64,000 nucleotides of DNA, from the NCBI RefSeq assembly GCF_030816715.1, contig NZ_JAUSYH010000001.1, forward strand, positions 6,014,001-6,078,000. The letters are read 5' to 3'. This stretch comes from Streptomyces achromogenes. Lineage in GTDB: Bacteria; Actinomycetota; Actinomycetes; Streptomycetales; Streptomycetaceae. Below are positions 1 to 64,000 of this stretch, piece after piece (position 1 is the stretch's first letter; each line of letters starts with the position of its first letter). The translations under genes and the position numbers were made by a program. The notes under the pieces were generated by a model, which searched no databases, was not told the origin of the DNA, and saw only the letters and a list, made by a program, of their open reading frames with translations.

Positions 1-549
1 GGCGTCTACGGCCTCCAGGACAAGTCGTTCTCCTTCACCGTCGGCCGCAGCCAGGTGTCCCTGGTGGACGCGGCCGAGCACACCATGCAGGTGCGGCGGG
101 ACGGCGAACTGCTGGCCACCGTGCCGATCACGGCCGGATCGCCGGAGAACACCACCTACAACGGCAAGATGGTGGTGAGCGAGATGCTGGAGCTGACCCG
201 GATGAACGGCGCCACGGTCGGCTTCAAGAAGGCGAACGGCAAGGGCGAGTACGACATTCCGGATGTACCGCACGCCATGCGGCTGACCGGTTCCGGCACC
301 TTCCTGCACGGCAACTACTGGGCGCAGGACGTCTTCGGCAGGGCCAACGTCAGCCACGGCTGCGTGGGTCTGCGGGACGTGAAGGGCGGCGGGTCGGACA
401 CGCCCGCGGGCTGGTTCTTCGACCGCTCGCTCGTCGGCGACGTCGTCGAGGTGGTCCACAGCAAGGACAAGCAGGTCGCCCCGGACAACGGCCTCGGCGG
501 CTGGAACATGACCTGGAAGGAGTGGACCGCGGGCAGTGCCCTGAAATGA
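1..549 (+). CDS. L,D-transpeptidase (C-terminal part, 5' end outside window)
   Basis: Reading frame 1 is open from base 1, so the gene starts upstream of the window. What remains is the end of an Ig-like domain followed by a complete YkuD/L,D-transpeptidase catalytic domain. The active-site motif SHGCVGLRD is visible, with the nucleophilic Cys codon at 361-363 and the partner HGNYW stretch before it. These enzymes act outside the membrane and make 3-3 cross-links between meso-DAP residues of peptidoglycan. Actinobacterial members usually carry a lipoprotein signal and one or two Ig-like domains; that part is not visible here. The next gene is a close paralogue, so the pair looks like a tandem duplication. 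Confidence 0.93.
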   Translation, partial: GVYGLQDKSFSFTVGRSQVSLVDAAEHTMQVRRDGELLATVPITAGSPENTTYNGKMVVSEMLELTRMNGATVGFKKANGKGEYDIPDVPHAMRLTGSGTFLHGNYWAQDVFGRANVSHGCVGLRDVKGGGSDTPAGWFFDRSLVGDVVEVVHSKDKQVAPDNGLGGWNMTWKEWTAGSALK

Positions 550-612
550 CCCTCGTTCCCGGTGCAACCATCCCCGCCGCTCCGCGGTCCCAGTTGGGAC
601 GGAACGGTGACC

Positions 613-716
613 TTGGCCTGACACGAAGCTCGAATTCGTACGGTTAATATGCGCCAGAGATCGCGCGGGAGCGCTGGGGTGGGGGCCTGACCAGGGCCTT
701 TCGAGGGGAGAACGAC
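613..716 (+). promoter_or_regulatory. Leader of the second L,D-transpeptidase gene with ribosome binding site
   Basis: The 167-bp gap between the two transpeptidase genes holds an AT-richer stretch with a -10-like TTAATAT at 644-650. A TTGGCC at 613-618 lies too far upstream to be its -35 with normal spacing. An AGGGGAG Shine-Dalgarno at about 704-710 sits 6 bases before the TTG start at 717 and decides that start. The paralogues may therefore be transcribed separately. The promoter call is inference. Confidence 0.4.
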
Positions 717-1967
717 TTGAACGTGCGACCGATATCGGGGGCGTCGGTTGGCGGGCGCTCACGGGGCCGCGACAGACGGCTGGCGCTGATCGTCGGCGGG
801 ATGCTGCTCGCCGTCACGGCGTGCGGCGGGGGCGACAACCCGGGTTCCGGGTCCGACGCGAAGGCCGGGGGCGACAAGGGAGCCACGGCCGCGGCGGAGA
901 GCAAGCAGTCGGAGGCGGTCGTCACCATCGCCCCGAAGACCGGCGCGAAGGACGTGGACACCAGCGGCGCCCTCAAGGTCACCGCGGCCAAGGGCAAGCT
1001 GACCGAGGTCACCGTCAAGGACGCCAAGGGCAGGAAGATCGACGGGGCGATCTCGGCCGACGGCGCCGGCTGGACGCCCGCCACCCACCTGGCCGCGTCC
1101 ACCGCGTACCAGGTGCACGCGGTCGCCAAGGACTCCGCCGGCCGCACGGCCGCCGAGGACTCCGCCTTCACCACGCTGAGCCCGCAGAACACCTTCATCG
1201 GCAACTTCACGCCCGAGGACGGCTCCACGGTCGGCGTCGGCATGCCGTTCTCGGTCCGGTTCACCCGCGGCATCACCAAGCCGGCGGACGTCGAGAAGGC
1301 CATCAGGATCACGACCGTGCCCGCGGTCGAGGTCGAGGGCCACTGGTTCGGCAACGACCGCCTGGACTTCCGCCCGGAGAAGTACTGGAAGGCCGGCACC
1401 AAGGTGAAGGTCGAGCTGAACCTCGACGGCGTGGAGGGCCGCAAGGGCGTCTACGGCAAGCAGTCCAAGACGCTGTCCTTCACCATCGGCCGCGACCAGG
1501 TGACCGTCGTGGACGCCAAGAAGCACACGATGCAGGTCACGCGGGAGGGCAAGGTCGTCAAGACCGTCCCGGTCACCACGGGCAAGCCGGGATACGCCAC
1601 CTGGAACGGCCAGATGGTCATCAGCGAGAAGTTCACCGTGACCCGCATGAACGGCGACACGGTCGGCTACGACGGCGAGTACGACATCAAGGACGTCCCG
1701 CACGCCATGCGGCTGACCAACTCCGGAACCTTCGTGCACGGCAACTACTGGGGCGGCGACGCCTTCGGCAACTACAACGCCAGCCACGGCTGCATCGGCC
1801 TGCGGGACGTGCGCGGAGGCTACGACGGCTCCGTGCCGGCCGCGTGGTTCTTCAACCAGTCGATGGTCGGCGACGTGGTCGTCGTGAAGAACTCCACCGA
1901 CCCGGTGGTCGACCCGTCCAACGGCCTCAACGGCTGGAACATCTCCTGGGCGGACTGGAAGAAGTAG
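717..1967 (+). CDS. L,D-transpeptidase lipoprotein with Ig-like domains
   Basis: This 416-aa secreted lipoprotein cross-links peptidoglycan (3-3 bonds) on the outer face of the membrane. The N-terminus has an Arg-rich stretch, a hydrophobic segment and the lipobox VTAC, giving Cys36 as lipidated residue. Two Ig-like regions follow (about residues 60-155 and 160-265), and then the YkuD domain with SHGCIGLRD, His357 and Cys359 as catalytic pair. Length and order match the LppS/Ldt family of actinobacteria. The TTG start at 717 is preceded by AGGGGAG at good spacing; GTG at 723 is an alternative. It is very similar to the preceding gene through the whole catalytic domain. A perfect hairpin follows the stop. 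Confidence 0.95.
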   Translation: MNVRPISGASVGGRSRGRDRRLALIVGGMLLAVTACGGGDNPGSGSDAKAGGDKGATAAAESKQSEAVVTIAPKTGAKDVDTSGALKVTAAKGKLTEVTVKDAKGRKIDGAISADGAGWTPATHLAASTAYQVHAVAKDSAGRTAAEDSAFTTLSPQNTFIGNFTPEDGSTVGVGMPFSVRFTRGITKPADVEKAIRITTVPAVEVEGHWFGNDRLDFRPEKYWKAGTKVKVELNLDGVEGRKGVYGKQSKTLSFTIGRDQVTVVDAKKHTMQVTREGKVVKTVPVTTGKPGYATWNGQMVISEKFTVTRMNGDTVGYDGEYDIKDVPHAMRLTNSGTFVHGNYWGGDAFGNYNASHGCIGLRDVRGGYDGSVPAAWFFNQSMVGDVVVVKNSTDPVVDPSNGLNGWNISWADWKK

Positions 1968-1993
1968 GGTTCCCCCCTCCTGCTCTCGCGGGC

Positions 1994-2026
1994 GGGCCCG
2001 GTGCTGTGACACACGGCACCGGGCCC
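1994..2026 (+). terminator. Hairpin terminator after the L,D-transpeptidase gene
   Basis: A perfect 11-bp stem (GGGCCCGGTGC / GCACCGGGCCC) with an 11-base loop starts 27 bases after the stop codon at 1967. There is no U-tract, as is common for Streptomyces terminators. It separates the transpeptidases from the hydratase gene. Confidence 0.75.
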
Positions 2027-2056
2027 GTCGTCGTTAGTGGTGGTTAACCTGCTGCC

Positions 2057-2824
2057 ATGACCGTGAATCTCGAAGTCGCCGAAGGCGTCGGCACGATCCG
2101 CCTCGACCGTCCGCCCATGAACGCGCTGGACGTCGCCACGCAGGACCGTCTCAAGGAGCTCGCCGAGGAGGCGACCCGGCGGGAGGATGTCCGCGCGGTC
2201 GTCCTGTACGGCGGCGAGAAGGTGTTCGCGGCGGGCGCGGACATCAAGGAGATGCAGGACATGGACCACACCGCGATGGTGCTGCGCTCCCGTGCCCTGC
2301 AGGAGTCCTTCACGGCGGTGGCCCGCATCCCCAAGCCGGTCGTGGCGGCGGTGACCGGGTACGCGCTGGGCGGCGGCTGTGAACTCGCGCTCTGCGCCGA
2401 CTTCCGCATCGCCGGGGACGGCGCCAGGCTGGGCCAGCCGGAGATCCTGCTCGGACTGATCCCCGGGGCCGGCGGCACCCAGCGCCTCTCCCGGCTGATC
2501 GGTCCCTCCAAGGCGAAGGACCTGATCTTCACGGGCCGGATGGTCAAGGCGGACGAGGCGCTGGCCCTCGGGCTGGTGGACCGGGTGGTGCCGGCCGCCG
2601 AGGTGTACACCGAGGCGCACGCCTGGGCGGCGAAACTGGCGCAGGGGCCGGCGCTGGCGCTGCGCGCCGCGAAGGAGGCGATCGACACCGGTCTGGAGAC
2701 GGACGTCGAGACGGGACTGGCGGTGGAACGCACCTGGTTCGCCGGTCTGTTCGCCACCGCCGACCGTGAGACCGGCATGCGCAGCTTCGTGGAGGAAGGG
2801 CCCGGCAAGGCCAAGTTCCTGTGA
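2057..2824 (+). CDS. Enoyl-CoA hydratase/isomerase family protein
   Basis: A 255-aa crotonase-fold protein. The two oxyanion-hole segments are present, AAGADIKEM (about residues 58-66) and GYALGGGCELALCADFR (about 97-113). The downstream Glu-bearing stretch typical of hydratases, GQPEILLGLIPGAGGTQRL, is also intact, so a true 2-enoyl-CoA hydratase activity in beta-oxidation is likely. The substrate chain length cannot be read from sequence. It starts with ATG 30 bases after a strong hairpin and appears monocistronic. Confidence 0.93.
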   Translation: MTVNLEVAEGVGTIRLDRPPMNALDVATQDRLKELAEEATRREDVRAVVLYGGEKVFAAGADIKEMQDMDHTAMVLRSRALQESFTAVARIPKPVVAAVTGYALGGGCELALCADFRIAGDGARLGQPEILLGLIPGAGGTQRLSRLIGPSKAKDLIFTGRMVKADEALALGLVDRVVPAAEVYTEAHAWAAKLAQGPALALRAAKEAIDTGLETDVETGLAVERTWFAGLFATADRETGMRSFVEEGPGKAKFL

Positions 2825-2907
2825 GTGACCTGTCTTTCCCGGGCGGCGTCGGCAGTTGCTCTTGACGGCACGTCTCACCCGCGTCCCTCGATGGGGCGGT
2901 TTAGGGG

Positions 2908-2929
2908 AACCTTAAGGCAACCTTAAGCC
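2908..2929. repeat. Two adjacent 11-bp direct repeats, AACCTTAAGGC / AACCTTAAGCC
   Basis: Two copies of an 11-bp unit lie head to tail in the 288-bp gap before the ATPase gene at 3113, differing only at position 10. An 11-bp period with an AT-rich core is typical of binding sites for OmpR/PhoB-type response regulators, which contact one helical turn per monomer. No regulator can be assigned. The same bases also form inverted CTTAAG pairs. The rest of the gap (2825-3112) holds no gene that I can support. Confidence 0.4.
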
Positions 2930-3112
2930 TGCTTTGTCGGGGGAACCCGGCGCTTGCCGCGGAGCGGGTCTTCGCGGCAGGTCAGGGTGGGTTTGTCGGT
3001 ATCTGTACTGCCGTTGGCATATGCCGTTCGAGCCAATCGGAACGAGTGATTCCGGGGGGCGTATTCCACAGGAACGGCCCCGGAGGGTGCCCGTGGCGGC
3101 CATGATGGGGGC

Positions 3113-3616
3113 ATGGCGGGGCTGGAGGGCATCGAACAGCCGCGGGGACACAGCCGTGCGGCCGCGGCGCGCTGGTCGCCCGCGGTGGAGGACGAACAGG
3201 CGCTCAAGGCGCTGGAGTTGTTCGGCAATCCGACGGAGGGCGAGGTTCCGTTGCCGTCCCGCCCCGAGTCCGCCGCCGCGGCCCGCCGACTGGCCCAGGT
3301 CGTGGTCCTGCGCCAGTGGGGGCTCGGTCCCAAGATGGCCGAGGACGTGGTCCTGCTCGTCTCCGAGCTCGTCGGCAACGCCGTGCGGCACACCGGCGCC
3401 CGCGTCTTCGGCCTGCGGATGCGACGCCGGCGCGGCTGGATCCGCGTCGAGGTCCGCGACCCCTCCCGCGGGCTGCCCTGTCTGATGCCGGTTCAGGAGA
3501 TGGACGTCAGCGGGCGGGGCCTCTTCCTCATCGACAAGCTGTCCGACCGGTGGGGGGTCGACCTGCTGCCCCGCGGGAAGACGACCTGGTTCGAGATGCG
3601 GGCCGCCGACCGCTGA
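3113..3616 (+). CDS. Anti-sigma-factor-like ATP-binding protein (HATPase_c)
   Basis: A 167-aa small cytoplasmic protein with a GHKL ATPase domain like RsbW/SpoIIAB. The N-box SELVGNAVRHTGA lies near residues 83-95, followed by a D-x-S region (VRDPSRGLP) and a short G-box, GRGLFLIDKLSDRWG. There is no sensor, membrane or histidine-phosphotransfer domain. Streptomyces encode dozens of these stand-alone ATPases, thought to be anti-sigma or switch kinases; the partner is unknown, and no sigma or anti-anti-sigma gene lies next to it. The ATG at 3113 has a GGGGG run just upstream. The preceding gap carries 11-bp direct repeats that may regulate it. Confidence 0.85.
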   Translation: MAGLEGIEQPRGHSRAAAARWSPAVEDEQALKALELFGNPTEGEVPLPSRPESAAAARRLAQVVVLRQWGLGPKMAEDVVLLVSELVGNAVRHTGARVFGLRMRRRRGWIRVEVRDPSRGLPCLMPVQEMDVSGRGLFLIDKLSDRWGVDLLPRGKTTWFEMRAADR

Positions 3617-3690
3617 CCGGTCCGTCCGGTGCCGGCCGGCGGACGCGGCCGAGGCGTCAATGGCCGGAATTGCGGCATATCACCCCTTAA

Positions 3691-4524
3691 ATGGTGCGGG
3701 TGACCCCATCCGACCGCCGTTCCGCGCTGCGGGCGGGCGCCGGGCTCGTCGCCGGGGGTGCGTTCGCGGCCGGGTGCTCGCCCGCCGTGTCCTCCTCCGG
3801 CGTCGCCGTCCGGTCCGCCGCCGACTCCCGGTCTCCCGACTCCCGGTCTCCCGACGGCCGGACTCCCGACTCCCGGTCTCCCGCCGGCCCGGCCGCCGCC
3901 CCCGCTCCGCGCGCCTTCCCCGGTCAGCCCGCCCAGATCACGCACGGCCCCCGCGACCGTCCCCGGGTCGCGCTCACCTTCCACGGGCAGGGCGAGCCCG
4001 CCATGGCCCGCGCCCTGCTCGGCGAAGCCGAACGGCACGGCGCCCGGGTCACCGTCCTGGCCGTCGGGACCTGGCTCGACGAACACCCCGACCTCGCCCG
4101 CCGGGTCCTCGACGGCGGCCACGACCTCGGCAACCACACCCAGCGGCACCTGGACGTCAACGCCATGTCCGAGGCCGAGGCGACGGCCGAGATCACCGGG
4201 TGCGCACAGCGGCTGCGCCGGCTCACCGGATCCGTGGGCACCTGGTTCCGGCCCTCCCGAGCCGCCCGCGCCTCCCCGCTCGTCGTGGCGCTGGCCCGGC
4301 GGGCCGGCTACCCGCACGTCCTGTCCTATGACGTCGACTCCCTCGACTTCACCTCGCCCGGCGCCCCCGCCGTCACCCGCAACGTCCTCGACAAGATCCG
4401 CGACGGGTCCGTCGTGAGCCTGCACTTCGGGTACGCGGACACGGTCGCCGCACTCCCCGCCCTGCTGGACGAACTCGACCGCCGCGGACTGCGTGCGGTC
4501 ACTGCCACGGAGCTGATCGGCTGA
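3691..4524 (+). CDS. Polysaccharide deacetylase-fold lipoprotein with degenerate active site
   Basis: A 277-aa exported protein. The N-terminus reads as a Tat-like lipoprotein signal (DRRSALRAGAGLVAGGAFAAGC) followed by a Ser/Pro/Asp linker made of 15-bp repeats. Residues from about 90 on follow the NodB fold. The second metal motif is kept (NHTQRHLD), but the first, normally TFDDG with the catalytic Asp, reads TFHGQG, and the third (RxPxG) reads RPSRA. The final LH motif is retained (SLHFG). Deacetylase activity on peptidoglycan or polysaccharide is therefore doubtful; a binding or altered role is possible. The stop overlaps the next ATG by one base (TGATG), so the beta-propeller gene is translationally coupled. 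Confidence 0.82.
   Translation: MVRVTPSDRRSALRAGAGLVAGGAFAAGCSPAVSSSGVAVRSAADSRSPDSRSPDGRTPDSRSPAGPAAAPAPRAFPGQPAQITHGPRDRPRVALTFHGQGEPAMARALLGEAERHGARVTVLAVGTWLDEHPDLARRVLDGGHDLGNHTQRHLDVNAMSEAEATAEITGCAQRLRRLTGSVGTWFRPSRAARASPLVVALARRAGYPHVLSYDVDSLDFTSPGAPAVTRNVLDKIRDGSVVSLHFGYADTVAALPALLDELDRRGLRAVTATELIG
3823..3882 (+). repeat. Four tandem copies of a 15-bp coding unit
   Basis: The unit GACTCCCGGTCTCCC occurs at 3823, 3838 and 3868, with a variant copy at 3853. It encodes the repeated pentapeptide DSRSP in the linker between the lipidated Cys and the NodB-like domain. Copy number probably varies between strains by slippage. Confidence 0.9.
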
Positions 4525-5714
4525 TGCGCCGCAACCTCGTCACAAGCGCCCTGCTCACCGGCGCAGCCCTCGCCGTCCTCGCCGCCTGCGGCACCGATGC
4601 CCGAAGCGGCGCGGACGGGACGGGTCGGACCACCGAGCGGGCCGTGCCCGCGCCGGTGAAGAAGGCCGCCAGACCGGTCGTCGACGGCCTGCCGGGCATG
4701 CCGCCCGTGCTCGACCCCAAGGACGTCTACGCCGCCGACCGCCCGAACCGGCTCTCCCCGGTGGTCAAGGACTTCCCGTCCCGGGTCTACGTGCCCAACA
4801 CGGAGTCCGACACCGTCTCCGTCATCGACCCGAAGACCTACCGGGTGATCGAGACGATCCGCGTCGGACGCCAGCCGCAGCACGTCGTCCCCTCCTGGGA
4901 TCTCAAGACCCTCTGGGTCAACAACGACCGCGGGAACACCCTCACCCCGATCGACCCCGCGACCGGGAAGACGGGCAAGCCGGTCGAGGTGCACGACCCC
5001 TACAACCTCTACTTCACGCCCAACGGCAAGTACGCCGTCGTCATGGCCTCCCTCGACCGAGAGCTCGTCTTCCGGGACCCGCACACGATGAAGCGGATCA
5101 AGACCGAGCCGGTCACCTGCTACGGCGTCAACCACGCAGACTTCTCCCTGGACGGCAAGTACTTCATCGTGTCCTGCGAGTTCAGCGGCGAACTGCTCAA
5201 GGTCGACACCGAGCGGATGAAGGTGGTCGCCCAGCAGAAGCTGCCGCTCAAGGGCGCCATGCCGCAGGACGTGAAGGTCTCGCCGGACGGCAAGCTGTTC
5301 TACGTCGCCGACATGATGGCCCACGGCATGTGGATCGTCGACGGCGGCACCTTCGGCAAGCCGCGGTTCCTGCACACCGGCAAGGGCTGCCACGGGCTGT
5401 ACGTCAGCCGCGACTCCCGCGAGATGTACGTCACCAACCGCGGCGAGGGCACCGTCTCCGTCTTCGACTTCACCAAGGGCGAGCTGACCAAGAAGTGGCG
5501 CCTCCCGGACGGGGGCAGCCCCGACATGGGCGGCGTCTCGGCGGACGGCAAGGTCCTGTGGCTGTCCGGGCGGTACAACGCCGAGGTGTACGCGATCGAC
5601 ACCGCCGACGGCCATCAGCTCGCCCGCATCAAGGTCGGCGGCGGCCCGCACGGCCTGGCCGTCTATCCGCAGCCCGGCCGCTACTCGCTCGGCCACACCG
5701 GGGTCTTCCGCTAG
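4524..5714 (+). CDS. YncE/YVTN-type beta-propeller lipoprotein
   Basis: A 396-aa exported protein with lipobox LAAC (Cys22). The mature part is built of repeated blades of the YVTN type, such as VYVPNTESDTVSVIDPKTYR, LWVNNDRGNTLTPIDPATGK, MYVTNRGEGTVSVFDF and LWLSGRYNAEVYAIDT, giving a seven-bladed propeller. Related proteins bind DNA, metals or protein partners in the periplasm or cell wall; no enzyme activity is predicted. The start overlaps the stop of the NodB-like lipoprotein by one base, so the two are probably made together and may form a surface complex. Confidence 0.88.
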   Translation: MRRNLVTSALLTGAALAVLAACGTDARSGADGTGRTTERAVPAPVKKAARPVVDGLPGMPPVLDPKDVYAADRPNRLSPVVKDFPSRVYVPNTESDTVSVIDPKTYRVIETIRVGRQPQHVVPSWDLKTLWVNNDRGNTLTPIDPATGKTGKPVEVHDPYNLYFTPNGKYAVVMASLDRELVFRDPHTMKRIKTEPVTCYGVNHADFSLDGKYFIVSCEFSGELLKVDTERMKVVAQQKLPLKGAMPQDVKVSPDGKLFYVADMMAHGMWIVDGGTFGKPRFLHTGKGCHGLYVSRDSREMYVTNRGEGTVSVFDFTKGELTKKWRLPDGGSPDMGGVSADGKVLWLSGRYNAEVYAIDTADGHQLARIKVGGGPHGLAVYPQPGRYSLGHTGVFR

Positions 5715-5821
5715 CGGGAGGTCCTGCGTCCGGCGGGCGCCGGGGCCGTTAATCTGGCCTGCGTCAGTTGGACAGCAGAACAGCACATGTGCCGCAGGGC
5801 ATGAAGAAGAGGGGCGGACCG

Positions 5822-6034
5822 GTGGCCGACATCGAAGAAGCGCGCAACCATTTCCAGCGGATCGACACGGACGGCGACGGCTTCATCACCGCAGCCGAGT
5901 TCAAGACCGCCCTGGCCCAGCAGGGCGACTGGAACGTCACCGAGTCGGTCGCCGAGGCCATCATCAAGTCCCGCGACCTGAACGGCGACAAGGTCCTCTC
6001 GTTCGACGAGTTCTGGGCTCACCTGAACAAGTGA
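5822..6034 (+). CDS. cabB: Calmodulin-like calcium-binding protein, two EF-hands
   Basis: A 70-aa acidic protein with two canonical 12-residue EF-hand loops, DTDGDGFITAAE and DLNGDKVLSFDE, each with Asp/Asn at positions 1, 3, 5 and Glu at 12. It matches the small Streptomyces calmodulin-like CabB. It is cytoplasmic, binds Ca2+ and could act as sensor or buffer. I chose GTG at 5822 because GAGGGGCGG lies just upstream and the product then begins VADIEEARNHF, as expected for this family. Longer starts at 5768 and 5801 would add a basic extension lacking a good ribosome site. A hairpin terminator follows. Confidence 0.88.
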   Translation: MADIEEARNHFQRIDTDGDGFITAAEFKTALAQQGDWNVTESVAEAIIKSRDLNGDKVLSFDEFWAHLNK

Positions 6035-6066
6035 CGGGAGCCCGCACGGGCTGACGTGAACCGACT

Positions 6067-6092
6067 GGGGGCGCCGCGACGGGGGCGCCCCC
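6067..6092 (+). terminator. Hairpin terminator after cabB
   Basis: A perfect 9-bp stem (GGGGGCGCC / GGCGCCCCC) with an 8-base loop starts 33 bases after the cabB stop. CCTTCGTCG follows; there is no long U-run. Confidence 0.7.
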
Positions 6093-6231
6093 TTCGTCGT
6101 GGGCCGAAGACCGTCGCGGGGGACCGGAATAGATCCCCGCCGGTCCAGGTTGACGCCTCCAGAAGCATGCATGTGCATTGATTATCCGGTGCTCATCGAC
6201 CACGCACGGCTCCTGGAAGGCAAGGCCTGTC

Positions 6232-6894
6232 ATGAAGATCGGCATCATCGGCGCGGGCAACATCGGCGGCAACCTCACCCGGCGCCTCTCCGCCCTCGGC
6301 CACGACGTCTCCGTCGCGAACTCCCGCGGCCCGCACACGCTGACGGAGCTCGCCGAGGCCACGGGGGCCACCCCCGTCGCCGTCGAGGAGGCGGCGCGCG
6401 GCGCCGAGGTCGTCGTGGTCACCATCCCGCTGAAGGCGGTTCCGCACCTGCCGTCCGGCATCCTGGACGGCGCGGCCGACGGCCTGGTCGTCATCGACAC
6501 CAACAACTACTACCCGCAGCAGCGCGACGGGAGGATCGCAGCCATCGAGGACGAGGGCATCACCGAGAGCCGCTGGGTCGAGCACCAGCTCGGCCACCCG
6601 GTAGTCAAGGCCTTCAACGGCACCTACGCCCAGGACATCCTGGACCGCCCGCTGGCCGCCGGCCACCCCGACCGCATGGCGCTCCCGGTCGCCGGCGACG
6701 ACGAGGCGGCCAAGGCGACGGTGCGCGCCCTGATCGACGAGCTCGGCTTCGACACCGTCGACGCGGGCGGCATCGCCGACTCCTGGCGCCAGCAGCCCGA
6801 CACCCCGGTCTACGGTCTGCAGGCCGGCGTCGAGGCCGTCACCAAGGCCCTGGCCGAGGCGACCCCGGAACGCCCTGCGGCCTTCCGCGGCTAG
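6232..6894 (+). CDS. F420/NADP-dependent oxidoreductase-like dinucleotide-binding protein
   Basis: A 220-aa single-Rossmann protein. MKIGIIGAGNIGGNLTRRL gives the GxGxxG motif at residues 7-12, followed by ANSRGP at the end of beta-2, which in this family (F420-dependent NADP reductase, Fno-like) selects NADP. The later NTNNYY and KAFNGTYAQ segments also fit the family. It may move hydride between F420H2 and NADP, or may be a close relative with another small substrate. ATG at 6232 is chosen since the product then begins directly with the Rossmann strand and GGAAGG lies 11 bases upstream; 6178 would add an unlikely extension. Confidence 0.85.
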   Translation: MKIGIIGAGNIGGNLTRRLSALGHDVSVANSRGPHTLTELAEATGATPVAVEEAARGAEVVVVTIPLKAVPHLPSGILDGAADGLVVIDTNNYYPQQRDGRIAAIEDEGITESRWVEHQLGHPVVKAFNGTYAQDILDRPLAAGHPDRMALPVAGDDEAAKATVRALIDELGFDTVDAGGIADSWRQQPDTPVYGLQAGVEAVTKALAEATPERPAAFRG

Positions 6895-6931
6895 GGCCCG
6901 CCGTTCGGGGCCGGGCCGGATCGGGCCCGGA

Positions 6932-7066
6932 TCACACGATCGTGAGGGGCACGTGCGGCCCGTCCGGCAGCTCGACCGCGATCGGGTCGCCGGGCCGCAC
7001 GACGCCGGAGTACCTGCCGTTGCCGCCGGCGGCGCCGACCGGCCCGCTCATCCTGGGATCCCTCAT
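6932..7066 (-). pseudogene. Short open frame resembling the C-terminal end of a MOSC-domain protein
   Basis: Between sdaA and the preceding gene, the minus strand encodes up to 44 residues ending in VVRPGDPIAVELPDGPHVPL. This resembles the conserved tail (V-R-P-G-D-P-I/V) of MOSC sulfur-carrier domains as I remember them, but nothing of the rest of a MOSC domain is present. An AAGAGGA sits just before the first ATG (7066), and a second ATG is at 7051. It could be a gene remnant, or a small translated frame downstream of sdaA. The family match rests on memory of the motif. Confidence 0.35.
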
Positions 7067-7092
7067 TCCTCTTCCCCCCGGTTCCCGCCGGC

Positions 7093-8460
<1,368 letters not shown>

Positions 8461-8516
8461 GGGAACTCCTCGAGAAAGGGCGGGGGCGCACGTCGTCGGG
8501 CGCCCCCACCAGGGAA

Positions 8517-9779
8517 CTACTTGTTCAGGCCGGGGTACAGGGGGTGCTTGTGGGCGAGGGCGGTGACCCGGGCCTTGAGGGAGGCGGCGTCGTACGACGG
8601 CTTGAGGGTCTGCGCGATGACGTCGGCGACCTCGGCGAAGTCCTCGGCGGTGAAGCCGCGGGTGGCCAGGGCGGGGGTGCCGATGCGCAGACCCGAGGTG
8701 ACCATCGGCGGGCGCGGGTCGTCGGGGACGGCGTTGCGGTTGACGGTGATGCCGACCTCGTGGAGGCGGTCCTCGGCCTGCTGTCCGTCCAGTGCCGAGG
8801 CGCGCAGGTCGACCAGGATGAGGTGGACGTCGGTGCCGCCGGACAGGACGTTCACGCCGGCCTCGCGGGCGTCCGGCGCGGTGAGGCGTTCGGCGAGGAT
8901 CTTCGCGCCCTCGACCGTGCGGGCCTGGCGCTCCTTGAAGTCCTCGCTCGCGGCCACCTTGAAGGAGACGGCCTTGGCGGCGATGACGTGCTCCAGGGGG
9001 CCGCCCTGGAAGCCGGGGAAGACGGAGGAGTTCAGCTTCTTGGCGAACTCCTTCTTCGCGAGGATGATGCCGCCGCGGGGGCCGCCGAGGGTCTTGTGGG
9101 TGGTGGAGGTGACGACGTCGGCGTACTCCACCGGGTTCGGGTGGAGACCGGCCGCGACCAGGCCCGCGAAGTGGGCCATGTCGACCCACAGGAACGCCTC
9201 GACCGCGTCGGCGATGCGGCGGAACTCGGCGAAGTCGAGCTGCCGGGGGTAGGCGGACCAGCCCGCGATGATGACCTTCGGGCGGTGCTCCTTGGCCAGG
9301 CGCTCGACCTCCGCCATGTCGACCAGGCCGGCGTCGTCGACGTGGTAGGCGACCACGTCGAACTGCTTGCCGGAGAAGTTGAGCCGCATGCCGTGGGTGA
9401 GGTGGCCGCCGTGGGCAAGATCGAGACCGAGGATGGTGTCGCCGGGCTGGGCGAGGGCGAACAGCGCGGCCTGGTTCGCCGAGGCGCCGGAATGCGGCTG
9501 GACGTTGGCGTACTCGGCGCCGAAGAGGTCCTTGAGGCGGTCGATGGCGATCTGCTCGGTGACGTCGACGTGCTCGCAGCCGCCGTAGTAGCGGCGGCCG
9601 GGGTAGCCCTCGGCGTACTTGTTGGTCAGGACCGAGCCCTGGGCCTCCATGACCGCGAGCGGCGCGAAGTTCTCCGAGGCGATCATCTCGAGCGTGGACT
9701 GCTGGCGGTGCAGTTCGGCGTCGACCGCGGCCGCGATCTCCGGGTCGAGCTCGTGCAGGGACGTGTTCAGGACGGACAT
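8517..9779 (-). CDS. glyA: Serine hydroxymethyltransferase
   Basis: A 420-aa PLP enzyme interconverting serine and glycine with tetrahydrofolate and 5,10-methylene-THF. The PLP lysine lies in [13 protein letters not shown], and [10 protein letters not shown] near the N-terminus is the family hallmark. Length is typical. The ATG at 9779 begins [19 protein letters not shown]. It is 14 bases downstream of gcvH on the minus strand, so it is co-transcribed with the glycine cleavage genes, letting one-carbon units released from glycine make serine for the following sdaA. Confidence 0.97.
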
Positions 9780-9793
9780 GCGACTACGACTCC

Positions 9794-10171
9794 TCAGCCG
9801 GCGGTGTAGGCGGTGTACTCGTCGGCGGAGAGCAGATCGTCCGGCTCGCCCGTGACGCGTACCTTGAACAGCCACCCGCCCTCGAAGGGGGCGGAGTTCA
9901 CCAGCGCCGGGTCGTCGACGACGTCCTGGTTGACCTCGGTGATCTCACCGGAGACCGGGGCGTACAGCTCGCTGACCGACTTGGTCGACTCCAGCTCGCC
10001 GCAGGACTCGCCCGCGGCCACCGTGGCGCCGGCCTCCGGGAGCTGGACGAAGACCACGTCACCGAGCGCGTTGGCCGCGTGCTCCGTGATGCCGACCGTC
10101 GAGACGCCGTCCTCGGCGACCGACAGCCACTCGTGCTCCTTGCTGTAACGCAGCTGCTGGGGGTTGCTCAT
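9794..10171 (-). CDS. gcvH: Glycine cleavage system H protein
   Basis: A 125-aa lipoyl carrier that shuttles the aminomethyl group between the P and T proteins. The lipoylated lysine lies in [17 protein letters not shown], the standard H-protein context. The AGGAGA ribosome site precedes the ATG. It sits between gcvT and glyA in the same operon. The P protein (gcvP) is not in this window; in Streptomyces it is normally located elsewhere. Confidence 0.97.
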
Positions 10172-10282
10172 GGCCTGAATTCTCCTGTACGCGGGGGAGT
10201 GCTGATGAAGGGGGGACGGTCCCGGGCACGGGTGAGCAGCGCGAAGGTGCGCGGTGTCACCTGCGGCCCGGGGGCCCAGTGT

Positions 10283-11401
<1,119 letters not shown>

Positions 11402-11474
11402 CGGTCGTTCGTCTCCCAAGGCGACGGGGCCCCTCCCGCGCGAACGTGAGCCGGGCGCGTGGGGGGACGGCGAG

Positions 11475-11697
11475 GTCGTTCCTCCCCATCTGTCATCGGA
11501 ACCTGAGAGGTTCGCCATGACCACCGCTGCGAGCGGGGGCGGGACATGGCTTGCACCGTGGGTGGGACCGCCGGCGACGGCGGCCCGCTTTTCAGATGTG
11601 CCTCGCCCGCGCGGTAACGGGGCCTGAGAGATTCAAGGGAGGGACTTGCTCCTTCGGCGCCCCAGCGGAACTGCTGCTGAGGACTCTCCCGCGCGGA
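11475..11697 (-). promoter_or_regulatory. Glycine riboswitch upstream of gcvT
   Basis: Read on the minus strand, the gcvT leader shows the first aptamer clearly: GGGAGAGTCC at 11690-11681, CGCCGAAGGAGCAAGTCCC at 11659-11641 and CTCTCAGGCCCC around 11630-11619. A second CTCTCAGG at about 11509-11502, followed by GATGACAG and GGGGAGG, marks a second aptamer. Its middle element reads CCCACGGTGCAAGCC (11562-11548), shorter than the usual CCGAAGG-GCAA core, so it is divergent. Glycine binding normally turns on glycine cleavage genes. The remaining upstream sequence to 11878 must hold the gcvT promoter and that of the divergent ATPase gene; I could not place either precisely. Confidence 0.9.
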
Positions 11698-11878
11698 TTC
11701 AAACGGCCGGTATGCAGTTGGCGCGGCCATCATCGCACGGCCCGCCCCCGTCGTGGCAGGCCGGATCTGTAACCGGCTTGTGTCGCTATGCGCACGAAAA
11801 CGCGAGGCGCCGCGCATTACCTTCTCTTTACGCTCGACGGGGATGAGCACTATCTGGCCCCAGGGGAGGACGATCACG

Positions 11879-12562
11879 GTGAAGAGGACGACCTCGGCGA
11901 GGACCACGGCCTTCGCGGCCGGCTCCGGGATCGCGCTGCCCGCGCAGCCCGGCGCCCGTACCCGGGAGGCGTGCTCCCGGCAGCCCGCGCCCGTCGTCCG
12001 CGATCTGCGCGAGCGGGCCGGCCGCAGTCCGCACGGCCTGCTCTTCGGCCCGCGTGACCTGGTCGTGGTCACCGGTCTGCCCGGCAGCGGCAAGTCCACC
12101 CTGATGAAGCGCGCGGTGCCCGGCGTGCGCATCGACTCCCAGGACACCCGCGACCGCTGGGACGCCCGGATGCCCCGCCTCCTGCCCTACGCCCTCTACC
12201 GGCCGCTGGTCCGCCTCGCCCACTACGCCGGACTGCGCCGGGCCCTGCGCGGCGGCGGGGGCGTCGTGGTGCACGACTGCGGCACCCAGGCCTGGGTCCG
12301 CGACTGGCTGGCCCGCGCGGCCCGCCGCCGCGGCGGCGCCCTGCACCTGATCGTTCTCGACGTCGGCGCGGACGCGGCCCTGCGGGGCCAGCGCGAGCGC
12401 GGCCGAGGCGTCTCGCGGTACGCGTTCCTGCGGCACCGCCGGGCCGCCGCCCGGCTCCTGCGGTCGGTGGAGAAGGGCCGGCTGCCCGAGGGGTGCGGCT
12501 CCGCGGTCCTGCTCGACCGGCCCGCCGCCGACGTCCTGCGGCGGATCGGCTTCACGGGCTGA
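11879..12562 (+). CDS. P-loop ATP-binding protein (AAA/kinase-like)
   Basis: A protein of about 227 aa with a clear Walker A motif, GLPGSGKST, near residue 67, then an Asp-rich switch (RIDSQDTRDRW) and an Arg-rich C-terminal half with a possible lid (LRGQRERGRGVSRYAFLRHRR). It resembles small zeta-toxin or kinase-like P-loop proteins of actinobacteria; the substrate is unknown. GTG at 11879 is preferred because AGGGGAGGA lies 8 bases upstream; an ATG at 11843 has no such site. It is transcribed away from the gcvT riboswitch and shares the intergenic region with it. Confidence 0.78.
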   Translation: MKRTTSARTTAFAAGSGIALPAQPGARTREACSRQPAPVVRDLRERAGRSPHGLLFGPRDLVVVTGLPGSGKSTLMKRAVPGVRIDSQDTRDRWDARMPRLLPYALYRPLVRLAHYAGLRRALRGGGGVVVHDCGTQAWVRDWLARAARRRGGALHLIVLDVGADAALRGQRERGRGVSRYAFLRHRRAAARLLRSVEKGRLPEGCGSAVLLDRPAADVLRRIGFTG

Positions 12563-12656
12563 GGTCCGTCGGCCTCACGGGCAGCGGCGGGGCCGTCGGC
12601 ACCCGCTAGCCTTTCAGTCACAGCAGAGTGAGCGGTTCTTAGCAGGCGGTAGGCAG

Positions 12657-13451
12657 ATGGACTTCCCCCCGGCGGACTTCCCCGCGGACTTCCCGGCGCA
12701 GGCGCACCCCCATTCGCACGGCGGATGGCCCGGCAACGAGCTGGAGGAGGTGCTCTCCGCCTCCCTCGGCATGCCGGGAGCCGGCGGCCGGATCGTGGAG
12801 GTGCTCGGCCGCAGCTTCGTCTGGGTGCCGCTCCCCGGCGGCGGCGGCCCGCACAGCGGCCCCCTCGACCTGCCCACGATGGAACTCGACGGCCAGGTGT
12901 ACGTGCCGGTCTTCAGCTCCGAGGAGCAGTTCCGCCAGGTCGTCGGCTCGCACATGTCGTTCACCGTCGCGCCGGCCGTGGAGTTCGCGCGGGGGCTGCC
13001 GCCGCAGGCGGGCATCCTCGTCAACCCCGACGGCATGGTCGGCGTCCCGCTGCCGCCGCCCGCCGTGGCCGAGCTGTGCCGGGCCGGCCGCACCCCGCTG
13101 GACGGCCCGGCCACCGGCGGCCGGGTCCGCCTCTACGAGCCGGACTGGCAGGACGACCCGATGGACTTCCTGGCCGCGGCCTGCGCGGAGTTCGAGGCCG
13201 TCGGCGTGGTCCGCACCGCCCGCCGCTGCCTGGCCGCGATCGAGACGGCGGACCCGGTGATGTTCGTGGGCGTCGAGCTCTCCCAGTGGGAGGGCGACCT
13301 GCGCGCGCTGCCCCTGGAAGCCCTCGGCAGGGCCCTGACGACGGCGGCCGTGCCCTGGCCGGTCAACCTGGTCCTCCTCGACGTCGCCCAGGATCCGGTG
13401 GGCGACTGGATGAAGGAGCGGGTCCGCCCCTTCTACTCCAGGCTTCACTAG
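12657..13451 (+). CDS. SseB-family protein (first of two)
   Basis: A 264-aa cytoplasmic protein with no signal or membrane segment. The N-terminal half (GNELEEVLSASL..., VYVPVFSSEEQFRQVV, ...VNPDG) matches the SseB N-terminal domain. The C-terminal half with PDWQDDPMDFLAAA and ending in RPFYSR matches the SseB C-terminal domain. The family name comes from a serine-sensitivity phenotype in E. coli; its biochemical role is unknown. It is followed 133 bp later by a second SseB-like gene and lies only a few kb from serine and glycine catabolic genes. The His/Pro/Asp-rich first 20 residues are low complexity. Confidence 0.8.
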   Translation: MDFPPADFPADFPAQAHPHSHGGWPGNELEEVLSASLGMPGAGGRIVEVLGRSFVWVPLPGGGGPHSGPLDLPTMELDGQVYVPVFSSEEQFRQVVGSHMSFTVAPAVEFARGLPPQAGILVNPDGMVGVPLPPPAVAELCRAGRTPLDGPATGGRVRLYEPDWQDDPMDFLAAACAEFEAVGVVRTARRCLAAIETADPVMFVGVELSQWEGDLRALPLEALGRALTTAAVPWPVNLVLLDVAQDPVGDWMKERVRPFYSRLH

Positions 13452-13584
13452 ACAGGTCCTGGCCGTGGGGCCGGGAAGCGGGCCGTCCGGCGAGGCACGG
13501 GGCCCGCGCTCTCCTCTGCTCGACCGGGCGGAGCGCCTAAGCTGGACTCCGACGCGGGGCAACTTCTCGAAGGGGCGATAAAAA

Positions 13585-14379
13585 GTGAGCGCTGGCACTG
13601 CCGCGACCGGCTCGGTCGAGCACATGCTGCGCCAGGTCACGCCCGGGCGCTACGACACCTACGAGGCGCTCCTGCGCGCGCTCGCGACTTCCTCCTCGGG
13701 CCGGCTCTGGATGCTGCTGTGGCACGGGCAGGCCGGCTCCCCGGACGCCCAGTACGGCAACATGGAGGTCGAAGGGCACGGCTACGCGCCCTGTGTGACG
13801 TCCGCCCAGGAGCTCAGCGCCAGCGGCTGGAACCGGTCGTACGAGGTGGTCGACGGGCTGGACGTGGCCCGGACCCTCTTTCCCGACCACTACGGCCTCT
13901 GGCTGAACCCGCACGCCCCCGGCGGCGGCGTCGGCATCCCGTGGCTGGACCTGCGCCGGATCGCCACCGGCCTGGAGCGCCAGCCCGCCGGGCCGCTCCG
14001 GCTGTCCGAACCCGCCATCGAGATCTCGCAGTTCTACGCGCTGCTCGCGCAGAACGCCCACCGCGCCCAGGCGGTCCGCACATTGCGCCGGGCCTGGGTG
14101 CAGCCGGCGCTCGGCGCGCCCTACCTGGCCATCGGGCTGGACGTGTACGACTCCTCCCCGCCGGCCGTGGACGCCGTGCGGACGATGATGCAGCAGTCCA
14201 TCGGCGCGGTGCCGGACGGGCTGCCGGTCTCCACGGTCGCGATGACCGACGACTACGACCCCGTCGTGATGTGGATGCGCGCCAACGCCCGCCCGTTCTA
14301 CGACCGCGAGGCGCACGCCCCCGCTCCGGCCCAGGGACCGGGCAGCGGCTACGGCTTCCCGGGCCCGCGTCCCTACTGA
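13585..14379 (+). CDS. SseB-family protein (second of two)
   Basis: A 264-aa protein of the same length and domain plan as its upstream neighbour but diverged in sequence: an N-terminal SseB-like part (RYDTYEALLRALATSSSGRLWMLLW) and a C-terminal part ending VMWMRANARPFYDR. A Pro/Gly-rich tail of about 20 residues closes it. GTG at 13585 has GAAGGGG ten bases upstream. It is probably an old duplication of the preceding gene; the two may act as a heteromer. No enzymatic motif is visible. Confidence 0.8.
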   Translation: MSAGTAATGSVEHMLRQVTPGRYDTYEALLRALATSSSGRLWMLLWHGQAGSPDAQYGNMEVEGHGYAPCVTSAQELSASGWNRSYEVVDGLDVARTLFPDHYGLWLNPHAPGGGVGIPWLDLRRIATGLERQPAGPLRLSEPAIEISQFYALLAQNAHRAQAVRTLRRAWVQPALGAPYLAIGLDVYDSSPPAVDAVRTMMQQSIGAVPDGLPVSTVAMTDDYDPVVMWMRANARPFYDREAHAPAPAQGPGSGYGFPGPRPY

Positions 14380-14460
14380 CCCGCACGCCCGCCCGACGGC
14401 ACGCACGGCACGCTCGGTCACGGGTGCGGCCCGGTCACGAGGCCGGCGCGGTCACGAGGC

Positions 14461-14520
14461 CGGCCCGACCGCTGATCGGCCGGCCCGGCCGCTGATCGGC
14501 CGGCCCGGCCGCTGATCGCC
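14461..14520. repeat. Three tandem copies of a 20-bp repeat, between sseB-like and opp genes
   Basis: The unit CGGCCCGGCCGCTGATCGGC occurs at 14461, 14481 and 14501 with one or two changes. It is preceded by two copies of GGTCACGAGGCCGG(C) at about 14432-14460. It lies in the 461-bp gap between the SseB and transporter genes. The unit is rich in CCGG-type palindromes. It resembles slippage-generated satellite sequence rather than a known site. Confidence 0.85.
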
Positions 14521-14787
14521 CGTCAGACGCGCACGCGGCCTCGCGCCGGGGCCTGATGTGTTCCGGTTCTTCCGTGATGTGACGCCGGGCACACGTGAAG
14601 CGCGTGGTGCCGCTCTCCGGAAGTCGGACCGTGGCGTTCGGGTAACGGAATGTGCAGGTCGGCATCACGGTTACGCATACTTTCTCCGTCAGATCTGGCG
14701 TGTGATCGCGCATGCGTTGAAGACTCGCCTCTCAGACGCGAGGTCGTCGATCCTGTGAGCGAGTGCCCATCGGCAGCAATCCGGGGT

Positions 14788-14801
14788 CAACTGGACAGTT
14801 G
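14788..14801. promoter_or_regulatory. 14-bp palindrome upstream of the oligopeptide transporter operon
   Basis: CAACTGGACAGTTG has perfect 6-bp arms around a 2-bp centre and lies 40 bases before the first permease start. It may be an operator. The rest of 14521-14840 contains no gene that I can support; an AT-richer stretch near 14665-14690 is the likeliest promoter area. Confidence 0.35.
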
Positions 14802-14840
14802 GGCCGCACTCATCGGCGCCGGCCGCGTAGCAGGCAGTAA

Positions 14841-15905
14841 GTGAACCAAGCCGCCGACAGCGGCGGACAAAGGCCGGTCACCGCCGGCGAGAGGGGTCGG
14901 GTCACCGTGACCGCACCGATCGAGACCACCGGGTCGGCAACCGAGGTGCAGCCCGAGGCTGTACTCGCGGGTGTCGAGAAGGGGCAGATCGAGGGCCGTT
15001 CCCTGGGGCAGATCGCCTGGTCCCGCTTCAAGAAGGACAAGGTCGCCGTGGCCGGCGGGGTCATCGTGATCCTGCTGATCGTGCTCGCGCTCCTCTCGCG
15101 TCCGATCCAGGCCCTGTTCGGCCTGGACCCCAACGCCTTCAACCAGGACCTGATCGACCCCAACACGTCGATCCCCCAAGGGGACTTCGGCGGCATGAGC
15201 TGGGAGCACCCGCTCGGCGTGGACCCCAAGTTCGGGCGGGACATCGCCACCCGCATCCTCGAGGGCTCCTGGGTGTCGCTGGTCGTGGCCTTCGGGGCGA
15301 CGATCCTGTCGAACACCATCGGCGCGGTCCTCGGCGTGGTCGCCGGCTACTACGGCGGGCGGGTCGACTCGATCATCAGCCGGCTGATGGACACGTTCCT
15401 CGCCTTCCCCCTCCTGCTCTTCGCCATCGCCATCTCCGCCACGCTGCAGGGCGGCGCGTTCGGCATGGAGGGTCTGCCGCTCCACATCAGCGTGCTCATC
15501 TTCGTCATCGGCTTCTTCAACTGGCCTTATCTGGGACGCATCGTCCGGGGCCAGACGCTGGCCCTGCGGGAACGCGAGTTCGTGGACGCGTCGCGGGGGA
15601 TGGGCGCAAGGGGGCCGTACATCCTGTTCCGGGAGCTGCTGCCCAACCTGGTCGGCCCGATCATCGTCTACTCGACGCTGCTCATCCCGACCAACATCCT
15701 CTTCGAGGCCAGCCTGAGCTTCCTGGGCGTCGGCATCCAGCCCCCGCAGGCGTCGTGGGGCGGCATGCTCAAGGAGGCGGTCACCTACTACCAGGTCGAT
15801 CCGCAGTTCATGATCGTGCCCGGTCTCGCCATCTTCGTGACCGTGCTGGCGTTCAACCTGCTCGGCGACGGTCTCCGTGACGCTCTCGACCCGCGCAGCC
15901 GCTGA
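14841..15905 (+). CDS. Oligopeptide ABC transporter permease (OppC-like)
   Basis: A 354-aa inner-membrane permease. A cytoplasmic N-terminus leads into the first membrane span at about residues 70-90 (VAVAGGVIVILLIVLALL). An external loop and five further spans follow. The EAA loop that docks the ATPase reads DASRGMGARGPYILFRELLPNLVGP. GTG at 14841 is used, though a GTG at 14907 with GAGAGGGG upstream is a strong alternative and would remove 22 residues. It heads a five-gene operon arranged permease-binding protein-permease-ATPase-ATPase, the same order as the bldK oligopeptide importer. Confidence 0.92.
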   Translation: MNQAADSGGQRPVTAGERGRVTVTAPIETTGSATEVQPEAVLAGVEKGQIEGRSLGQIAWSRFKKDKVAVAGGVIVILLIVLALLSRPIQALFGLDPNAFNQDLIDPNTSIPQGDFGGMSWEHPLGVDPKFGRDIATRILEGSWVSLVVAFGATILSNTIGAVLGVVAGYYGGRVDSIISRLMDTFLAFPLLLFAIAISATLQGGAFGMEGLPLHISVLIFVIGFFNWPYLGRIVRGQTLALREREFVDASRGMGARGPYILFRELLPNLVGPIIVYSTLLIPTNILFEASLSFLGVGIQPPQASWGGMLKEAVTYYQVDPQFMIVPGLAIFVTVLAFNLLGDGLRDALDPRSR

Positions 15906-15963
15906 CGTGCAGCCGCAGCGAGAGTCCGACAGATTTCCATCAACAAAGGGGAAGCAGACCATC

Positions 15964-17709
15964 ATGCGAAGGTCAGGGCTGGCCGCGATTGCGGCCATCG
16001 GCAGTGTGAGCCTGTTGCTCGCCGGTTGCAGCAAGGCCGATGACAACAACACGGACAAGGGCGGCAAGTCCGCCGGGGCCGACGCGGCCACGAAGGGCGT
16101 CGTCAACGCGTCCACCCAGAAGGGTGGGACGGTCACGTACGAGTACTCCGACGTGCCGGACTCCTTCGACCCGGGCAACACGTACTACGCGTACATGTAC
16201 AACCTCAGCCGCGTCTACGCGCGTCCGCTGATGACCTTCCAGCCCGGCGCGGGCGAGGAGGGCAACAAGCTGGTCCCCGACCTCGCGGCGAGCGCCGGCG
16301 TGCCCAGCGACGGCGGCAAGACCTGGACGTACAAGCTGCGGACCGGCCTGAAGTACCAGGACGGCACGGCGATCACGTCCAAGGACGTCAAGTACGCCGT
16401 CGAGCGCTCCAACTTCGCGCGTGACGTGCTGTCCCTCGGCCCGAACTACTTCCAGCAGCTCCTCGTGGGCGGCGAGGCGTACAAGGGTCCGTACAAGGAC
16501 AAGAAGGGCCTCGCGTCCATCGAGACCCCGGACGACACCACGATCGTCTTCAAGCTGAAGTCGGCGTTCCAGGAGTTCGACTACCTGGTCGCGACGCCGC
16601 AGACCGCGCCGGTGCCCGAGGCCAAGGACAAGGGCATCGACTACGTCAAGAACATCGTGTCCTCGGGCTCGTACAAGTTCGAGAGCTACGACGAGGGCAA
16701 GCAGGCCGTCCTCGTCCGCAACGAGAACTGGGACGCCAAGACCGACCCGCTGCGCAAGCAGTACCCGGACAAGATCGTCGTCAAGCTGAAGGTCAACGCC
16801 GAGACGATCGACCAGGACGTCCAGGCCGGCGACGCGATCGACCTCGGCGGCACCGGCGTTCAGGCCGCGACGCAGGCGAAGGTCATCAACGACGCCGCGC
16901 TGAAGGCCAACACGGACAACACCTACGGTGGCCGCCTCGTCTACCTGGCGATCAACACCAAGGTCGCGCCGTTCGACAACGTCGCCTGCCGCAAGGCCGT
17001 GCAGTACGCCGTCGACAAGGTCTCGGTGCAGACCGCCGAGGGCGGCCCGATCCGCGGTGACATCGCCACCACCGTCCTCCCGCCGGACATCCCGGGCTAC
17101 GCGAAGGCGGACGCCTACGCCACCGACGGCAACAAGGGCGACGTCGCCAAGGCCAAGGAGCAGCTGAAGGCCTGCGGCAAGACGGCGATCACCACCAACA
17201 TCACCGCGCGCAGCGACCGCCAGCCGGAGATCGACGCGGCCACCGCGATCATCGCCTCGCTGAAGAAGGTCGGCATCAACGCCAGCCTGAAGCAGTTCCC
17301 CTCGGGCAAGTACTTCACCGACTACGCGGGCGTCCCGGCGTTCAACAAGAAGAACAACGTCGGCCTGATGATGATGCAGTGGGGTGCCGACTGGCCGGGC
17401 GGCTACGGCTTCCTGCAGCAGATCCTGAACGGCGCCGCCATCGGCGCGTCCGGCAACACCAACCTGTCGGAGCTGAACGACCCCGAGGTCAACGCGAACC
17501 TCGCCAAGGCGATCGGCACGCAGGACGCGACCCAGCGCAACGCCATCTACACGCAGATCGACAAGAAGGTCATGGACGACGCGGCCCTCGTGCCGCTGAC
17601 CTACTTCAAGGTCCTGCTGTACCGCCCGGCGAACTACACCAACCTGGTGTCGACGGCGGCCTTCAGCGGTCAGTACGACTACCTCAACATCGGCACGACC
17701 AAGAAGTAG
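15964..17709 (+). CDS. Oligopeptide ABC transporter substrate-binding lipoprotein
   Basis: A 581-aa lipoprotein of the SBP family 5 (OppA/DppA type). The lipobox LAGC gives Cys22. The family signature appears as GTVTYEYSDVPDSFDPGN near residues 60-77, with ITSKDVKYAVERSN further on. The size and the Lys/Asp-rich surface fit an extracellular peptide receptor. AAAGGGGAAG lies before the ATG at 15964. A perfect 14-bp hairpin follows the stop, which could make this message more stable or more abundant than the permease and ATPase part. Confidence 0.95.
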   Translation: MRRSGLAAIAAIGSVSLLLAGCSKADDNNTDKGGKSAGADAATKGVVNASTQKGGTVTYEYSDVPDSFDPGNTYYAYMYNLSRVYARPLMTFQPGAGEEGNKLVPDLAASAGVPSDGGKTWTYKLRTGLKYQDGTAITSKDVKYAVERSNFARDVLSLGPNYFQQLLVGGEAYKGPYKDKKGLASIETPDDTTIVFKLKSAFQEFDYLVATPQTAPVPEAKDKGIDYVKNIVSSGSYKFESYDEGKQAVLVRNENWDAKTDPLRKQYPDKIVVKLKVNAETIDQDVQAGDAIDLGGTGVQAATQAKVINDAALKANTDNTYGGRLVYLAINTKVAPFDNVACRKAVQYAVDKVSVQTAEGGPIRGDIATTVLPPDIPGYAKADAYATDGNKGDVAKAKEQLKACGKTAITTNITARSDRQPEIDAATAIIASLKKVGINASLKQFPSGKYFTDYAGVPAFNKKNNVGLMMMQWGADWPGGYGFLQQILNGAAIGASGNTNLSELNDPEVNANLAKAIGTQDATQRNAIYTQIDKKVMDDAALVPLTYFKVLLYRPANYTNLVSTAAFSGQYDYLNIGTTKK

Positions 17710-17732
17710 CCCCGGAAGGCAGGTGAAGGCAT

Positions 17733-17766
17733 TGGTGCCCGCGGGCTTCCCGGCCCGCGGGCACCA
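17733..17766 (+). terminator. Perfect intercistronic hairpin after the binding-protein gene
   Basis: TGGTGCCCGCGGGC and its exact complement form a 14-bp stem with loop TTCCCG, placed 24 bases after the binding-protein stop and 12 before the next permease start. In binding-protein operons such structures block 3' exonucleases or terminate part of transcription. No U-tract is present, so read-through is expected. Confidence 0.75.
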
Positions 17767-17777
17767 GGCCGATCCCC

Positions 17778-18781
17778 GTGATCTCGTACATCCTCCGTCG
17801 GACGTTCGCGGCAGTGATCCTGCTGCTGGTCGTCACCGCGGTGACCTTCGCCATCTTCTTCCTGCTGCCACGGCTCGCCGGTCAGACCGCCGACCAGATG
17901 GCACAGCAGTACATCGGGAAGAGCCCGTCGGCGGCGGACATCGCTGCGGTCAAGCGCAACCTCGGTCTGGACGACCCGGTCTACCTCCAGTACTGGCACT
18001 TCATCAAGGGTGTCGTGACCGGTGCCACCTACGACCTGGGGCCCACCACCGCGCACTGTGACGCGCCGTGCTTCGGGTACTCCTTCAAGACCCACGAGGC
18101 GGTCTGGCCGCAGCTCACCTCCCGCCTGCCGGTGACGGGTTCGCTGGCGGTCGGCGCCGCCGTGATGTGGCTGGTCGGCGGTGTGGTCATCGGCGTGATC
18201 TCCGCGCTGAAGCCGCGCTCGATCTTCGACCGCACCTTCATGGGCATCGCGCTCGCCGGTGTGTCGCTCCCCATGTTCTTCACGGGCAGCCTGGCGATCC
18301 TGCTCTTCACCTACCAGATCCCGATCTTCGGCCGCACCTACGTGCCGTTCTCGGAGAACCCGGCGCAGTGGGCCAACACGCTGTTCCCGGCGTGGTGTTC
18401 GCTCGCCCTCCTCTACTCCGCCATCTACGCGCGGCTCACCCGCTCGGGCATGCTGGAGACGATGAACGAGGACTTCATCCGCACGGCCCGCGCCAAGGGC
18501 CTGCGCGAGCGCGACGTCGTCGCCCGGCACGGTCTGCGGGCCGCGCTGACGCCGATCATCACGGTGTTCGGCATGGACGTCGGTCTGCTGCTCGGCGGCG
18601 CCCTGATCACCGAGTCCGTCTTCTCGCTGCACGGCGTCGGCGAGTACGCGGTGAAGGCCATCACGGACAACGACCTGCCGCCGATCCTCGGCGTCACGCT
18701 GCTCGCCGCCTTCTTCGTCGTCATCGCAAATCTCCTGGTGGACCTGCTCTACGCGGCCGCCGACCCGCGGGTGAGGCTCTC

Positions 18782-18785
<4 letters not shown>
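17778..18785 (+). CDS. Oligopeptide ABC transporter permease (OppB-like)
   Basis: A 335-aa permease of the OppB/DppB type. An N-terminal membrane span (TFAAVILLLVVTAVTFAIFFLL) is followed by a long external loop and five more spans. The loop carries AADIAAVKRNLGLDDPVYLQYW, usual for OppB. The EAA docking loop reads RTARAKGLRERDVVARHGLRAALTP. The loop contains two Cys (HCDAPC) that could form a disulfide. The stop overlaps the next GTG by four bases (GTGA), coupling it to the ATPase gene. Confidence 0.93.
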
Positions 18786-19875
<1,090 letters not shown>

Positions 19876-19879
<4 letters not shown>

Positions 19880-21276
19880 GTGAGACGAAGAAGACGGACG
19901 CGGCCCCCTCGGTTCCGCCGCAGGCCTCCTCCCCCGAGGACCGCGAGGTGCTGCTCAAGGTCCAGGGCCTGCAGAAGCACTTCCCCATCCGCAAGGGCGT
20001 CCTGCAGCGTCAGGTCGGCGCGGTCAAGGCGGTCGACGGCATCGACTTCGAGGTGCGCAAGGGCGAGACCCTGGGCGTCGTCGGCGAGTCGGGCTGCGGA
20101 AAGTCGACCATGGGGCGGGTCATCACCCGGCTCGAGGAGCCGACCGGCGGCACGATCCACTTCGAGGGCCAGGACATCACCCGGCTGAAGCCGTCCGCGA
20201 TGCGTCCGCTGCGGCGGGACATCCAGATGATCTTCCAGGACCCGTACGGCTCCCTGAACCCCCGGCACACCATCGGAGGGATCGTCTCGGCGCCCTTCCG
20301 GCTCCAGGGCGTGGAGCCCGAGGGCGGCGTGAAGAAGGAGGTCCAGCGGCTGCTGGAGCTCGTGGGTCTGAGCCCCGAGCACTACAACCGCTACCCGCAC
20401 GAATTCTCCGGCGGTCAGCGTCAGCGCATCGGCATCGCCCGTGCGCTCGCCCTGAAGCCGAAGCTCGTCGTGGCGGACGAGCCGGTCTCCGCGCTGGACG
20501 TGTCGATCCAGGCGCAGGTCGTCAACCTGATGGACGACCTCCAGCAGGAACTCGGCCTGACGTACGTGATCATCGCGCACGACCTGTCCGTCGTACGGCA
20601 CGTCTCGGACCGCATCGCGGTGATGTACCTCGGCAAGATCGTCGAACTCGCCGACCGGACCTCGCTGTACCAGGCGCCGATGCACCCGTACACCAAGGCG
20701 CTCATGTCGGCCGTGCCGGTCCCGGACCCCAAGCGCAGGGGCGCCAAGAGCGAGCGCATCCTGCTCAAGGGCGACGTGCCCTCGCCGATCTCGCCGCCGA
20801 GCGGCTGCCGCTTCCATACCCGGTGCTGGAAGGCGACGCAGGTGTGCGCGACCCAGGAGCCCGTGCTCGTCGAGCTGCGGACGGGTCAGCAGGTCGCCTG
20901 CCACCACCCGGAGAACTTCGCGGACCAGGCCCCGCAGGACGTCGTCCTGCTGACCGCCGCGAAGGAGGCGGCGGAGCTGGTGGCCGACGAGGTGCTCGCC
21001 GAGTCGGCGGCGACCTCGGCTGCGGTGGCGGCGGAGATCGCCGACGGCCCGGCGGCCGAGGCCCCCGAGGGCACTGTGGCTCCCGAGTCCGCCGAGACTC
21101 CGGAGACGGCCGAGACCCCCGAGGTGACCGAAGCGGCTGAGGCCCCCGAAGCGGCCGAGACCCCGGAGACGGCCGAGGCCCCCGAGGTGGCCGAGACCGC
21201 CGAGGCCCCGGAGGTGGCCGAGACCGCCGAGACGGCCGAGGGCCCCGAGGGTGAGACGCCGGCCAAGGAGAAGTAA
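19876..21276 (+). CDS. Oligopeptide ABC transporter ATP-binding protein (OppF-like) with long acidic tail
   Basis: A 466-aa ATPase. Walker A is GESGCGKST, the signature is FSGGQRQR, Walker B is [12 protein letters not shown], and the C-terminal motif is [11 protein letters not shown]. The standard OppF domain ends near residue 350. The last about 110 residues are an Ala/Glu/Pro/Thr-rich acidic tail with imperfect repeats such as AETPETAE and APEVAETAE, unlike the other ATPase. The tail is probably disordered; it might tune assembly, stability or position at the membrane. GTG start overlaps the preceding gene by four bases. A strong terminator closes the operon. Confidence 0.93.
21058..21252 (+). 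repeat. Imperfect GAGGCCCCCGAGGTGGCC-type repeats coding the acidic OppF tail
   Basis: Short imperfect repeats of codons for Ala-Glu-(Thr/Ala)-Pro-Glu fill this segment, with recurring GCCGAGACC and GAGGCCCCCGAGG blocks. Copy number probably changes by slippage without breaking the frame. Confidence 0.8.
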
Positions 21277-21290
21277 GCATCACCAGATAC

Positions 21291-21323
21291 CAGCCCCCGC
21301 CTTGCAATGTAAGGCGGGGGCTG
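21291..21323 (+). terminator. Terminator of the oligopeptide transporter operon
   Basis: A perfect 13-bp stem (CAGCCCCCGCCTT / AAGGCGGGGGCTG) with loop GCAATGT starts 15 bases after the OppF stop. It lies 23 bases before the next coding start, so that gene must have its own signals inside or just after the stem. Confidence 0.85.
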
Positions 21324-21345
21324 CGTGTTGGGTGACAATGTAAGG

Positions 21346-22002
21346 GTGTTCCAGCAGATCTTCAGTCCTTCGGTCCAGCACACCCTCGACCTGTTCGGCA
21401 TCTTCGTGTTCGCCATCTCGGGGGCGCTGCTCGCCGTCCGCAAGAACTTCGACGTGTTCGGCATCGCCACGCTCGCCGAGGTCACCGCGCTCGGCGGCGG
21501 GCTGTTCCGGGACCTGGTCATCGGGGCCGTGCCGCCGGCCGCCTTCACCGACCTCGGGTACTTCCTCACACCGCTGTTCGCGGCCCTGCTCGTCGTCTTC
21601 CTGCATCCGCAGGTGGAGCGGATCCAGGCCGGCGTCAACGTCTTCGACGCGGCCGGTCTCGGCCTCTTCTGCGTCACCGGGACGACGAAAGCGTACGACT
21701 ACGGGCTCGGCCTCACCGCGTCGGCCGCCCTGGGGCTCGCCACCGCGGTGGGCGGCGGTGTGCTGCGCGACGTGCTGGCCAACGAGGTGCCCTCGCTGCT
21801 GCGCTGGGACCGCGACCTGTACGCGGTCCCAGCGATCGTCGGCGCCGCCATGGTGGCGCTCTGCATCCGCTACGACGTGCTCACCCCGCTGGCCAGCGGG
21901 GTGGCCGCGGTCACCGCCTTCGCGCTGCGGCTTCTGGCGATGCGGTTCCACTGGCGAGCGCCTCGTGCCTGGAATCGTCGCTCGACGGTGCGCGAGGAGT
22001 AG
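21346..22002 (+). CDS. TRIC-type cation channel / UPF0126 membrane protein
   Basis: A protein of about 218 aa with two copies of the three-helix UPF0126/TRIC domain. The repeated motif is GGGLFRDLVIG in the first half and GGGVLRDVLANEVP in the second, each following membrane helices. Bacterial TRIC proteins form trimeric monovalent cation channels. GTG at 21346 is adopted as start; only 22 bases separate it from the preceding terminator, so the message may be nearly leaderless or start within the stem. The 3' end overlaps by 92 bases with the convergent esterase gene. Confidence 0.85.
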   Translation: MFQQIFSPSVQHTLDLFGIFVFAISGALLAVRKNFDVFGIATLAEVTALGGGLFRDLVIGAVPPAAFTDLGYFLTPLFAALLVVFLHPQVERIQAGVNVFDAAGLGLFCVTGTTKAYDYGLGLTASAALGLATAVGGGVLRDVLANEVPSLLRWDRDLYAVPAIVGAAMVALCIRYDVLTPLASGVAAVTAFALRLLAMRFHWRAPRAWNRRSTVREE

Positions 22003-23149
22003 ACCGGCCCGTGCCGCCGGCGACGGGGCTCTGCTCCATCTGCAGCGTCAGCCAGCGGAACGCCGGCACGACCTGCGGCCGCCACAGCGCCATGGAGTGG
22101 CCGCCCGCGCTCTTCGGGACGTACACGACGTGCACGGTCGTCGGCGCCTTCGCCTCCTTCCGCAGGGCCAGGGCCGCCTCGTAGCCGTCCTGCGGCTGAC
22201 CGGAGAGGTACAGGGCGACGGCGGGCGGCACGACGGCCTTCCGCAGCAGCACATAGGGGTTGTTGGCCCGGCGCAGGGACGGGCTCCTGGCCGCGAGGGA
22301 CTTGCGCTCGCCGATCGGGTCGCTGTAGCCGGACAGGCTCACCGCCGCCCGGAAGCGGTCGGGGTGGGCGACGGCGAGCTTGGCCGCGCAGTGGGCCCCC
22401 GCCGAATATCCGGCGACCGCCCAGTCCTTGGGCGCGGGCTGGGCCCGGAAGTTGTCCCGGACCATCTTCGGCACGTCGACGCTGAGCCAGCTGTCCGCGT
22501 TGACGACGTGCGGGACGTTGGCGCAGCCGGTGTCCACGCCCGGCAGCAGCGTGGTGCGCGGCGCGACCAGGATGAACGGCGCGACCTCGCCCGAGCGCAT
22601 CAGCGGCGCCAGCTGCTCGTGCACCCGCAGCGACCCGAACCAGGACTTGGGGGAGCCCGGGTAGCCCGGCAGCAGCTCCACCACCGGGAAGGAGCGGTGC
22701 GCGTAGGCGGGATCGTCGTACTGCGGGGGCAGCCAGACGTAGACCTCGGCGTTCACGCCCGAGACCTGGCCCTCGAGCTGGGTGACACGCACCCCGCCGG
22801 CCGCGTGCATTCCCGCGCCGTCGGCCTGCTCGAACCGCTGCCTGACCTTCGGCAGCCGGTCCAGCGCGATGCCGCCGGTGCCGTCGGCGCCCAGGTCGGC
22901 GGCCTGCTGCACATGTGTGCCGGTGCCCAGCAGGTCGCCCCAGGTGTCGTACAGGCTGTTGGCGTTGTTGACGAGGACGAAGACCAGGGCCACGGCGGTG
23001 CCCTGGGCGAACAGCAGCATCAGCATCCGGGCCATGACGCGCAGCAGCCGCGGTCCGCGCATCCGCGACCACAGCAGCAGCGGCAGCGCGACGGCGAGCA
23101 CGGACACGGCGATCAGGGTGTAGAGGAACGGAGTCCCGGTGAGGCTCAT
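21911..23149 (-). CDS. Membrane-anchored alpha/beta-hydrolase (esterase D / antigen 85-like family)
   Basis: A 412-aa protein. The first about 120 residues hold several hydrophobic segments (LYTLIAVSVLAVALPLLLW and MLMLLFAQGTAVALVFVLV). An esterase domain follows, with nucleophile elbow GYSAG, the family's WFGS and GGHSM segments, and a late His (SAGGHSMALWRP). It probably faces outward and cleaves or transfers acyl groups; the substrate is unknown. ATG at 23149 gives a protein starting at the first membrane helix, with an AAGGA just upstream; 23200 is an alternative. Its last 92 bases run through the end of the opposing TRIC gene. Confidence 0.85.
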   Translation of the reverse strand: MSLTGTPFLYTLIAVSVLAVALPLLLWSRMRGPRLLRVMARMLMLLFAQGTAVALVFVLVNNANSLYDTWGDLLGTGTHVQQAADLGADGTGGIALDRLPKVRQRFEQADGAGMHAAGGVRVTQLEGQVSGVNAEVYVWLPPQYDDPAYAHRSFPVVELLPGYPGSPKSWFGSLRVHEQLAPLMRSGEVAPFILVAPRTTLLPGVDTGCANVPHVVNADSWLSVDVPKMVRDNFRAQPAPKDWAVAGYSAGAHCAAKLAVAHPDRFRAAVSLSGYSDPIGERKSLAARSPSLRRANNPYVLLRKAVVPPAVALYLSGQPQDGYEAALALRKEAKAPTTVHVVYVPKSAGGHSMALWRPQVVPAFRWLTLQMEQSPVAGGTGRSTPRAPSSDDSRHEALASGTASPEAAARRR

Positions 23150-23291
23150 GTCCTTGCAGAGGGGAATAGGGGCGGCAAGGTTACGGACGAGTCGGGACAC
23201 TTACCAAGAAATTTGCCGTCTCATGCCCCTTCTTCACCTTCCGTGACGGGAAAAGCTACCGCTTAGTAATGTCTTGCTGTACCGTTCGAGC

Positions 23292-24173
23292 ATGCCAGAA
23301 GCAGCTATCGCGGCGGCCGAGCGGGCCTCCATCGACCCCGTCACGGCCTCGATCGGCGACAGCGAGTTCGACCGCGACACCGCGCTCACCCGACGCGCAC
23401 CCGGTGTCTACGACATCGACCTCTCGGCCGGCTGGACGATCATCAGCGCCGTCAACGGCGGCTACCTCCTCGCCGTCCTCGGCCGTGCCCTCGCGGACGC
23501 CCTGCCGCACGACGACCCGTTCACGATCTCGGCGCACTACCTCACCGCGTCGCAGCCCGGCCCGGCGACGGTCCGCACGGACGTCGTCCGCTCCGGCCGC
23601 ACCCTGTCGACCGGCCAGGCCTCGCTCTTCCAGTACGACGAGAACGGCGCCGAGGTCGAGCGGATCCGCGTGCTCGCCTCCTACGGCGACCTGGACGCGC
23701 TCCCGGACGACGTCCGCACGACGGCGAAGCCCCCGGCGATCCCGCCCGTCGAGCAGTGCTTCGGCCCCGAGGACGGGCCGGCCCCCGTGGACGGCAGCTC
23801 CGCCATCGCCGACCGGCTGATGCTCAAGCTCGACCCGTCGACCCTCGGCTGGGCGCTCGGGCAGCCGTCCGGCAGGGGCGAGATGCGGGCCTGGTTCGGC
23901 CTGAAGGACGGCCGCGACCCCGACCCGTTGTCCCTCCTGCTCGCGGTGGACGCCCTGCCGCCGACCGCCTTCGAGATCGGTCTGCACGGCTGGGTCCCCA
24001 CGGTGGAGCTGACCGTCCACGTCCGCTGCCGTCCGGCTCCCGGACCGCTGCGCGTCTCCATCGTCACCCGCAACCTCGCGGGCGGCTTCCTCGAGGAGGA
24101 CGCCGAGGTCTGGGACAGCGCGGACCGGCTGGTGGCGCAGTCGCGGCAGCTGGCGAGGGCCAGGCTCGGCTGA
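23292..24173 (+). CDS. Acyl-CoA thioesterase family protein (double hotdog)
   Basis: A 293-aa protein resembling TesB-type or 4HBT_3 thioesterases. The N-terminal hotdog has NGGYLLAVLGRALADALP and the family's HYLTASQPGPATVRTDVVRSGRT. The second hotdog ends GGFLEEDAEVWDSADRLVAQSRQLA, the typical closing strand. It should hydrolyse acyl-CoA esters in the cytoplasm. ATG at 23292 is used, with a -10-like TTAGTAAT about 20 bases upstream suggesting a very short leader; a TTG at 23274 is in frame. It is divergent from the esterase gene. Confidence 0.87.
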   Translation: MPEAAIAAAERASIDPVTASIGDSEFDRDTALTRRAPGVYDIDLSAGWTIISAVNGGYLLAVLGRALADALPHDDPFTISAHYLTASQPGPATVRTDVVRSGRTLSTGQASLFQYDENGAEVERIRVLASYGDLDALPDDVRTTAKPPAIPPVEQCFGPEDGPAPVDGSSAIADRLMLKLDPSTLGWALGQPSGRGEMRAWFGLKDGRDPDPLSLLLAVDALPPTAFEIGLHGWVPTVELTVHVRCRPAPGPLRVSIVTRNLAGGFLEEDAEVWDSADRLVAQSRQLARARLG

Positions 24174-24441
24174 GCGGCTCCGGGCGGGGCAGGCAGGGGA
24201 AGGGCCGGGCAGGGAAAGGGCCGCCGACGGTGCCGGATCGGCCGTCCGTGTCACGGGGCTGTACCAGCGTGGTCTGCGGCCACCGGGCGGACTGCCGGTC
24301 GACTCCCAGGTCGGAGGCTTCTCTTGAGGGGCGCTTTACCCCACTGACAGGCAGCGGACAGAGGAGCCTCAAGAAAGCCCTGAGCGCCGTTGGTTGAGTG
24401 CCCGCCTCAGGTTCCCCTAGTCCTCCCTGGAGCTGTCTCTC

Positions 24442-24855
24442 ATGAAGCGTGCGCTGATGCCCGTCCGTCTCGTCCCCGCGGTGGCGCTGCTGGCGCTCTC
24501 GCCCCTCGCTCTGGTGGCCTGCGGCTCGGGCGACTCCTCCTCCTCGAGCTCGAACAGCGGCAGTTCCGGGCAGCAGTCGTGCCAGGCGCCGTCCGGCAAC
24601 GCCTCCAGGATGCCGAGCGGTGCACCGAGCGGTGCTCCGTCGGGTGCGCCGACCGATGCGGCTTCGGGGCGGCCGACGGGGGCCCCGACCGGCGTCCCGT
24701 CGGGCGCCCCGAGCGGCGCTCCCACTGGCGCTCCCGGCGGTGGCGCGGGCGGCGGTGGTCAGGGCGGCCCCGGCGGTGGACAGGGCGGTGGTCAGGGCGG
24801 CGGCTGTGGCGGCCCTGGCGGCGGCCAGGGGCAGCAGGCCCAGCAGCAGGGCTGA
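24442..24855 (+). CDS. Small Ser/Gly/Pro repeat-rich lipoprotein
   Basis: A 137-aa exported protein of unknown function. The signal ends in lipobox LVAC (Cys27). The mature part is low complexity: a Ser run, about ten PSGAP/PTGAP pentapeptides, then a Gly/Gln-rich tail (GGGQGG repeats) with a lone Cys in GGCGGPGG and another in QQSCQAP. Such a chain is likely disordered and could span the cell wall; the two spare cysteines could cross-link. GGAG lies 10 bases before the ATG. I recognise no domain. The 268-bp gap before it (24174-24441) has only GGGCAGG-rich sequence and a CTTGAGG / CCTCAAG inverted pair. Confidence 0.7.
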   Translation: MKRALMPVRLVPAVALLALSPLALVACGSGDSSSSSSNSGSSGQQSCQAPSGNASRMPSGAPSGAPSGAPTDAASGRPTGAPTGVPSGAPSGAPTGAPGGGAGGGGQGGPGGGQGGGQGGGCGGPGGGQGQQAQQQG

Positions 24856-24870
24856 CCGCGGGCAGGCGGT

Positions 24871-24914
24871 GCACAGGGGCGGCGCGACCGGGAACGGACT
24901 CGCCGCCCCTGTGC
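24871..24914. terminator. Bidirectional hairpin between the lipoprotein and tetR genes
   Basis: A perfect 13-bp inverted repeat (GCACAGGGGCGGC / GCCGCCCCTGTGC) with an 18-base loop lies between two convergent genes, 15 bases from each stop. It can serve both strands. Confidence 0.8.
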
Positions 24915-24928
24915 GTTGCCGCCGACGC

Positions 24929-25555
24929 TCAGTCCAGCCAGTGGTGGCGGCCGATGCTGATGAGCCGCATCTGACGGGTCGCCATCCTGGTGACCCGTTC
25001 CCGCTCCTCCGGCGAGGCCTCCAGGGACTCCAGGAACAGGGAGGCCGTGATGAGCATCTGGTCGACGTAGAGGTGCGAGAGCATCAGCAGGTCGTCGTCG
25101 CTCCAGCCCTCGGCCTCGGCGTCCTTGGCCAGCTCGGCCTTCACCTCCTCGGCGAACCGGCCCAGTTGCTCCCGGATCGCCTCCCGCACCGGCTGGACCC
25201 CGCCATGTCGCTCACGGGCGATGAAACGGACGTGAGCGGGGTACGCGGTCACATGACCGGCTATCAACTCGACAGCGCGCGTGATGCGTTCGGCACTGGT
25301 GTCGGCCGTGGTCACGGTGGTGCGGATCATCGGGTGCAGGCTGCCCAGCGCCTCCTCGACCAGGGCCACGCCCAAGTCCGCCGTGGAGCGGAAGTGCCGG
25401 TAGAAGGCCGTCGGGGCCACTCCGACGGCCCTGGTGACCTCGCGCAGGCCCAGGCTGCTCAGGCTCTGCTCCTCGAGCAGGAGCAAGGCCGCGTCCAGGA
25501 GCGACTGCCGGGTCTTCTGCTTCTGTGCCTGTCGGACGCCGAGGGTGTGACTCAT
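24929..25555 (-). CDS. FabR-like TetR-family transcriptional regulator
   Basis: A 208-aa repressor. The N-terminal helix-turn-helix reads LGLREVTRAVGVAPTAFYRHF (residues about 37-57). Both this part and the C-terminal QMRLISIGRHHWLD resemble E. coli FabR and Pseudomonas DesT, which sense acyl thioesters and control unsaturated fatty-acid genes. Ligand type is therefore likely acyl-CoA or acyl-ACP, but this is inference. Three dyads with the half-site GTGAACA lie between it and the divergent small genes; one covers the stretch 9-24 bases from its own ATG, implying autorepression. Confidence 0.88.
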   Translation of the reverse strand: MSHTLGVRQAQKQKTRQSLLDAALLLLEEQSLSSLGLREVTRAVGVAPTAFYRHFRSTADLGVALVEEALGSLHPMIRTTVTTADTSAERITRAVELIAGHVTAYPAHVRFIARERHGGVQPVREAIREQLGRFAEEVKAELAKDAEAEGWSDDDLLMLSHLYVDQMLITASLFLESLEASPEERERVTRMATRQMRLISIGRHHWLD

Positions 25556-25563
25556 GTCATCCA

Positions 25564-25579
25564 GTTAACAACTGTTCTC
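25564..25579. promoter_or_regulatory. Operator-like dyad 1 next to the tetR start
   Basis: GTTAACAACTGTTCTC has arms GTTAACA and (reverse) GAGAACA around AC. It sits 9 bases before the regulator ATG on its own transcript side, suited to autorepression. Confidence 0.6.
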
Positions 25580-25584
25580 CGTAA

Positions 25585-25611
25585 TTGGAAAGCCGGGAAA
25601 CGCGCTAGACT
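25585..25611 (+). promoter_or_regulatory. Possible promoter for the two small membrane protein genes
   Basis: TTGGAA (25585-25590) and TAGACT (25606-25611) resemble -35 and -10 boxes at 15-base spacing, lying between operator dyads 1 and 2. The assignment is tentative. Confidence 0.35.
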
Positions 25612-25620
25612 TTGGAGTCA

Positions 25621-25648
25621 GTGAACAACTGTAACCACAACTGTTCAC
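25621..25648. promoter_or_regulatory. Operator-like dyads 2 and 3 (overlapping pair)
   Basis: GTGAACAACTGTAACC (25621-25636) and AACCACAACTGTTCAC (25633-25648) each carry one perfect GTGAACA half-site about an AC centre, and together form a 28-bp inverted repeat with GTGAACA at both ends. They match dyad 1 and lie just downstream of a plausible promoter for the small genes. Confidence 0.6.
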
Positions 25649-25697
25649 CGAAACGTCACGCAGGCGGCACGATGCCGCCTCGAAGGGGGTTCGTCCC

Positions 25698-25862
25698 ATG
25701 CTGTTCCTCGTCGCCGCGCTGCTGCTGTTCGGCGTCGTCCTGGGCACCGTCGCCCACGCGCCGTTCGCCTTCACGCTCGTCGCCGGCGTGGTGATCGCCG
25801 CCTGGCTCGGAATCTTCGCGCTCCGCGAGCGCCACGGCCGCCGGCGCTCCTCGGCCCACTGA
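25698..25862 (+). CDS. 54-aa small membrane protein
   Basis: MLFLVAALLLFGVVLGTVAH begins a protein of two hydrophobic helices joined by a short turn and ending in a basic tail RERHGRRRSSAH. AAGGGGG lies nine bases before the ATG. It is the first gene downstream of the FabR-like operator cluster and is probably co-transcribed with the DUF4190 protein 120 bases later. Function is unknown; the basic tail should face the cytoplasm. Confidence 0.75.
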   Translation: MLFLVAALLLFGVVLGTVAHAPFAFTLVAGVVIAAWLGIFALRERHGRRRSSAH

Positions 25863-25982
25863 CAGACCGAGGACACCACCGCGCCACCGGCGCCTGCACC
25901 GGCCGCAGGCCGTCGCCGCGCCACGAACCGACCGCCCGTCCCTGAACCGCCCGCACCACTGATCGACAGGAGCTGACCGACC

Positions 25983-26249
25983 ATGCATCTCACCGCACCG
26001 GCCACACGTCGCACCGGCGTCCGGGACGCCGACGGCATGGCCGTCGCGTCCTTCATCCTGGGCCTGCTGGGCCTGCTCGTCCTCAACGTCTTCCTCGGCC
26101 CGATCGCCGTGATCCTCGCGGCGGCGGCCCTCTGGCGCGGCACCGCCCGCCGCGGCCGCGCCTACCTCGGCCTCGCGCTGGGCGTCGCCGACCTGCTCGT
26201 GCTGGTCGCGTTCATGCAGGCGGACTCGACGGTCTCCTGGAGCTTCTGA
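25983..26249 (+). CDS. DUF4190 small membrane protein
   Basis: An 88-aa protein with two or three hydrophobic segments. The DGMAVASFILGLLGLLVL stretch is the usual opening of DUF4190, and the region ends in LGLALGVADLLVLVAF. Function of the family is unknown. GACAGGAGC lies before the ATG. It probably shares control by the divergent FabR-like regulator. Confidence 0.78.
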   Translation: MHLTAPATRRTGVRDADGMAVASFILGLLGLLVLNVFLGPIAVILAAAALWRGTARRGRAYLGLALGVADLLVLVAFMQADSTVSWSF

Positions 26250-26309
26250 CCGCGGCGGCCGTACCTGCGAGCGAGGCGCGCCACCCGGTCCCCGTAGAAT
26301 CGGGCCACC

Positions 26310-27473
26310 ATGGCATACCTCGACCACGCCGCGACCACGCCGATGCTCCCCGAGGCGGTCGAGGCGCTCACCGCGCACCTGAGCATCACCGGTAACGCCT
26401 CCTCCCTCCACGCAGCCGGCCGGCAGGCCCGCCGCACGGTCGAGGAAGCCCGTGAGACCCTCGCGGAAGCGCTCGGCGCCCGCCCCAGCGAGGTCGTCCT
26501 CACCTCCGGCGGCACCGAGGCCGACAACCTCGCGGTCAAAGGCCTGTACTGGTCCCGCCGTGACGCCGACCCGGCCCGCACCCGTGTCCTGGCCAGCCCC
26601 GTCGAGCACCACGCCGTGCTCGACGCCGTGCACTGGCTGGGCGAGCACGAGGGCGCCACGGTCGAGTACCTGCCGGTCGACGCCGAGGGACGGGTCCATC
26701 CCGACGTCCTTCGCGACGCGATCGCCCGCAACCCCCAGGACGTCGCCCTGGCCACCGTGATGTGGGCGAACAACGAGATCGGCACGATCCTGCCGGTCCG
26801 TGAACTGGCCGACGCGGCAGCCGAGTTCGACGTCCCGCTGCATGCCGACGCGGTGCAGGCCTTCGGTCAGGTCCCCGTCGACTTCGCCGCCTCCGGGCTC
26901 GCCGCCATGACGGTCTCCGGCCACAAGATCGGCGGCCCGTACGGGATCGGCGCCCTGCTGCTGGGCCGCGAGCACACCCCCGTCCCCGTCCTGCACGGCG
27001 GCGGGCAGGAACGCCACGTCCGTTCCGGCACCCTCGACGTCCCCGCGATCGCCTCCTTCGCGGTCGCCGGACGCCTCGCCGCCGAGCGGCGCGAGTGGTT
27101 CGCCCGGGAGGTCGGCGCGCTGCGCGACGCCCTCATCGACGCCGTGCGCACGGCCGTCCCGGACGCGATCCTCGGCGGCGACCCCGTGGACCGGCTGCCG
27201 GCCAACGCCCACTTCACCTTTCCCGGCTGCGAGGGCGACTCCTTGCTGCTGCTCCTGGACGCCCAGGGCATCGAGTGCTCCACCGGCTCCGCCTGCACCG
27301 CCGGCGTCGCCCAGCCCAGCCATGTGCTGCTGGCCACCGGCGTCGACCCCGACCTGGCCCGCGGCACCCTGCGCTTCTCCCTCGGCCACACCTCCACCGA
27401 GGCCGACGTCGAAGCGGTGGCCAAGGCCATCGGCCCGGCGGTCGAGCGGGCCCGCGCGGCGGGGCTGACGTGA
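26310..27473 (+). CDS. iscS: Cysteine desulfurase (IscS/NifS type)
   Basis: A 387-aa PLP enzyme taking sulfur from cysteine to a protein persulfide. The N-terminus [20 protein letters not shown] is diagnostic. The PLP lysine lies in [17 protein letters not shown], and the catalytic Cys in [10 protein letters not shown], close to residue 320. It acts with mnmA, two genes downstream, to thiolate wobble uridine in tRNA; it may also serve Fe-S assembly, although Streptomyces also have a SUF system. ATG at 26310 is 60 bases after the DUF4190 gene and has a TAGAAT -10-like box just upstream. Confidence 0.94.
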
Positions 27474-27504
27474 CGCCCGCAGTCCGCCCCGCCCTACCGC
27501 CCGC

Positions 27505-27622
27505 CTGACCCGGCCCTGCGCCGCCCCGGGTGACCCGCCCTGCTGCCCGCCTGACCCGGCCCTGCGCCGCCCCGGGTGACCCGCCCTGCTGCCCGCCTGA
27601 CCCGCCCTGCTGCCGGGGTGAC
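27505..27622. repeat. 46-bp tandem repeat downstream of iscS (2.4 copies)
   Basis: A unit beginning CTGACCCGGCCCTGCGCCGC occurs at 27505 and 27551 with a 46-bp period, and a third, internally shortened copy begins at 27597. It fills much of the 219-bp gap between iscS and the convergent amidase gene and contains no gene. It probably varies in copy number between strains. Confidence 0.88.
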
Positions 27623-27692
27623 CGGTGGCGCTCCGGAACGGGGCGGCAGTCGCGTACCCAAGCGATCCGCGTCGCGCGACGTGCGCGAAGTG

Positions 27693-28352
27693 TCAGGCGG
27701 CTGCCGCGTGCGCGACGGCGACGAGCCGCATGTACCGCTTCCAGTCCCAGTGCTCCCCGGGGTCGGTGTGGTCCGTGCCCGGCACCTCCACGTGCCCGAC
27801 GATGTGCTCCCGGTCCACGGGTATGTCATAGCGCCGGCAGACCGCGGCGGTCAGCCGGGCGGACGCGGCGTACATCACGTCCGTGAAGTCCTGCGGCCGG
27901 TCGACGAACCCCTCGTGCTCGATGCCCACGCTGCGCTCGTTGTAGGAGCGGTTGCCTGCGTGGTACGCCACGTCCAGCTCGCGGACCATCTGCGTGACGC
28001 GGCCGTCCTTGCCGACGATGTAGTGCGCCGCCGCCCGGTGCCCCGGGTCCTCGAACGCCTTCACCGCGCTCCCCAGATCCCCCTGCGTGACGTGGATGAC
28101 GACCATGTCGACCCCGTAGTCGTCCGGCCGGTCCGCCCAGCGGAAGTTCGCCTCCGACGCCGGCACCCACCGCGCGCCCCCGAAGTCCACCGCGCCCTCC
28201 ACCCGCGCTCTGCGCACGCCGGGCAGCCGCCAGTAAAGCCGCGCCAGTTCCTCACGCGCCAGCACGGCCGTGCCGGCGGCCGCCGCGACGCCGCCGATCA
28301 GCAGCGCGCGCCGCCCGATCCGCCGGTCGGAGTCACCCCGTGTCGCCCCCAT
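27693..28352 (-). CDS. N-acetylmuramoyl-L-alanine amidase (amidase_2), Tat-type signal
   Basis: A 219-aa exported zinc amidase that cuts the bond between muramic acid and L-Ala in peptidoglycan. The twin Arg pair in [19 protein letters not shown] suggests Tat export. The amidase_2 core has a first Zn His in VVIHVTQG and later His residues in [22 protein letters not shown] and [19 protein letters not shown]. Length is minimal: no wall-binding domain. It is convergent with iscS and divergent from mnmA. Confidence 0.9.
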
Positions 28353-28459
28353 GGCCCGTCCTTCCTCGGACCCGATCCGTCGGACAGGTCCGGCCCCTCG
28401 AGATCGTCAACGGATACCCGCGGGCCCGGGTTCCCGGCGACCCGTACCCTGAAAGGGTT

Positions 28460-29590
28460 ATGACTGAGATTTCGCAGCGCCCCCGCCCCCTTCGCGTACT
28501 CGCCGCCATGTCCGGCGGCGTCGACTCCGCCGTAGCCGCCGCCCGCGCCGCGGAAGCCGGTCACGACGTGACCGGCGTCCACCTCGCGCTCTCCGCGAAC
28601 CCGCAGTCGTTCCGCACCGGCGCACGGGGCTGCTGCACCATCGAGGACTCCCGCGACGCCCGTCGCGCCGCCGACGTGATCGGCATCCCGTTCTACGTCT
28701 GGGACCTCGCCGACCGCTTCCGCGAGGACGTCGTCGACGACTTCGTCGCCGAGTACGAGGCAGGCCGTACCCCCAACCCCTGCCTGCGCTGCAACGAGAA
28801 GATCAAGTTCGCCGCGCTGCTCGACAAGGCGCTCGCGCTCGGTTTCGACGCGGTGTGCACCGGCCACTACGCGAAGGTGCTGGTCCGCGAGGACGGCACG
28901 CGCGAGCTGCACCGCGCCTCCGACATGGCGAAGGACCAGTCGTACGTCCTCGGCGTGCTCGACGACCGGCAGCTCGCCCACGCGCTGTTCCCCCTCGGCG
29001 ACACGGTGACGACCAAGGACGAGATCCGCGCGGAGGCGGAGCGCCGGGGCCTCGCCGTCGCCAAGAAGCCCGACTCGCACGACATCTGCTTCATCGCCGA
29101 CGGCGACACCCAGGGCTTCCTCGCCCAGCGGCTGGGCCGGGCGGAGGGCGACATCGTCGACGAGTCCGGCGCGAAGATCGGCACCCACGAGGGCGCGTAC
29201 GGCTTCACCGTCGGCCAGCGCAAGGGGCTGCGCATCGGCACCCCGGCGCCCGACGGCAAGCCCCGCTACGTCCTGGACATCTCCCCGGTGAACAACACGG
29301 TGACGGTCGGCCCGGCCGCCTCCCTCGACGTCACCGCCCTGACCGCGATCAAGCCCCGCTGGTGCGGCGCCGCCCCCACCGGCCCCGGCGTCTACACGGC
29401 CCAGCTGCGCGCCCACGGCGGCGAGACCGAGGCGGCCGCCGAACTCGTCGACGGCCGCCTCGAGGTCACGTTCACCGAGCCGGTCCGGGGGGTGGCCCCC
29501 GGTCAGGCGATCGTGCTGTACGACGGCACGCGCGTGGTCGGCTCGGCCACCATCGCGTCGACCGTGCGGACGACGGCCGGGGTGGCCTGA
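28460..29590 (+). CDS. mnmA: tRNA-specific 2-thiouridylase
   Basis: A 376-aa enzyme that adds sulfur to U34 of tRNA-Lys, Glu and Gln. The ATP-binding PP-loop is [18 protein letters not shown] (near residue 17). The two catalytic Cys are in [14 protein letters not shown] and [11 protein letters not shown], and the C-terminal beta barrel follows. ATG at 28460 has AAAGGGTT upstream at close spacing. Its functional partner iscS is encoded just upstream, separated by the minus-strand amidase. Confidence 0.95.
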
Positions 29591-29653
29591 CCGCCGCCTG
29601 GACCCCCTGACCGTGGCCGGGTGACCTGACCGCCGCGCGGGACGGCCCGACGG

Positions 29654-30439
29654 TCAGTCCTGCCCGGCGAAGAACTCCGCCAGCACCGGCGCCAGCACGT
29701 GCGGATCCACCATGTGGGACTGGCCTTCCAGCGTCCGGTACGTTCCGCGGGGCACGGCGTCCGCGACAGTGCGCACCGCCTCGCGCATCCAGGGCGGGCT
29801 CGCCTCGCCCGCCACGGCCAGCACCGGCACGCCGACCGACGCCAGCCGCTCCCGCGGCACCGGTCCGCCGCCCATGACGGCGTCGTCGTAGGCGAGAGTC
29901 GGCGCGACGGCCTCCATCCCCTCCCACATGGGCGACCGGCGGGCGCCCTGGATCATCTCCTCGGCGAGCCCCGTCAGCCGCAGGAACAGCTCGACGGCGT
30001 CCCCACGCCGTCCCTGCGCGAGCGCCTCGGTCAGGGCCGCCGTGTACGCGGCGCGCTCCCGCGCCCCCTCCTCGTCGACGGCGAACGGCGTCTCGTAGAC
30101 GGCCACCCGACGCACCGGCAGCCCGGCCGCCGCCGCCTCCAGCACCAGCGCCCCGCCGGACGAGACGCCGTACAGCGCCGCCTCGCCGCCCGCCGCGTCC
30201 ACCAGGGCTCCCAGGTCCTCGACCTCGCGCCGCACCGCGTACGGCGCCGTGTCGCCGCTCCCGCCGCGGCCCCGGCGGTCGTACCAGAGGACGGTGAAGC
30301 GGTCGGCGAGCAGCCCGGCCAGGGGCGCCACGGTGCCGCCGGTGGACATCGCCCCGCTCACGAGGATGACCGCGGGGCCCTGTCCGGCGCGGGAGTACGC
30401 GAGTTCGGTGCCGTCACGGGAAATCGTCTTCTTGTCCAT
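29654..30439 (-). CDS. Alpha/beta-hydrolase
   Basis: A 261-aa cytoplasmic hydrolase. The oxyanion segment is VSGAMSTGG, the nucleophile elbow GVSSGG near residue 90, and the terminal His lies in EGQSHMVDPHVL. No lid or other domain is present and no substrate can be given. YDRRGRGGSGDTAPY is the usual family segment before the elbow. ATG at 30439 is preceded by CTGCACAGGC. It is followed downstream by mnmA in a convergent arrangement. Confidence 0.87.
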   Translation of the reverse strand: MDKKTISRDGTELAYSRAGQGPAVILVSGAMSTGGTVAPLAGLLADRFTVLWYDRRGRGGSGDTAPYAVRREVEDLGALVDAAGGEAALYGVSSGGALVLEAAAAGLPVRRVAVYETPFAVDEEGARERAAYTAALTEALAQGRRGDAVELFLRLTGLAEEMIQGARRSPMWEGMEAVAPTLAYDDAVMGGGPVPRERLASVGVPVLAVAGEASPPWMREAVRTVADAVPRGTYRTLEGQSHMVDPHVLAPVLAEFFAGQD

Positions 30440-30477
30440 GCCTGTGCAGACTGCCGCACGGCACGGCCCTCATCGCC

Positions 30478-30801
30478 CTACGACACCTCGGCTTCGTAGA
30501 AGCAGAGGTGGTTCTTGATCTGTGCGACGTCCGGCTTCGGATCCGGATAGGCCCAGACGAGGTCGGCCGCGCCCGGCAGCGACCAGTAGGACGCCGTTCC
30601 CTTGAAGGGGCAGTAGGTGTGCGTCTCGGAGAGGGTCAGCAGGTCGAGCCGGACGTCCTCGGCGGGGATGTAGTACCGCGCCGGACAGCCGGTCTCGCGC
30701 AGGACGAGCGCCCGGTCGGTCTCGGCCAGCACCCGGCCGTCATGGACGACCCTGACGTGCCGGTCGCCCTGCTCGATCGTGATCGTGTGTCCTCGGGTCA
30801 T
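30478..30801 (-). CDS. DUF427 protein
   Basis: A 107-aa cytoplasmic protein with the DUF427 hallmark CPFKGTASYWSLPGAADLVWAYPDP (written across residues about 63-87) and the N-terminal RVVHDGRVLAETDRALVL. It is a compact beta protein of unknown function, sometimes found beside oxidoreductases. It lies 38 bases upstream of the hydrolase on the same strand and is probably co-transcribed with it. Confidence 0.88.
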   Translation of the reverse strand: MTRGHTITIEQGDRHVRVVHDGRVLAETDRALVLRETGCPARYYIPAEDVRLDLLTLSETHTYCPFKGTASYWSLPGAADLVWAYPDPKPDVAQIKNHLCFYEAEVS

Positions 30802-30851
30802 GCCACCACAGCGCTCGGGGGCCCGCGGTTCTTCCCGCGTACCGTGGCGCC

Positions 30852-31391
30852 ATGCGTATCTGCGTCTTCCTGTCCGCGGCCGACCTCGACGACCGCTACA
30901 CCCGCCCCGCGCGCGAGTTCGCGGAACTGCTCGGCAAGGGCGGGCACACCCTCGTGTGGGGCGGCTCGGACGTCGGCCTGATGAAGGTCGTCGCCGACGG
31001 CGTGCAGTCGGCCGGCGGCCGGCTCTGCGGGGTGTCCGTGGACTTCCTCGCCGCGTCGGCGCGGCCGGGAGCCGACGAGATGGTGATCGCGAAGGACCTG
31101 GCCGAGAGGAAGCGGCTGCTCCTGGCGAAGTCGGACGCCGTGGTGATCATGGTCGGTGGGACCGGGACGCTGGACGAGGCCACCGAGATACTGGAGCTGA
31201 AGAAGCACGGCCACACCGACAAGCCGGTCGTGCTGCTCAACACCGCGGGCTTCTACGACGGCCTGAAGGAGCAGTTCCGGCGGATGGAGGCCGAGGGTTT
31301 CCTGCCCCGGCCCCTCACCGACCTGGTGTTCTTCGCGGAGGAGGCGGTGGGCGCCCTCGCCTACCTCGAGGAGAGCCGGGGCATCGGGTGA
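30852..31391 (+). CDS. LOG-family (lysine-decarboxylase-like) nucleotide phosphoribohydrolase
   Basis: A 179-aa Rossmann-like protein. The family motif PGGxGTxxE appears as VGGTGTLDE (residues about 99-107), so the leading Pro is replaced; the upstream RK pair is kept in ERKRLLLAKSDAV. Members cleave N6-substituted AMP to the free base and ribose phosphate (cytokinin activation) or similar nucleotides. Despite the family name, they are not lysine decarboxylases. It is divergent from the DUF427 gene and 18 bases upstream of an SDR gene, with which it likely forms an operon. Confidence 0.85.
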   Translation: MRICVFLSAADLDDRYTRPAREFAELLGKGGHTLVWGGSDVGLMKVVADGVQSAGGRLCGVSVDFLAASARPGADEMVIAKDLAERKRLLLAKSDAVVIMVGGTGTLDEATEILELKKHGHTDKPVVLLNTAGFYDGLKEQFRRMEAEGFLPRPLTDLVFFAEEAVGALAYLEESRGIG

Positions 31392-31409
31392 CCCGGCGAT
31401 GATGCGAGC

Positions 31410-32108
31410 ATGGCGGGCATGGCTACCCATGTGATCACCGGAGCGGGGTCCGGCATCGGCGCCGCCGTCGCCCGCCGTCTGCACGCGCGCGGGGACGAAC
31501 TCGTGCTGCACGCGCGCGACGCCGGCCGCGGCAAGGAACTCGCGGCCGAGTTCCCCGGCGCGCGGACGCTCGTCGGCGACCTCGCCGACCCCGACAAGCT
31601 GAGCTGGGCCTTCTCCCACCAGAGCCTCCCCGACCGGGTGGACTCCCTCCTGCACATCGCCGGAGTGGTCGACCTCGGCCCGGTCGGCGACCTCACCCCG
31701 AAGTCCTGGCGGCACCAGCTCAACGTCAACCTGATCGCCCCCGCGGAGCTGACCCGGCACTTCCTGCCGCAACTGCGCACCGCGCGCGGCCAGGTGCTGT
31801 TCGTCAACTCGGGCGCGGGCCTGAGGGCGAGCCCCGACTGGTCCGCGTACGCCGCCTCCAAGCACGGCCTGAAGGCCCTCGCCGACTCGCTGCGGGCCGA
31901 GGAGCACGGCAACGGCGTCCGCGTCACCTCCGTCTACCCCGGCCGCACGGCCAGCCCCATGCAGGCCAAGGTGCACCAACAGGAGGGCAAGGAGTACGAC
32001 CCCGCCGAATGGATCGACCCCGAGTCGGTGGCCACGACGATCCTGACGGCGCTCGACCTTCCGAGGGACGCCGAGATCAACGACCTGACGGTACGGCCGG
32101 GGCGCTGA
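31410..32108 (+). CDS. Short-chain dehydrogenase/reductase
   Basis: A 232-aa SDR. The cofactor motif TGAGSGIGAAVARRL is at residues 9-23, with Arg/His after beta-2 (HARDAGRGKEL) suggesting NADP. A variant NxAG motif lies in LLHIAGVVDLG. The catalytic Ser is in FVNSGAG and YxxxK is in YAASKHGLK. Short length and gene position fit the Streptomyces group of classical SDRs. Substrate unknown. ATG at 31410 or 31419 could start it. Confidence 0.9.
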   Translation: MAGMATHVITGAGSGIGAAVARRLHARGDELVLHARDAGRGKELAAEFPGARTLVGDLADPDKLSWAFSHQSLPDRVDSLLHIAGVVDLGPVGDLTPKSWRHQLNVNLIAPAELTRHFLPQLRTARGQVLFVNSGAGLRASPDWSAYAASKHGLKALADSLRAEEHGNGVRVTSVYPGRTASPMQAKVHQQEGKEYDPAEWIDPESVATTILTALDLPRDAEINDLTVRPGR

Positions 32109-32137
32109 CGGTCCGTCGCGCTACGTACGCTTCACCC

Positions 32138-35346
<3,209 letters not shown>

Positions 35347-35542
35347 GCGCGGCGGCGGTTGAAGGCCACCCGATTGGCGCATACCAGATGCATACGGGTG
35401 GCCGGGGCGCATTCGGGCAACCGTCGACGACCGCTGCCCGTGGAAGCCTTCTGCGGCCTACTGTTGAGGCGTGCGCCTGCCGTGCCCGGGGTTGTCAGGG
35501 CGACGGGCCGCGTGGGCACCGCCGGCTGTGAGAGGGACGGGA

Positions 35543-37783
35543 ATGGAACCGACCGAGAGCGCCGCCCCGGAGTCATGGCTGCGCCGGCGCCGGGTCGCCG
35601 GCGTCCGGTGGGGAGACCGGTGGGCGGGGCGCTCCGAACCGCGGCCGGCCGCGCAGACGTACGTGCCGCACACCGCACCGCGTCCCGTTCTCGAGGGCGG
35701 CTTCCCCGCCCTGCCCCCCGGGGCGCCCGGCGCCGAAGCCGACCGGCGGCTCTCCTGGCCCACCCTGCCCGCGTCGGTCGCCGGGGCGGCCGCGCTGGTC
35801 CTCGGCGCCGGTTTCTCCCGCGCCTACACCGAACACCACGCCCTCTTCCCGTCCGGCACCGCCGGCTGGGCGCTGGCCGTCCTCGTCGGCGTCGTCGTCG
35901 GCCACCTGGTGCTCCTCGGCCGCGCCCGGTGGTGGGGCGGCACCGGCTCCGGCGCCGCCCTCACCCTCGCCGTCCTGCTGCTGTACGGGTGGGTGCCGGC
36001 CGGCATGGTCAGCCTCACCGTCGTCGTCCTGGTCGGCATAGCCCGGCGCCACCGCTGGCGGCAGGGCGTCCTGCACGGCGCGGTGGACGTCCTCGGCATC
36101 GGCGCGGGCGCCCTGCTGCTGGCCGCCTGCGGACGGATACCGTCCGTGGAACACCCCTGGACTCCCGGCAGTTGGACGGTCTACACCGGCCCGCAGGTGG
36201 TCCTGGTGGCCGTCGCCTACCTCGCCGTCACCCGGGTCCTGCTCTGGTACCTGCACGCCCCCCGCCTCGGCGGGCTGCCCACCGTCGCCCGGACGGCCCT
36301 GGTCAGACAGGGCCTGGTCGCCGTCGCCCTGCTCGGCATCGCACCGCTGATCTGCGTGGTGGCCGTGGCCAAGCCGATCCTGCTGCCGCTGTTCGCCATC
36401 CCGCTCATCGCCCTCGACTCCACCCTGTGGATGGCCCGCGCCCGCGCCGAGGAGCAGCTGCGCGACCCGCTCACCGGCCTGCCCAACCGCCAGTGGCTCC
36501 TGGAGCGGATCTGGACCGCCCTGGACGACGCCGAGCGCATCGGCGCCCGGTCCGCCCTGATGCTGATCGACCTCGACCGCTTCCGCTCGGTCAACGACAC
36601 CCTCGGACACCTCGCCGGCGACCGGCTGCTGCTCCAGATAGCCGAGCGGCTGAAGCTCGCCCTCCCGCGCGGAGCGGAGGTCGCCCGGCTCGGCGGGGAC
36701 GAGTTCGCCGTCTTACTGCCCGTCGCCGACTCCACGACCTCGGCGACCCGGGTCGCCCGCGGCCTGGTGGCCGACCTCAGCTCGCCGCTCGATCTCGACG
36801 GACTCACCCTCGTCCTGGAGGCCAGCGCGGGCGTCGCCGTCTTCCCCGACCACGCGCTCGACGCCGAGGGCATGCTGCGACGGGCCGACGTGGCGATGTA
36901 CCAGGCCAAGCGGGACCGCACGGGCGTCGAGGTGTACGAGTCCAAGCGCGACTCCAACACCCCCGACCGGCTCGGCCTGCTGGGCGACCTGCGGCGCGCC
37001 CTCGACGCGCACGAGGTGCAGCTGCACTACCAGCCGAAGGTCCGCTTCGACGGACAGGTCGCCGGGCTGGAGGCCCTGGTTCGCTGGGTGCACCCGGAAC
37101 GCGGAAAGGTGCCGCCGGACGAGTTCATCGCCATCGCCGAGTCGTCCGGGCTGATGCCGCACCTCACCGAGTACGTGCTGGACACGGCGCTCGGCCAGGT
37201 CGCCCGGTGGCGGGCCCAGGGGCTGTTCGTGCCGGTCGCGGTCAACGTCTCCCCGCGCGACGTCCACACGCCGGGCTTCGCGGGATCGGTCGCGGCGCGC
37301 CTCGCCCGGCACGGAGTGCCCGCGGGAGCGCTCCAACTGGAGATCACCGAACACGTCCTCCTGGAGGACCCGCAGCGCGCCGCCGACACCCTCAACGCAC
37401 TGACCGGCCACGGCGTGAAGATGTCCCTCGACGACTTCGGCACCGGCTACTCCTCCCTCGTGCACCTGCGCCGGCTGCCGGTGAGCGAGCTGAAGATCGA
37501 CCGCTCCTTCGTGGCGCGGCTGGCCGTCGACGCCGAGGACGCGGAGATCGTGCGCTGCACGGTCGACCTCGCGCATTCCCTGGGACTCCTGGTCGTCGCC
37601 GAGGGCGTCGAGGACGACGAGACCTGGGAACGCCTGCGCGACCTGGGCTGCGACGCCGTCCAGGGCTGGCTGGTGGCGGCCGCCATGCCGGCGGACGAGA
37701 CGACGGCGTGGCTGCGGGCCAGGGGCTCACGCGGCTGGCAGCGCCCGCGGGCGGCATTGCCGGCGGCCGCCGCCGAGGAGTAG
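35543..37783 (+). CDS. rmdB: Membrane GGDEF-EAL protein, c-di-GMP phosphodiesterase (RmdB-like)
   Basis: A 746-aa protein. After a cytoplasmic N-terminus come about six to eight membrane helices (residues about 75-310). A GGDEF domain follows (RLGGDEF, motif at 384-388), without an RxxD inhibitory site at the usual position. Then comes a full EAL domain: EALVRW at 510, [17 protein letters not shown] at 630, KIDRSF, AEGVE and QGW are all kept. Both domains thus look competent, with phosphodiesterase likely dominant. Position beside ligA and gatC matches the Streptomyces gene known to me as rmdB, which promotes aerial mycelium formation. ATG at 35543 has GAGGGACGGG upstream. Confidence 0.9.
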
Positions 37784-37929
37784 CCCTCACGGGCCGCGGA
37801 CGAACAGCGCTCGCGGCCGCGGACGAGCAGCTCTCGCAGGCCGGTGCCGAAGCGTTTCACGGGCACGGGGCCCAGCACCCTAGGATTGGCCCCAGACCAC
37901 ACACTCACTCCACCCCAGAGGAACGCTGC

Positions 37930-38226
37930 ATGCCTGGCATCACGCGCGAGGAGGTCGCCCACCTCGCCCGGCTGGCGCGTCTGGAGCTGAAGCCCGAAGA
38001 GCTCGAGCACTTCGCGGGACAGCTGGACGACATCATCGGCGCGGTCGCCCGCGTCAGCGAGGTCGCCGACCAAGACGTACCGCCGACCTCGCACCCGCTC
38101 CCGCTGACCAACGTCATGCGGGCGGACGAGGTCCGTCCGTCGCTCACCCCCGAGCAGGCGCTCTCCGGCGCCCCGGCCCAGGAGCAGCAGCGTTTCAAGG
38201 TGCCGCAGATCCTGGGGGAGGACTAA
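37930..38226 (+). CDS. gatC: Asp/Glu-tRNA amidotransferase subunit C
   Basis: A 98-aa scaffold subunit of the GatCAB complex, which turns Glu-tRNA-Gln (and Asp-tRNA-Asn) into the amidated form. [17 protein letters not shown] and the Pro-rich LRAD-like [12 protein letters not shown] are typical. AGAGGAA lies before the ATG. It begins the gatC-gatA-small gene-gatB operon; the gatA start follows five bases after its stop. Confidence 0.95.
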
Positions 38227-38231
38227 CCGCC

Positions 38232-39730
<1,499 letters not shown>

Positions 39731-39734
<4 letters not shown>

Positions 39735-39970
39735 GTGCACTGAACAAGGCCAAGGGCTTCAAGAAGTCCAAGTCCGGCACGTACCTGTCCATCGCCGGCA
39801 CCGCCTTCGGCGCGATCGGCGTCGCCAAGCGGCTGAAGAAGGCCCGCGCCGAGAAGGACACGCTGGTCCTGATCGACGCCACCGTGTCCGCCGTCGCCAT
39901 CGTCACCGGCCTCGCCATCCTCTACCGCGAGCTGAAGCGGCTGGGCGACGACGACGTCCTGCTGGGCTGA
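39731..39970 (+). CDS. 79-aa membrane protein inside the gat operon
   Basis: This small protein has a basic N-terminus ([12 protein letters not shown]), one hydrophobic stretch around [16 protein letters not shown], a Lys/Arg-rich joint and a second helix [14 protein letters not shown]. It ends in [12 protein letters not shown]. Its GTG overlaps the gatA stop (GTGA), so it is translationally coupled, and gatB begins 15 bases after it. I recognise no domain. The coupling suggests it is made in proportion to GatCAB, perhaps as a tether or modulator, but no function is known to me. Confidence 0.85.
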
Positions 39971-39985
39971 GAGGGAAGTTACACC

Positions 39986-41500
39986 GTGACCACCACGACC
40001 GACCTGGTGTCGTACGAGGACGCGCTGGCGTCGTACGACCCCGTCATGGGCCTCGAGGTCCATGTCGAACTCGGCACCAAGACGAAGATGTTCTGCGGGT
40101 GCTCGACCGAGCTGGGCGCCGAGCCCAACTCGCAGACGTGCCCCACCTGCCTCGGCATGCCCGGCGCGCTCCCGGTCGTCAACGCGATCGGCATCGAGTC
40201 GGCCATCAAGATCGGTCTCGCGCTGAACTGCGAGATCGCCGAGTGGTGCCGTTTCGCCCGGAAGAACTACTTCTATCCGGACATGCCGAAGAACTTCCAG
40301 ACCTCCCAGTACGACGAGCCGATCGCCTTCGACGGCTACCTCGACGTACAGCTGGAGGACGGCGAGACCTTCCGGGTGCAGATCGAGCGCGCCCACATGG
40401 AGGAGGACACCGGGAAGTCGACGCACGTCGGCGGCGCCACCGGCCGCATCCACGGCGCGTCCCACTCGCTGCTGGACTACAACCGGGCCGGCATCCCGCT
40501 CATCGAGATCGTCACCAAGCCGATCGAGGGCGCGGGCGAGCGTGCCCCCGAGGTCGCCCGGGCGTACGTGCGTGAGCTGCGCGAGGTCATCAAGGCGCTC
40601 GGCGTCTCCGAGGCGCGCATGGAGATGGGCCAGATGCGCTGCGACGTGAACCTGTCGCTGCGCCCGCACGGCCGGGAGAAGTTCGGCACGCGCTCCGAGA
40701 CGAAGAACGTGAACTCGCTGCGGTCCGTGGAGCGTGCGGCCCGTTTCGAGATCCAGCGGCACGCGGCCGTCCTGAACGGCGGCGGCACGATCGTCCAGGA
40801 GACCCGCCACTTCCACGAGGACACCGGGTCCACGACCTCGGGCCGCGTGAAGGAGGAGGCCGAGGACTACCGGTACTTCCCGGAGCCCGACCTGGTCCCG
40901 GTCGCCCCGTCCCGCGAGTGGGTCGAGGAGATCCGCGCCGGGCTGCCGGAGCTGCCGCTGGCCCGCCGCAACCGGCTGGTCGCCGAGTGGGGCATCTCCG
41001 CCAACGACATGCAGTCGATCCTGAACGCCGGCGCGCTGGACCTGATCGTCACCACCATCGACGCCGGGGCCGACGCGGCGTCCGCCCGCAAGTGGTGGAT
41101 GGGCGAACTGGCCCGCAGCGCCAACGAGTCGGGCGTCCCGATCGACGAGCTGGCCATCACGCCGCAGCAGGTCGCCCGGGTCGCCGAGCTGGTACTCAAG
41201 GGTGACCTGAACGACAAGCTGGCGCGCCAGGTCATCGAGGGCGTCCTCGCGGGCGAGGGCGGCCCGGACGAGGTCGTCGACAAGCGTGGGCTGAAGGTCG
41301 TCTCCGACGACTCGGCGCTGGGCACGGCCGTCGACGAGGCCATCGCCGGCAACCCGGGCGTCGCCGACAAGATCCGCGGCGGCAAGGTGGCAGCGGTCGG
41401 CGCGCTGGTCGGCGCCGTGATGAAGGCCACGCGCGGCCAGGCCGACGCGGCCCGCGTCAAGGAGCTGATCCTGGAGAAGCTGGGCGTCAGCGAGGGCTGA
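39986..41500 (+). CDS. gatB: Asp/Glu-tRNA amidotransferase subunit B
   Basis: A 504-aa subunit that phosphorylates and amidates the misacylated t[20 protein letters not shown] near the start and the four-Cys zinc site (FCGCS ... TCPTCLG) are diagnostic. The C-terminal YqeY-like tail domain is present. It starts with GTG 15 bases after the small membrane protein gene and is closed by a perfect 15-bp terminator hairpin. Confidence 0.97.
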
Positions 41501-41515
41501 CCCCTTCGCGAGCCA

Positions 41516-41549
41516 CCAGGGGTGCACCGGTCAGCCGGTGCACCCCTGG
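41516..41549 (+). terminator. Terminator of the gat operon
   Basis: A perfect 15-bp stem (CCAGGGGTGCACCGG / CCGGTGCACCCCTGG) with a TCAG loop starts 16 bases after the gatB stop. It is among the strongest hairpins in the window. Confidence 0.88.
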
Positions 41550-41585
41550 CCGCGTTCTGGGCCGGACGCGCTACGCTCGCCCGCC

Positions 41586-41897
41586 ATGAGTGCACGAACC
41601 GACTCCGACGCCCACAGCGACACCGAGGACCCGGACGAGGAGTACGGCACGGAGGAGGCCCGGCGGGCCCGCTGGACGGCGACCGTCGCCGGAGCCCTGC
41701 TCACCCTCGCCGGCCTCGCCGCGTCCCTCATACGCCTCGGCCGCTCCGTCCCGGCCCTCGTCCCGTCGGCGTACGCGCTCGGCGCCGCCGTCTGCGCACT
41801 CGCCGCGTTCCTCGGCTCCCGGGGCCGCACCCGGCGCGCGCTGTGGCTGCTCGTCGCCGGCGTGATGGTCATGGCGATCGGGGACCAGTCCGACTGA
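41586..41897 (+). CDS. 103-aa small membrane protein
   Basis: An acidic, likely cytoplasmic N-terminal segment (DSDAHSDTEDPDEEYGTEE) precedes three hydrophobic helices (VAGALLTLAGLAASL, ALVPSAYALGAAVCALAAFLG, ALWLLVAGVMVMAIG). No known domain. ATG at 41586 is chosen because the hydrophobic body follows directly; it lies only 37 bases after the gat terminator. It seems to be transcribed alone. Confidence 0.68.
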   Translation: MSARTDSDAHSDTEDPDEEYGTEEARRARWTATVAGALLTLAGLAASLIRLGRSVPALVPSAYALGAAVCALAAFLGSRGRTRRALWLLVAGVMVMAIGDQSD

Positions 41898-42121
41898 CGT
41901 GTTCCGGCGCGGTCCCGCGTGGCGACCGGCGTGGCCCGGCTGACGTGGCCCGACACGGACGGCGTTATTGTCCTGTGACGTGCCTCCCACTCTTGTGAAA
42001 AGTCACACCAACGTGTCATTCGATCTTTTTCACCTGCGAGAGTGATCCCAGATCGCTCATACGTTCTTTGCTGGCTGATTCCCGGTCAAAGATCCACAAT
42101 TCTTCCTCCGGGAGCACAGCT
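41898..42121 (+). promoter_or_regulatory. 224-bp upstream region of the MMPL gene
   Basis: This gap carries AT-richer DNA than its surroundings, including ATTCGATCTTTTTCAC at 42018-42033 and a TGTGA-AAAG-TCACA inverted pair at 41994-42007. A CGGGAGC ribosome site lies just before the GTG at 42122. A promoter for the transporter is expected here, but I could not fix its boxes. Confidence 0.35.
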
Positions 42122-44386
42122 GTGGCAGCCCTCGCGCGTTGGTGTGTCCGCAACCGCCTGGTGGTGGTGCTGCTCTGGCTCCTCGCCCTGACAGGCACGG
42201 CCACCGCGGCCGCCGTCGCCGGCTCCGCGTACTCCAACGACTACGAGGTCCCCGGCACCGAGTCCGGTCGCGCCACCTCGCTGCTCACCGAGGCCTTCCC
42301 GGACCTGGGCGGCGACAGCGACACCGTCGTCTGGCACACCACGACCGGCTCCGTGGAGGCCGCCGACGTCGAACAGACCATGACCCGGACGCTGGAGAAG
42401 ATCGCCGGCCTGCCCGGCGTGGCCTCCGTCGCCGGCCCCTACGGCGACCGGGGCACGGCGCAGATCAGCAGGGACGGGCACACCGCCTACGCGACCGTCA
42501 CCTTCGAGGACCGCGCCGAGGACATCGACGAGGGCGAGGCCCGCGCCGTCGTCGACGCCGCCAAGGCCGCCGAGACCGACGGGCTCCAGGTCGAGCTGGG
42601 CGGCAGCGCCATCGCGCTCACCGAGTCCTCCGGCGGGCACCTCGCCGAGATCGTCGGCGTGATCGTGGCCGGCGTCGTGCTGTTCCTGGCCTTCGGCTCG
42701 CTCGCCGCGTCTGCGCTGCCCATCGCCACCGCCCTGGTGGGCGTCGGCACCGCCTACGCCGGGATCGTGCTGCTCGGGCACGCCATGACCGTCGCCGACT
42801 TCGCGCCCATGCTCGGCATGCTCATCGGGCTGGGCGTCGGCATCGACTACGCGCTGTTCATCGTGACCCGGCACCGGCGCGGCCTGAAACGCGGGCTGCC
42901 GGTCGCCGAGGCCGCCGCGAACGCCGTCACCACCACCGGGCGCGCGGTCGTCTTCGCGGGCGCCACCGTGTGCATCGCCCTGCTCGGCATGCTGATCCTG
43001 CGCCTGAGCTTCCTCAACGGGGTGGCGATCGCCGCCTCCCTCACCGTCGTCCTCACGGTCGCGGCCTCCGTGACGCTGCTGCCCGCCCTGCTGTCCCTCA
43101 TCGGCATGCGCGCCCTCAGCCGCCGCGAACGCCGCCGCCTCACCGAACACGGGCCCCAGCCGGAGCTGCCGACCGGGCTCGCCGCCCGCTGGTCGGCGTT
43201 CGTGGAGCGCCGCCCCAAGCTCCTCGGGGCGCTCGCCCTGGTCGTCATCGGCGTCCTCGCCCTGCCCACCTTCTCTCTCCGCCTCGGCACCTCCGACCAG
43301 GGCAACGGCCCGGAAACGGCCACCACCCGCCAGGCCTACGACCTCCTCGCCGACGGCGCCTCCCGCCCGAGCGCAGCCGAGAGCGGGGGAGGTTTCGGAC
43401 CCGGCGTCAACGGCCCGCTGACCCTCGTGACCCGCGTCGGCGGCGCCGAGGACCGGCTCGCCCTGGACAACCTCGACACCGCCCTGCGCACCACCGAGGG
43501 CGTCGCCTCCGTGACGCCGGTGGCCTTCGGCTCCGGCGGCCGCACCGCATACCTGACCGTGGTCCCGGACTCCGCCCCGCAGTCGCAGCGCACCAGCGAA
43601 CTCGTCGACCGGCTGCGCACCGAGGTGCTGCCCCGCGCCGAGGCGGGCACCTCGCTCGACGTGCAGGTCGGCGGCGTCACGGCCGGCTACGACGACTTCG
43701 CGGACGTCATCGTCGACAAGCTGCCGCTCTTCGTGGGCGTCGTCATCGGCCTGGGCTGCCTGCTGCTCCTGCTCGCGTTCCGGTCCGTGGGCATCCCGCT
43801 GAAGGCGGCCGTCATGAACGTGGCCGCCGTCGCCGCCGCCTTCGGGATCGTGGTGGCCGTCTTCCAGTGGGGCTGGGGCAGCGAACTGCTGGGACTCGGC
43901 CGCGCCGGTCCCATCGAGCCCTTCCTCCCCGTGATCATGGTGTCGGTGCTGTTCGGGCTCTCCATGGACTACCAGGTCTTCCTGGTCAGCCGGATGTACG
44001 AGGAGTGGCTGGAGACCGGCGACAACCGGCGCGCGGTCCGCGTCGGCCTCGCCGAGACCAGCCGGGTCATCAACTCGGCCGCCGTCATCATGATCTCGGT
44101 CTTCCTCGCCTTCGTGCTCAGCGGCGACCGGGTGATCGCCATGTTCGGCATCGCGCTCGCCGCCGCCGTCGCCCTCGACGCCTTCGTCCTGCGCACCCTC
44201 CTCGTCCCCGCCCTCATGCACCTGCTCGGCGGCGCCAACTGGTGGCTGCCCCGGGCGCTCGACCGGCGCCTGCCGCGGATCAGCATCGAACCGCCCGAGT
44301 GCCGGGCCGCCCATGAGAGGCTCGCCGGGGCAATGGACGAACTGGAGAGGGAGCCGCGGCCGGATGTACGCGATATCGCTGGGTGA
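42122..44386 (+). CDS. MMPL/RND-family membrane transporter
   Basis: A 754-aa protein in two homologous halves. Each has one N-terminal helix, an extracytoplasmic domain, and a block of five or more helices (LAEIVGVIVAGVVLFLAFGSL ... in the first, KLPLFVGVVIGLGCLLLLLAF ... in the second). MMPL-type GxxxDY segments appear as GVGIDYALF and GLSMDYQVF, carrying Asp residues for proton coupling. Homologues export lipids or small molecules using proton motive force. GTG at 42122 has GGGAGC upstream; a TTG at 42068 would add 18 residues. Its last 23 bases overlap the acetyltransferase gene. Confidence 0.93.
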   Translation: MAALARWCVRNRLVVVLLWLLALTGTATAAAVAGSAYSNDYEVPGTESGRATSLLTEAFPDLGGDSDTVVWHTTTGSVEAADVEQTMTRTLEKIAGLPGVASVAGPYGDRGTAQISRDGHTAYATVTFEDRAEDIDEGEARAVVDAAKAAETDGLQVELGGSAIALTESSGGHLAEIVGVIVAGVVLFLAFGSLAASALPIATALVGVGTAYAGIVLLGHAMTVADFAPMLGMLIGLGVGIDYALFIVTRHRRGLKRGLPVAEAAANAVTTTGRAVVFAGATVCIALLGMLILRLSFLNGVAIAASLTVVLTVAASVTLLPALLSLIGMRALSRRERRRLTEHGPQPELPTGLAARWSAFVERRPKLLGALALVVIGVLALPTFSLRLGTSDQGNGPETATTRQAYDLLADGASRPSAAESGGGFGPGVNGPLTLVTRVGGAEDRLALDNLDTALRTTEGVASVTPVAFGSGGRTAYLTVVPDSAPQSQRTSELVDRLRTEVLPRAEAGTSLDVQVGGVTAGYDDFADVIVDKLPLFVGVVIGLGCLLLLLAFRSVGIPLKAAVMNVAAVAAAFGIVVAVFQWGWGSELLGLGRAGPIEPFLPVIMVSVLFGLSMDYQVFLVSRMYEEWLETGDNRRAVRVGLAETSRVINSAAVIMISVFLAFVLSGDRVIAMFGIALAAAVALDAFVLRTLLVPALMHLLGGANWWLPRALDRRLPRISIEPPECRAAHERLAGAMDELEREPRPDVRDIAG

Positions 44387-44936
44387 CGGAGCCGAGCTGC
44401 GCCCCCTGGAGCCCTGGCACGCCGAGGAGTTCCTGACGCACCTGCAGCGCGGCCGGGACTTCATCAACCGGTACGCCCCCTTCGGCGCGAAGGCCGTCGA
44501 CGCGGCGACCGCGCGGAAGGTGCTGCAGAGGTACGCCGACATGCGCGCCGCCGACACCGGCTCACTGCACGGCCTGTGGCTGGACGGCCGCCTGGTGGGC
44601 GGTGCGCTCCTGCTGAACTTCGACGCCGCCGGCGGGAACTGCGAGGTCGGCTGCTGGCTGGAGCCCGCCGCCACCGGGCGCGGACTGGTCACCCGGGCCG
44701 TGCGGGTCCTGATCGACCACGCGGTGGAGCAGCGCGGGATCCAGCGGGTCGAGTGGATCGCCTCCGCCGGGAACACCGCCAGCCTGAACGTCGCACGACG
44801 GCTCGGGATGACCCGCGACGGCGTCCGCCGCCGGGCCTACCCCTATCGTGGGGAGCGGCACGACCTCGAGGTGTGGTCCGTGCTGGCCCAGGAGTGGCGC
44901 GACGCCCGCGCGGGCGCCGCTCACAACGATCTCTAA
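44364..44936 (+). CDS. GNAT-family N-acetyltransferase (RimJ/RimL-like)
   Basis: A 190-aa acetyl-CoA-dependent acetyltransferase. LRPLEPWHAEEFLTHLQ starts the fold, GCWLEPAATGRGLVTRAVRVL is the acetyl-CoA-binding A motif, and WIASAGNTASLNVARRLGM is the B motif. These match RimJ/RimL-like enzymes acting on protein N-termini or small amines. ATG at 44364 lies inside the end of the MMPL gene in another frame, so it is probably translated from the same message; GGAGAGGGAG precedes it. Confidence 0.88.
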   Translation: MYAISLGDGAELRPLEPWHAEEFLTHLQRGRDFINRYAPFGAKAVDAATARKVLQRYADMRAADTGSLHGLWLDGRLVGGALLLNFDAAGGNCEVGCWLEPAATGRGLVTRAVRVLIDHAVEQRGIQRVEWIASAGNTASLNVARRLGMTRDGVRRRAYPYRGERHDLEVWSVLAQEWRDARAGAAHNDL

Positions 44937-44971
44937 GGGACCTCTCAGAGAGCGTCCGTACGGTGCGAGGT

Positions 44972-45601
44972 ATGGGAACCAAGACTGCTGACCAGCCCGG
45001 GGCCGAAAGCGGTGCCGGGGCGACGAGCGACGAGGAGGCGGTGGACGTCACCAGGACCGACGCCGGCGACCGGGCGACGACGGAGACCGAGCAGCCGAAG
45101 GACGCCGAGAAGCTCGCGGACTCCGGGGAGACCGCCGCGGAGGACCCGCGGGGCGTCGACGACACGGACGGCGCCGACGACCTGGAGGGGCTCGGGGACG
45201 ATTCCGTCGGCGTGGGGCAGGGCGCGGGCGCGGTCGTCTCCGCGGTCCTCGGCTTCGTGTCGCTGACCGGCAGCTGGGTCGGCACGATCGCCGCCCAACG
45301 CGAATCCATTCTCGGTCAGATGGAGAACTCGGCGAACGGCACCCCGAGCATCGCCGTTCAGCTCAAGGAGAGCTACGGCGATCCCTGGCAGATCACCGCC
45401 CTGACGGCCGGCCTGTTCGCGCTGACCGCGCTGGTCGTCGGCGTCGTCGTGCTGGCCCGCCCGGCCTTCGGCAGCCCGGACCGGCCGCAGGCGGCCTGGA
45501 TCAAGTCGGTCTCCTGGGCGGGCGTGGCGCTCGGCGTCATCGGTCTGCTGCTGGCCGTGCTCAAGTACACCGACGCGCTGCTCGGCCTGCCCGGGAGCTG
45601 A
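44972..45601 (+). CDS. Membrane protein with acidic N-terminal domain
   Basis: A 209-aa protein of unknown function. The first about 85 residues are acidic and low complexity, rich in Asp, Glu, Thr and Gly. Three hydrophobic segments follow (VVSAVLGFVSLTGSWVGTIAA, ALTAGLFALTALVVGVVVLA, VSWAGVALGVIGLLLAVLKY), separated by a short loop with a Gln/Glu pattern. GAGGT lies just before the ATG. It sits 35 bases after the acetyltransferase and before a long hairpin. Confidence 0.72.
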   Translation: MGTKTADQPGAESGAGATSDEEAVDVTRTDAGDRATTETEQPKDAEKLADSGETAAEDPRGVDDTDGADDLEGLGDDSVGVGQGAGAVVSAVLGFVSLTGSWVGTIAAQRESILGQMENSANGTPSIAVQLKESYGDPWQITALTAGLFALTALVVGVVVLARPAFGSPDRPQAAWIKSVSWAGVALGVIGLLLAVLKYTDALLGLPGS

Positions 45602-45634
45602 GTTCCCGCAGTTCTCGCAGTTTCGGCAGACCAC

Positions 45635-45686
45635 GAGGGGTCTCAGGACCGCCGTAAGCACCTTACGGCCGGCTCTGAGGCCCCTC
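45635..45686 (+). terminator. Long nested hairpin
   Basis: GAGGGG, CTCAG and CCGTAAG pair with CTTACGG, CTGAG and CCCCTC, in nested order, around a CAC loop. This 52-base structure starts 33 bases after the stop of the membrane protein. Confidence 0.7.
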
Positions 45687-45816
45687 GGGCACGTCTAAGG
45701 CCCCGCCGCCCGCCGAAGATGCGGAACTCTCCCGATGCGGCGGACCCCCCTGGGAGACGAAGGTCGAGGCATCGCAGCAAGCGAAGCCGAAACCGATCTC
45801 TCAGAGGACGCACACC

Positions 45817-46011
45817 ATGTACGAGTACGAGCTCCAGCAGGCCCGTTCCGCCGAACTGCGCCGGCGGGCCGCCGACGAGCGGCTCGCCCGCACCGCCGTC
45901 CGAGGCGCTCGCGCCGCCCGCCGCGCCGCCGCCGAACGCGCGAACGGGGGCGCCGGGTCCGAGTCCCATAGCCACCGTCCGCGCCGGCTCCGGTTCCCCC
46001 GGACGGCGTGA
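45817..46011 (+). CDS. 64-aa basic hypothetical protein
   Basis: MYEYELQQARSAELRRRAAD begins a highly Arg/Ala-rich, probably helical protein with a basic tail. AGAGGA lies about nine bases before the ATG. I believe similar short MYEYE-type proteins occur in other Streptomyces upstream of unrelated genes, but I know of no function. It ends about 155 bases before the large regulator gene. Its Arg-rich composition fits a nucleic-acid-binding or simply a spurious frame. Confidence 0.5.
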   Translation: MYEYELQQARSAELRRRAADERLARTAVRGARAARRAAAERANGGAGSESHSHRPRRLRFPRTA

Positions 46012-46056
46012 CCGCCCCGGCGGTGGCGGGCGGTCGCACGGGGGTCGGCCGCCCGC

Positions 46057-46137
46057 CCACCGGGGGAACACCCGCCGGAGACCCGGCCACCGGGGGAACA
46101 CCCGGCGGGTGCCCGCCCATCGGGGGCCCGGCGATAT
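46057..46137. repeat. Three copies of a 30-bp repeat upstream of the LuxR gene
   Basis: CCACCGGGGGAACACCC occurs at 46057 and 46087, with a variant CCATCGGGGGCCC at 46117, in a 30-bp period. The frame of the regulator is open through the repeat, but the repeat looks like noncoding slippage DNA. Confidence 0.8.
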
Positions 46138-46166
46138 CCGCTGGGCCCTCCTCACGCCCGCGTGCC

Positions 46167-49100
46167 ATGCTCGCCCCCGTGGAGACCAGGTCCGTCAGCC
46201 CCGTCTTCGTCGGTCGCTCCGACGAGCTGGACATCCTGCACGGCGCGCTCTCCCGCGCCGCCGCGGGAGAGCCCCAGGCGTTGCTCGTCGGCGGCGAGGC
46301 CGGGGTCGGCAAGACCAGGCTCGTCGAGGAGTTCGCCGCGACCGCCGGCCGCGGGGACGCCGTCGTCGCGGTCGGCGGCTGCGTCGAGATCGGCGCGGAC
46401 GGACTGCCCTTCGCCCCGTTCTCCACCGCGCTGCGCGCCCTGCGCCGGGCCCTGCCGGACGCGTTCGCCGCCGCCGCCGCCGGACAGGAGGACGAACTCG
46501 CCCGGCTGCTGCCGGAGTGCGGGAAGAGCACGGCCGCACGCCACGACGAGGAGGGCATGGCCCGGCTCTTCGAGCTCGTCGCCCGCCTCCTGGAACGCCT
46601 CGCCGCCGACCGCACGGTCGTCCTCGCCCTGGAGGACCTGCACTGGGCCGACGCCTCCACCCGCCATCTGCTGTCCTACCTGCTGCGCACCCTGCGCACC
46701 GGCCGCCTCGTCGTCCTCGCCACCTACCGCGCCGACGACATCCACCGCCGTCACCCGCTGCGCCCCCTGCTCGCCGAACTCGACCGGCTGCGCACCGTAC
46801 GGCGTCTCGAACTCGCCCGCTTCACCCGGGACGAGGTCGGCCGCCAGATCGCCGGCATCCTGGCCCGCGAACCCGACCCCGCGCAGGTCGACGCCATCTT
46901 CGAGCGCTCCGACGGCAACGCCTTCTTCGTCGAGGAACTCGCCGTCGCCGCCGGCGAGGGCTGCCGCACCGGCCTCACCGACTCCCTGCGCGACCTGCTC
47001 CTCGTCCGCGTCGAGACGCTGCCCGACTCCGCCCAGAACGTCGCCCGGATCGTCGCCGAGGGCGGCTCCACCGTCGAGTACCGGCTGCTGGACGCCGTCG
47101 CCCGGCTCGCCGAGGACGAGCTGATCGAGGCCCTGCGCGCCGCCGTCAACGCCCATCTGCTGCTCGCGGTGCCCGACGGGGACGGCTACCGCTTCCGCCA
47201 CTCCCTGGTCCGCGAGGCGGTGAGCGACGACCTCCTGCCCGGGGAACGCTCCCGTCTCAACCGCCGCTATGCCGAGGCCCTGCAGGCCGACCCGACGCTC
47301 GTCCCCGCCGACGAGCGTGTCATGCGGCTGGCCGGCTACTGGTACCACGCCCACGATCCGGCCAAGGCCCTGCCCGCCGTCCTCGACGCCTCCGTCGAGG
47401 CCCGCTCCCGACGCGCCTACAGCGAGCAACTGCGGTTCCTGGAACGGGCGATGGAGCTGTGGGAAGGCGCCCCCGAGGAGGTGCGGGCCGCGCTGCGCCC
47501 CATCGGCCACACCGAGGCGTACCCGCCGGGCCCGCCCGAACGGCACGGGGGGACTCCCGGCGGCCGTGACCCCGCCACCATCGCGCTGCGTTACCTCGAC
47601 CTCATGGCCGAGGCCACCGTCGCGGGTCGTTACTGCGGGGAACGCGAACGCGCCCTGAAGATCGCCAAGCGGGCGCTGCGGCTGCTGGCGGACGGCGACG
47701 GCGACCCCCTGCGCGCCGCCTGGTTCTGGGTGCAGCGCTCCCGTCTGGTGCGCTCCCTGGGCCGGGGCGGCGGCCGCGAGGAACTGGCCCGGGCGGAGGA
47801 GCTGTTGCGCGGTCTGCCGCCCAGCGAGGTGCACGCCGAGGTGCTCGCCCATGTCGCCGGCTGGTCCGCGCTCCATGTGCCGGGACCGGACGCCTACCGG
47901 GCCGCCGAGCGGGCGGTGGAGTACGCCCGGATGGTCGGCGCCCGTGAGACCGAGCTCAAGGCCCGCCAGATCCTGGGCATCCTCATGGTCGACGCCGGGG
48001 ACATCGAGCCCGGTCTCACCGAGCTGTCCGAGGTCAAGGACCGGGCGCTCGCCGAGGACATCCCCACCGTCGCGCTCGACGCCTATGTGAACCTCCCCTC
48101 CGAGCTGGAGGCGGTCGGACGCTCCCGGGAAGCCGTCGCGATCATGGCGGAGGGACTCGCCTACGCCGAACGGCAGGGACTGCCCGACACCGAGGCGTGG
48201 GTCCACGGCAACCTGGCAGAGTCCCTTCTGTCGCTGGGGCGTTGGGACGAGGCGGACCGTGCGAGCGCCGAGGCGGGACGCATCGCCCGGGGCGTGGGCC
48301 CCAAGGGCGCCCACGCCACACTCCGTGCCGAACTCGCCCTGGCCCGCGGCGACCTCGCCGAGGCGGGCCGCCGGCTGGCCGCCGCGCACGGCTACGTCGG
48401 TTCCCGTGAGCACATGCCGCAGGACCGTCTTCCGCTCGCCCGCCTCGCCATCGCCCTCGCCGTGGCCGAGGACCGGCCCGCCGACGTCCGCGCCCATCTC
48501 GAACACGCCCTGGACGTCGGATTCCCGCCCGGCGCGCAGCGCTATGCCTGGCCCCTGCTGCTCACCGCGGCGTCGGCGGTCATCGCGGTCCCGGCGGTCA
48601 ACGCGATCCCGGCGGCGGGCAACGGTGTCCCGGCGGTCACGGCGGCGGCCGGGACCGACGCCGGGCTGCCGGCCCGGATCCGCCGGGCCGCGAAGAGGCT
48701 CGTCGCCATCGCCCCCGTGTGGCGGGCGCACGCACTCTGGCTCCACGCCGAACTCGCCCGCGCCGAGGGCCGAAACGACCCGGACGACTGGGCCGAGGTC
48801 GTCGCCGCCTTCGAGTGCCTGGACCGCCCCTACGACCTCGCGCGCGCCCGGCACCGCATGGCCGAGGCGCTGCTCGCCTCCGGCGGGGACGCCGAACGCG
48901 ACCGGGCCGCCGAACTCCTGCGCCTCGCGCACGCGGTCGCCGCCCACCTCGGGGCCCGCCCGCTCGCCGACGCCGTCGCCCTGCTCGGCCGGCGCGCCCG
49001 GCTGTCCCGGTCCACCGCCGCGGGCCCGCCGGACATCCCGGCCGGCCCCGGGGACCCGATCGCCGCACTCGGCCTCACCAGCCGCGAACGCGACGTGCTG

Positions 49101-49292
49101 CGTCTGGTCTCCGCCGGCCGGACCAACCGGCAGATCGCCGAGGAGCTGTTCATCTCCCCGAAGACGGCCAGCGTGCACGTCTCGAACATCTTGTCGAAGC
49201 TCGACGTCTCCGGCCGGGGAGAGGCGGCGGCGGTGGCCCACCGCCTGGGACTGTTCCCGCCGACGGCCCGCGACGGTCCGATCGCGCGATAA
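46167..49292 (+). CDS. Large ATPase-LuxR (LAL family) transcriptional regulator
   Basis: A regulator of about 1041 aa. The order is: N-terminal AAA-type NTPase with Walker A GGEAGVGKT (residues 42-50) and Walker B LALEDLHWAD; a long helical, TPR-like middle; and a C-terminal LuxR helix-turn-helix (SRERDVLRLVSAGRTNRQIA, VHVSNILSKL). MalT-like LAL proteins sense a ligand and bind DNA as oligomers in an ATP-dependent way. A V/A/P-rich repeat insert lies near residues 800-835. ATG at 46167 is preferred because the product then begins just before VFVGRSDELD; a start up to 46008 would add an extension made of repeats. Target genes are unknown. Confidence 0.9.
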   Translation: MLAPVETRSVSPVFVGRSDELDILHGALSRAAAGEPQALLVGGEAGVGKTRLVEEFAATAGRGDAVVAVGGCVEIGADGLPFAPFSTALRALRRALPDAFAAAAAGQEDELARLLPECGKSTAARHDEEGMARLFELVARLLERLAADRTVVLALEDLHWADASTRHLLSYLLRTLRTGRLVVLATYRADDIHRRHPLRPLLAELDRLRTVRRLELARFTRDEVGRQIAGILAREPDPAQVDAIFERSDGNAFFVEELAVAAGEGCRTGLTDSLRDLLLVRVETLPDSAQNVARIVAEGGSTVEYRLLDAVARLAEDELIEALRAAVNAHLLLAVPDGDGYRFRHSLVREAVSDDLLPGERSRLNRRYAEALQADPTLVPADERVMRLAGYWYHAHDPAKALPAVLDASVEARSRRAYSEQLRFLERAMELWEGAPEEVRAALRPIGHTEAYPPGPPERHGGTPGGRDPATIALRYLDLMAEATVAGRYCGERERALKIAKRALRLLADGDGDPLRAAWFWVQRSRLVRSLGRGGGREELARAEELLRGLPPSEVHAEVLAHVAGWSALHVPGPDAYRAAERAVEYARMVGARETELKARQILGILMVDAGDIEPGLTELSEVKDRALAEDIPTVALDAYVNLPSELEAVGRSREAVAIMAEGLAYAERQGLPDTEAWVHGNLAESLLSLGRWDEADRASAEAGRIARGVGPKGAHATLRAELALARGDLAEAGRRLAAAHGYVGSREHMPQDRLPLARLAIALAVAEDRPADVRAHLEHALDVGFPPGAQRYAWPLLLTAASAVIAVPAVNAIPAAGNGVPAVTAAAGTDAGLPARIRRAAKRLVAIAPVWRAHALWLHAELARAEGRNDPDDWAEVVAAFECLDRPYDLARARHRMAEALLASGGDAERDRAAELLRLAHAVAAHLGARPLADAVALLGRRARLSRSTAAGPPDIPAGPGDPIAALGLTSRERDVLRLVSAGRTNRQIAEELFISPKTASVHVSNILSKLDVSGRGEAAAVAHRLGLFPPTARDGPIAR

Positions 49293-49328
49293 TGGGGCAA
49301 GCCGACCGCGACCCGGCAGAGGAGAACG

Positions 49329-49589
49329 ATGTTCAACGCCTTCGAGGAACTCTTCTCACCGGGCCGCAAGCACACCCGGGACGAGCAGAACCGGCTGGAG
49401 CTCACCCGGGAGGACGTCGGCGACGCCGATCCCGGGCGCGGGCCGATAGACCTCGCCTCCGGAAAGGTCGTGGTCCGCGCGGCCGAACCGGAGCCGACGG
49501 AGAACGGTCCGCCGGGGGAGGAGCCGGCGCGGGACGGTCGGGTGGGGGAGATGCCGACCGGAGAGAGGTCCGCGACGGGGGAGGGGTGA
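49329..49589 (+). CDS. DUF6191 small protein
   Basis: An 86-aa protein. The first 50 residues, MFNAFEELFSPGRKHTRDEQ followed by RLELTREDVGDADPGRGPI, match the DUF6191 consensus known from Streptomyces. The tail is Pro/Glu/Gly-rich and probably disordered. GAGGAG lies directly before the ATG, 36 bases after the LuxR stop. Function unknown. Confidence 0.82.
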   Translation: MFNAFEELFSPGRKHTRDEQNRLELTREDVGDADPGRGPIDLASGKVVVRAAEPEPTENGPPGEEPARDGRVGEMPTGERSATGEG

Positions 49590-49598
49590 CGGCGTCGG

Positions 49599-50759
49599 TC
49601 AGGTCACCCGCAGCTCCAGGATCCGGTCGTCCCCCTTCTTCGGGGCGCCGCGGCCGTCCGTGGCGCTGGTGGTGATCCACAGCCTGTCGCCGCCTGCCGC
49701 CACCACCGTGCGCAGCCGGCCGTACTCGCCCTTGAGGAAGGCCTGCGGATCCGCCGAGACGGCCGTGCCCTTCAGCGGGACGCGCCACAGCCGCTGCCCG
49801 CGCAGACCCGCCATCCAGATCGAGCCCTCGGCGTAGGCGATGCCGCTCGGAGAGGCCTCGTCGGTGTGCCACTGGGCCGTCGGGTCGCGGTACTTCCCCT
49901 CGTTGGACGTGCCCTCGGCAGCCGGCCAGCCGTAGTCGGCGCCGGGTTCGATCGCGTTCAGCTCGTCCCAGGTGTTCTGGCCGAACTCAGACGCGAACAG
50001 ACGCTGCTTGGCGTCCCAGGCCAGCCCCTGCACGTTGCGGTGGCCGTACGAGTACACCGGGGAGTCCGGGAACGGGTTGCCCGGGGCCGGGTCGCCCTCC
50101 GGGGTGAGCCGCAGGACCTTGCCGCCGAGGGACTTCTTGTCCTGCGCCAGCCCCCGGTCGCCGTTCTCGCCGGTGCCGACGTACAGCTGCCGGTCGGGTC
50201 CGAAGGCGATCCGGCCGCCGTTGTGGATCATGCCCTTGGGAATGCCCTTGAAGATCGTGTCGGGCGCCCCCAGCTGATCGCCGGCGGGTCGCTTCGCGTC
50301 GTAGAGCATGCGGACGACGCGGTTGTCGGAGGCCGAGGTGAAGTACGCGTAGACCATGTGGTCGGAGGCGTAGTCCGGAGAGAGGGCGAGGCCCAGCAGG
50401 CCGCCCTCGCCGTTCGCGGAGACGCCCGGCACCTCGCCCACCGCGGTCTTCCCGCCCGTCTTCTCGTCCACCCGCGTGATCGTGCCCTCGTCGCGCGAGC
50501 CGACCAGCAGGCCGCCCTCGGGGAGGGGGGCGAGGCCCCAGGGGCTGTTCAGTCCCTCGGTGACCGTGCGCACCACGTCGACGGTGCCCTTCGCGGGCGG
50601 AGTGCTCTCGGCGGCCGGGGAGGTCTGCGCGGCCGTACTCCCCGGGGACGCGCTGGCGGAGGCGCCGGACGACCCCCCGGCGCCGGACGAGCAGCCGGCC
50701 GTCACCAGCAGGGCACCCGTGACCAACACGGCCGACACAGCTCGACGTCGCACGATCAT
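49599..50759 (-). CDS. PQQ-type sugar dehydrogenase lipoprotein (glucose/sorbosone dehydrogenase family)
   Basis: A 386-aa exported protein with lipobox VTAGC (Cys23) and a Ser/Ala/Pro linker. The beta propeller carries family motifs: LNSPWGLAPLPEGGLLVGSRDEGTI, GGLLGLALSPDYASD, MIHNGGRIAFGPDRQLYVGTG, SYGHRNVQGLAWD and NAIEPGADYGWP. These belong to the soluble PQQ glucose dehydrogenase fold. The PQQ-contact His in YGHRNVQG is kept. It may oxidise aldoses outside the cell, but many relatives lack proven activity, and no PQQ biosynthesis genes are seen here. ATG at 50759 has GAAGGGA just upstream. Confidence 0.9.
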   Translation of the reverse strand: MIVRRRAVSAVLVTGALLVTAGCSSGAGGSSGASASASPGSTAAQTSPAAESTPPAKGTVDVVRTVTEGLNSPWGLAPLPEGGLLVGSRDEGTITRVDEKTGGKTAVGEVPGVSANGEGGLLGLALSPDYASDHMVYAYFTSASDNRVVRMLYDAKRPAGDQLGAPDTIFKGIPKGMIHNGGRIAFGPDRQLYVGTGENGDRGLAQDKKSLGGKVLRLTPEGDPAPGNPFPDSPVYSYGHRNVQGLAWDAKQRLFASEFGQNTWDELNAIEPGADYGWPAAEGTSNEGKYRDPTAQWHTDEASPSGIAYAEGSIWMAGLRGQRLWRVPLKGTAVSADPQAFLKGEYGRLRTVVAAGGDRLWITTSATDGRGAPKKGDDRILELRVT

Positions 50760-50896
50760 GGTCCCTTCGACACGCGGTTTCCTTCGGCGGCCTTCACCTG
50801 TCTTACGCCGCTCGCGCCTCCCGGGTTCCCGTTCGGCGCGGGGTCGACCCGAAAGCGGTGTCCGTTCCCCCGGCTCCGGCGCGCCGGGTGGGGCGC

Positions 50897-51895
50897 TCAC
50901 TCCCACGATCCCTGCGCCCCCGGAAGCTGCGCCAGTTCGGCCAAGTCCTGCGGCGTCAGACGCAGACGGGACGCGCGCGCGTTCTCCGACACCCACCGCT
51001 CCCGCTTGGCGCCCGGGACCGGCACCACGTGCCGGCCCTGCGCCAGTACCCAGGCCAGGGCGGCCTGTGCGGCCGTCACGGTGTCGCCGTGCCGGGCGGC
51101 GACCCGGCGCAGGCCGACGACGATCGGCTGGTTCGAGGCCATCATCTCGGCGGTGAAACGCGGATGCCGGGCACGCATGTCGTCCGGTTCGAATCCCTGC
51201 CCGGGGGTCAGCCGGCCGGTGAGGAAGCCGTTGCCGAGCGGCATCGCGGCCAGGAAGCCGACGCCGTGCGCCTCGCACCACGGGAGCAGGCCGTCCAGCG
51301 CCTCCGGCGACCACACCGACAGCTCCGCCTCGACCGCGCTCACCGGGAAGACCTGCTGGACGCGCCGCAGCTGCCGAATCGTTCCGTCGTACAGGTGTCC
51401 GCTCGATCGCCGGCCACCCCGCGCGCCCACCGCGCACAGCCCCAACGCCCGCACCTTGCCGGCCCGGACGAGCTCGGCCATCGCGCCCCACGTCTCCTCG
51501 ACCGGCACCTCGGGGTCGGCGCGGTGCAGCTGGTAGAGGTCGATGACATCCGTCTGCAGCCGCCGCAGGGAGGCGTCGCAGGCCCGTTTCACATACCCCG
51601 GGCGGCCGTTGGCCACGATGTGCTGCTCGCCGACGAGCAGACCGACCTTCGTCGACACGAACGCGTCCGCGCGCCGCTCCTTCAACGCCCGCCCCAGTAA
51701 CAGCTCGTTGGTGAACGGGCCGTACATGTCGGCGGTGTCCAGCAGGGACGAGCCCTCGTCCAGCGCCCGGTGCACCGCCCTGAGCGACTCGTCGCCCCTC
51801 TGCCGCGACCCGCTGTACGCCCAGCTCATCGGCATGCACCCGAGACCCACGGCACCCACCTCGAGCGCCCCCGCGCCGATCGTCCTGCGCTCCAC
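50897..51895 (-). CDS. Aldo/keto reductase
   Basis: A 332-aa NADPH-dependent oxidoreductase of the AKR fold. VERRTIGAGALEVGAVGLGC is the normal N-terminus, so GTG at 51895 is preferred over a GTG 21 bases upstream. The tetrad is visible: Asp and Tyr in LLDTADMYGP, Lys in FVSTKVGL, and His in LYQLHRADP. A loop GARGGRRSSGHLYD after the GLCAV strand is longer than in many members. VPVPGAKRERWVSENA is the usual cofactor end. Substrate unknown. Confidence 0.92.
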   Translation of the reverse strand: MERRTIGAGALEVGAVGLGCMPMSWAYSGSRQRGDESLRAVHRALDEGSSLLDTADMYGPFTNELLLGRALKERRADAFVSTKVGLLVGEQHIVANGRPGYVKRACDASLRRLQTDVIDLYQLHRADPEVPVEETWGAMAELVRAGKVRALGLCAVGARGGRRSSGHLYDGTIRQLRRVQQVFPVSAVEAELSVWSPEALDGLLPWCEAHGVGFLAAMPLGNGFLTGRLTPGQGFEPDDMRARHPRFTAEMMASNQPIVVGLRRVAARHGDTVTAAQAALAWVLAQGRHVVPVPGAKRERWVSENARASRLRLTPQDLAELAQLPGAQGSWE

Positions 51896-51970
51896 CTGCT
51901 CGAAACCCTCCCTCACCCGGCCCCCAACCTAACCTCTGCCGCGACATGGGCCTGACATAGCCTCCCGGCC

Positions 51971-52924
51971 ATGAGTGCTGACGTATGGCTGCCCATCCCC
52001 CCACAAGAGATCGACGGCCTCCCGCAGGGCCCGGCCTACCGCTTCTGGGACGGCGAACAGGACTTCCCGGCGGATCCCGCCGACTGCGCCTTCTACGTCG
52101 TCCCCTACATGAAGGCCCCCGAGGTCGGGCAGCGGCCCCTGCCCGCGATGAGCTCGCTGGAGGTCGTGCAGACCCTGTCCGCCGGCATCGACCACGTGGA
52201 GCCGGCCCTCGGGTCGCTGCCTCCCGGAGTACGGCTCTGCAACGCGCGCGGGGTCCACGAGGCGAGCACGGCCGAGCTCACCCTCACCCTGGTCCTCGCC
52301 TCGCTGCGCGGCGTCCCCGACTTCGTCCGGGCCCAGGACCGGGGGGAGTGGCTCGGCGGGTTCCGGCCGGCGCTCGCCGACAAGAACGTGCTCATCGTCG
52401 GATACGGCTCCATCGGCTCCGCCATCGAGGACCGGCTCGTGCCCTTCGAGGTGGCGCGGGTGGCGCGCGTCGCGCGCTCCTGGCGCACGACGGCGCGCGG
52501 CCCCGTGCATCCGATCGCCGAACTGCCCGCCCTGCTCCCCGAAGCGGACGTCGTGATCCTCTGCACACCCCTGAACGAGACCACCCTCGGCCTCGCCGAC
52601 GCCGGGTTCCTGGCCCGGATGAAGGACGGCGCGCTGCTCGTCAACGTGGCCCGCGGTGGGGTCGTGGACACCGGGGCGCTGCTCGCGGAACTGGAGAGCG
52701 GCCGGCTGACCGCGGCGCTGGACGTCACCGACCCCGAGCCGCTGCCCCCGGGGCACCGCCTGTGGACCGCGCCGGGCGTGCTCGTGAGCCCGCACGTCGG
52801 CGGACCCACCTCCGCCTTCCGGCCCCGCGCCGAGCGCCTGCTGGCCGACCAGTTGCGCCGCTTCGTGAACCGCGAGCCGCTGCGCAACGTGATCCTCACG
52901 ACGGGCGCGCCCACGGGGACCTGA
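51971..52924 (+). CDS. D-isomer 2-hydroxyacid dehydrogenase
   Basis: A 317-aa NAD(P)-dependent oxidoreductase. The nucleotide motif is VGYGSIGSAIEDRL (near residue 142). The catalytic residues lie in NVARGGVVDTGALL (Arg), DVTDPEPLPPGH (Glu) and SPHVGGPT (His). Arg and Ser residues after the second Rossmann strand (VARVARSWRTT) suggest NADP. It is divergent from the aldo/keto reductase with a 75-bp gap. Possible substrates are glyoxylate, hydroxypyruvate or other 2-oxo acids. Confidence 0.93.
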   Translation: MSADVWLPIPPQEIDGLPQGPAYRFWDGEQDFPADPADCAFYVVPYMKAPEVGQRPLPAMSSLEVVQTLSAGIDHVEPALGSLPPGVRLCNARGVHEASTAELTLTLVLASLRGVPDFVRAQDRGEWLGGFRPALADKNVLIVGYGSIGSAIEDRLVPFEVARVARVARSWRTTARGPVHPIAELPALLPEADVVILCTPLNETTLGLADAGFLARMKDGALLVNVARGGVVDTGALLAELESGRLTAALDVTDPEPLPPGHRLWTAPGVLVSPHVGGPTSAFRPRAERLLADQLRRFVNREPLRNVILTTGAPTGT

Positions 52925-53152
52925 CGGCGACGGCAGTCCCGCGGTCCGGTTCGGATACCCTCCGCAGTCCTCCGGACGCGTTCTGTACCTCATCCGGGCG
53001 CATATGCCGATGATCGTCACGCAGCGTAGAGGAACTATGTCCCTGAGTGACGAGACTGGTGTATCGTCCCGACAGGGGCTGCGCCGCGCACGACCGGCGG
53101 CAGGGACGGACATCTCAGACTTGTGAGGGGGGCGACGGGCGATGCACGGCCA

Positions 53153-56100
53153 ATGGACGAACGATCCGACGCGGCGGAGCCGCCGCCGGCGACCCTGGCG
53201 CTCGGCCGCGCGCGGACACGGTCGCAGCACGCACCGGGACCCGGGGGCGGCACGGACCGGGAGGGCCCGGTGAGCTCGCCGTCGACCTCCACCCCCCTCC
53301 TCGACGGAGCGCCGCGCACGCGGCCCCCGGCGGGGACGCCGCGCTTCGCCGCGCCGCCCGCGGGCGGCCCCGGACCCAACATGGTCCACCAACTGCTGCT
53401 GGCCTTCCTGTGCGCGGGATACGCCGTCGGCGCCGCGTTCGGCTGGGGGGCGGAAGAACTCGCGTTGATCATGGGCGACTTCGGGCTCACCGCAGCCGCC
53501 GGTACGGCCGCCGTGTCCTGCTTCTGCTACGCGCGCATCCGCCGCGTCCGCTTTCGGCCCGCCTGGATGCTGTTCTCGCTCTCCTCGGCGATGGCGGCCC
53601 TCGGCAACCTGGTCTGGGGCTGGTACGAGGTGGTCCTGGGGCGACCCGTGCCCAGCCCCAGCCTCGCCGACCTGTTCTTCCTGTGCTTCGCGCCCCCCGC
53701 GATCGTGGGGCTGCTGGTGCTCGCCGCCCGCCCCGTGACCAAGGCGGGCTGGGTCTGCCTGGGGCTGGACGCCTGGCTGATCGCCGGCTCGCTGCTCACG
53801 CTCTCCTGGAGCCTCGCGCTCGCCCAGGCCGCCAAACTCGACGGCCCGAGCGTGGCGCACGCGGCGCTGTCGCTGGCGTACCCGCTGCTCGACATCGCCC
53901 TGGTGAGCATGGTGCTGGTGCTGCACTTCCGGCGCACCGCGGTGAACCGCACGGGGGTCAACACGGCCGTCGGCGCCCTCGCGCTGACCGTCCTGTGCGA
54001 CGCCCTGTTCACCTCGCCGCTGCTGCACAACGACTACCGCTCGGGCCGGCTCCTGGACGCCGGCTGGTTCGCCGGCTCGCTGCTCCTGGCGTACGCCCCC
54101 TGGGCGGCCTACCGCCGGCACGGGCGGGTGGTGGACGAGGGGTACACACGCGTGGTGCACGAGCACCTGCCCGGACAGCGCGCCGGAGCCCGGACGGTCA
54201 CCTCCCCGCAGACCCCGACGCCGCCGCAGGGCGGTGATCACGGCTGCTATCCGGCCACCCGGCCCATCACCGGCTCGCTGGCCGCGCTCACGCCGTACCT
54301 GGCCGCCGCCGTCTGCACCCTGGGCATCCTCTACAACGTCCTCAACGGACGCAGCGTCGACCGCGTGGTGCTGCTGACCGGCGGCACGGTCGTCCTCGCC
54401 CTCGTGGTCCGCCAGGGGATCATGCTGCTCGACAACATCGCCCTCACCCAGGAACTGGCGCAGAAGGAGAACCACTTCCGCTCCCTGGTGCAGGGGTCCA
54501 GCGACGTCATCATGATCGCTGCCCCCAGCGGGGTGCTGCGCTACGTCTCCCCGGCCGCCGCCGGGGTCTACGGCCGGTCCGCCGAGGAACTGGTGGGCAC
54601 CGAACTGGCCCACCTGATCCACCCGGAGGACCTGGGCTGTGTGGTGCACGAGGTGCGCCGGTTCCTCGCCGCCAGCCCGCAGGACGAGCCCACCACGCGC
54701 ATCGAGTGCCGTTTCCGCTCCGGCTCAGGAGGCTGGCTCAACGTCGAGTCGACCGTCAACCGGCACCACGGCGGCCTGATCTTCAACAGCCGGGACGTGA
54801 CGGAGCGGGTGCGTCTGCAGGCGCAGCTCCAGCACAACGCCGAGCACGACCCGCTCACCGACCTGCCCAACCGCGCGCTGTTCACCCGGCGCGTCCAGCA
54901 GGCGCTGTCCGGCCGCCGCAGCTCCGACCGGGGCACCGCCCTGCGGGGCACGGCCGTCCTCTTCATCGACCTCGACGGCTTCAAGGCCGTCAACGACACC
55001 ATCGGCCACGCCGCCGGAGACGCCCTGCTGGTGCAGGCCGCCCGCCGGCTGCAGGACGCGGTCCGCAAGGGCGACACCGCGTCCCGGCTGGGCGGCGACG
55101 AGTTCGCGGCCCTGATCGTCGGCGACGGCACCCGTGACCGGGCCGCCCGCGAGCGTCACATACTGGAACTCGCCGACCGCCTGCGGCTCACCCTCTCGCA
55201 GCCGTACCTCATCGACGGCAACGAGGTCCGCGTCGCCGCGTCCATCGGCGTCGCCTTCGCGGAACCCGGTCTGGGCGCGGGGGAGCTGCTGCGCAACGCG
55301 GACCTCGCCATGTACCGCGCCAAGGCCGGCGGCAAGGGCCGGGTCGAGCTGTACAAACCGCAGATGCAGCAGGACGTCGTACGCAAGGCGGAGCTGGCCA
55401 CGCGGCTGCGTGCCGCGCTCCACGACGGCGAGTTCGCGCTTCTGCACCAGCCCGTGGTGCGGCTCTCGGACGGCCGGATCTCGTCGGTCGCCGCACAGGC
55501 CCGCTGGCGTTCCTCGCAGGGCGTGCTCTTCACGCCCGCCGAGTTCCTGCGGGTCGCCGAGGACAGCGACAGGACGGCCGAACTGGGCCGCTGGCTGCTG
55601 GAGGAAGCCGTCGCGCAGGCCGCCGACCGGACCGCGAGCGGACTGACGCTGCCCGTGGTCGTCCGGGTGGGCGCCCGGCGGCTGCTGGACCGCTCGATGC
55701 CGCTGGGCTCGGTGGAGGCGCTGCTGACGCGGCACGGCCTGCCGTCGGGCTCGCTGGTGCTCGAGCTCGCGGACACCGACCCCAGGGTGCCGCTGGACGA
55801 GCTGGAGCGCCGTCTGGGGGCCCTGCGCCGCCTGGGCGTCCGGATCGCCCTGGACGGCTTCGGCGGCGGCTACGGAGCTCTCACGGCGCTGCGCCGGCTC
55901 CCCGTGGACATCCTCAAGCTCGACCGCACGCTCGTCGAGGGGGTCGTCGAGTCCGCCAGGCTGAACAAGATCACCGGCGGGCTGCTGCGGATCGCCTCCG
56001 ATCTGGGGCTGCAGTCCGTCGCCGACGGCGTGGACCTGCCCGAGCAGGTCGCCGCCCTGCACGCGATGGGCTGCACACACGGCCAGGGCACGGCGTTCTC

Positions 56101-56290
56101 CGGACCGCTCGACGAGTACCGGCTGCGCCGCGCGCTCGCGACGGGCCGATATCCGGTGCCGCACGACGGGCCGGCCGAGCCCGCGTTCGCGGGCGGCGGC
56201 GCGGGGGTGTACACCAGTGGGGTGACCGCCGTCCTGGGGAGCGGAAGTGCCCTACGCTCACATAATGAGACTCCCGTCCCACCCACTTGA
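53153..56290 (+). CDS. Membrane PAS-GGDEF protein with degenerate EAL domain
   Basis: A protein of about 1045 aa. After a low-complexity N-terminus come several membrane helices (residues about 75-420 in two blocks), a PAS domain ([21 protein letters not shown]), an intact GGDEF domain, and an EAL-like domain. GGDEF lies at 647-651, with inhibitory-site RKGD at 638-641, so it should make c-di-GMP with feedback. The EAL region has lost most catalytic residues: AAQ (780-782) replaces EAL, DG (901-902) replaces DD, and RVG replaces the Asn-bearing NVS; only the Lys and Gln remain. It is probably a non-catalytic binding domain. The protein may correspond to Streptomyces CdgC by position next to ilvB. 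The start is uncertain; GTG at 53270 has a GGGAGGG site and GTG at 53123 is also in frame. Confidence 0.88.
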
Positions 56291-56323
56291 CAGTCGGTGC
56301 GCGCCAGGGGGAGGGTCAATGCC

Positions 56324-56365
56324 ATGCGCACCCGAATTCTCGTACTTGGCAAGCGCGTCGGCTGA
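56324..56365 (+). CDS. ilv leader peptide [13 protein letters not shown]
   Basis: A 13-codon frame beginning ATGCGCACC with GAGGG eight bases upstream encodes [13 protein letters not shown]. Four consecutive codons specify Ile, Leu, Val and Leu, the end products of the operon, and a further Val follows. It lies 56 bases before an intrinsic terminator hairpin and 175 bases before ilvB. This is the classic arrangement for ribosome-mediated attenuation: ribosome stalling at low branched-chain aminoacyl-tRNA would prevent the terminator. Such control of ilvB has been described or predicted in actinobacteria including Corynebacterium. An overlapping ATG at 56319 is in frame with ilvB but has worse spacing. 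Confidence 0.82.
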
Positions 56366-56420
56366 AGCTGGTGGCGTCCGGACGAACCCGGAAATCACAG
56401 CGACCCACACCCGGCGCGCT

Positions 56421-56454
56421 CCCCTCGCTTGCCTTATGGCACGAGGGGTTTTTT
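56421..56454 (+). terminator. ilvB attenuator terminator
   Basis: CCCCTCG (56421-56427) pairs with CGAGGGG (56442-56448), an inner TGCC/GGCA stem extends it across a TTAT loop, and six T follow at 56449-56454. It is one of the few hairpins here with a U-tract, and it lies between the leader peptide and ilvB. The alternative antiterminator fold needs a structure prediction to place. Confidence 0.88.
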
Positions 56455-56540
56455 GTTGCACAAAACCCGGGGCGACGCCCCCGCACCACCCCGGCAACAC
56501 CCGCAGAACCTTCAGTAAAACCCTCAGCATCGAGAAGAGA

Positions 56541-58394
56541 ATGCCGATGACCGAGCAGGCCACCGGGGCCCATCCGCAGCCGCGGCCCCGATCCGGAGGA
56601 CAGCACTCCGCGTCCGTCGAGCACGTGACGGGTGCGCAGTCCCTCATCCGCTCTCTCGAGGAGGTCGGCGCCGACACGGTATTCGGCATTCCCGGCGGTG
56701 CGATCCTTCCCGCCTACGACCCGCTGATGGACTCGACGAGGGTCCGTCACGTCCTGGTCCGTCACGAGCAGGGCGCGGGCCACGCCGCCACCGGCTACGC
56801 GCAGGCCACCGGCCGGGTCGGCGTCTGCATGGCGACCTCCGGCCCCGGCGCCACCAACCTGGTGACCCCGATCGCCGACGCGCACATGGACTCGGTGCCG
56901 CTCGTGGCGATCACCGGGCAGGTCGCGTCCAAGGCGATCGGCACGGACGCCTTCCAGGAGGCGGACATCGTCGGCATCACCATGCCGATCACCAAGCACA
57001 ACTTCCTGGTCACCAAGGCCGAGGACATCCCGCGGGTGATCGCGCAGGCCTTCCACATCGCCTCCACCGGCCGCCCCGGCCCGGTGCTGGTCGACATCGC
57101 CAAGGACGCCCTCCAGGCGAAGACCACGTTCTCCTGGCCGCCCGTCATGGACCTGCCCGGCTACCGGCCGGTGACCAAGCCGCACGCCAAGCAGATCCGT
57201 GAGGCCGCGAAGCTGATCACCGCCGCCAAGCGGCCGATCCTCTACGTCGGCGGCGGCGTCCTGAAGGCCGGCGCCACGGCCGAGCTGAAGGTCCTCGCCG
57301 AGCTGACCGGCGCACCCGTCACCACCACCCTCATGGCGCTGGGCGCGTTCCCCGACAGCCACCCGCAGCACCTCGGCATGCCGGGCATGCACGGCTCGGT
57401 GGCCGCCGTCACCGGCCTGCAGAAGGCCGACCTGATCATCGCCCTCGGCGCCCGCTTCGATGACCGAGTCACCGGCAAACTGGACAGCTTCGCGCCGTAC
57501 GCCAAGATCGTCCACGCGGACATCGACCCGGCGGAGATCGGCAAGAACCGCGCCGCCGACGTGCCGATCGTCGGCGACGCGCGCGAGGTCATCGCCGACC
57601 TGGTCCAGGCCGTCCAGAAGGAGCACAGCGAGGGCCAGCAGGGCGACTACAGCGCCTGGTGGACGGACCTGAACCGCTGGCGCGACACCTATCCGCTGGG
57701 CTACGACCAGCCCGCCGACGGCTCGCTCTCCCCGCAGCACGTCATCGAGCGCATCGGACAGCTCGCCCCCGAGGGCACGATCTTCGCGGCGGGCGTCGGC
57801 CAGCACCAGATGTGGTCCGCGCACTTCGTCCAGTTCGAGAAGCCCGCCACCTGGCTGAACTCGGGCGGCGCGGGCACGATGGGCTACGCGGTCCCGGCCG
57901 CGATGGGCGCCAAGGCCGGCGCCCCGGGCCAGACGGTCTGGGCGATCGACGGCGACGGCTGCTTCCAGATGACCAACCAGGAGCTCACCACCTGCGCCCT
58001 GAACAACATCCCGATCAAGGTCGCCATCATCAACAACGGCGCCCTCGGAATGGTCCGCCAGTGGCAGACCCTGTTCTACAACCAGCGCTACTCCAACACC
58101 GTGCTGCACTCCGGCCCGAACGACGTCAACCCGGACGCCCGGGGCACGCGCGTCCCGGACTTCGTGAAGCTGTCGGAGGCCATGGGCTGTTACGCGATCC
58201 GCTGCGAGTCCCCGGACGACCTCGACAAGGTCATCGAGGAGGCGAACTCGGTCAACGACCGCCCGGTCGTCGTCGACTTCATCGTCCACGAGGACGCGAT
58301 GGTGTGGCCGATGGTCGCCGCAGGCACCTCCAACGACGAGATCCTGGCCGCCCGGGACGTCCGCCCCGACTTCGGCGACAACGAAGACGACTGA
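56541..58394 (+). CDS. ilvB: Acetolactate synthase large subunit
   Basis: A 617-aa thiamin-diphosphate enzyme making acetolactate or acetohydroxybutyrate, the first common step to Val, Leu and Ile. The catalytic Glu lies in [18 protein letters not shown], the FAD region follows, and the TPP motif runs from [12 protein letters not shown] to IINN. ATG at 56541 or 56547 may start it; AGAAGAG precedes the first. An upstream open frame to 56247 exists, but it crosses the attenuator and is not the true start. ilvN follows 22 bases later. Confidence 0.96.
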
Positions 58395-58416
58395 GCGAGA
58401 GAGACGTAAAGAAGAC

Positions 58417-58941
58417 ATGTCCAAGCACACGCTCTCCGTCCTGGTGGAGAACAAGCCGGGCATCCTGGCCCGGATCGCCGCGCTGTTCTCCCGCCGGGGC
58501 TTCAACATCGACTCGCTCGCCGTCGGCGTCACCGAGCACGCCGACATCTCCCGCATCACGATCGTGGTGAGCGTCGACGCCCTGCCGCTGGAGCAGGTCA
58601 CCAAGCAGCTCAACAAGCTCGTCGAGGTGCTGAAGATCGTCGAACTGGAGCCGGGACAGGCCGTTCACCGCGAACTCGTTCTGGTGAAGGTGCGCGCCGA
58701 CAACGAGACGCGCTCGCAGATCGTCGAGATCGTCCAGCTGTTCCGCGCCAAGACCGTCGACGTCTCCCCGGAGGCCGTGACCATCGAGGCCACCGGCAGC
58801 AACGACAAGCTCACCGCCATGCTCAAGATGCTGGAGCCGTACGGCATCAAGGAGCTGGTCCAGTCCGGCACGATCGCGATCGGCCGCGGCGCCCGTTCGA
58901 TCACGGACCGCTCGCTGCGCGCTCTCGACCGGTCGGCGTAA
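58417..58941 (+). CDS. ilvN: Acetolactate synthase small (regulatory) subunit
   Basis: A 174-aa subunit that activates IlvB and gives valine feedback inhibition. The N-terminal ACT domain reads LSVLVENKPGILARIAALFS, and the second regulatory domain has MLEPYGIKELVQSGTIAIGRG at the end. It is co-transcribed with ilvB. A perfect hairpin lies just after the stop, before ilvC. Confidence 0.97.
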   Translation: MSKHTLSVLVENKPGILARIAALFSRRGFNIDSLAVGVTEHADISRITIVVSVDALPLEQVTKQLNKLVEVLKIVELEPGQAVHRELVLVKVRADNETRSQIVEIVQLFRAKTVDVSPEAVTIEATGSNDKLTAMLKMLEPYGIKELVQSGTIAIGRGARSITDRSLRALDRSA

Positions 58942-60057
<1,116 letters not shown>

Positions 60058-60069
60058 GCCTCGAGGACA

Positions 60070-60096
60070 GGGGCCGGAGCGTACTGCTCCGGCCCC
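60070..60096 (+). terminator. Terminator after ilvC
   Basis: A perfect 11-bp stem (GGGGCCGGAGC / GCTCCGGCCCC) with loop GTACT starts 13 bases after the ilvC stop. It is followed by GTTG. Confidence 0.87.
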
Positions 60097-60290
60097 GTTG
60101 TCCATCCCGTCCACCCACGGACGGGTGATCCTTCCGCGGAGGCACGAGGCGACCTCCGCCGCAGCACTACACTGCTGCCTGTATACGCGTTCAGGCCCAC
60201 AGCGTCGTGCGTCTTCCACGCGGCAAGCCCCTCCTCCGCCTGCGGCCGTCGGGACGGCCGTCCGCACGCTCTGGACTTGTGAGGACTCAC

Positions 60291-61880
60291 GTGAGCTCGA
60301 AACCTGTCGTACTCATCGCTGAAGAGCTGTCGCCCGCGACCGTGGACGCGCTTGGCCCGGACTTCGAGATCCGGCACTGCAACGGCGCGGACCGAGCCGA
60401 ACTGCTCCCCGCCATCGCCGACGTCGACGCGATCCTGATCCGCTCGGCCACCAAGGTCGACGCCGAGGCGATCGCCGCCGCGCACAAGCTGAAGGTCGTC
60501 GCACGGGCCGGCGTCGGCCTGGACAACGTCGACGTCTCCGCCGCCACCAAGGCCGGCGTGATGGTCGTCAACGCCCCCACCTCGAACATCGTGACCGCCG
60601 CCGAGCTGGCCTGCGGTCTGCTGCTCGCCACCGCCCGCCACATTCCGCAGGCCAACGCCGCGCTGAAGAACGGCGAGTGGAAGCGCAGCAAGTACACCGG
60701 CGTGGAGCTGGCCGAGAAGACGCTCGGCGTCGTCGGCCTCGGCCGCATCGGCGCGCTCGTCGCGCAGCGGATGTCCGGCTTCGGCATGAAGGTCGTCGCC
60801 TACGACCCCTATGTGCAGCCCGCGCGCGCCGCGCAGATGGGCGTGAAGGTCCTGACGCTGGACGAGCTGCTCGAGGTCGCCGACTTCATCACCGTCCACC
60901 TGCCGAAGACCCCCGAGACGGTCGGTCTGATCGGCGACGAGGCGCTGCGCAAGGTCAAGCCGAGCGTGCGCATCGTCAACGCCGCGCGCGGCGGCATCGT
61001 CGACGAGGAGGCGCTGTACTCGGCGCTGAAGGAGGGCCGGGTCGCCGGCGCCGGCCTCGACGTGTACGCGAAGGAGCCCTGCACGGACTCCCCGCTGTTC
61101 GAGTTCGACCAGGTCGTGGCCACCCCGCACCTCGGCGCGTCGACCGACGAGGCGCAGGAGAAGGCCGGCATCGCGGTCGCGCGGTCGGTGCGCCTCGCCC
61201 TCGCCGGTGAGCTCGTCCCCGACGCGGTGAACGTCCAGGGCGGGGTCATCGCCGAGGACGTCAAGCCCGGTCTGCCCCTCGCCGAGCGGCTCGGCCGGAT
61301 CTTCACCGCGCTGGCGGGCGAGGTCGCGGTCCGCCTCGACGTCGAGGTGTACGGCGAGATCACCCAGCACGACGTGAAGGTGCTGGAGCTGTCGGCCCTC
61401 AAGGGCGTCTTCGAGGACGTCGTCGACGAGACGGTGTCCTACGTCAACGCCCCGCTGTTCGCGCAGGAGCGCGGTGTCGAGGTGCGGCTGACGACCAGCT
61501 CGGAGTCGGCCGACCACCGCAACGTCGTCACCGTGCGCGGCACGCTCTCGGACGGCGAGGAGGTGTCGGTCTCCGGCACGCTGGCCGGCCCCAAGCACCT
61601 GCAGAAGATCGTCGCGGTCGGCGAGTACGACGTCGACCTCGCGCTCGCCGATCATATGGTCGTCCTCAAGTACGAGGACCGGCCGGGCGTCGTCGGCACC
61701 GTGGGCCGGGTCTTCGGCGAGGCGGGAATCAACATCGCCGGCATGCAGGTCGCCCGGGCCGCGGCGGGCGGCGAGGCGCTGGCCGTCCTGACCGTGGACG
61801 ACACGGTGCCCGCGGGTGTGCTGGCGGAGGTCGCGGAGGAGATCGGTGCGACGTCCGCCCGTGCGGTGAACCTGGTCTGA
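60291..61880 (+). CDS. serA: D-3-phosphoglycerate dehydrogenase
   Basis: A 529-aa enzyme of the long form, first step of serine synthesis. The NAD motif is VVGLGRIGALVAQRM, the catalytic residues lie in NAARGGIVDEEALY (Arg), YAKEPCTDSPLF (Glu) and TPHLGASTDEAQ (His). An intervening ASB domain (residues about 320-445) and a C-terminal ACT domain (VVLKYEDRPGVVGTVGRVFG) follow, which in actinobacteria mediate serine inhibition. GTG at 60291 has GAGGA six bases upstream. It is separated from ilvC by a terminator, so probably has its own promoter. Confidence 0.96.
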   Translation: MSSKPVVLIAEELSPATVDALGPDFEIRHCNGADRAELLPAIADVDAILIRSATKVDAEAIAAAHKLKVVARAGVGLDNVDVSAATKAGVMVVNAPTSNIVTAAELACGLLLATARHIPQANAALKNGEWKRSKYTGVELAEKTLGVVGLGRIGALVAQRMSGFGMKVVAYDPYVQPARAAQMGVKVLTLDELLEVADFITVHLPKTPETVGLIGDEALRKVKPSVRIVNAARGGIVDEEALYSALKEGRVAGAGLDVYAKEPCTDSPLFEFDQVVATPHLGASTDEAQEKAGIAVARSVRLALAGELVPDAVNVQGGVIAEDVKPGLPLAERLGRIFTALAGEVAVRLDVEVYGEITQHDVKVLELSALKGVFEDVVDETVSYVNAPLFAQERGVEVRLTTSSESADHRNVVTVRGTLSDGEEVSVSGTLAGPKHLQKIVAVGEYDVDLALADHMVVLKYEDRPGVVGTVGRVFGEAGINIAGMQVARAAAGGEALAVLTVDDTVPAGVLAEVAEEIGATSARAVNLV

Positions 61881-61992
61881 GGGTGCCGCACGTACGGGGG
61901 GCTGCCGCCCCCAGGCCCCCGGCTTCGGCCCTGAAAGGGCCTCGTCCTCTTACGCCGGACGGGCTGGTTTCGCCGAACGTGGCGGGACAGTG

Positions 61993-62030
61993 ACGCCGGG
62001 CGGGCTGGAATCATCCAGCCCGCCCGGCGT
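61993..62030. terminator. Bidirectional terminator between serA and the MFS gene
   Basis: ACGCCGGGCGGGCTGG and its exact complement form a 16-bp stem around AATCAT, followed by TTTCG. It lies between two convergent genes and can serve both. Confidence 0.9.
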
Positions 62031-62043
62031 TTCGTCTGTGCTG

Positions 62044-63561
62044 CTACTTGTCGCCGACGCGTGTCCTTCGCAGCGTCGTCGTCGCCGCGGCCGCGGCCCC
62101 CGCGAGGACCACCGCGCCCGCGATCGCCGCGCCCTGCATTCCGTGGGTGAAGGCCTCTCGGGCCGCTGTGGCCAGGGCGTCTCCCGTGCGCCCGGGCAGG
62201 TGGCCGGCGACGGCCAGGGCGCCGCCGAGGGTTTCGCGGGCCTCCGCCGGAGCCGAGGACGGCATGTCGTGGCGGTAGAGCGCCGTGCCGATGGAGCCGA
62301 GGACGGCCATCCCCAGCGCGCCCCCGAACTCGGTGCCCGTCTCCAGCAGCGAGGACGCCGAACCCGCGCGTTCGACCGGGGCCGAGCTCATCGCCAGGTC
62401 CGTCATCTGGGAGAGGACCATGACGATGCCCGAGGCGAGGACCCCGCAGGCGCTCAGCACGAGCCACATCGAGTCGGTGCCGGCGAGGGCCAGCAGGCCG
62501 TAGCCGGCCGCGCCGGTCGCGAAGCCCGCCGTCACGACGTGGGCCCGGTCCACGCCCTTGTGGACCAGGGACGTGGCCAACGGGGCCGCCATGCCGATCG
62601 GCACCGAGGGCAGCAGCGCCCACAGGGCAGCCTCCAGCGCGCTCTTGCCGAGGACCGACTGCAGGTACTGCGTGGTGAAGAAGGCCGAACCCAGCATCCC
62701 GAACGACGAGACGAGGTTCAGGACGACCGCGGGGGCGAAGCCGGGCCGGCGGAACAGCGCCGGGGAGATCATCGGTGCGGCCGCCGTGCGCTGGCGGTGG
62801 ACGAAGAGGGCCGCGAAGAGCAGGCCCACGGTGACCGAGAGGACGTACTCGGCGTGCCAGCCCTCGGTCGCCATCTCCTTCAGGCCGTAGATCACGGGGA
62901 GCACGGCGGCCATCGACAGGGGGACGCTCGGCCGGTCGAAGCGGCCCGGGGCGGGGTCGCGGGACTCCGGCAGCAGGACCGGGCCGAGGACGAGCAGCAG
63001 GGCCATCGCGGGCAGGTTGACCAGGAAGACCGAGCCCCACCAGAAGTACTCGACCAGCACGCCGCTCATCACCGAGCCGAGCGCGATGCCGCCCGTCATC
63101 ACCCCGGACCACAGGCCGATCGCCTTCGCGCGCTGGCCGGGGTCGGTGAACATGGTCCGGATCAGGGCCATCGTCGACGGCATCAGGGTCGCGCCGCCGA
63201 TGCCGAGGACCGCGCGGGCCGCGATCAGGGTCTCGGCGCTGTCCGCGTAGGCCGCGATCAACGAGGCGGCGCCGAAGGCGGCCGCGCCGGTCAGCAGCAG
63301 CCGGCGGCGTCCTATGCGGTCGCCCAGGGACCCCATCGTCATCAGCAGGCCCGCGAGGACGAAGGCGTAGATGTCGAAGATCCACAGCTGCTGGGTGCCG
63401 CTCGGCTCGAGGTCCGCGCTGATCGCCGGGATCGCGAAGTAGAGGACGGAGACGTCCATGGAGACCAGGAGCAGCGGCAGCATCAGCACGCCGAGGGCGG
63501 TCCATTCGCGGCGGCCGGCGCGGGGTGCCGGGGTGGTGACAGTGCTCGTCGGGTTCGTCAT
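62044..63561 (-). CDS. MFS transporter, DHA2 (14-helix) drug exporter
   Basis: A 505-aa membrane protein. About 14 helices are seen. Motif A appears as GSLGDRIGRRRLLLTGA after helix 2, and the motif C region of antiporters as LGIGGATLMPSTMALI. Relatives (EmrB/QacA, LfrA-type) export cationic drugs or antibiotics by proton exchange. ATG at 63561. It is divergent from a TetR regulator gene, with 96 bp between them carrying nested inverted repeats, so repression by that regulator is likely. Confidence 0.93.
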   Translation of the reverse strand: MTNPTSTVTTPAPRAGRREWTALGVLMLPLLLVSMDVSVLYFAIPAISADLEPSGTQQLWIFDIYAFVLAGLLMTMGSLGDRIGRRRLLLTGAAAFGAASLIAAYADSAETLIAARAVLGIGGATLMPSTMALIRTMFTDPGQRAKAIGLWSGVMTGGIALGSVMSGVLVEYFWWGSVFLVNLPAMALLLVLGPVLLPESRDPAPGRFDRPSVPLSMAAVLPVIYGLKEMATEGWHAEYVLSVTVGLLFAALFVHRQRTAAAPMISPALFRRPGFAPAVVLNLVSSFGMLGSAFFTTQYLQSVLGKSALEAALWALLPSVPIGMAAPLATSLVHKGVDRAHVVTAGFATGAAGYGLLALAGTDSMWLVLSACGVLASGIVMVLSQMTDLAMSSAPVERAGSASSLLETGTEFGGALGMAVLGSIGTALYRHDMPSSAPAEARETLGGALAVAGHLPGRTGDALATAAREAFTHGMQGAAIAGAVVLAGAAAAATTTLRRTRVGDK

Positions 63562-63571
63562 GACCGGGACT

Positions 63572-63635
63572 GTACGGGCGTATTAAACGGTTGTCTAGAA
63601 CGTTTGTATAAGTCAGTCGTATAGGACGCCCGTAT
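63572..63635. promoter_or_regulatory. Nested inverted repeats between the MFS and tetR genes
   Basis: GTACGGGCGT (63572-63581) and ACGCCCGTAT (63626-63635) match in inverted order at nine of ten places. Inside them TATTAAACG (63581-63589) and ACGTTTGTATA (63600-63610) form another imperfect dyad centred on TCTAGA. The sequence is AT-rich and lies where both promoters must be, fitting TetR operator sites. Confidence 0.55.
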
Positions 63636-63657
63636 GGATCGGGGATAGGCTGACGGC

Positions 63658-64000
63658 ATGGGACATCGTGAGGATCTGCTCGAAGGCGCCAAGCGCTGCC
63701 TGCTGGAGAAGGGGTTCCTGCGGACGACCGCGCGGGACGTCGTCAAGGAGTCGGGGACCAACCTGGCGTCGATCGGTTACCACTACGGCTCCAAGGACGC
63801 GCTGCTGGCGCAGGCGTACGTCTCGCTGATCGAGGGCGCCGGCGACGACTTCGACCCGGGTTGGGGCGCGGGCGGCGAGGTGACGGCGCCCGCCGGATCG
63901 CTGGAACGCTTCCAGGAGGTGTGGGCGAGCATCATCGGCTCGGTGCCGCGGACGCGGGCGATCTGGCTGCTGAGCTTCGAGCTCGTCGTCCAGGGCGACC
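63658..64000 (+). CDS. TetR-family regulator (3' end outside window)
   Basis: The first 114 residues are present. MGHREDLLEGAKRCLLEKGF is followed by the helix-turn-helix TTARDVVKESGTNLASIGYHYGSKDALL, a normal TetR DNA-binding domain. The ligand-binding domain begins at about residue 60 and is cut at the window edge. It is divergent from the MFS exporter and probably represses it until an inducer binds. The ATG at 63658 lacks a strong ribosome site but fits the family start. Confidence 0.9.
   Translation, partial: MGHREDLLEGAKRCLLEKGFLRTTARDVVKESGTNLASIGYHYGSKDALLAQAYVSLIEGAGDDFDPGWGAGGEVTAPAGSLERFQEVWASIIGSVPRTRAIWLLSFELVVQGD

Follow-up and report, generated by a model that had tools for sequence, protein, structure and literature searches.

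The leader of the ilvBNC operon in Streptomyces achromogenes raises the question of how a very short upstream open reading frame (uORF) and the terminator behind it might govern transcription into ilvB. We analysed the leader within a window of 64,000 nt, by which we mean the whole stretch of DNA under study, part of the single contig that makes up the 9.17-Mb genome. Reading of the sequence bore out the layout given by the original prediction: a 13-codon frame, a hairpin with six T and then ilvB, with consecutive Ile, Leu, Val and Leu codons ahead of the terminator (Table 1). Its reading of the locus as an ilvB attenuator is supported, and the mechanism was, as it stated, already predicted in the literature. 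As described in PMC1262725 (2005), ilvB leader peptides with terminators were predicted in Corynebacterium, Mycobacterium and Streptomyces, and the identical peptide appears as ilvL in PMC8079986.

Table 1. Elements of the ilvB leader, the genes that follow it, and two related leaders in the same genome. Positions are those of the window unless the contig is named.
Feature	Position	Strand	Basis
-35 box TTGACA of the leader promoter	56287..56292	+	class-wide TTGAC spacing, genus conservation, letters checked
Probable -10 box GAGGGT, spacer 18	56311..56316	+	spacing to -35 box and ATG, genus conservation, leaderless ilvL of S. lividans
ilvL uORF, 13 codons, ATG 56324 to TGA 56365, probably leaderless	56324..56365	+	ORF reading, genus conservation
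Control codons ATT CTC GTA CTT (Ile-Leu-Val-Leu)	56336..56347	+	letters checked, genus alignment
GTA, the codon fixed across the class	56342-56344	+	class comparison
P1 5' strand AGCGCGTCGG, uORF codons 10-13	56352..56361	+	folds, family-swap test, alignment
Variable hairpin P2, inside P1	56367..56401	+	window fold, genus alignment
P1 3' strand CCGGCGCGCT, abutting the terminator (0 nt between)	56411..56420	+	helix comparison, alignment
Intrinsic terminator hairpin	56421..56448	+	folds, covariation alignment
U-tract, six T	56449..56454	+	letters checked
ilvB, acetolactate synthase large subunit, ATG 56541 or 56547	56541..58394	+	NCBIfam NF005860, 1122.5 bits vs cut-off 881, protein read from 56547
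ilvN, acetolactate synthase small subunit	58417..58941	+	NCBIfam NF008864, 225.6 bits vs 119
ilvC, ketol-acid reductoisomerase	59059..60057	+	NCBIfam NF004017, 566 bits vs 336
cimA leader (L228/L183), outside the window	contig 6086212-6086346; R2 match 6086277-6086346		uORF VLSFATIIGSRRAGPQ, P1, terminator; citramalate synthase by NCBIfam
leuS leader (L230)	contig 3076285-3076372	-	uORF MRAVRLLLSEPR, same helix-terminator layout, weak score E 0.149

The terminator hairpin folds at -18.8 kcal/mol. It is absent from the output of a simple terminator scan of the window, all five hits of which lie on the other strand; that scan admits loops of 3-8, and the 7-pair stem of the ilvB leader closes a bulged inner stem. 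Searches with Rfam 15 at the gathering score returned no match in the leader or in 20 related loci, and thus neither a T-box nor any other known riboswitch aptamer in that set. At E up to 5 the leader gave four matches, all far under gathering, the best being Atu_C8 (21.7 bits vs. 50). Elsewhere in the window, a tandem glycine riboswitch (RF00504, 11480-11701, minus strand) has two matches above the gathering score. A long ORF upstream of the leader, GGDEF/EAL-like as named by eye, overlaps the leader promoter with its last codons (56247-56290); its TGA stop falls within TTGACA, in columns that are strongly conserved in the genus.

Within the genus, the 361-base leader region was matched in 245 of 246 genomes. 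The peptide MRTRILVLG(K/Q/T)RVG is found in all 90 loci examined, 30 of them from the search and 60 chosen among the better-matching listed places with the weakest matches left out, and its codons are nearly invariant: codons 2-4, 6-8 and 11-13 are identical in 90/90, and ATT is kept in 87. The original prediction hinged on the small frame and its Ile, Leu and Val codons being conserved across Streptomyces, and the alignment found them so. The stretch between the uORF stop and the 3' strand of P1 varies in both sequence and length among these loci, which argues that the fixed parts of the leader are under constraint.

Beyond the genus, all 118 class genomes have some IlvB match, and 89 of 90 class IlvB loci carry a uORF and a terminator; the exception, L154, has no uORF by the selection rule. 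That rule demanded at least two adjacent Ile, Leu or Val codons, so uORF presence at this level is not independent of codon content, and misses may be under-counted because the 90 loci (30 by search, 60 chosen) leave out the 21 lowest-scoring full-length and seven partial or weak matches. Typically the uORF with its branched-chain codons comes first, followed by a strand that includes CGCG, the complement of that strand and lastly the terminator, for instance CCCCTCG..CGAGGGG and TTTTTT behind it. Distances are as regular as order. In 80 of 89 loci an in-frame GTA, for which we took the last one in the 75 nt preceding the stop, sits 9-11 nt ahead of P1 (the shuffle rate is 3.8% per locus); the end of P1 is 0-2 nt from the terminator in 84 of the 89, and the outer P1 helix has at least five pairs in 84. 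The link enclosed by P1 is much shorter in most other families than the P2 region of the window. In genomes of one family (f19) the uORF comes to its stop ahead of the CGCG strand; the strand is nonetheless present with unchanged spacing, and is therefore kept as RNA. We had also considered the uORF tail (R-A/V) as a protein-level signal, and rejected it: the same CGCG bases follow the stop in uORFs that end early, in f19, in others and in other classes.

Promoter geometry suggests where the transcript begins. Of 89 class loci, 80 have TTGAC at 35-75 nt upstream of GTA, where shuffles lead one to expect 2.3. Its distance to a downstream ATG or GTG is 34-38 nt in all 79 loci that allowed measurement, a spread made narrower by our choosing as start codon whichever ATG or GTG came nearest to 37 nt. 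In the window, the TTGACA at 56287 is 37 nt before the ATG. From this spacing we infer a transcription start at or beside the start codon, so that the ilvL uORF is probably leaderless and its RNA probably has no Shine-Dalgarno sequence. The geometry agrees with the S. lividans ilvL transcript, reported as leaderless from RNA-seq in PMC8079986, and makes a start downstream of 56365 unlikely. The “good ribosome site” of the original prediction looks different in this light: the purine run AGGGGGAGGG (56306-56315) shares bases with what is probably the -10 region of a promoter that would start transcription at the ATG. A first fold begun at 56291 gave a long outer pairing that we set aside, since that fold took in bases that probably precede the transcript.

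We then turn to which helices evolution has preserved. In a family-swap coevolution test on all 89 class loci (32 families), P1 strands pair better with the partner from their own family than with one swapped in from another in 31 families, with a mean of -4.5 (s.e. 0.46) kcal/mol, and the terminator arms do so in 23 and pair worse in five. An alignment of 53 of the 89 loci (A1) has double changes in seven of eight P1 pairs and six of eight terminator pairs, 13 of 16 together, with 78 double-change cells vs. 26.6 in shuffles; these counts lean toward P1, because membership in A1 required a P1 distance of 9-11, a helix of at least five pairs, at most three loci per family and a length limit. 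Ninety percent of A1 cells pair, a figure that drops to 36-63% in slid versions.

The original prediction expected the antiterminator to form by alternative pairing, and here the comparison gave a different answer: no conserved pairing overlaps the terminator, and cross-family coevolution backs only P1 and the terminator itself. Neither the control codons, nor the uORF tail, nor the whole upstream region has a family-specific fit to either terminator arm in the 32 families; the upstream region fits the 3' arm better in 10 of them and worse in 15. The control codons can pair with the 3' arm at about -8 kcal/mol, no better than across families, and this candidate was dropped. Their fit to the uORF tail falls below chance in 26 of the 32 families, and their fit to the P1 3' strand (-0.44, s.e. 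0.32 kcal/mol) has no clear difference from zero. A by-eye pairing of the uORF with a terminator arm, GGCAAGCG:CGCTTGCC, was also rejected; 86 of the 90 genus loci read GGA and three GGC, and of the 25 that have CAG for AAG, 24 keep the arm CGCTTGCC and one was unreadable by the pattern.

With a ribosome assumed to cover -15 to +12 relative to the A site, the average fraction of P1 pairs that it hides rises from 4% with the ribosome on the codon before GUA to 25% at GUA, 51% at the next codon and 95% at the stop. At least 70% of the pairs are hidden at the stop in 85 of 89 loci, even though the stop ranges from GUA+9 to GUA+45. Half of P1 is hidden one codon past GUA, so stalling on CTT, which is the final control codon, would also disrupt P1, and this counts against the switch proposed below. 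Masked folds of 80 loci gave a similar picture: when the ribosome sits at GUA, half or more of P1 is kept in 75, the terminator in 77 and both in 74, and at the stop P1 is kept to that extent in one and the terminator in 79. In the window leader, P1 is formed when the A site holds Ile or Leu-6; GUA in that site shortens it, and CTT or the stop abolishes it. In these computed folds P1 thus appears to be the element that the ribosome switches, and the terminator does not appear to be displaced by pairing. As the terminator is kept at GUA and at the stop alike, P1 as the on-state would have to act by nearness.

We propose that the attenuator of ilvBNC reads the charging of branched-chain tRNAs, and we infer that the uORF is translated in the cell. 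Transcription would probably begin at the ATG of the leaderless 13-codon uORF. When branched-chain tRNA is uncharged, above all that for GUA, the ribosome would wait at ATT, CTC or GTA with its leading edge near the foot of P1, and P1 could form. When the tRNA is charged, the ribosome would reach the stop codon and cover the 5' strand of P1, which could then not form; the terminator would fold and transcription would end. A formed P1, 0-3 nt from the terminator and sharing no pairs with it, may hinder closure of the terminator base in the RNA polymerase exit channel, and this would give read-through under starvation. We regard this whole, from leaderless uORF through tRNA sensing to a P1 that blocks the terminator for ilvBNC, as the best explanation and a reasonably probable one; for the particular step in which P1 acts as an abutting antiterminator, our confidence is only a little better than even. 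The modelled folds speak partly against it, as the minimum-energy structure that retains the terminator in nearly every locus with the ribosome at GUA reveals no thermodynamic switch.

That observation could also mean that energy folding missed a true overlapping antiterminator, in which case the leader would be a classical attenuator and P1 only a pause or anti-antiterminator hairpin. Published models have this form: for Corynebacterium ulcerans, the 3' arm of the terminator is drawn paired with the P1 loop (the ilvB-II motif; PMC10272879), and for M. tuberculosis a mutually exclusive antiterminator and terminator are proposed (PMC13236596). In our own folds, two further G-C pairs carry P1 into the terminator arm in the truncated window RNA when no ribosome is present. 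Once a ribosome is placed at GUA, however, the 5' arm is engaged upstream in just 13 of 80 truncated RNAs, and the tested upstream partners of both arms lack coevolution across the 32 sampled families, so that we consider an overlapping antiterminator unlikely. What the leader does have is a control-codon uORF, an intrinsic terminator before a structural gene and, by computation, a helix that depends on ribosome position; an antiterminator sharing bases with the terminator was not found. Because P1 abuts the terminator without overlap and no tested partner coevolves, we class the locus as attenuator-like with a variant antiterminator rather than as a four-strand attenuator of the trp type.

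Geometry at the junction of the two hairpins allows the opposite sign of control. In A1, the base before the C run of the terminator and the first base after its stem form AU in 25 loci, GU in 13, GC in nine and other combinations in six (n = 53), and pairing of these flanking bases brings P1 and the terminator near end to end. With few or no bases between them, P1 could stack end-to-end on the terminator and promote termination, which a ribosome at the stop would relieve; an extra pair (A1 columns 100-137) that varies on both sides speaks for this reading. Abundant amino acids would then turn the operon on, opposite to what is reported for the Corynebacterium (PMC10272879) and M. tuberculosis (PMC13236596) leaders, and we think a termination-promoting P1 very improbable.

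We next consider related leaders found with two covariance models. The first, R1 (E up to 0.01, with stricter filters), matched 40 of 149 phylum genomes. The 30 loci covered outside the class comprise 21 before IlvB, four before LeuA (L198, L209, L211, L226), one before LeuS (L224), one before isocitrate lyase and three with no recognised gene (L202, L222, L225). Leaders of leuA (those four, L247 and L332) and leuS (L224, L230 and L357) have three or four Leu codons adjoining P1, and one in-class locus, L215, precedes CimA and has Ile codons. The second model, R2, omits the codon region; it was built from A2, that is, 55 of 56 listed sequences with L213 left out, and it partly rests on R1's matches because the other-class members of A2 came from R1.

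At E up to 0.05, R2 has a match in 131 of 148 class genomes, and in many of these it has two or three; eight of the 17 genomes without a match belong to family f25 and four to f36. Forty further class matches, chosen from the matches listed, comprise 37 before CimA and one each before LeuA, IlvB and a threonine ammonia-lyase-like gene. Of the 37 cimA leaders, 35 were analysable: adjacent Ile codons occur within an open frame in 29, and a single Ile codon lies near P1 in six. In these leaders P1 often ends 3 nt from the terminator, not 0. The Ile share at control positions is 0.49 for cimA (30 loci) vs. 0.13 for ilvB (80 loci), and the Leu share is 0.88 for leuA (two loci) and 0.75 for leuS (one locus), with the codon windows differing slightly (GTA-6 to +3 for ilvB, P1-18 to -7 for the others) and with seven cimA, leuA and leuS loci omitted that lacked exactly one open frame. 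Codons that follow the regulated gene in this way are good comparative evidence for tRNA sensing. A single locus, L262, has the module before the threonine ammonia-lyase-like (ilvA-like) gene, with the uORF VPLFLMVIT; the gene is cut by the fetched end and falls below the curated cut-off.

Two further classes had a match in 17 of 24 and 19 of 27 genomes. The 49 loci drawn from them are distributed over IlvB (30), isocitrate lyase (three), LeuA (one) and LeuS-like genes (three), and 12 are without a hit; additional other-class loci add two LeuA and three IlvB. Two of the LeuS-like matches, L360 and L361, are weak and look like T-box leaders by their motif. Isocitrate lyase genes of another class (L219/L351, L344, L350) have the same kind of module, with uORFs that end in Phe-Val with GTA, e.g., MPPVSEHAFSFVGSH as read by eye. 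The module at L323, also in another class, has no IlvB hit nearby; by eye, it is followed by a small ORF and then a prephenate dehydratase-like gene, and its uORF ends in RVLLIT.

Relatives also occur in the S. achromogenes genome itself. R2 found the ilvB leader at E 2.2e-9, a cimA leader at E 1.8e-4 and, weakly, a leuS leader (Table 1), and these three are the only ones recognised among its 16 matches at E up to 10; nine others (L229, L231-L238) gave no hit to five reference proteins, and the remaining four were left out. Three R1 matches in this genome (L182, L184, L185) were not recognised as such leaders. The leuS uORF MRAVRLLLSEPR corresponds to leuL2 of PMC8079986. The cimA leader was matched in 120 of 121 genus genomes, IIGSRRAGPQ is present in 29 of the 30 best-matching genus cimA loci, and with its Ile codons this leader is a candidate isoleucine attenuator. 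In the literature covered, which includes parts of PMC4833913 and PMC2965389 and few subscription journals, we found no cimA or isoleucine-codon attenuator in Actinobacteria.

Taken as comparative evidence, the conserved uORF, its codons and spacing, P1, the terminator and the exchange of codons with the gene indicate that the ilvB leader is very probably a ribosome-mediated branched-chain attenuator. The core of the original prediction stands in that form; its ribosome site is probably part of the promoter instead, and no conserved antiterminator overlapping the terminator was found. Experiments in related species point in more than one direction. According to PMC1262725, a 1999 study in S. 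coelicolor replaced candidate control codons and left ilvB regulation unchanged, and the exact mode of ilvB leaders was called unclear in that 2005 paper. The regulator NdgR binds upstream of ilvB in S. coelicolor, as described from ChIP, and so some ilvB control lies elsewhere. Both reports would suit a leader in which uORF and hairpins form a conserved minor layer, with ilvB mainly under NdgR or growth state. Such a minor role is hard to square with silent-site conservation in the genus, codons that track the gene, fixed spacing, and a reporter of the M. tuberculosis ilvB1 leader in which changing LVVI to AAAA abolished induction (PMC13236596), and it seems to us quite unlikely.

An attenuator built on control codons and P1 has several partial counterparts. 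The ilvL of S. lividans TK24 shares the identical 13-residue peptide, the leaderless transcript, the terminator and the ilvB operon; PMC8079986 tabulates eight leaders, including leuS and leuA and not cimA, and in the parts of it covered here we did not find the P1 helix or the distance rule. Likewise, PMC1262725 has leader peptide and terminator in common with our loci, and its covered parts do not include the P1 helix, the distance rule or a cimA member. The ilvB-II motif of Corynebacterium, compared through its description in PMC10272879, has branched-chain codons, a P1 spanned by the uORF and then a terminator hairpin (P2 in that description) before ilvB, a layout that the Streptomyces leader also has; it is described in one genus, and its antiterminator, the right arm of the terminator with the P1 loop, shows no coevolution across our sampled families. 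The ilvB1 attenuator of M. tuberculosis resembles our leader in its branched-chain uORF, in GUA as the regulatory codon of a footprint model and in its terminator; its antiterminator is given as mutually exclusive with the terminator, and PMC13236596 calls the molecular details underexplored.

In the trp, ilv and leu attenuators of enterobacteria, ribosome stalling at control codons decides termination through an overlapping 2:3 antiterminator and a protecting 1:2 hairpin. Stalling at control codons would be common to both systems, whereas neither of those two helices was detected as conserved here. To the known attenuator our comparison adds the architecture, the distance rule, a class-wide start that is probably leaderless, and the family of codon-swapped relatives. 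We tentatively suggest, with confidence just short of even, that Actinomycetota share a swappable cassette made of control codons, 9-11 nt, and a ribosome-sensitive P1 that abuts the terminator and blocks it by position rather than by shared pairs. Codon changes would have fitted the cassette to valine and leucine (ilvB), to isoleucine (cimA, perhaps ilvA) and to leucine (leuA, leuS). The cassette would contain no protecting hairpin of the trp type, and loss of uORF translation should therefore turn the operon on, not off.

For a long time the Streptomyces ilvB leader has had the look of an attenuator with seemingly unimportant control codons, as recounted in PMC1262725. The comparison supplies a specific architecture for it, predicts outcomes that separate this architecture from the textbook attenuator design, and adds isoleucine candidates at cimA. 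If the proposal is true, an abutting helix would be a simple amino-acid sensor, assembled from a fixed pair of hairpins and a changeable run of codons.
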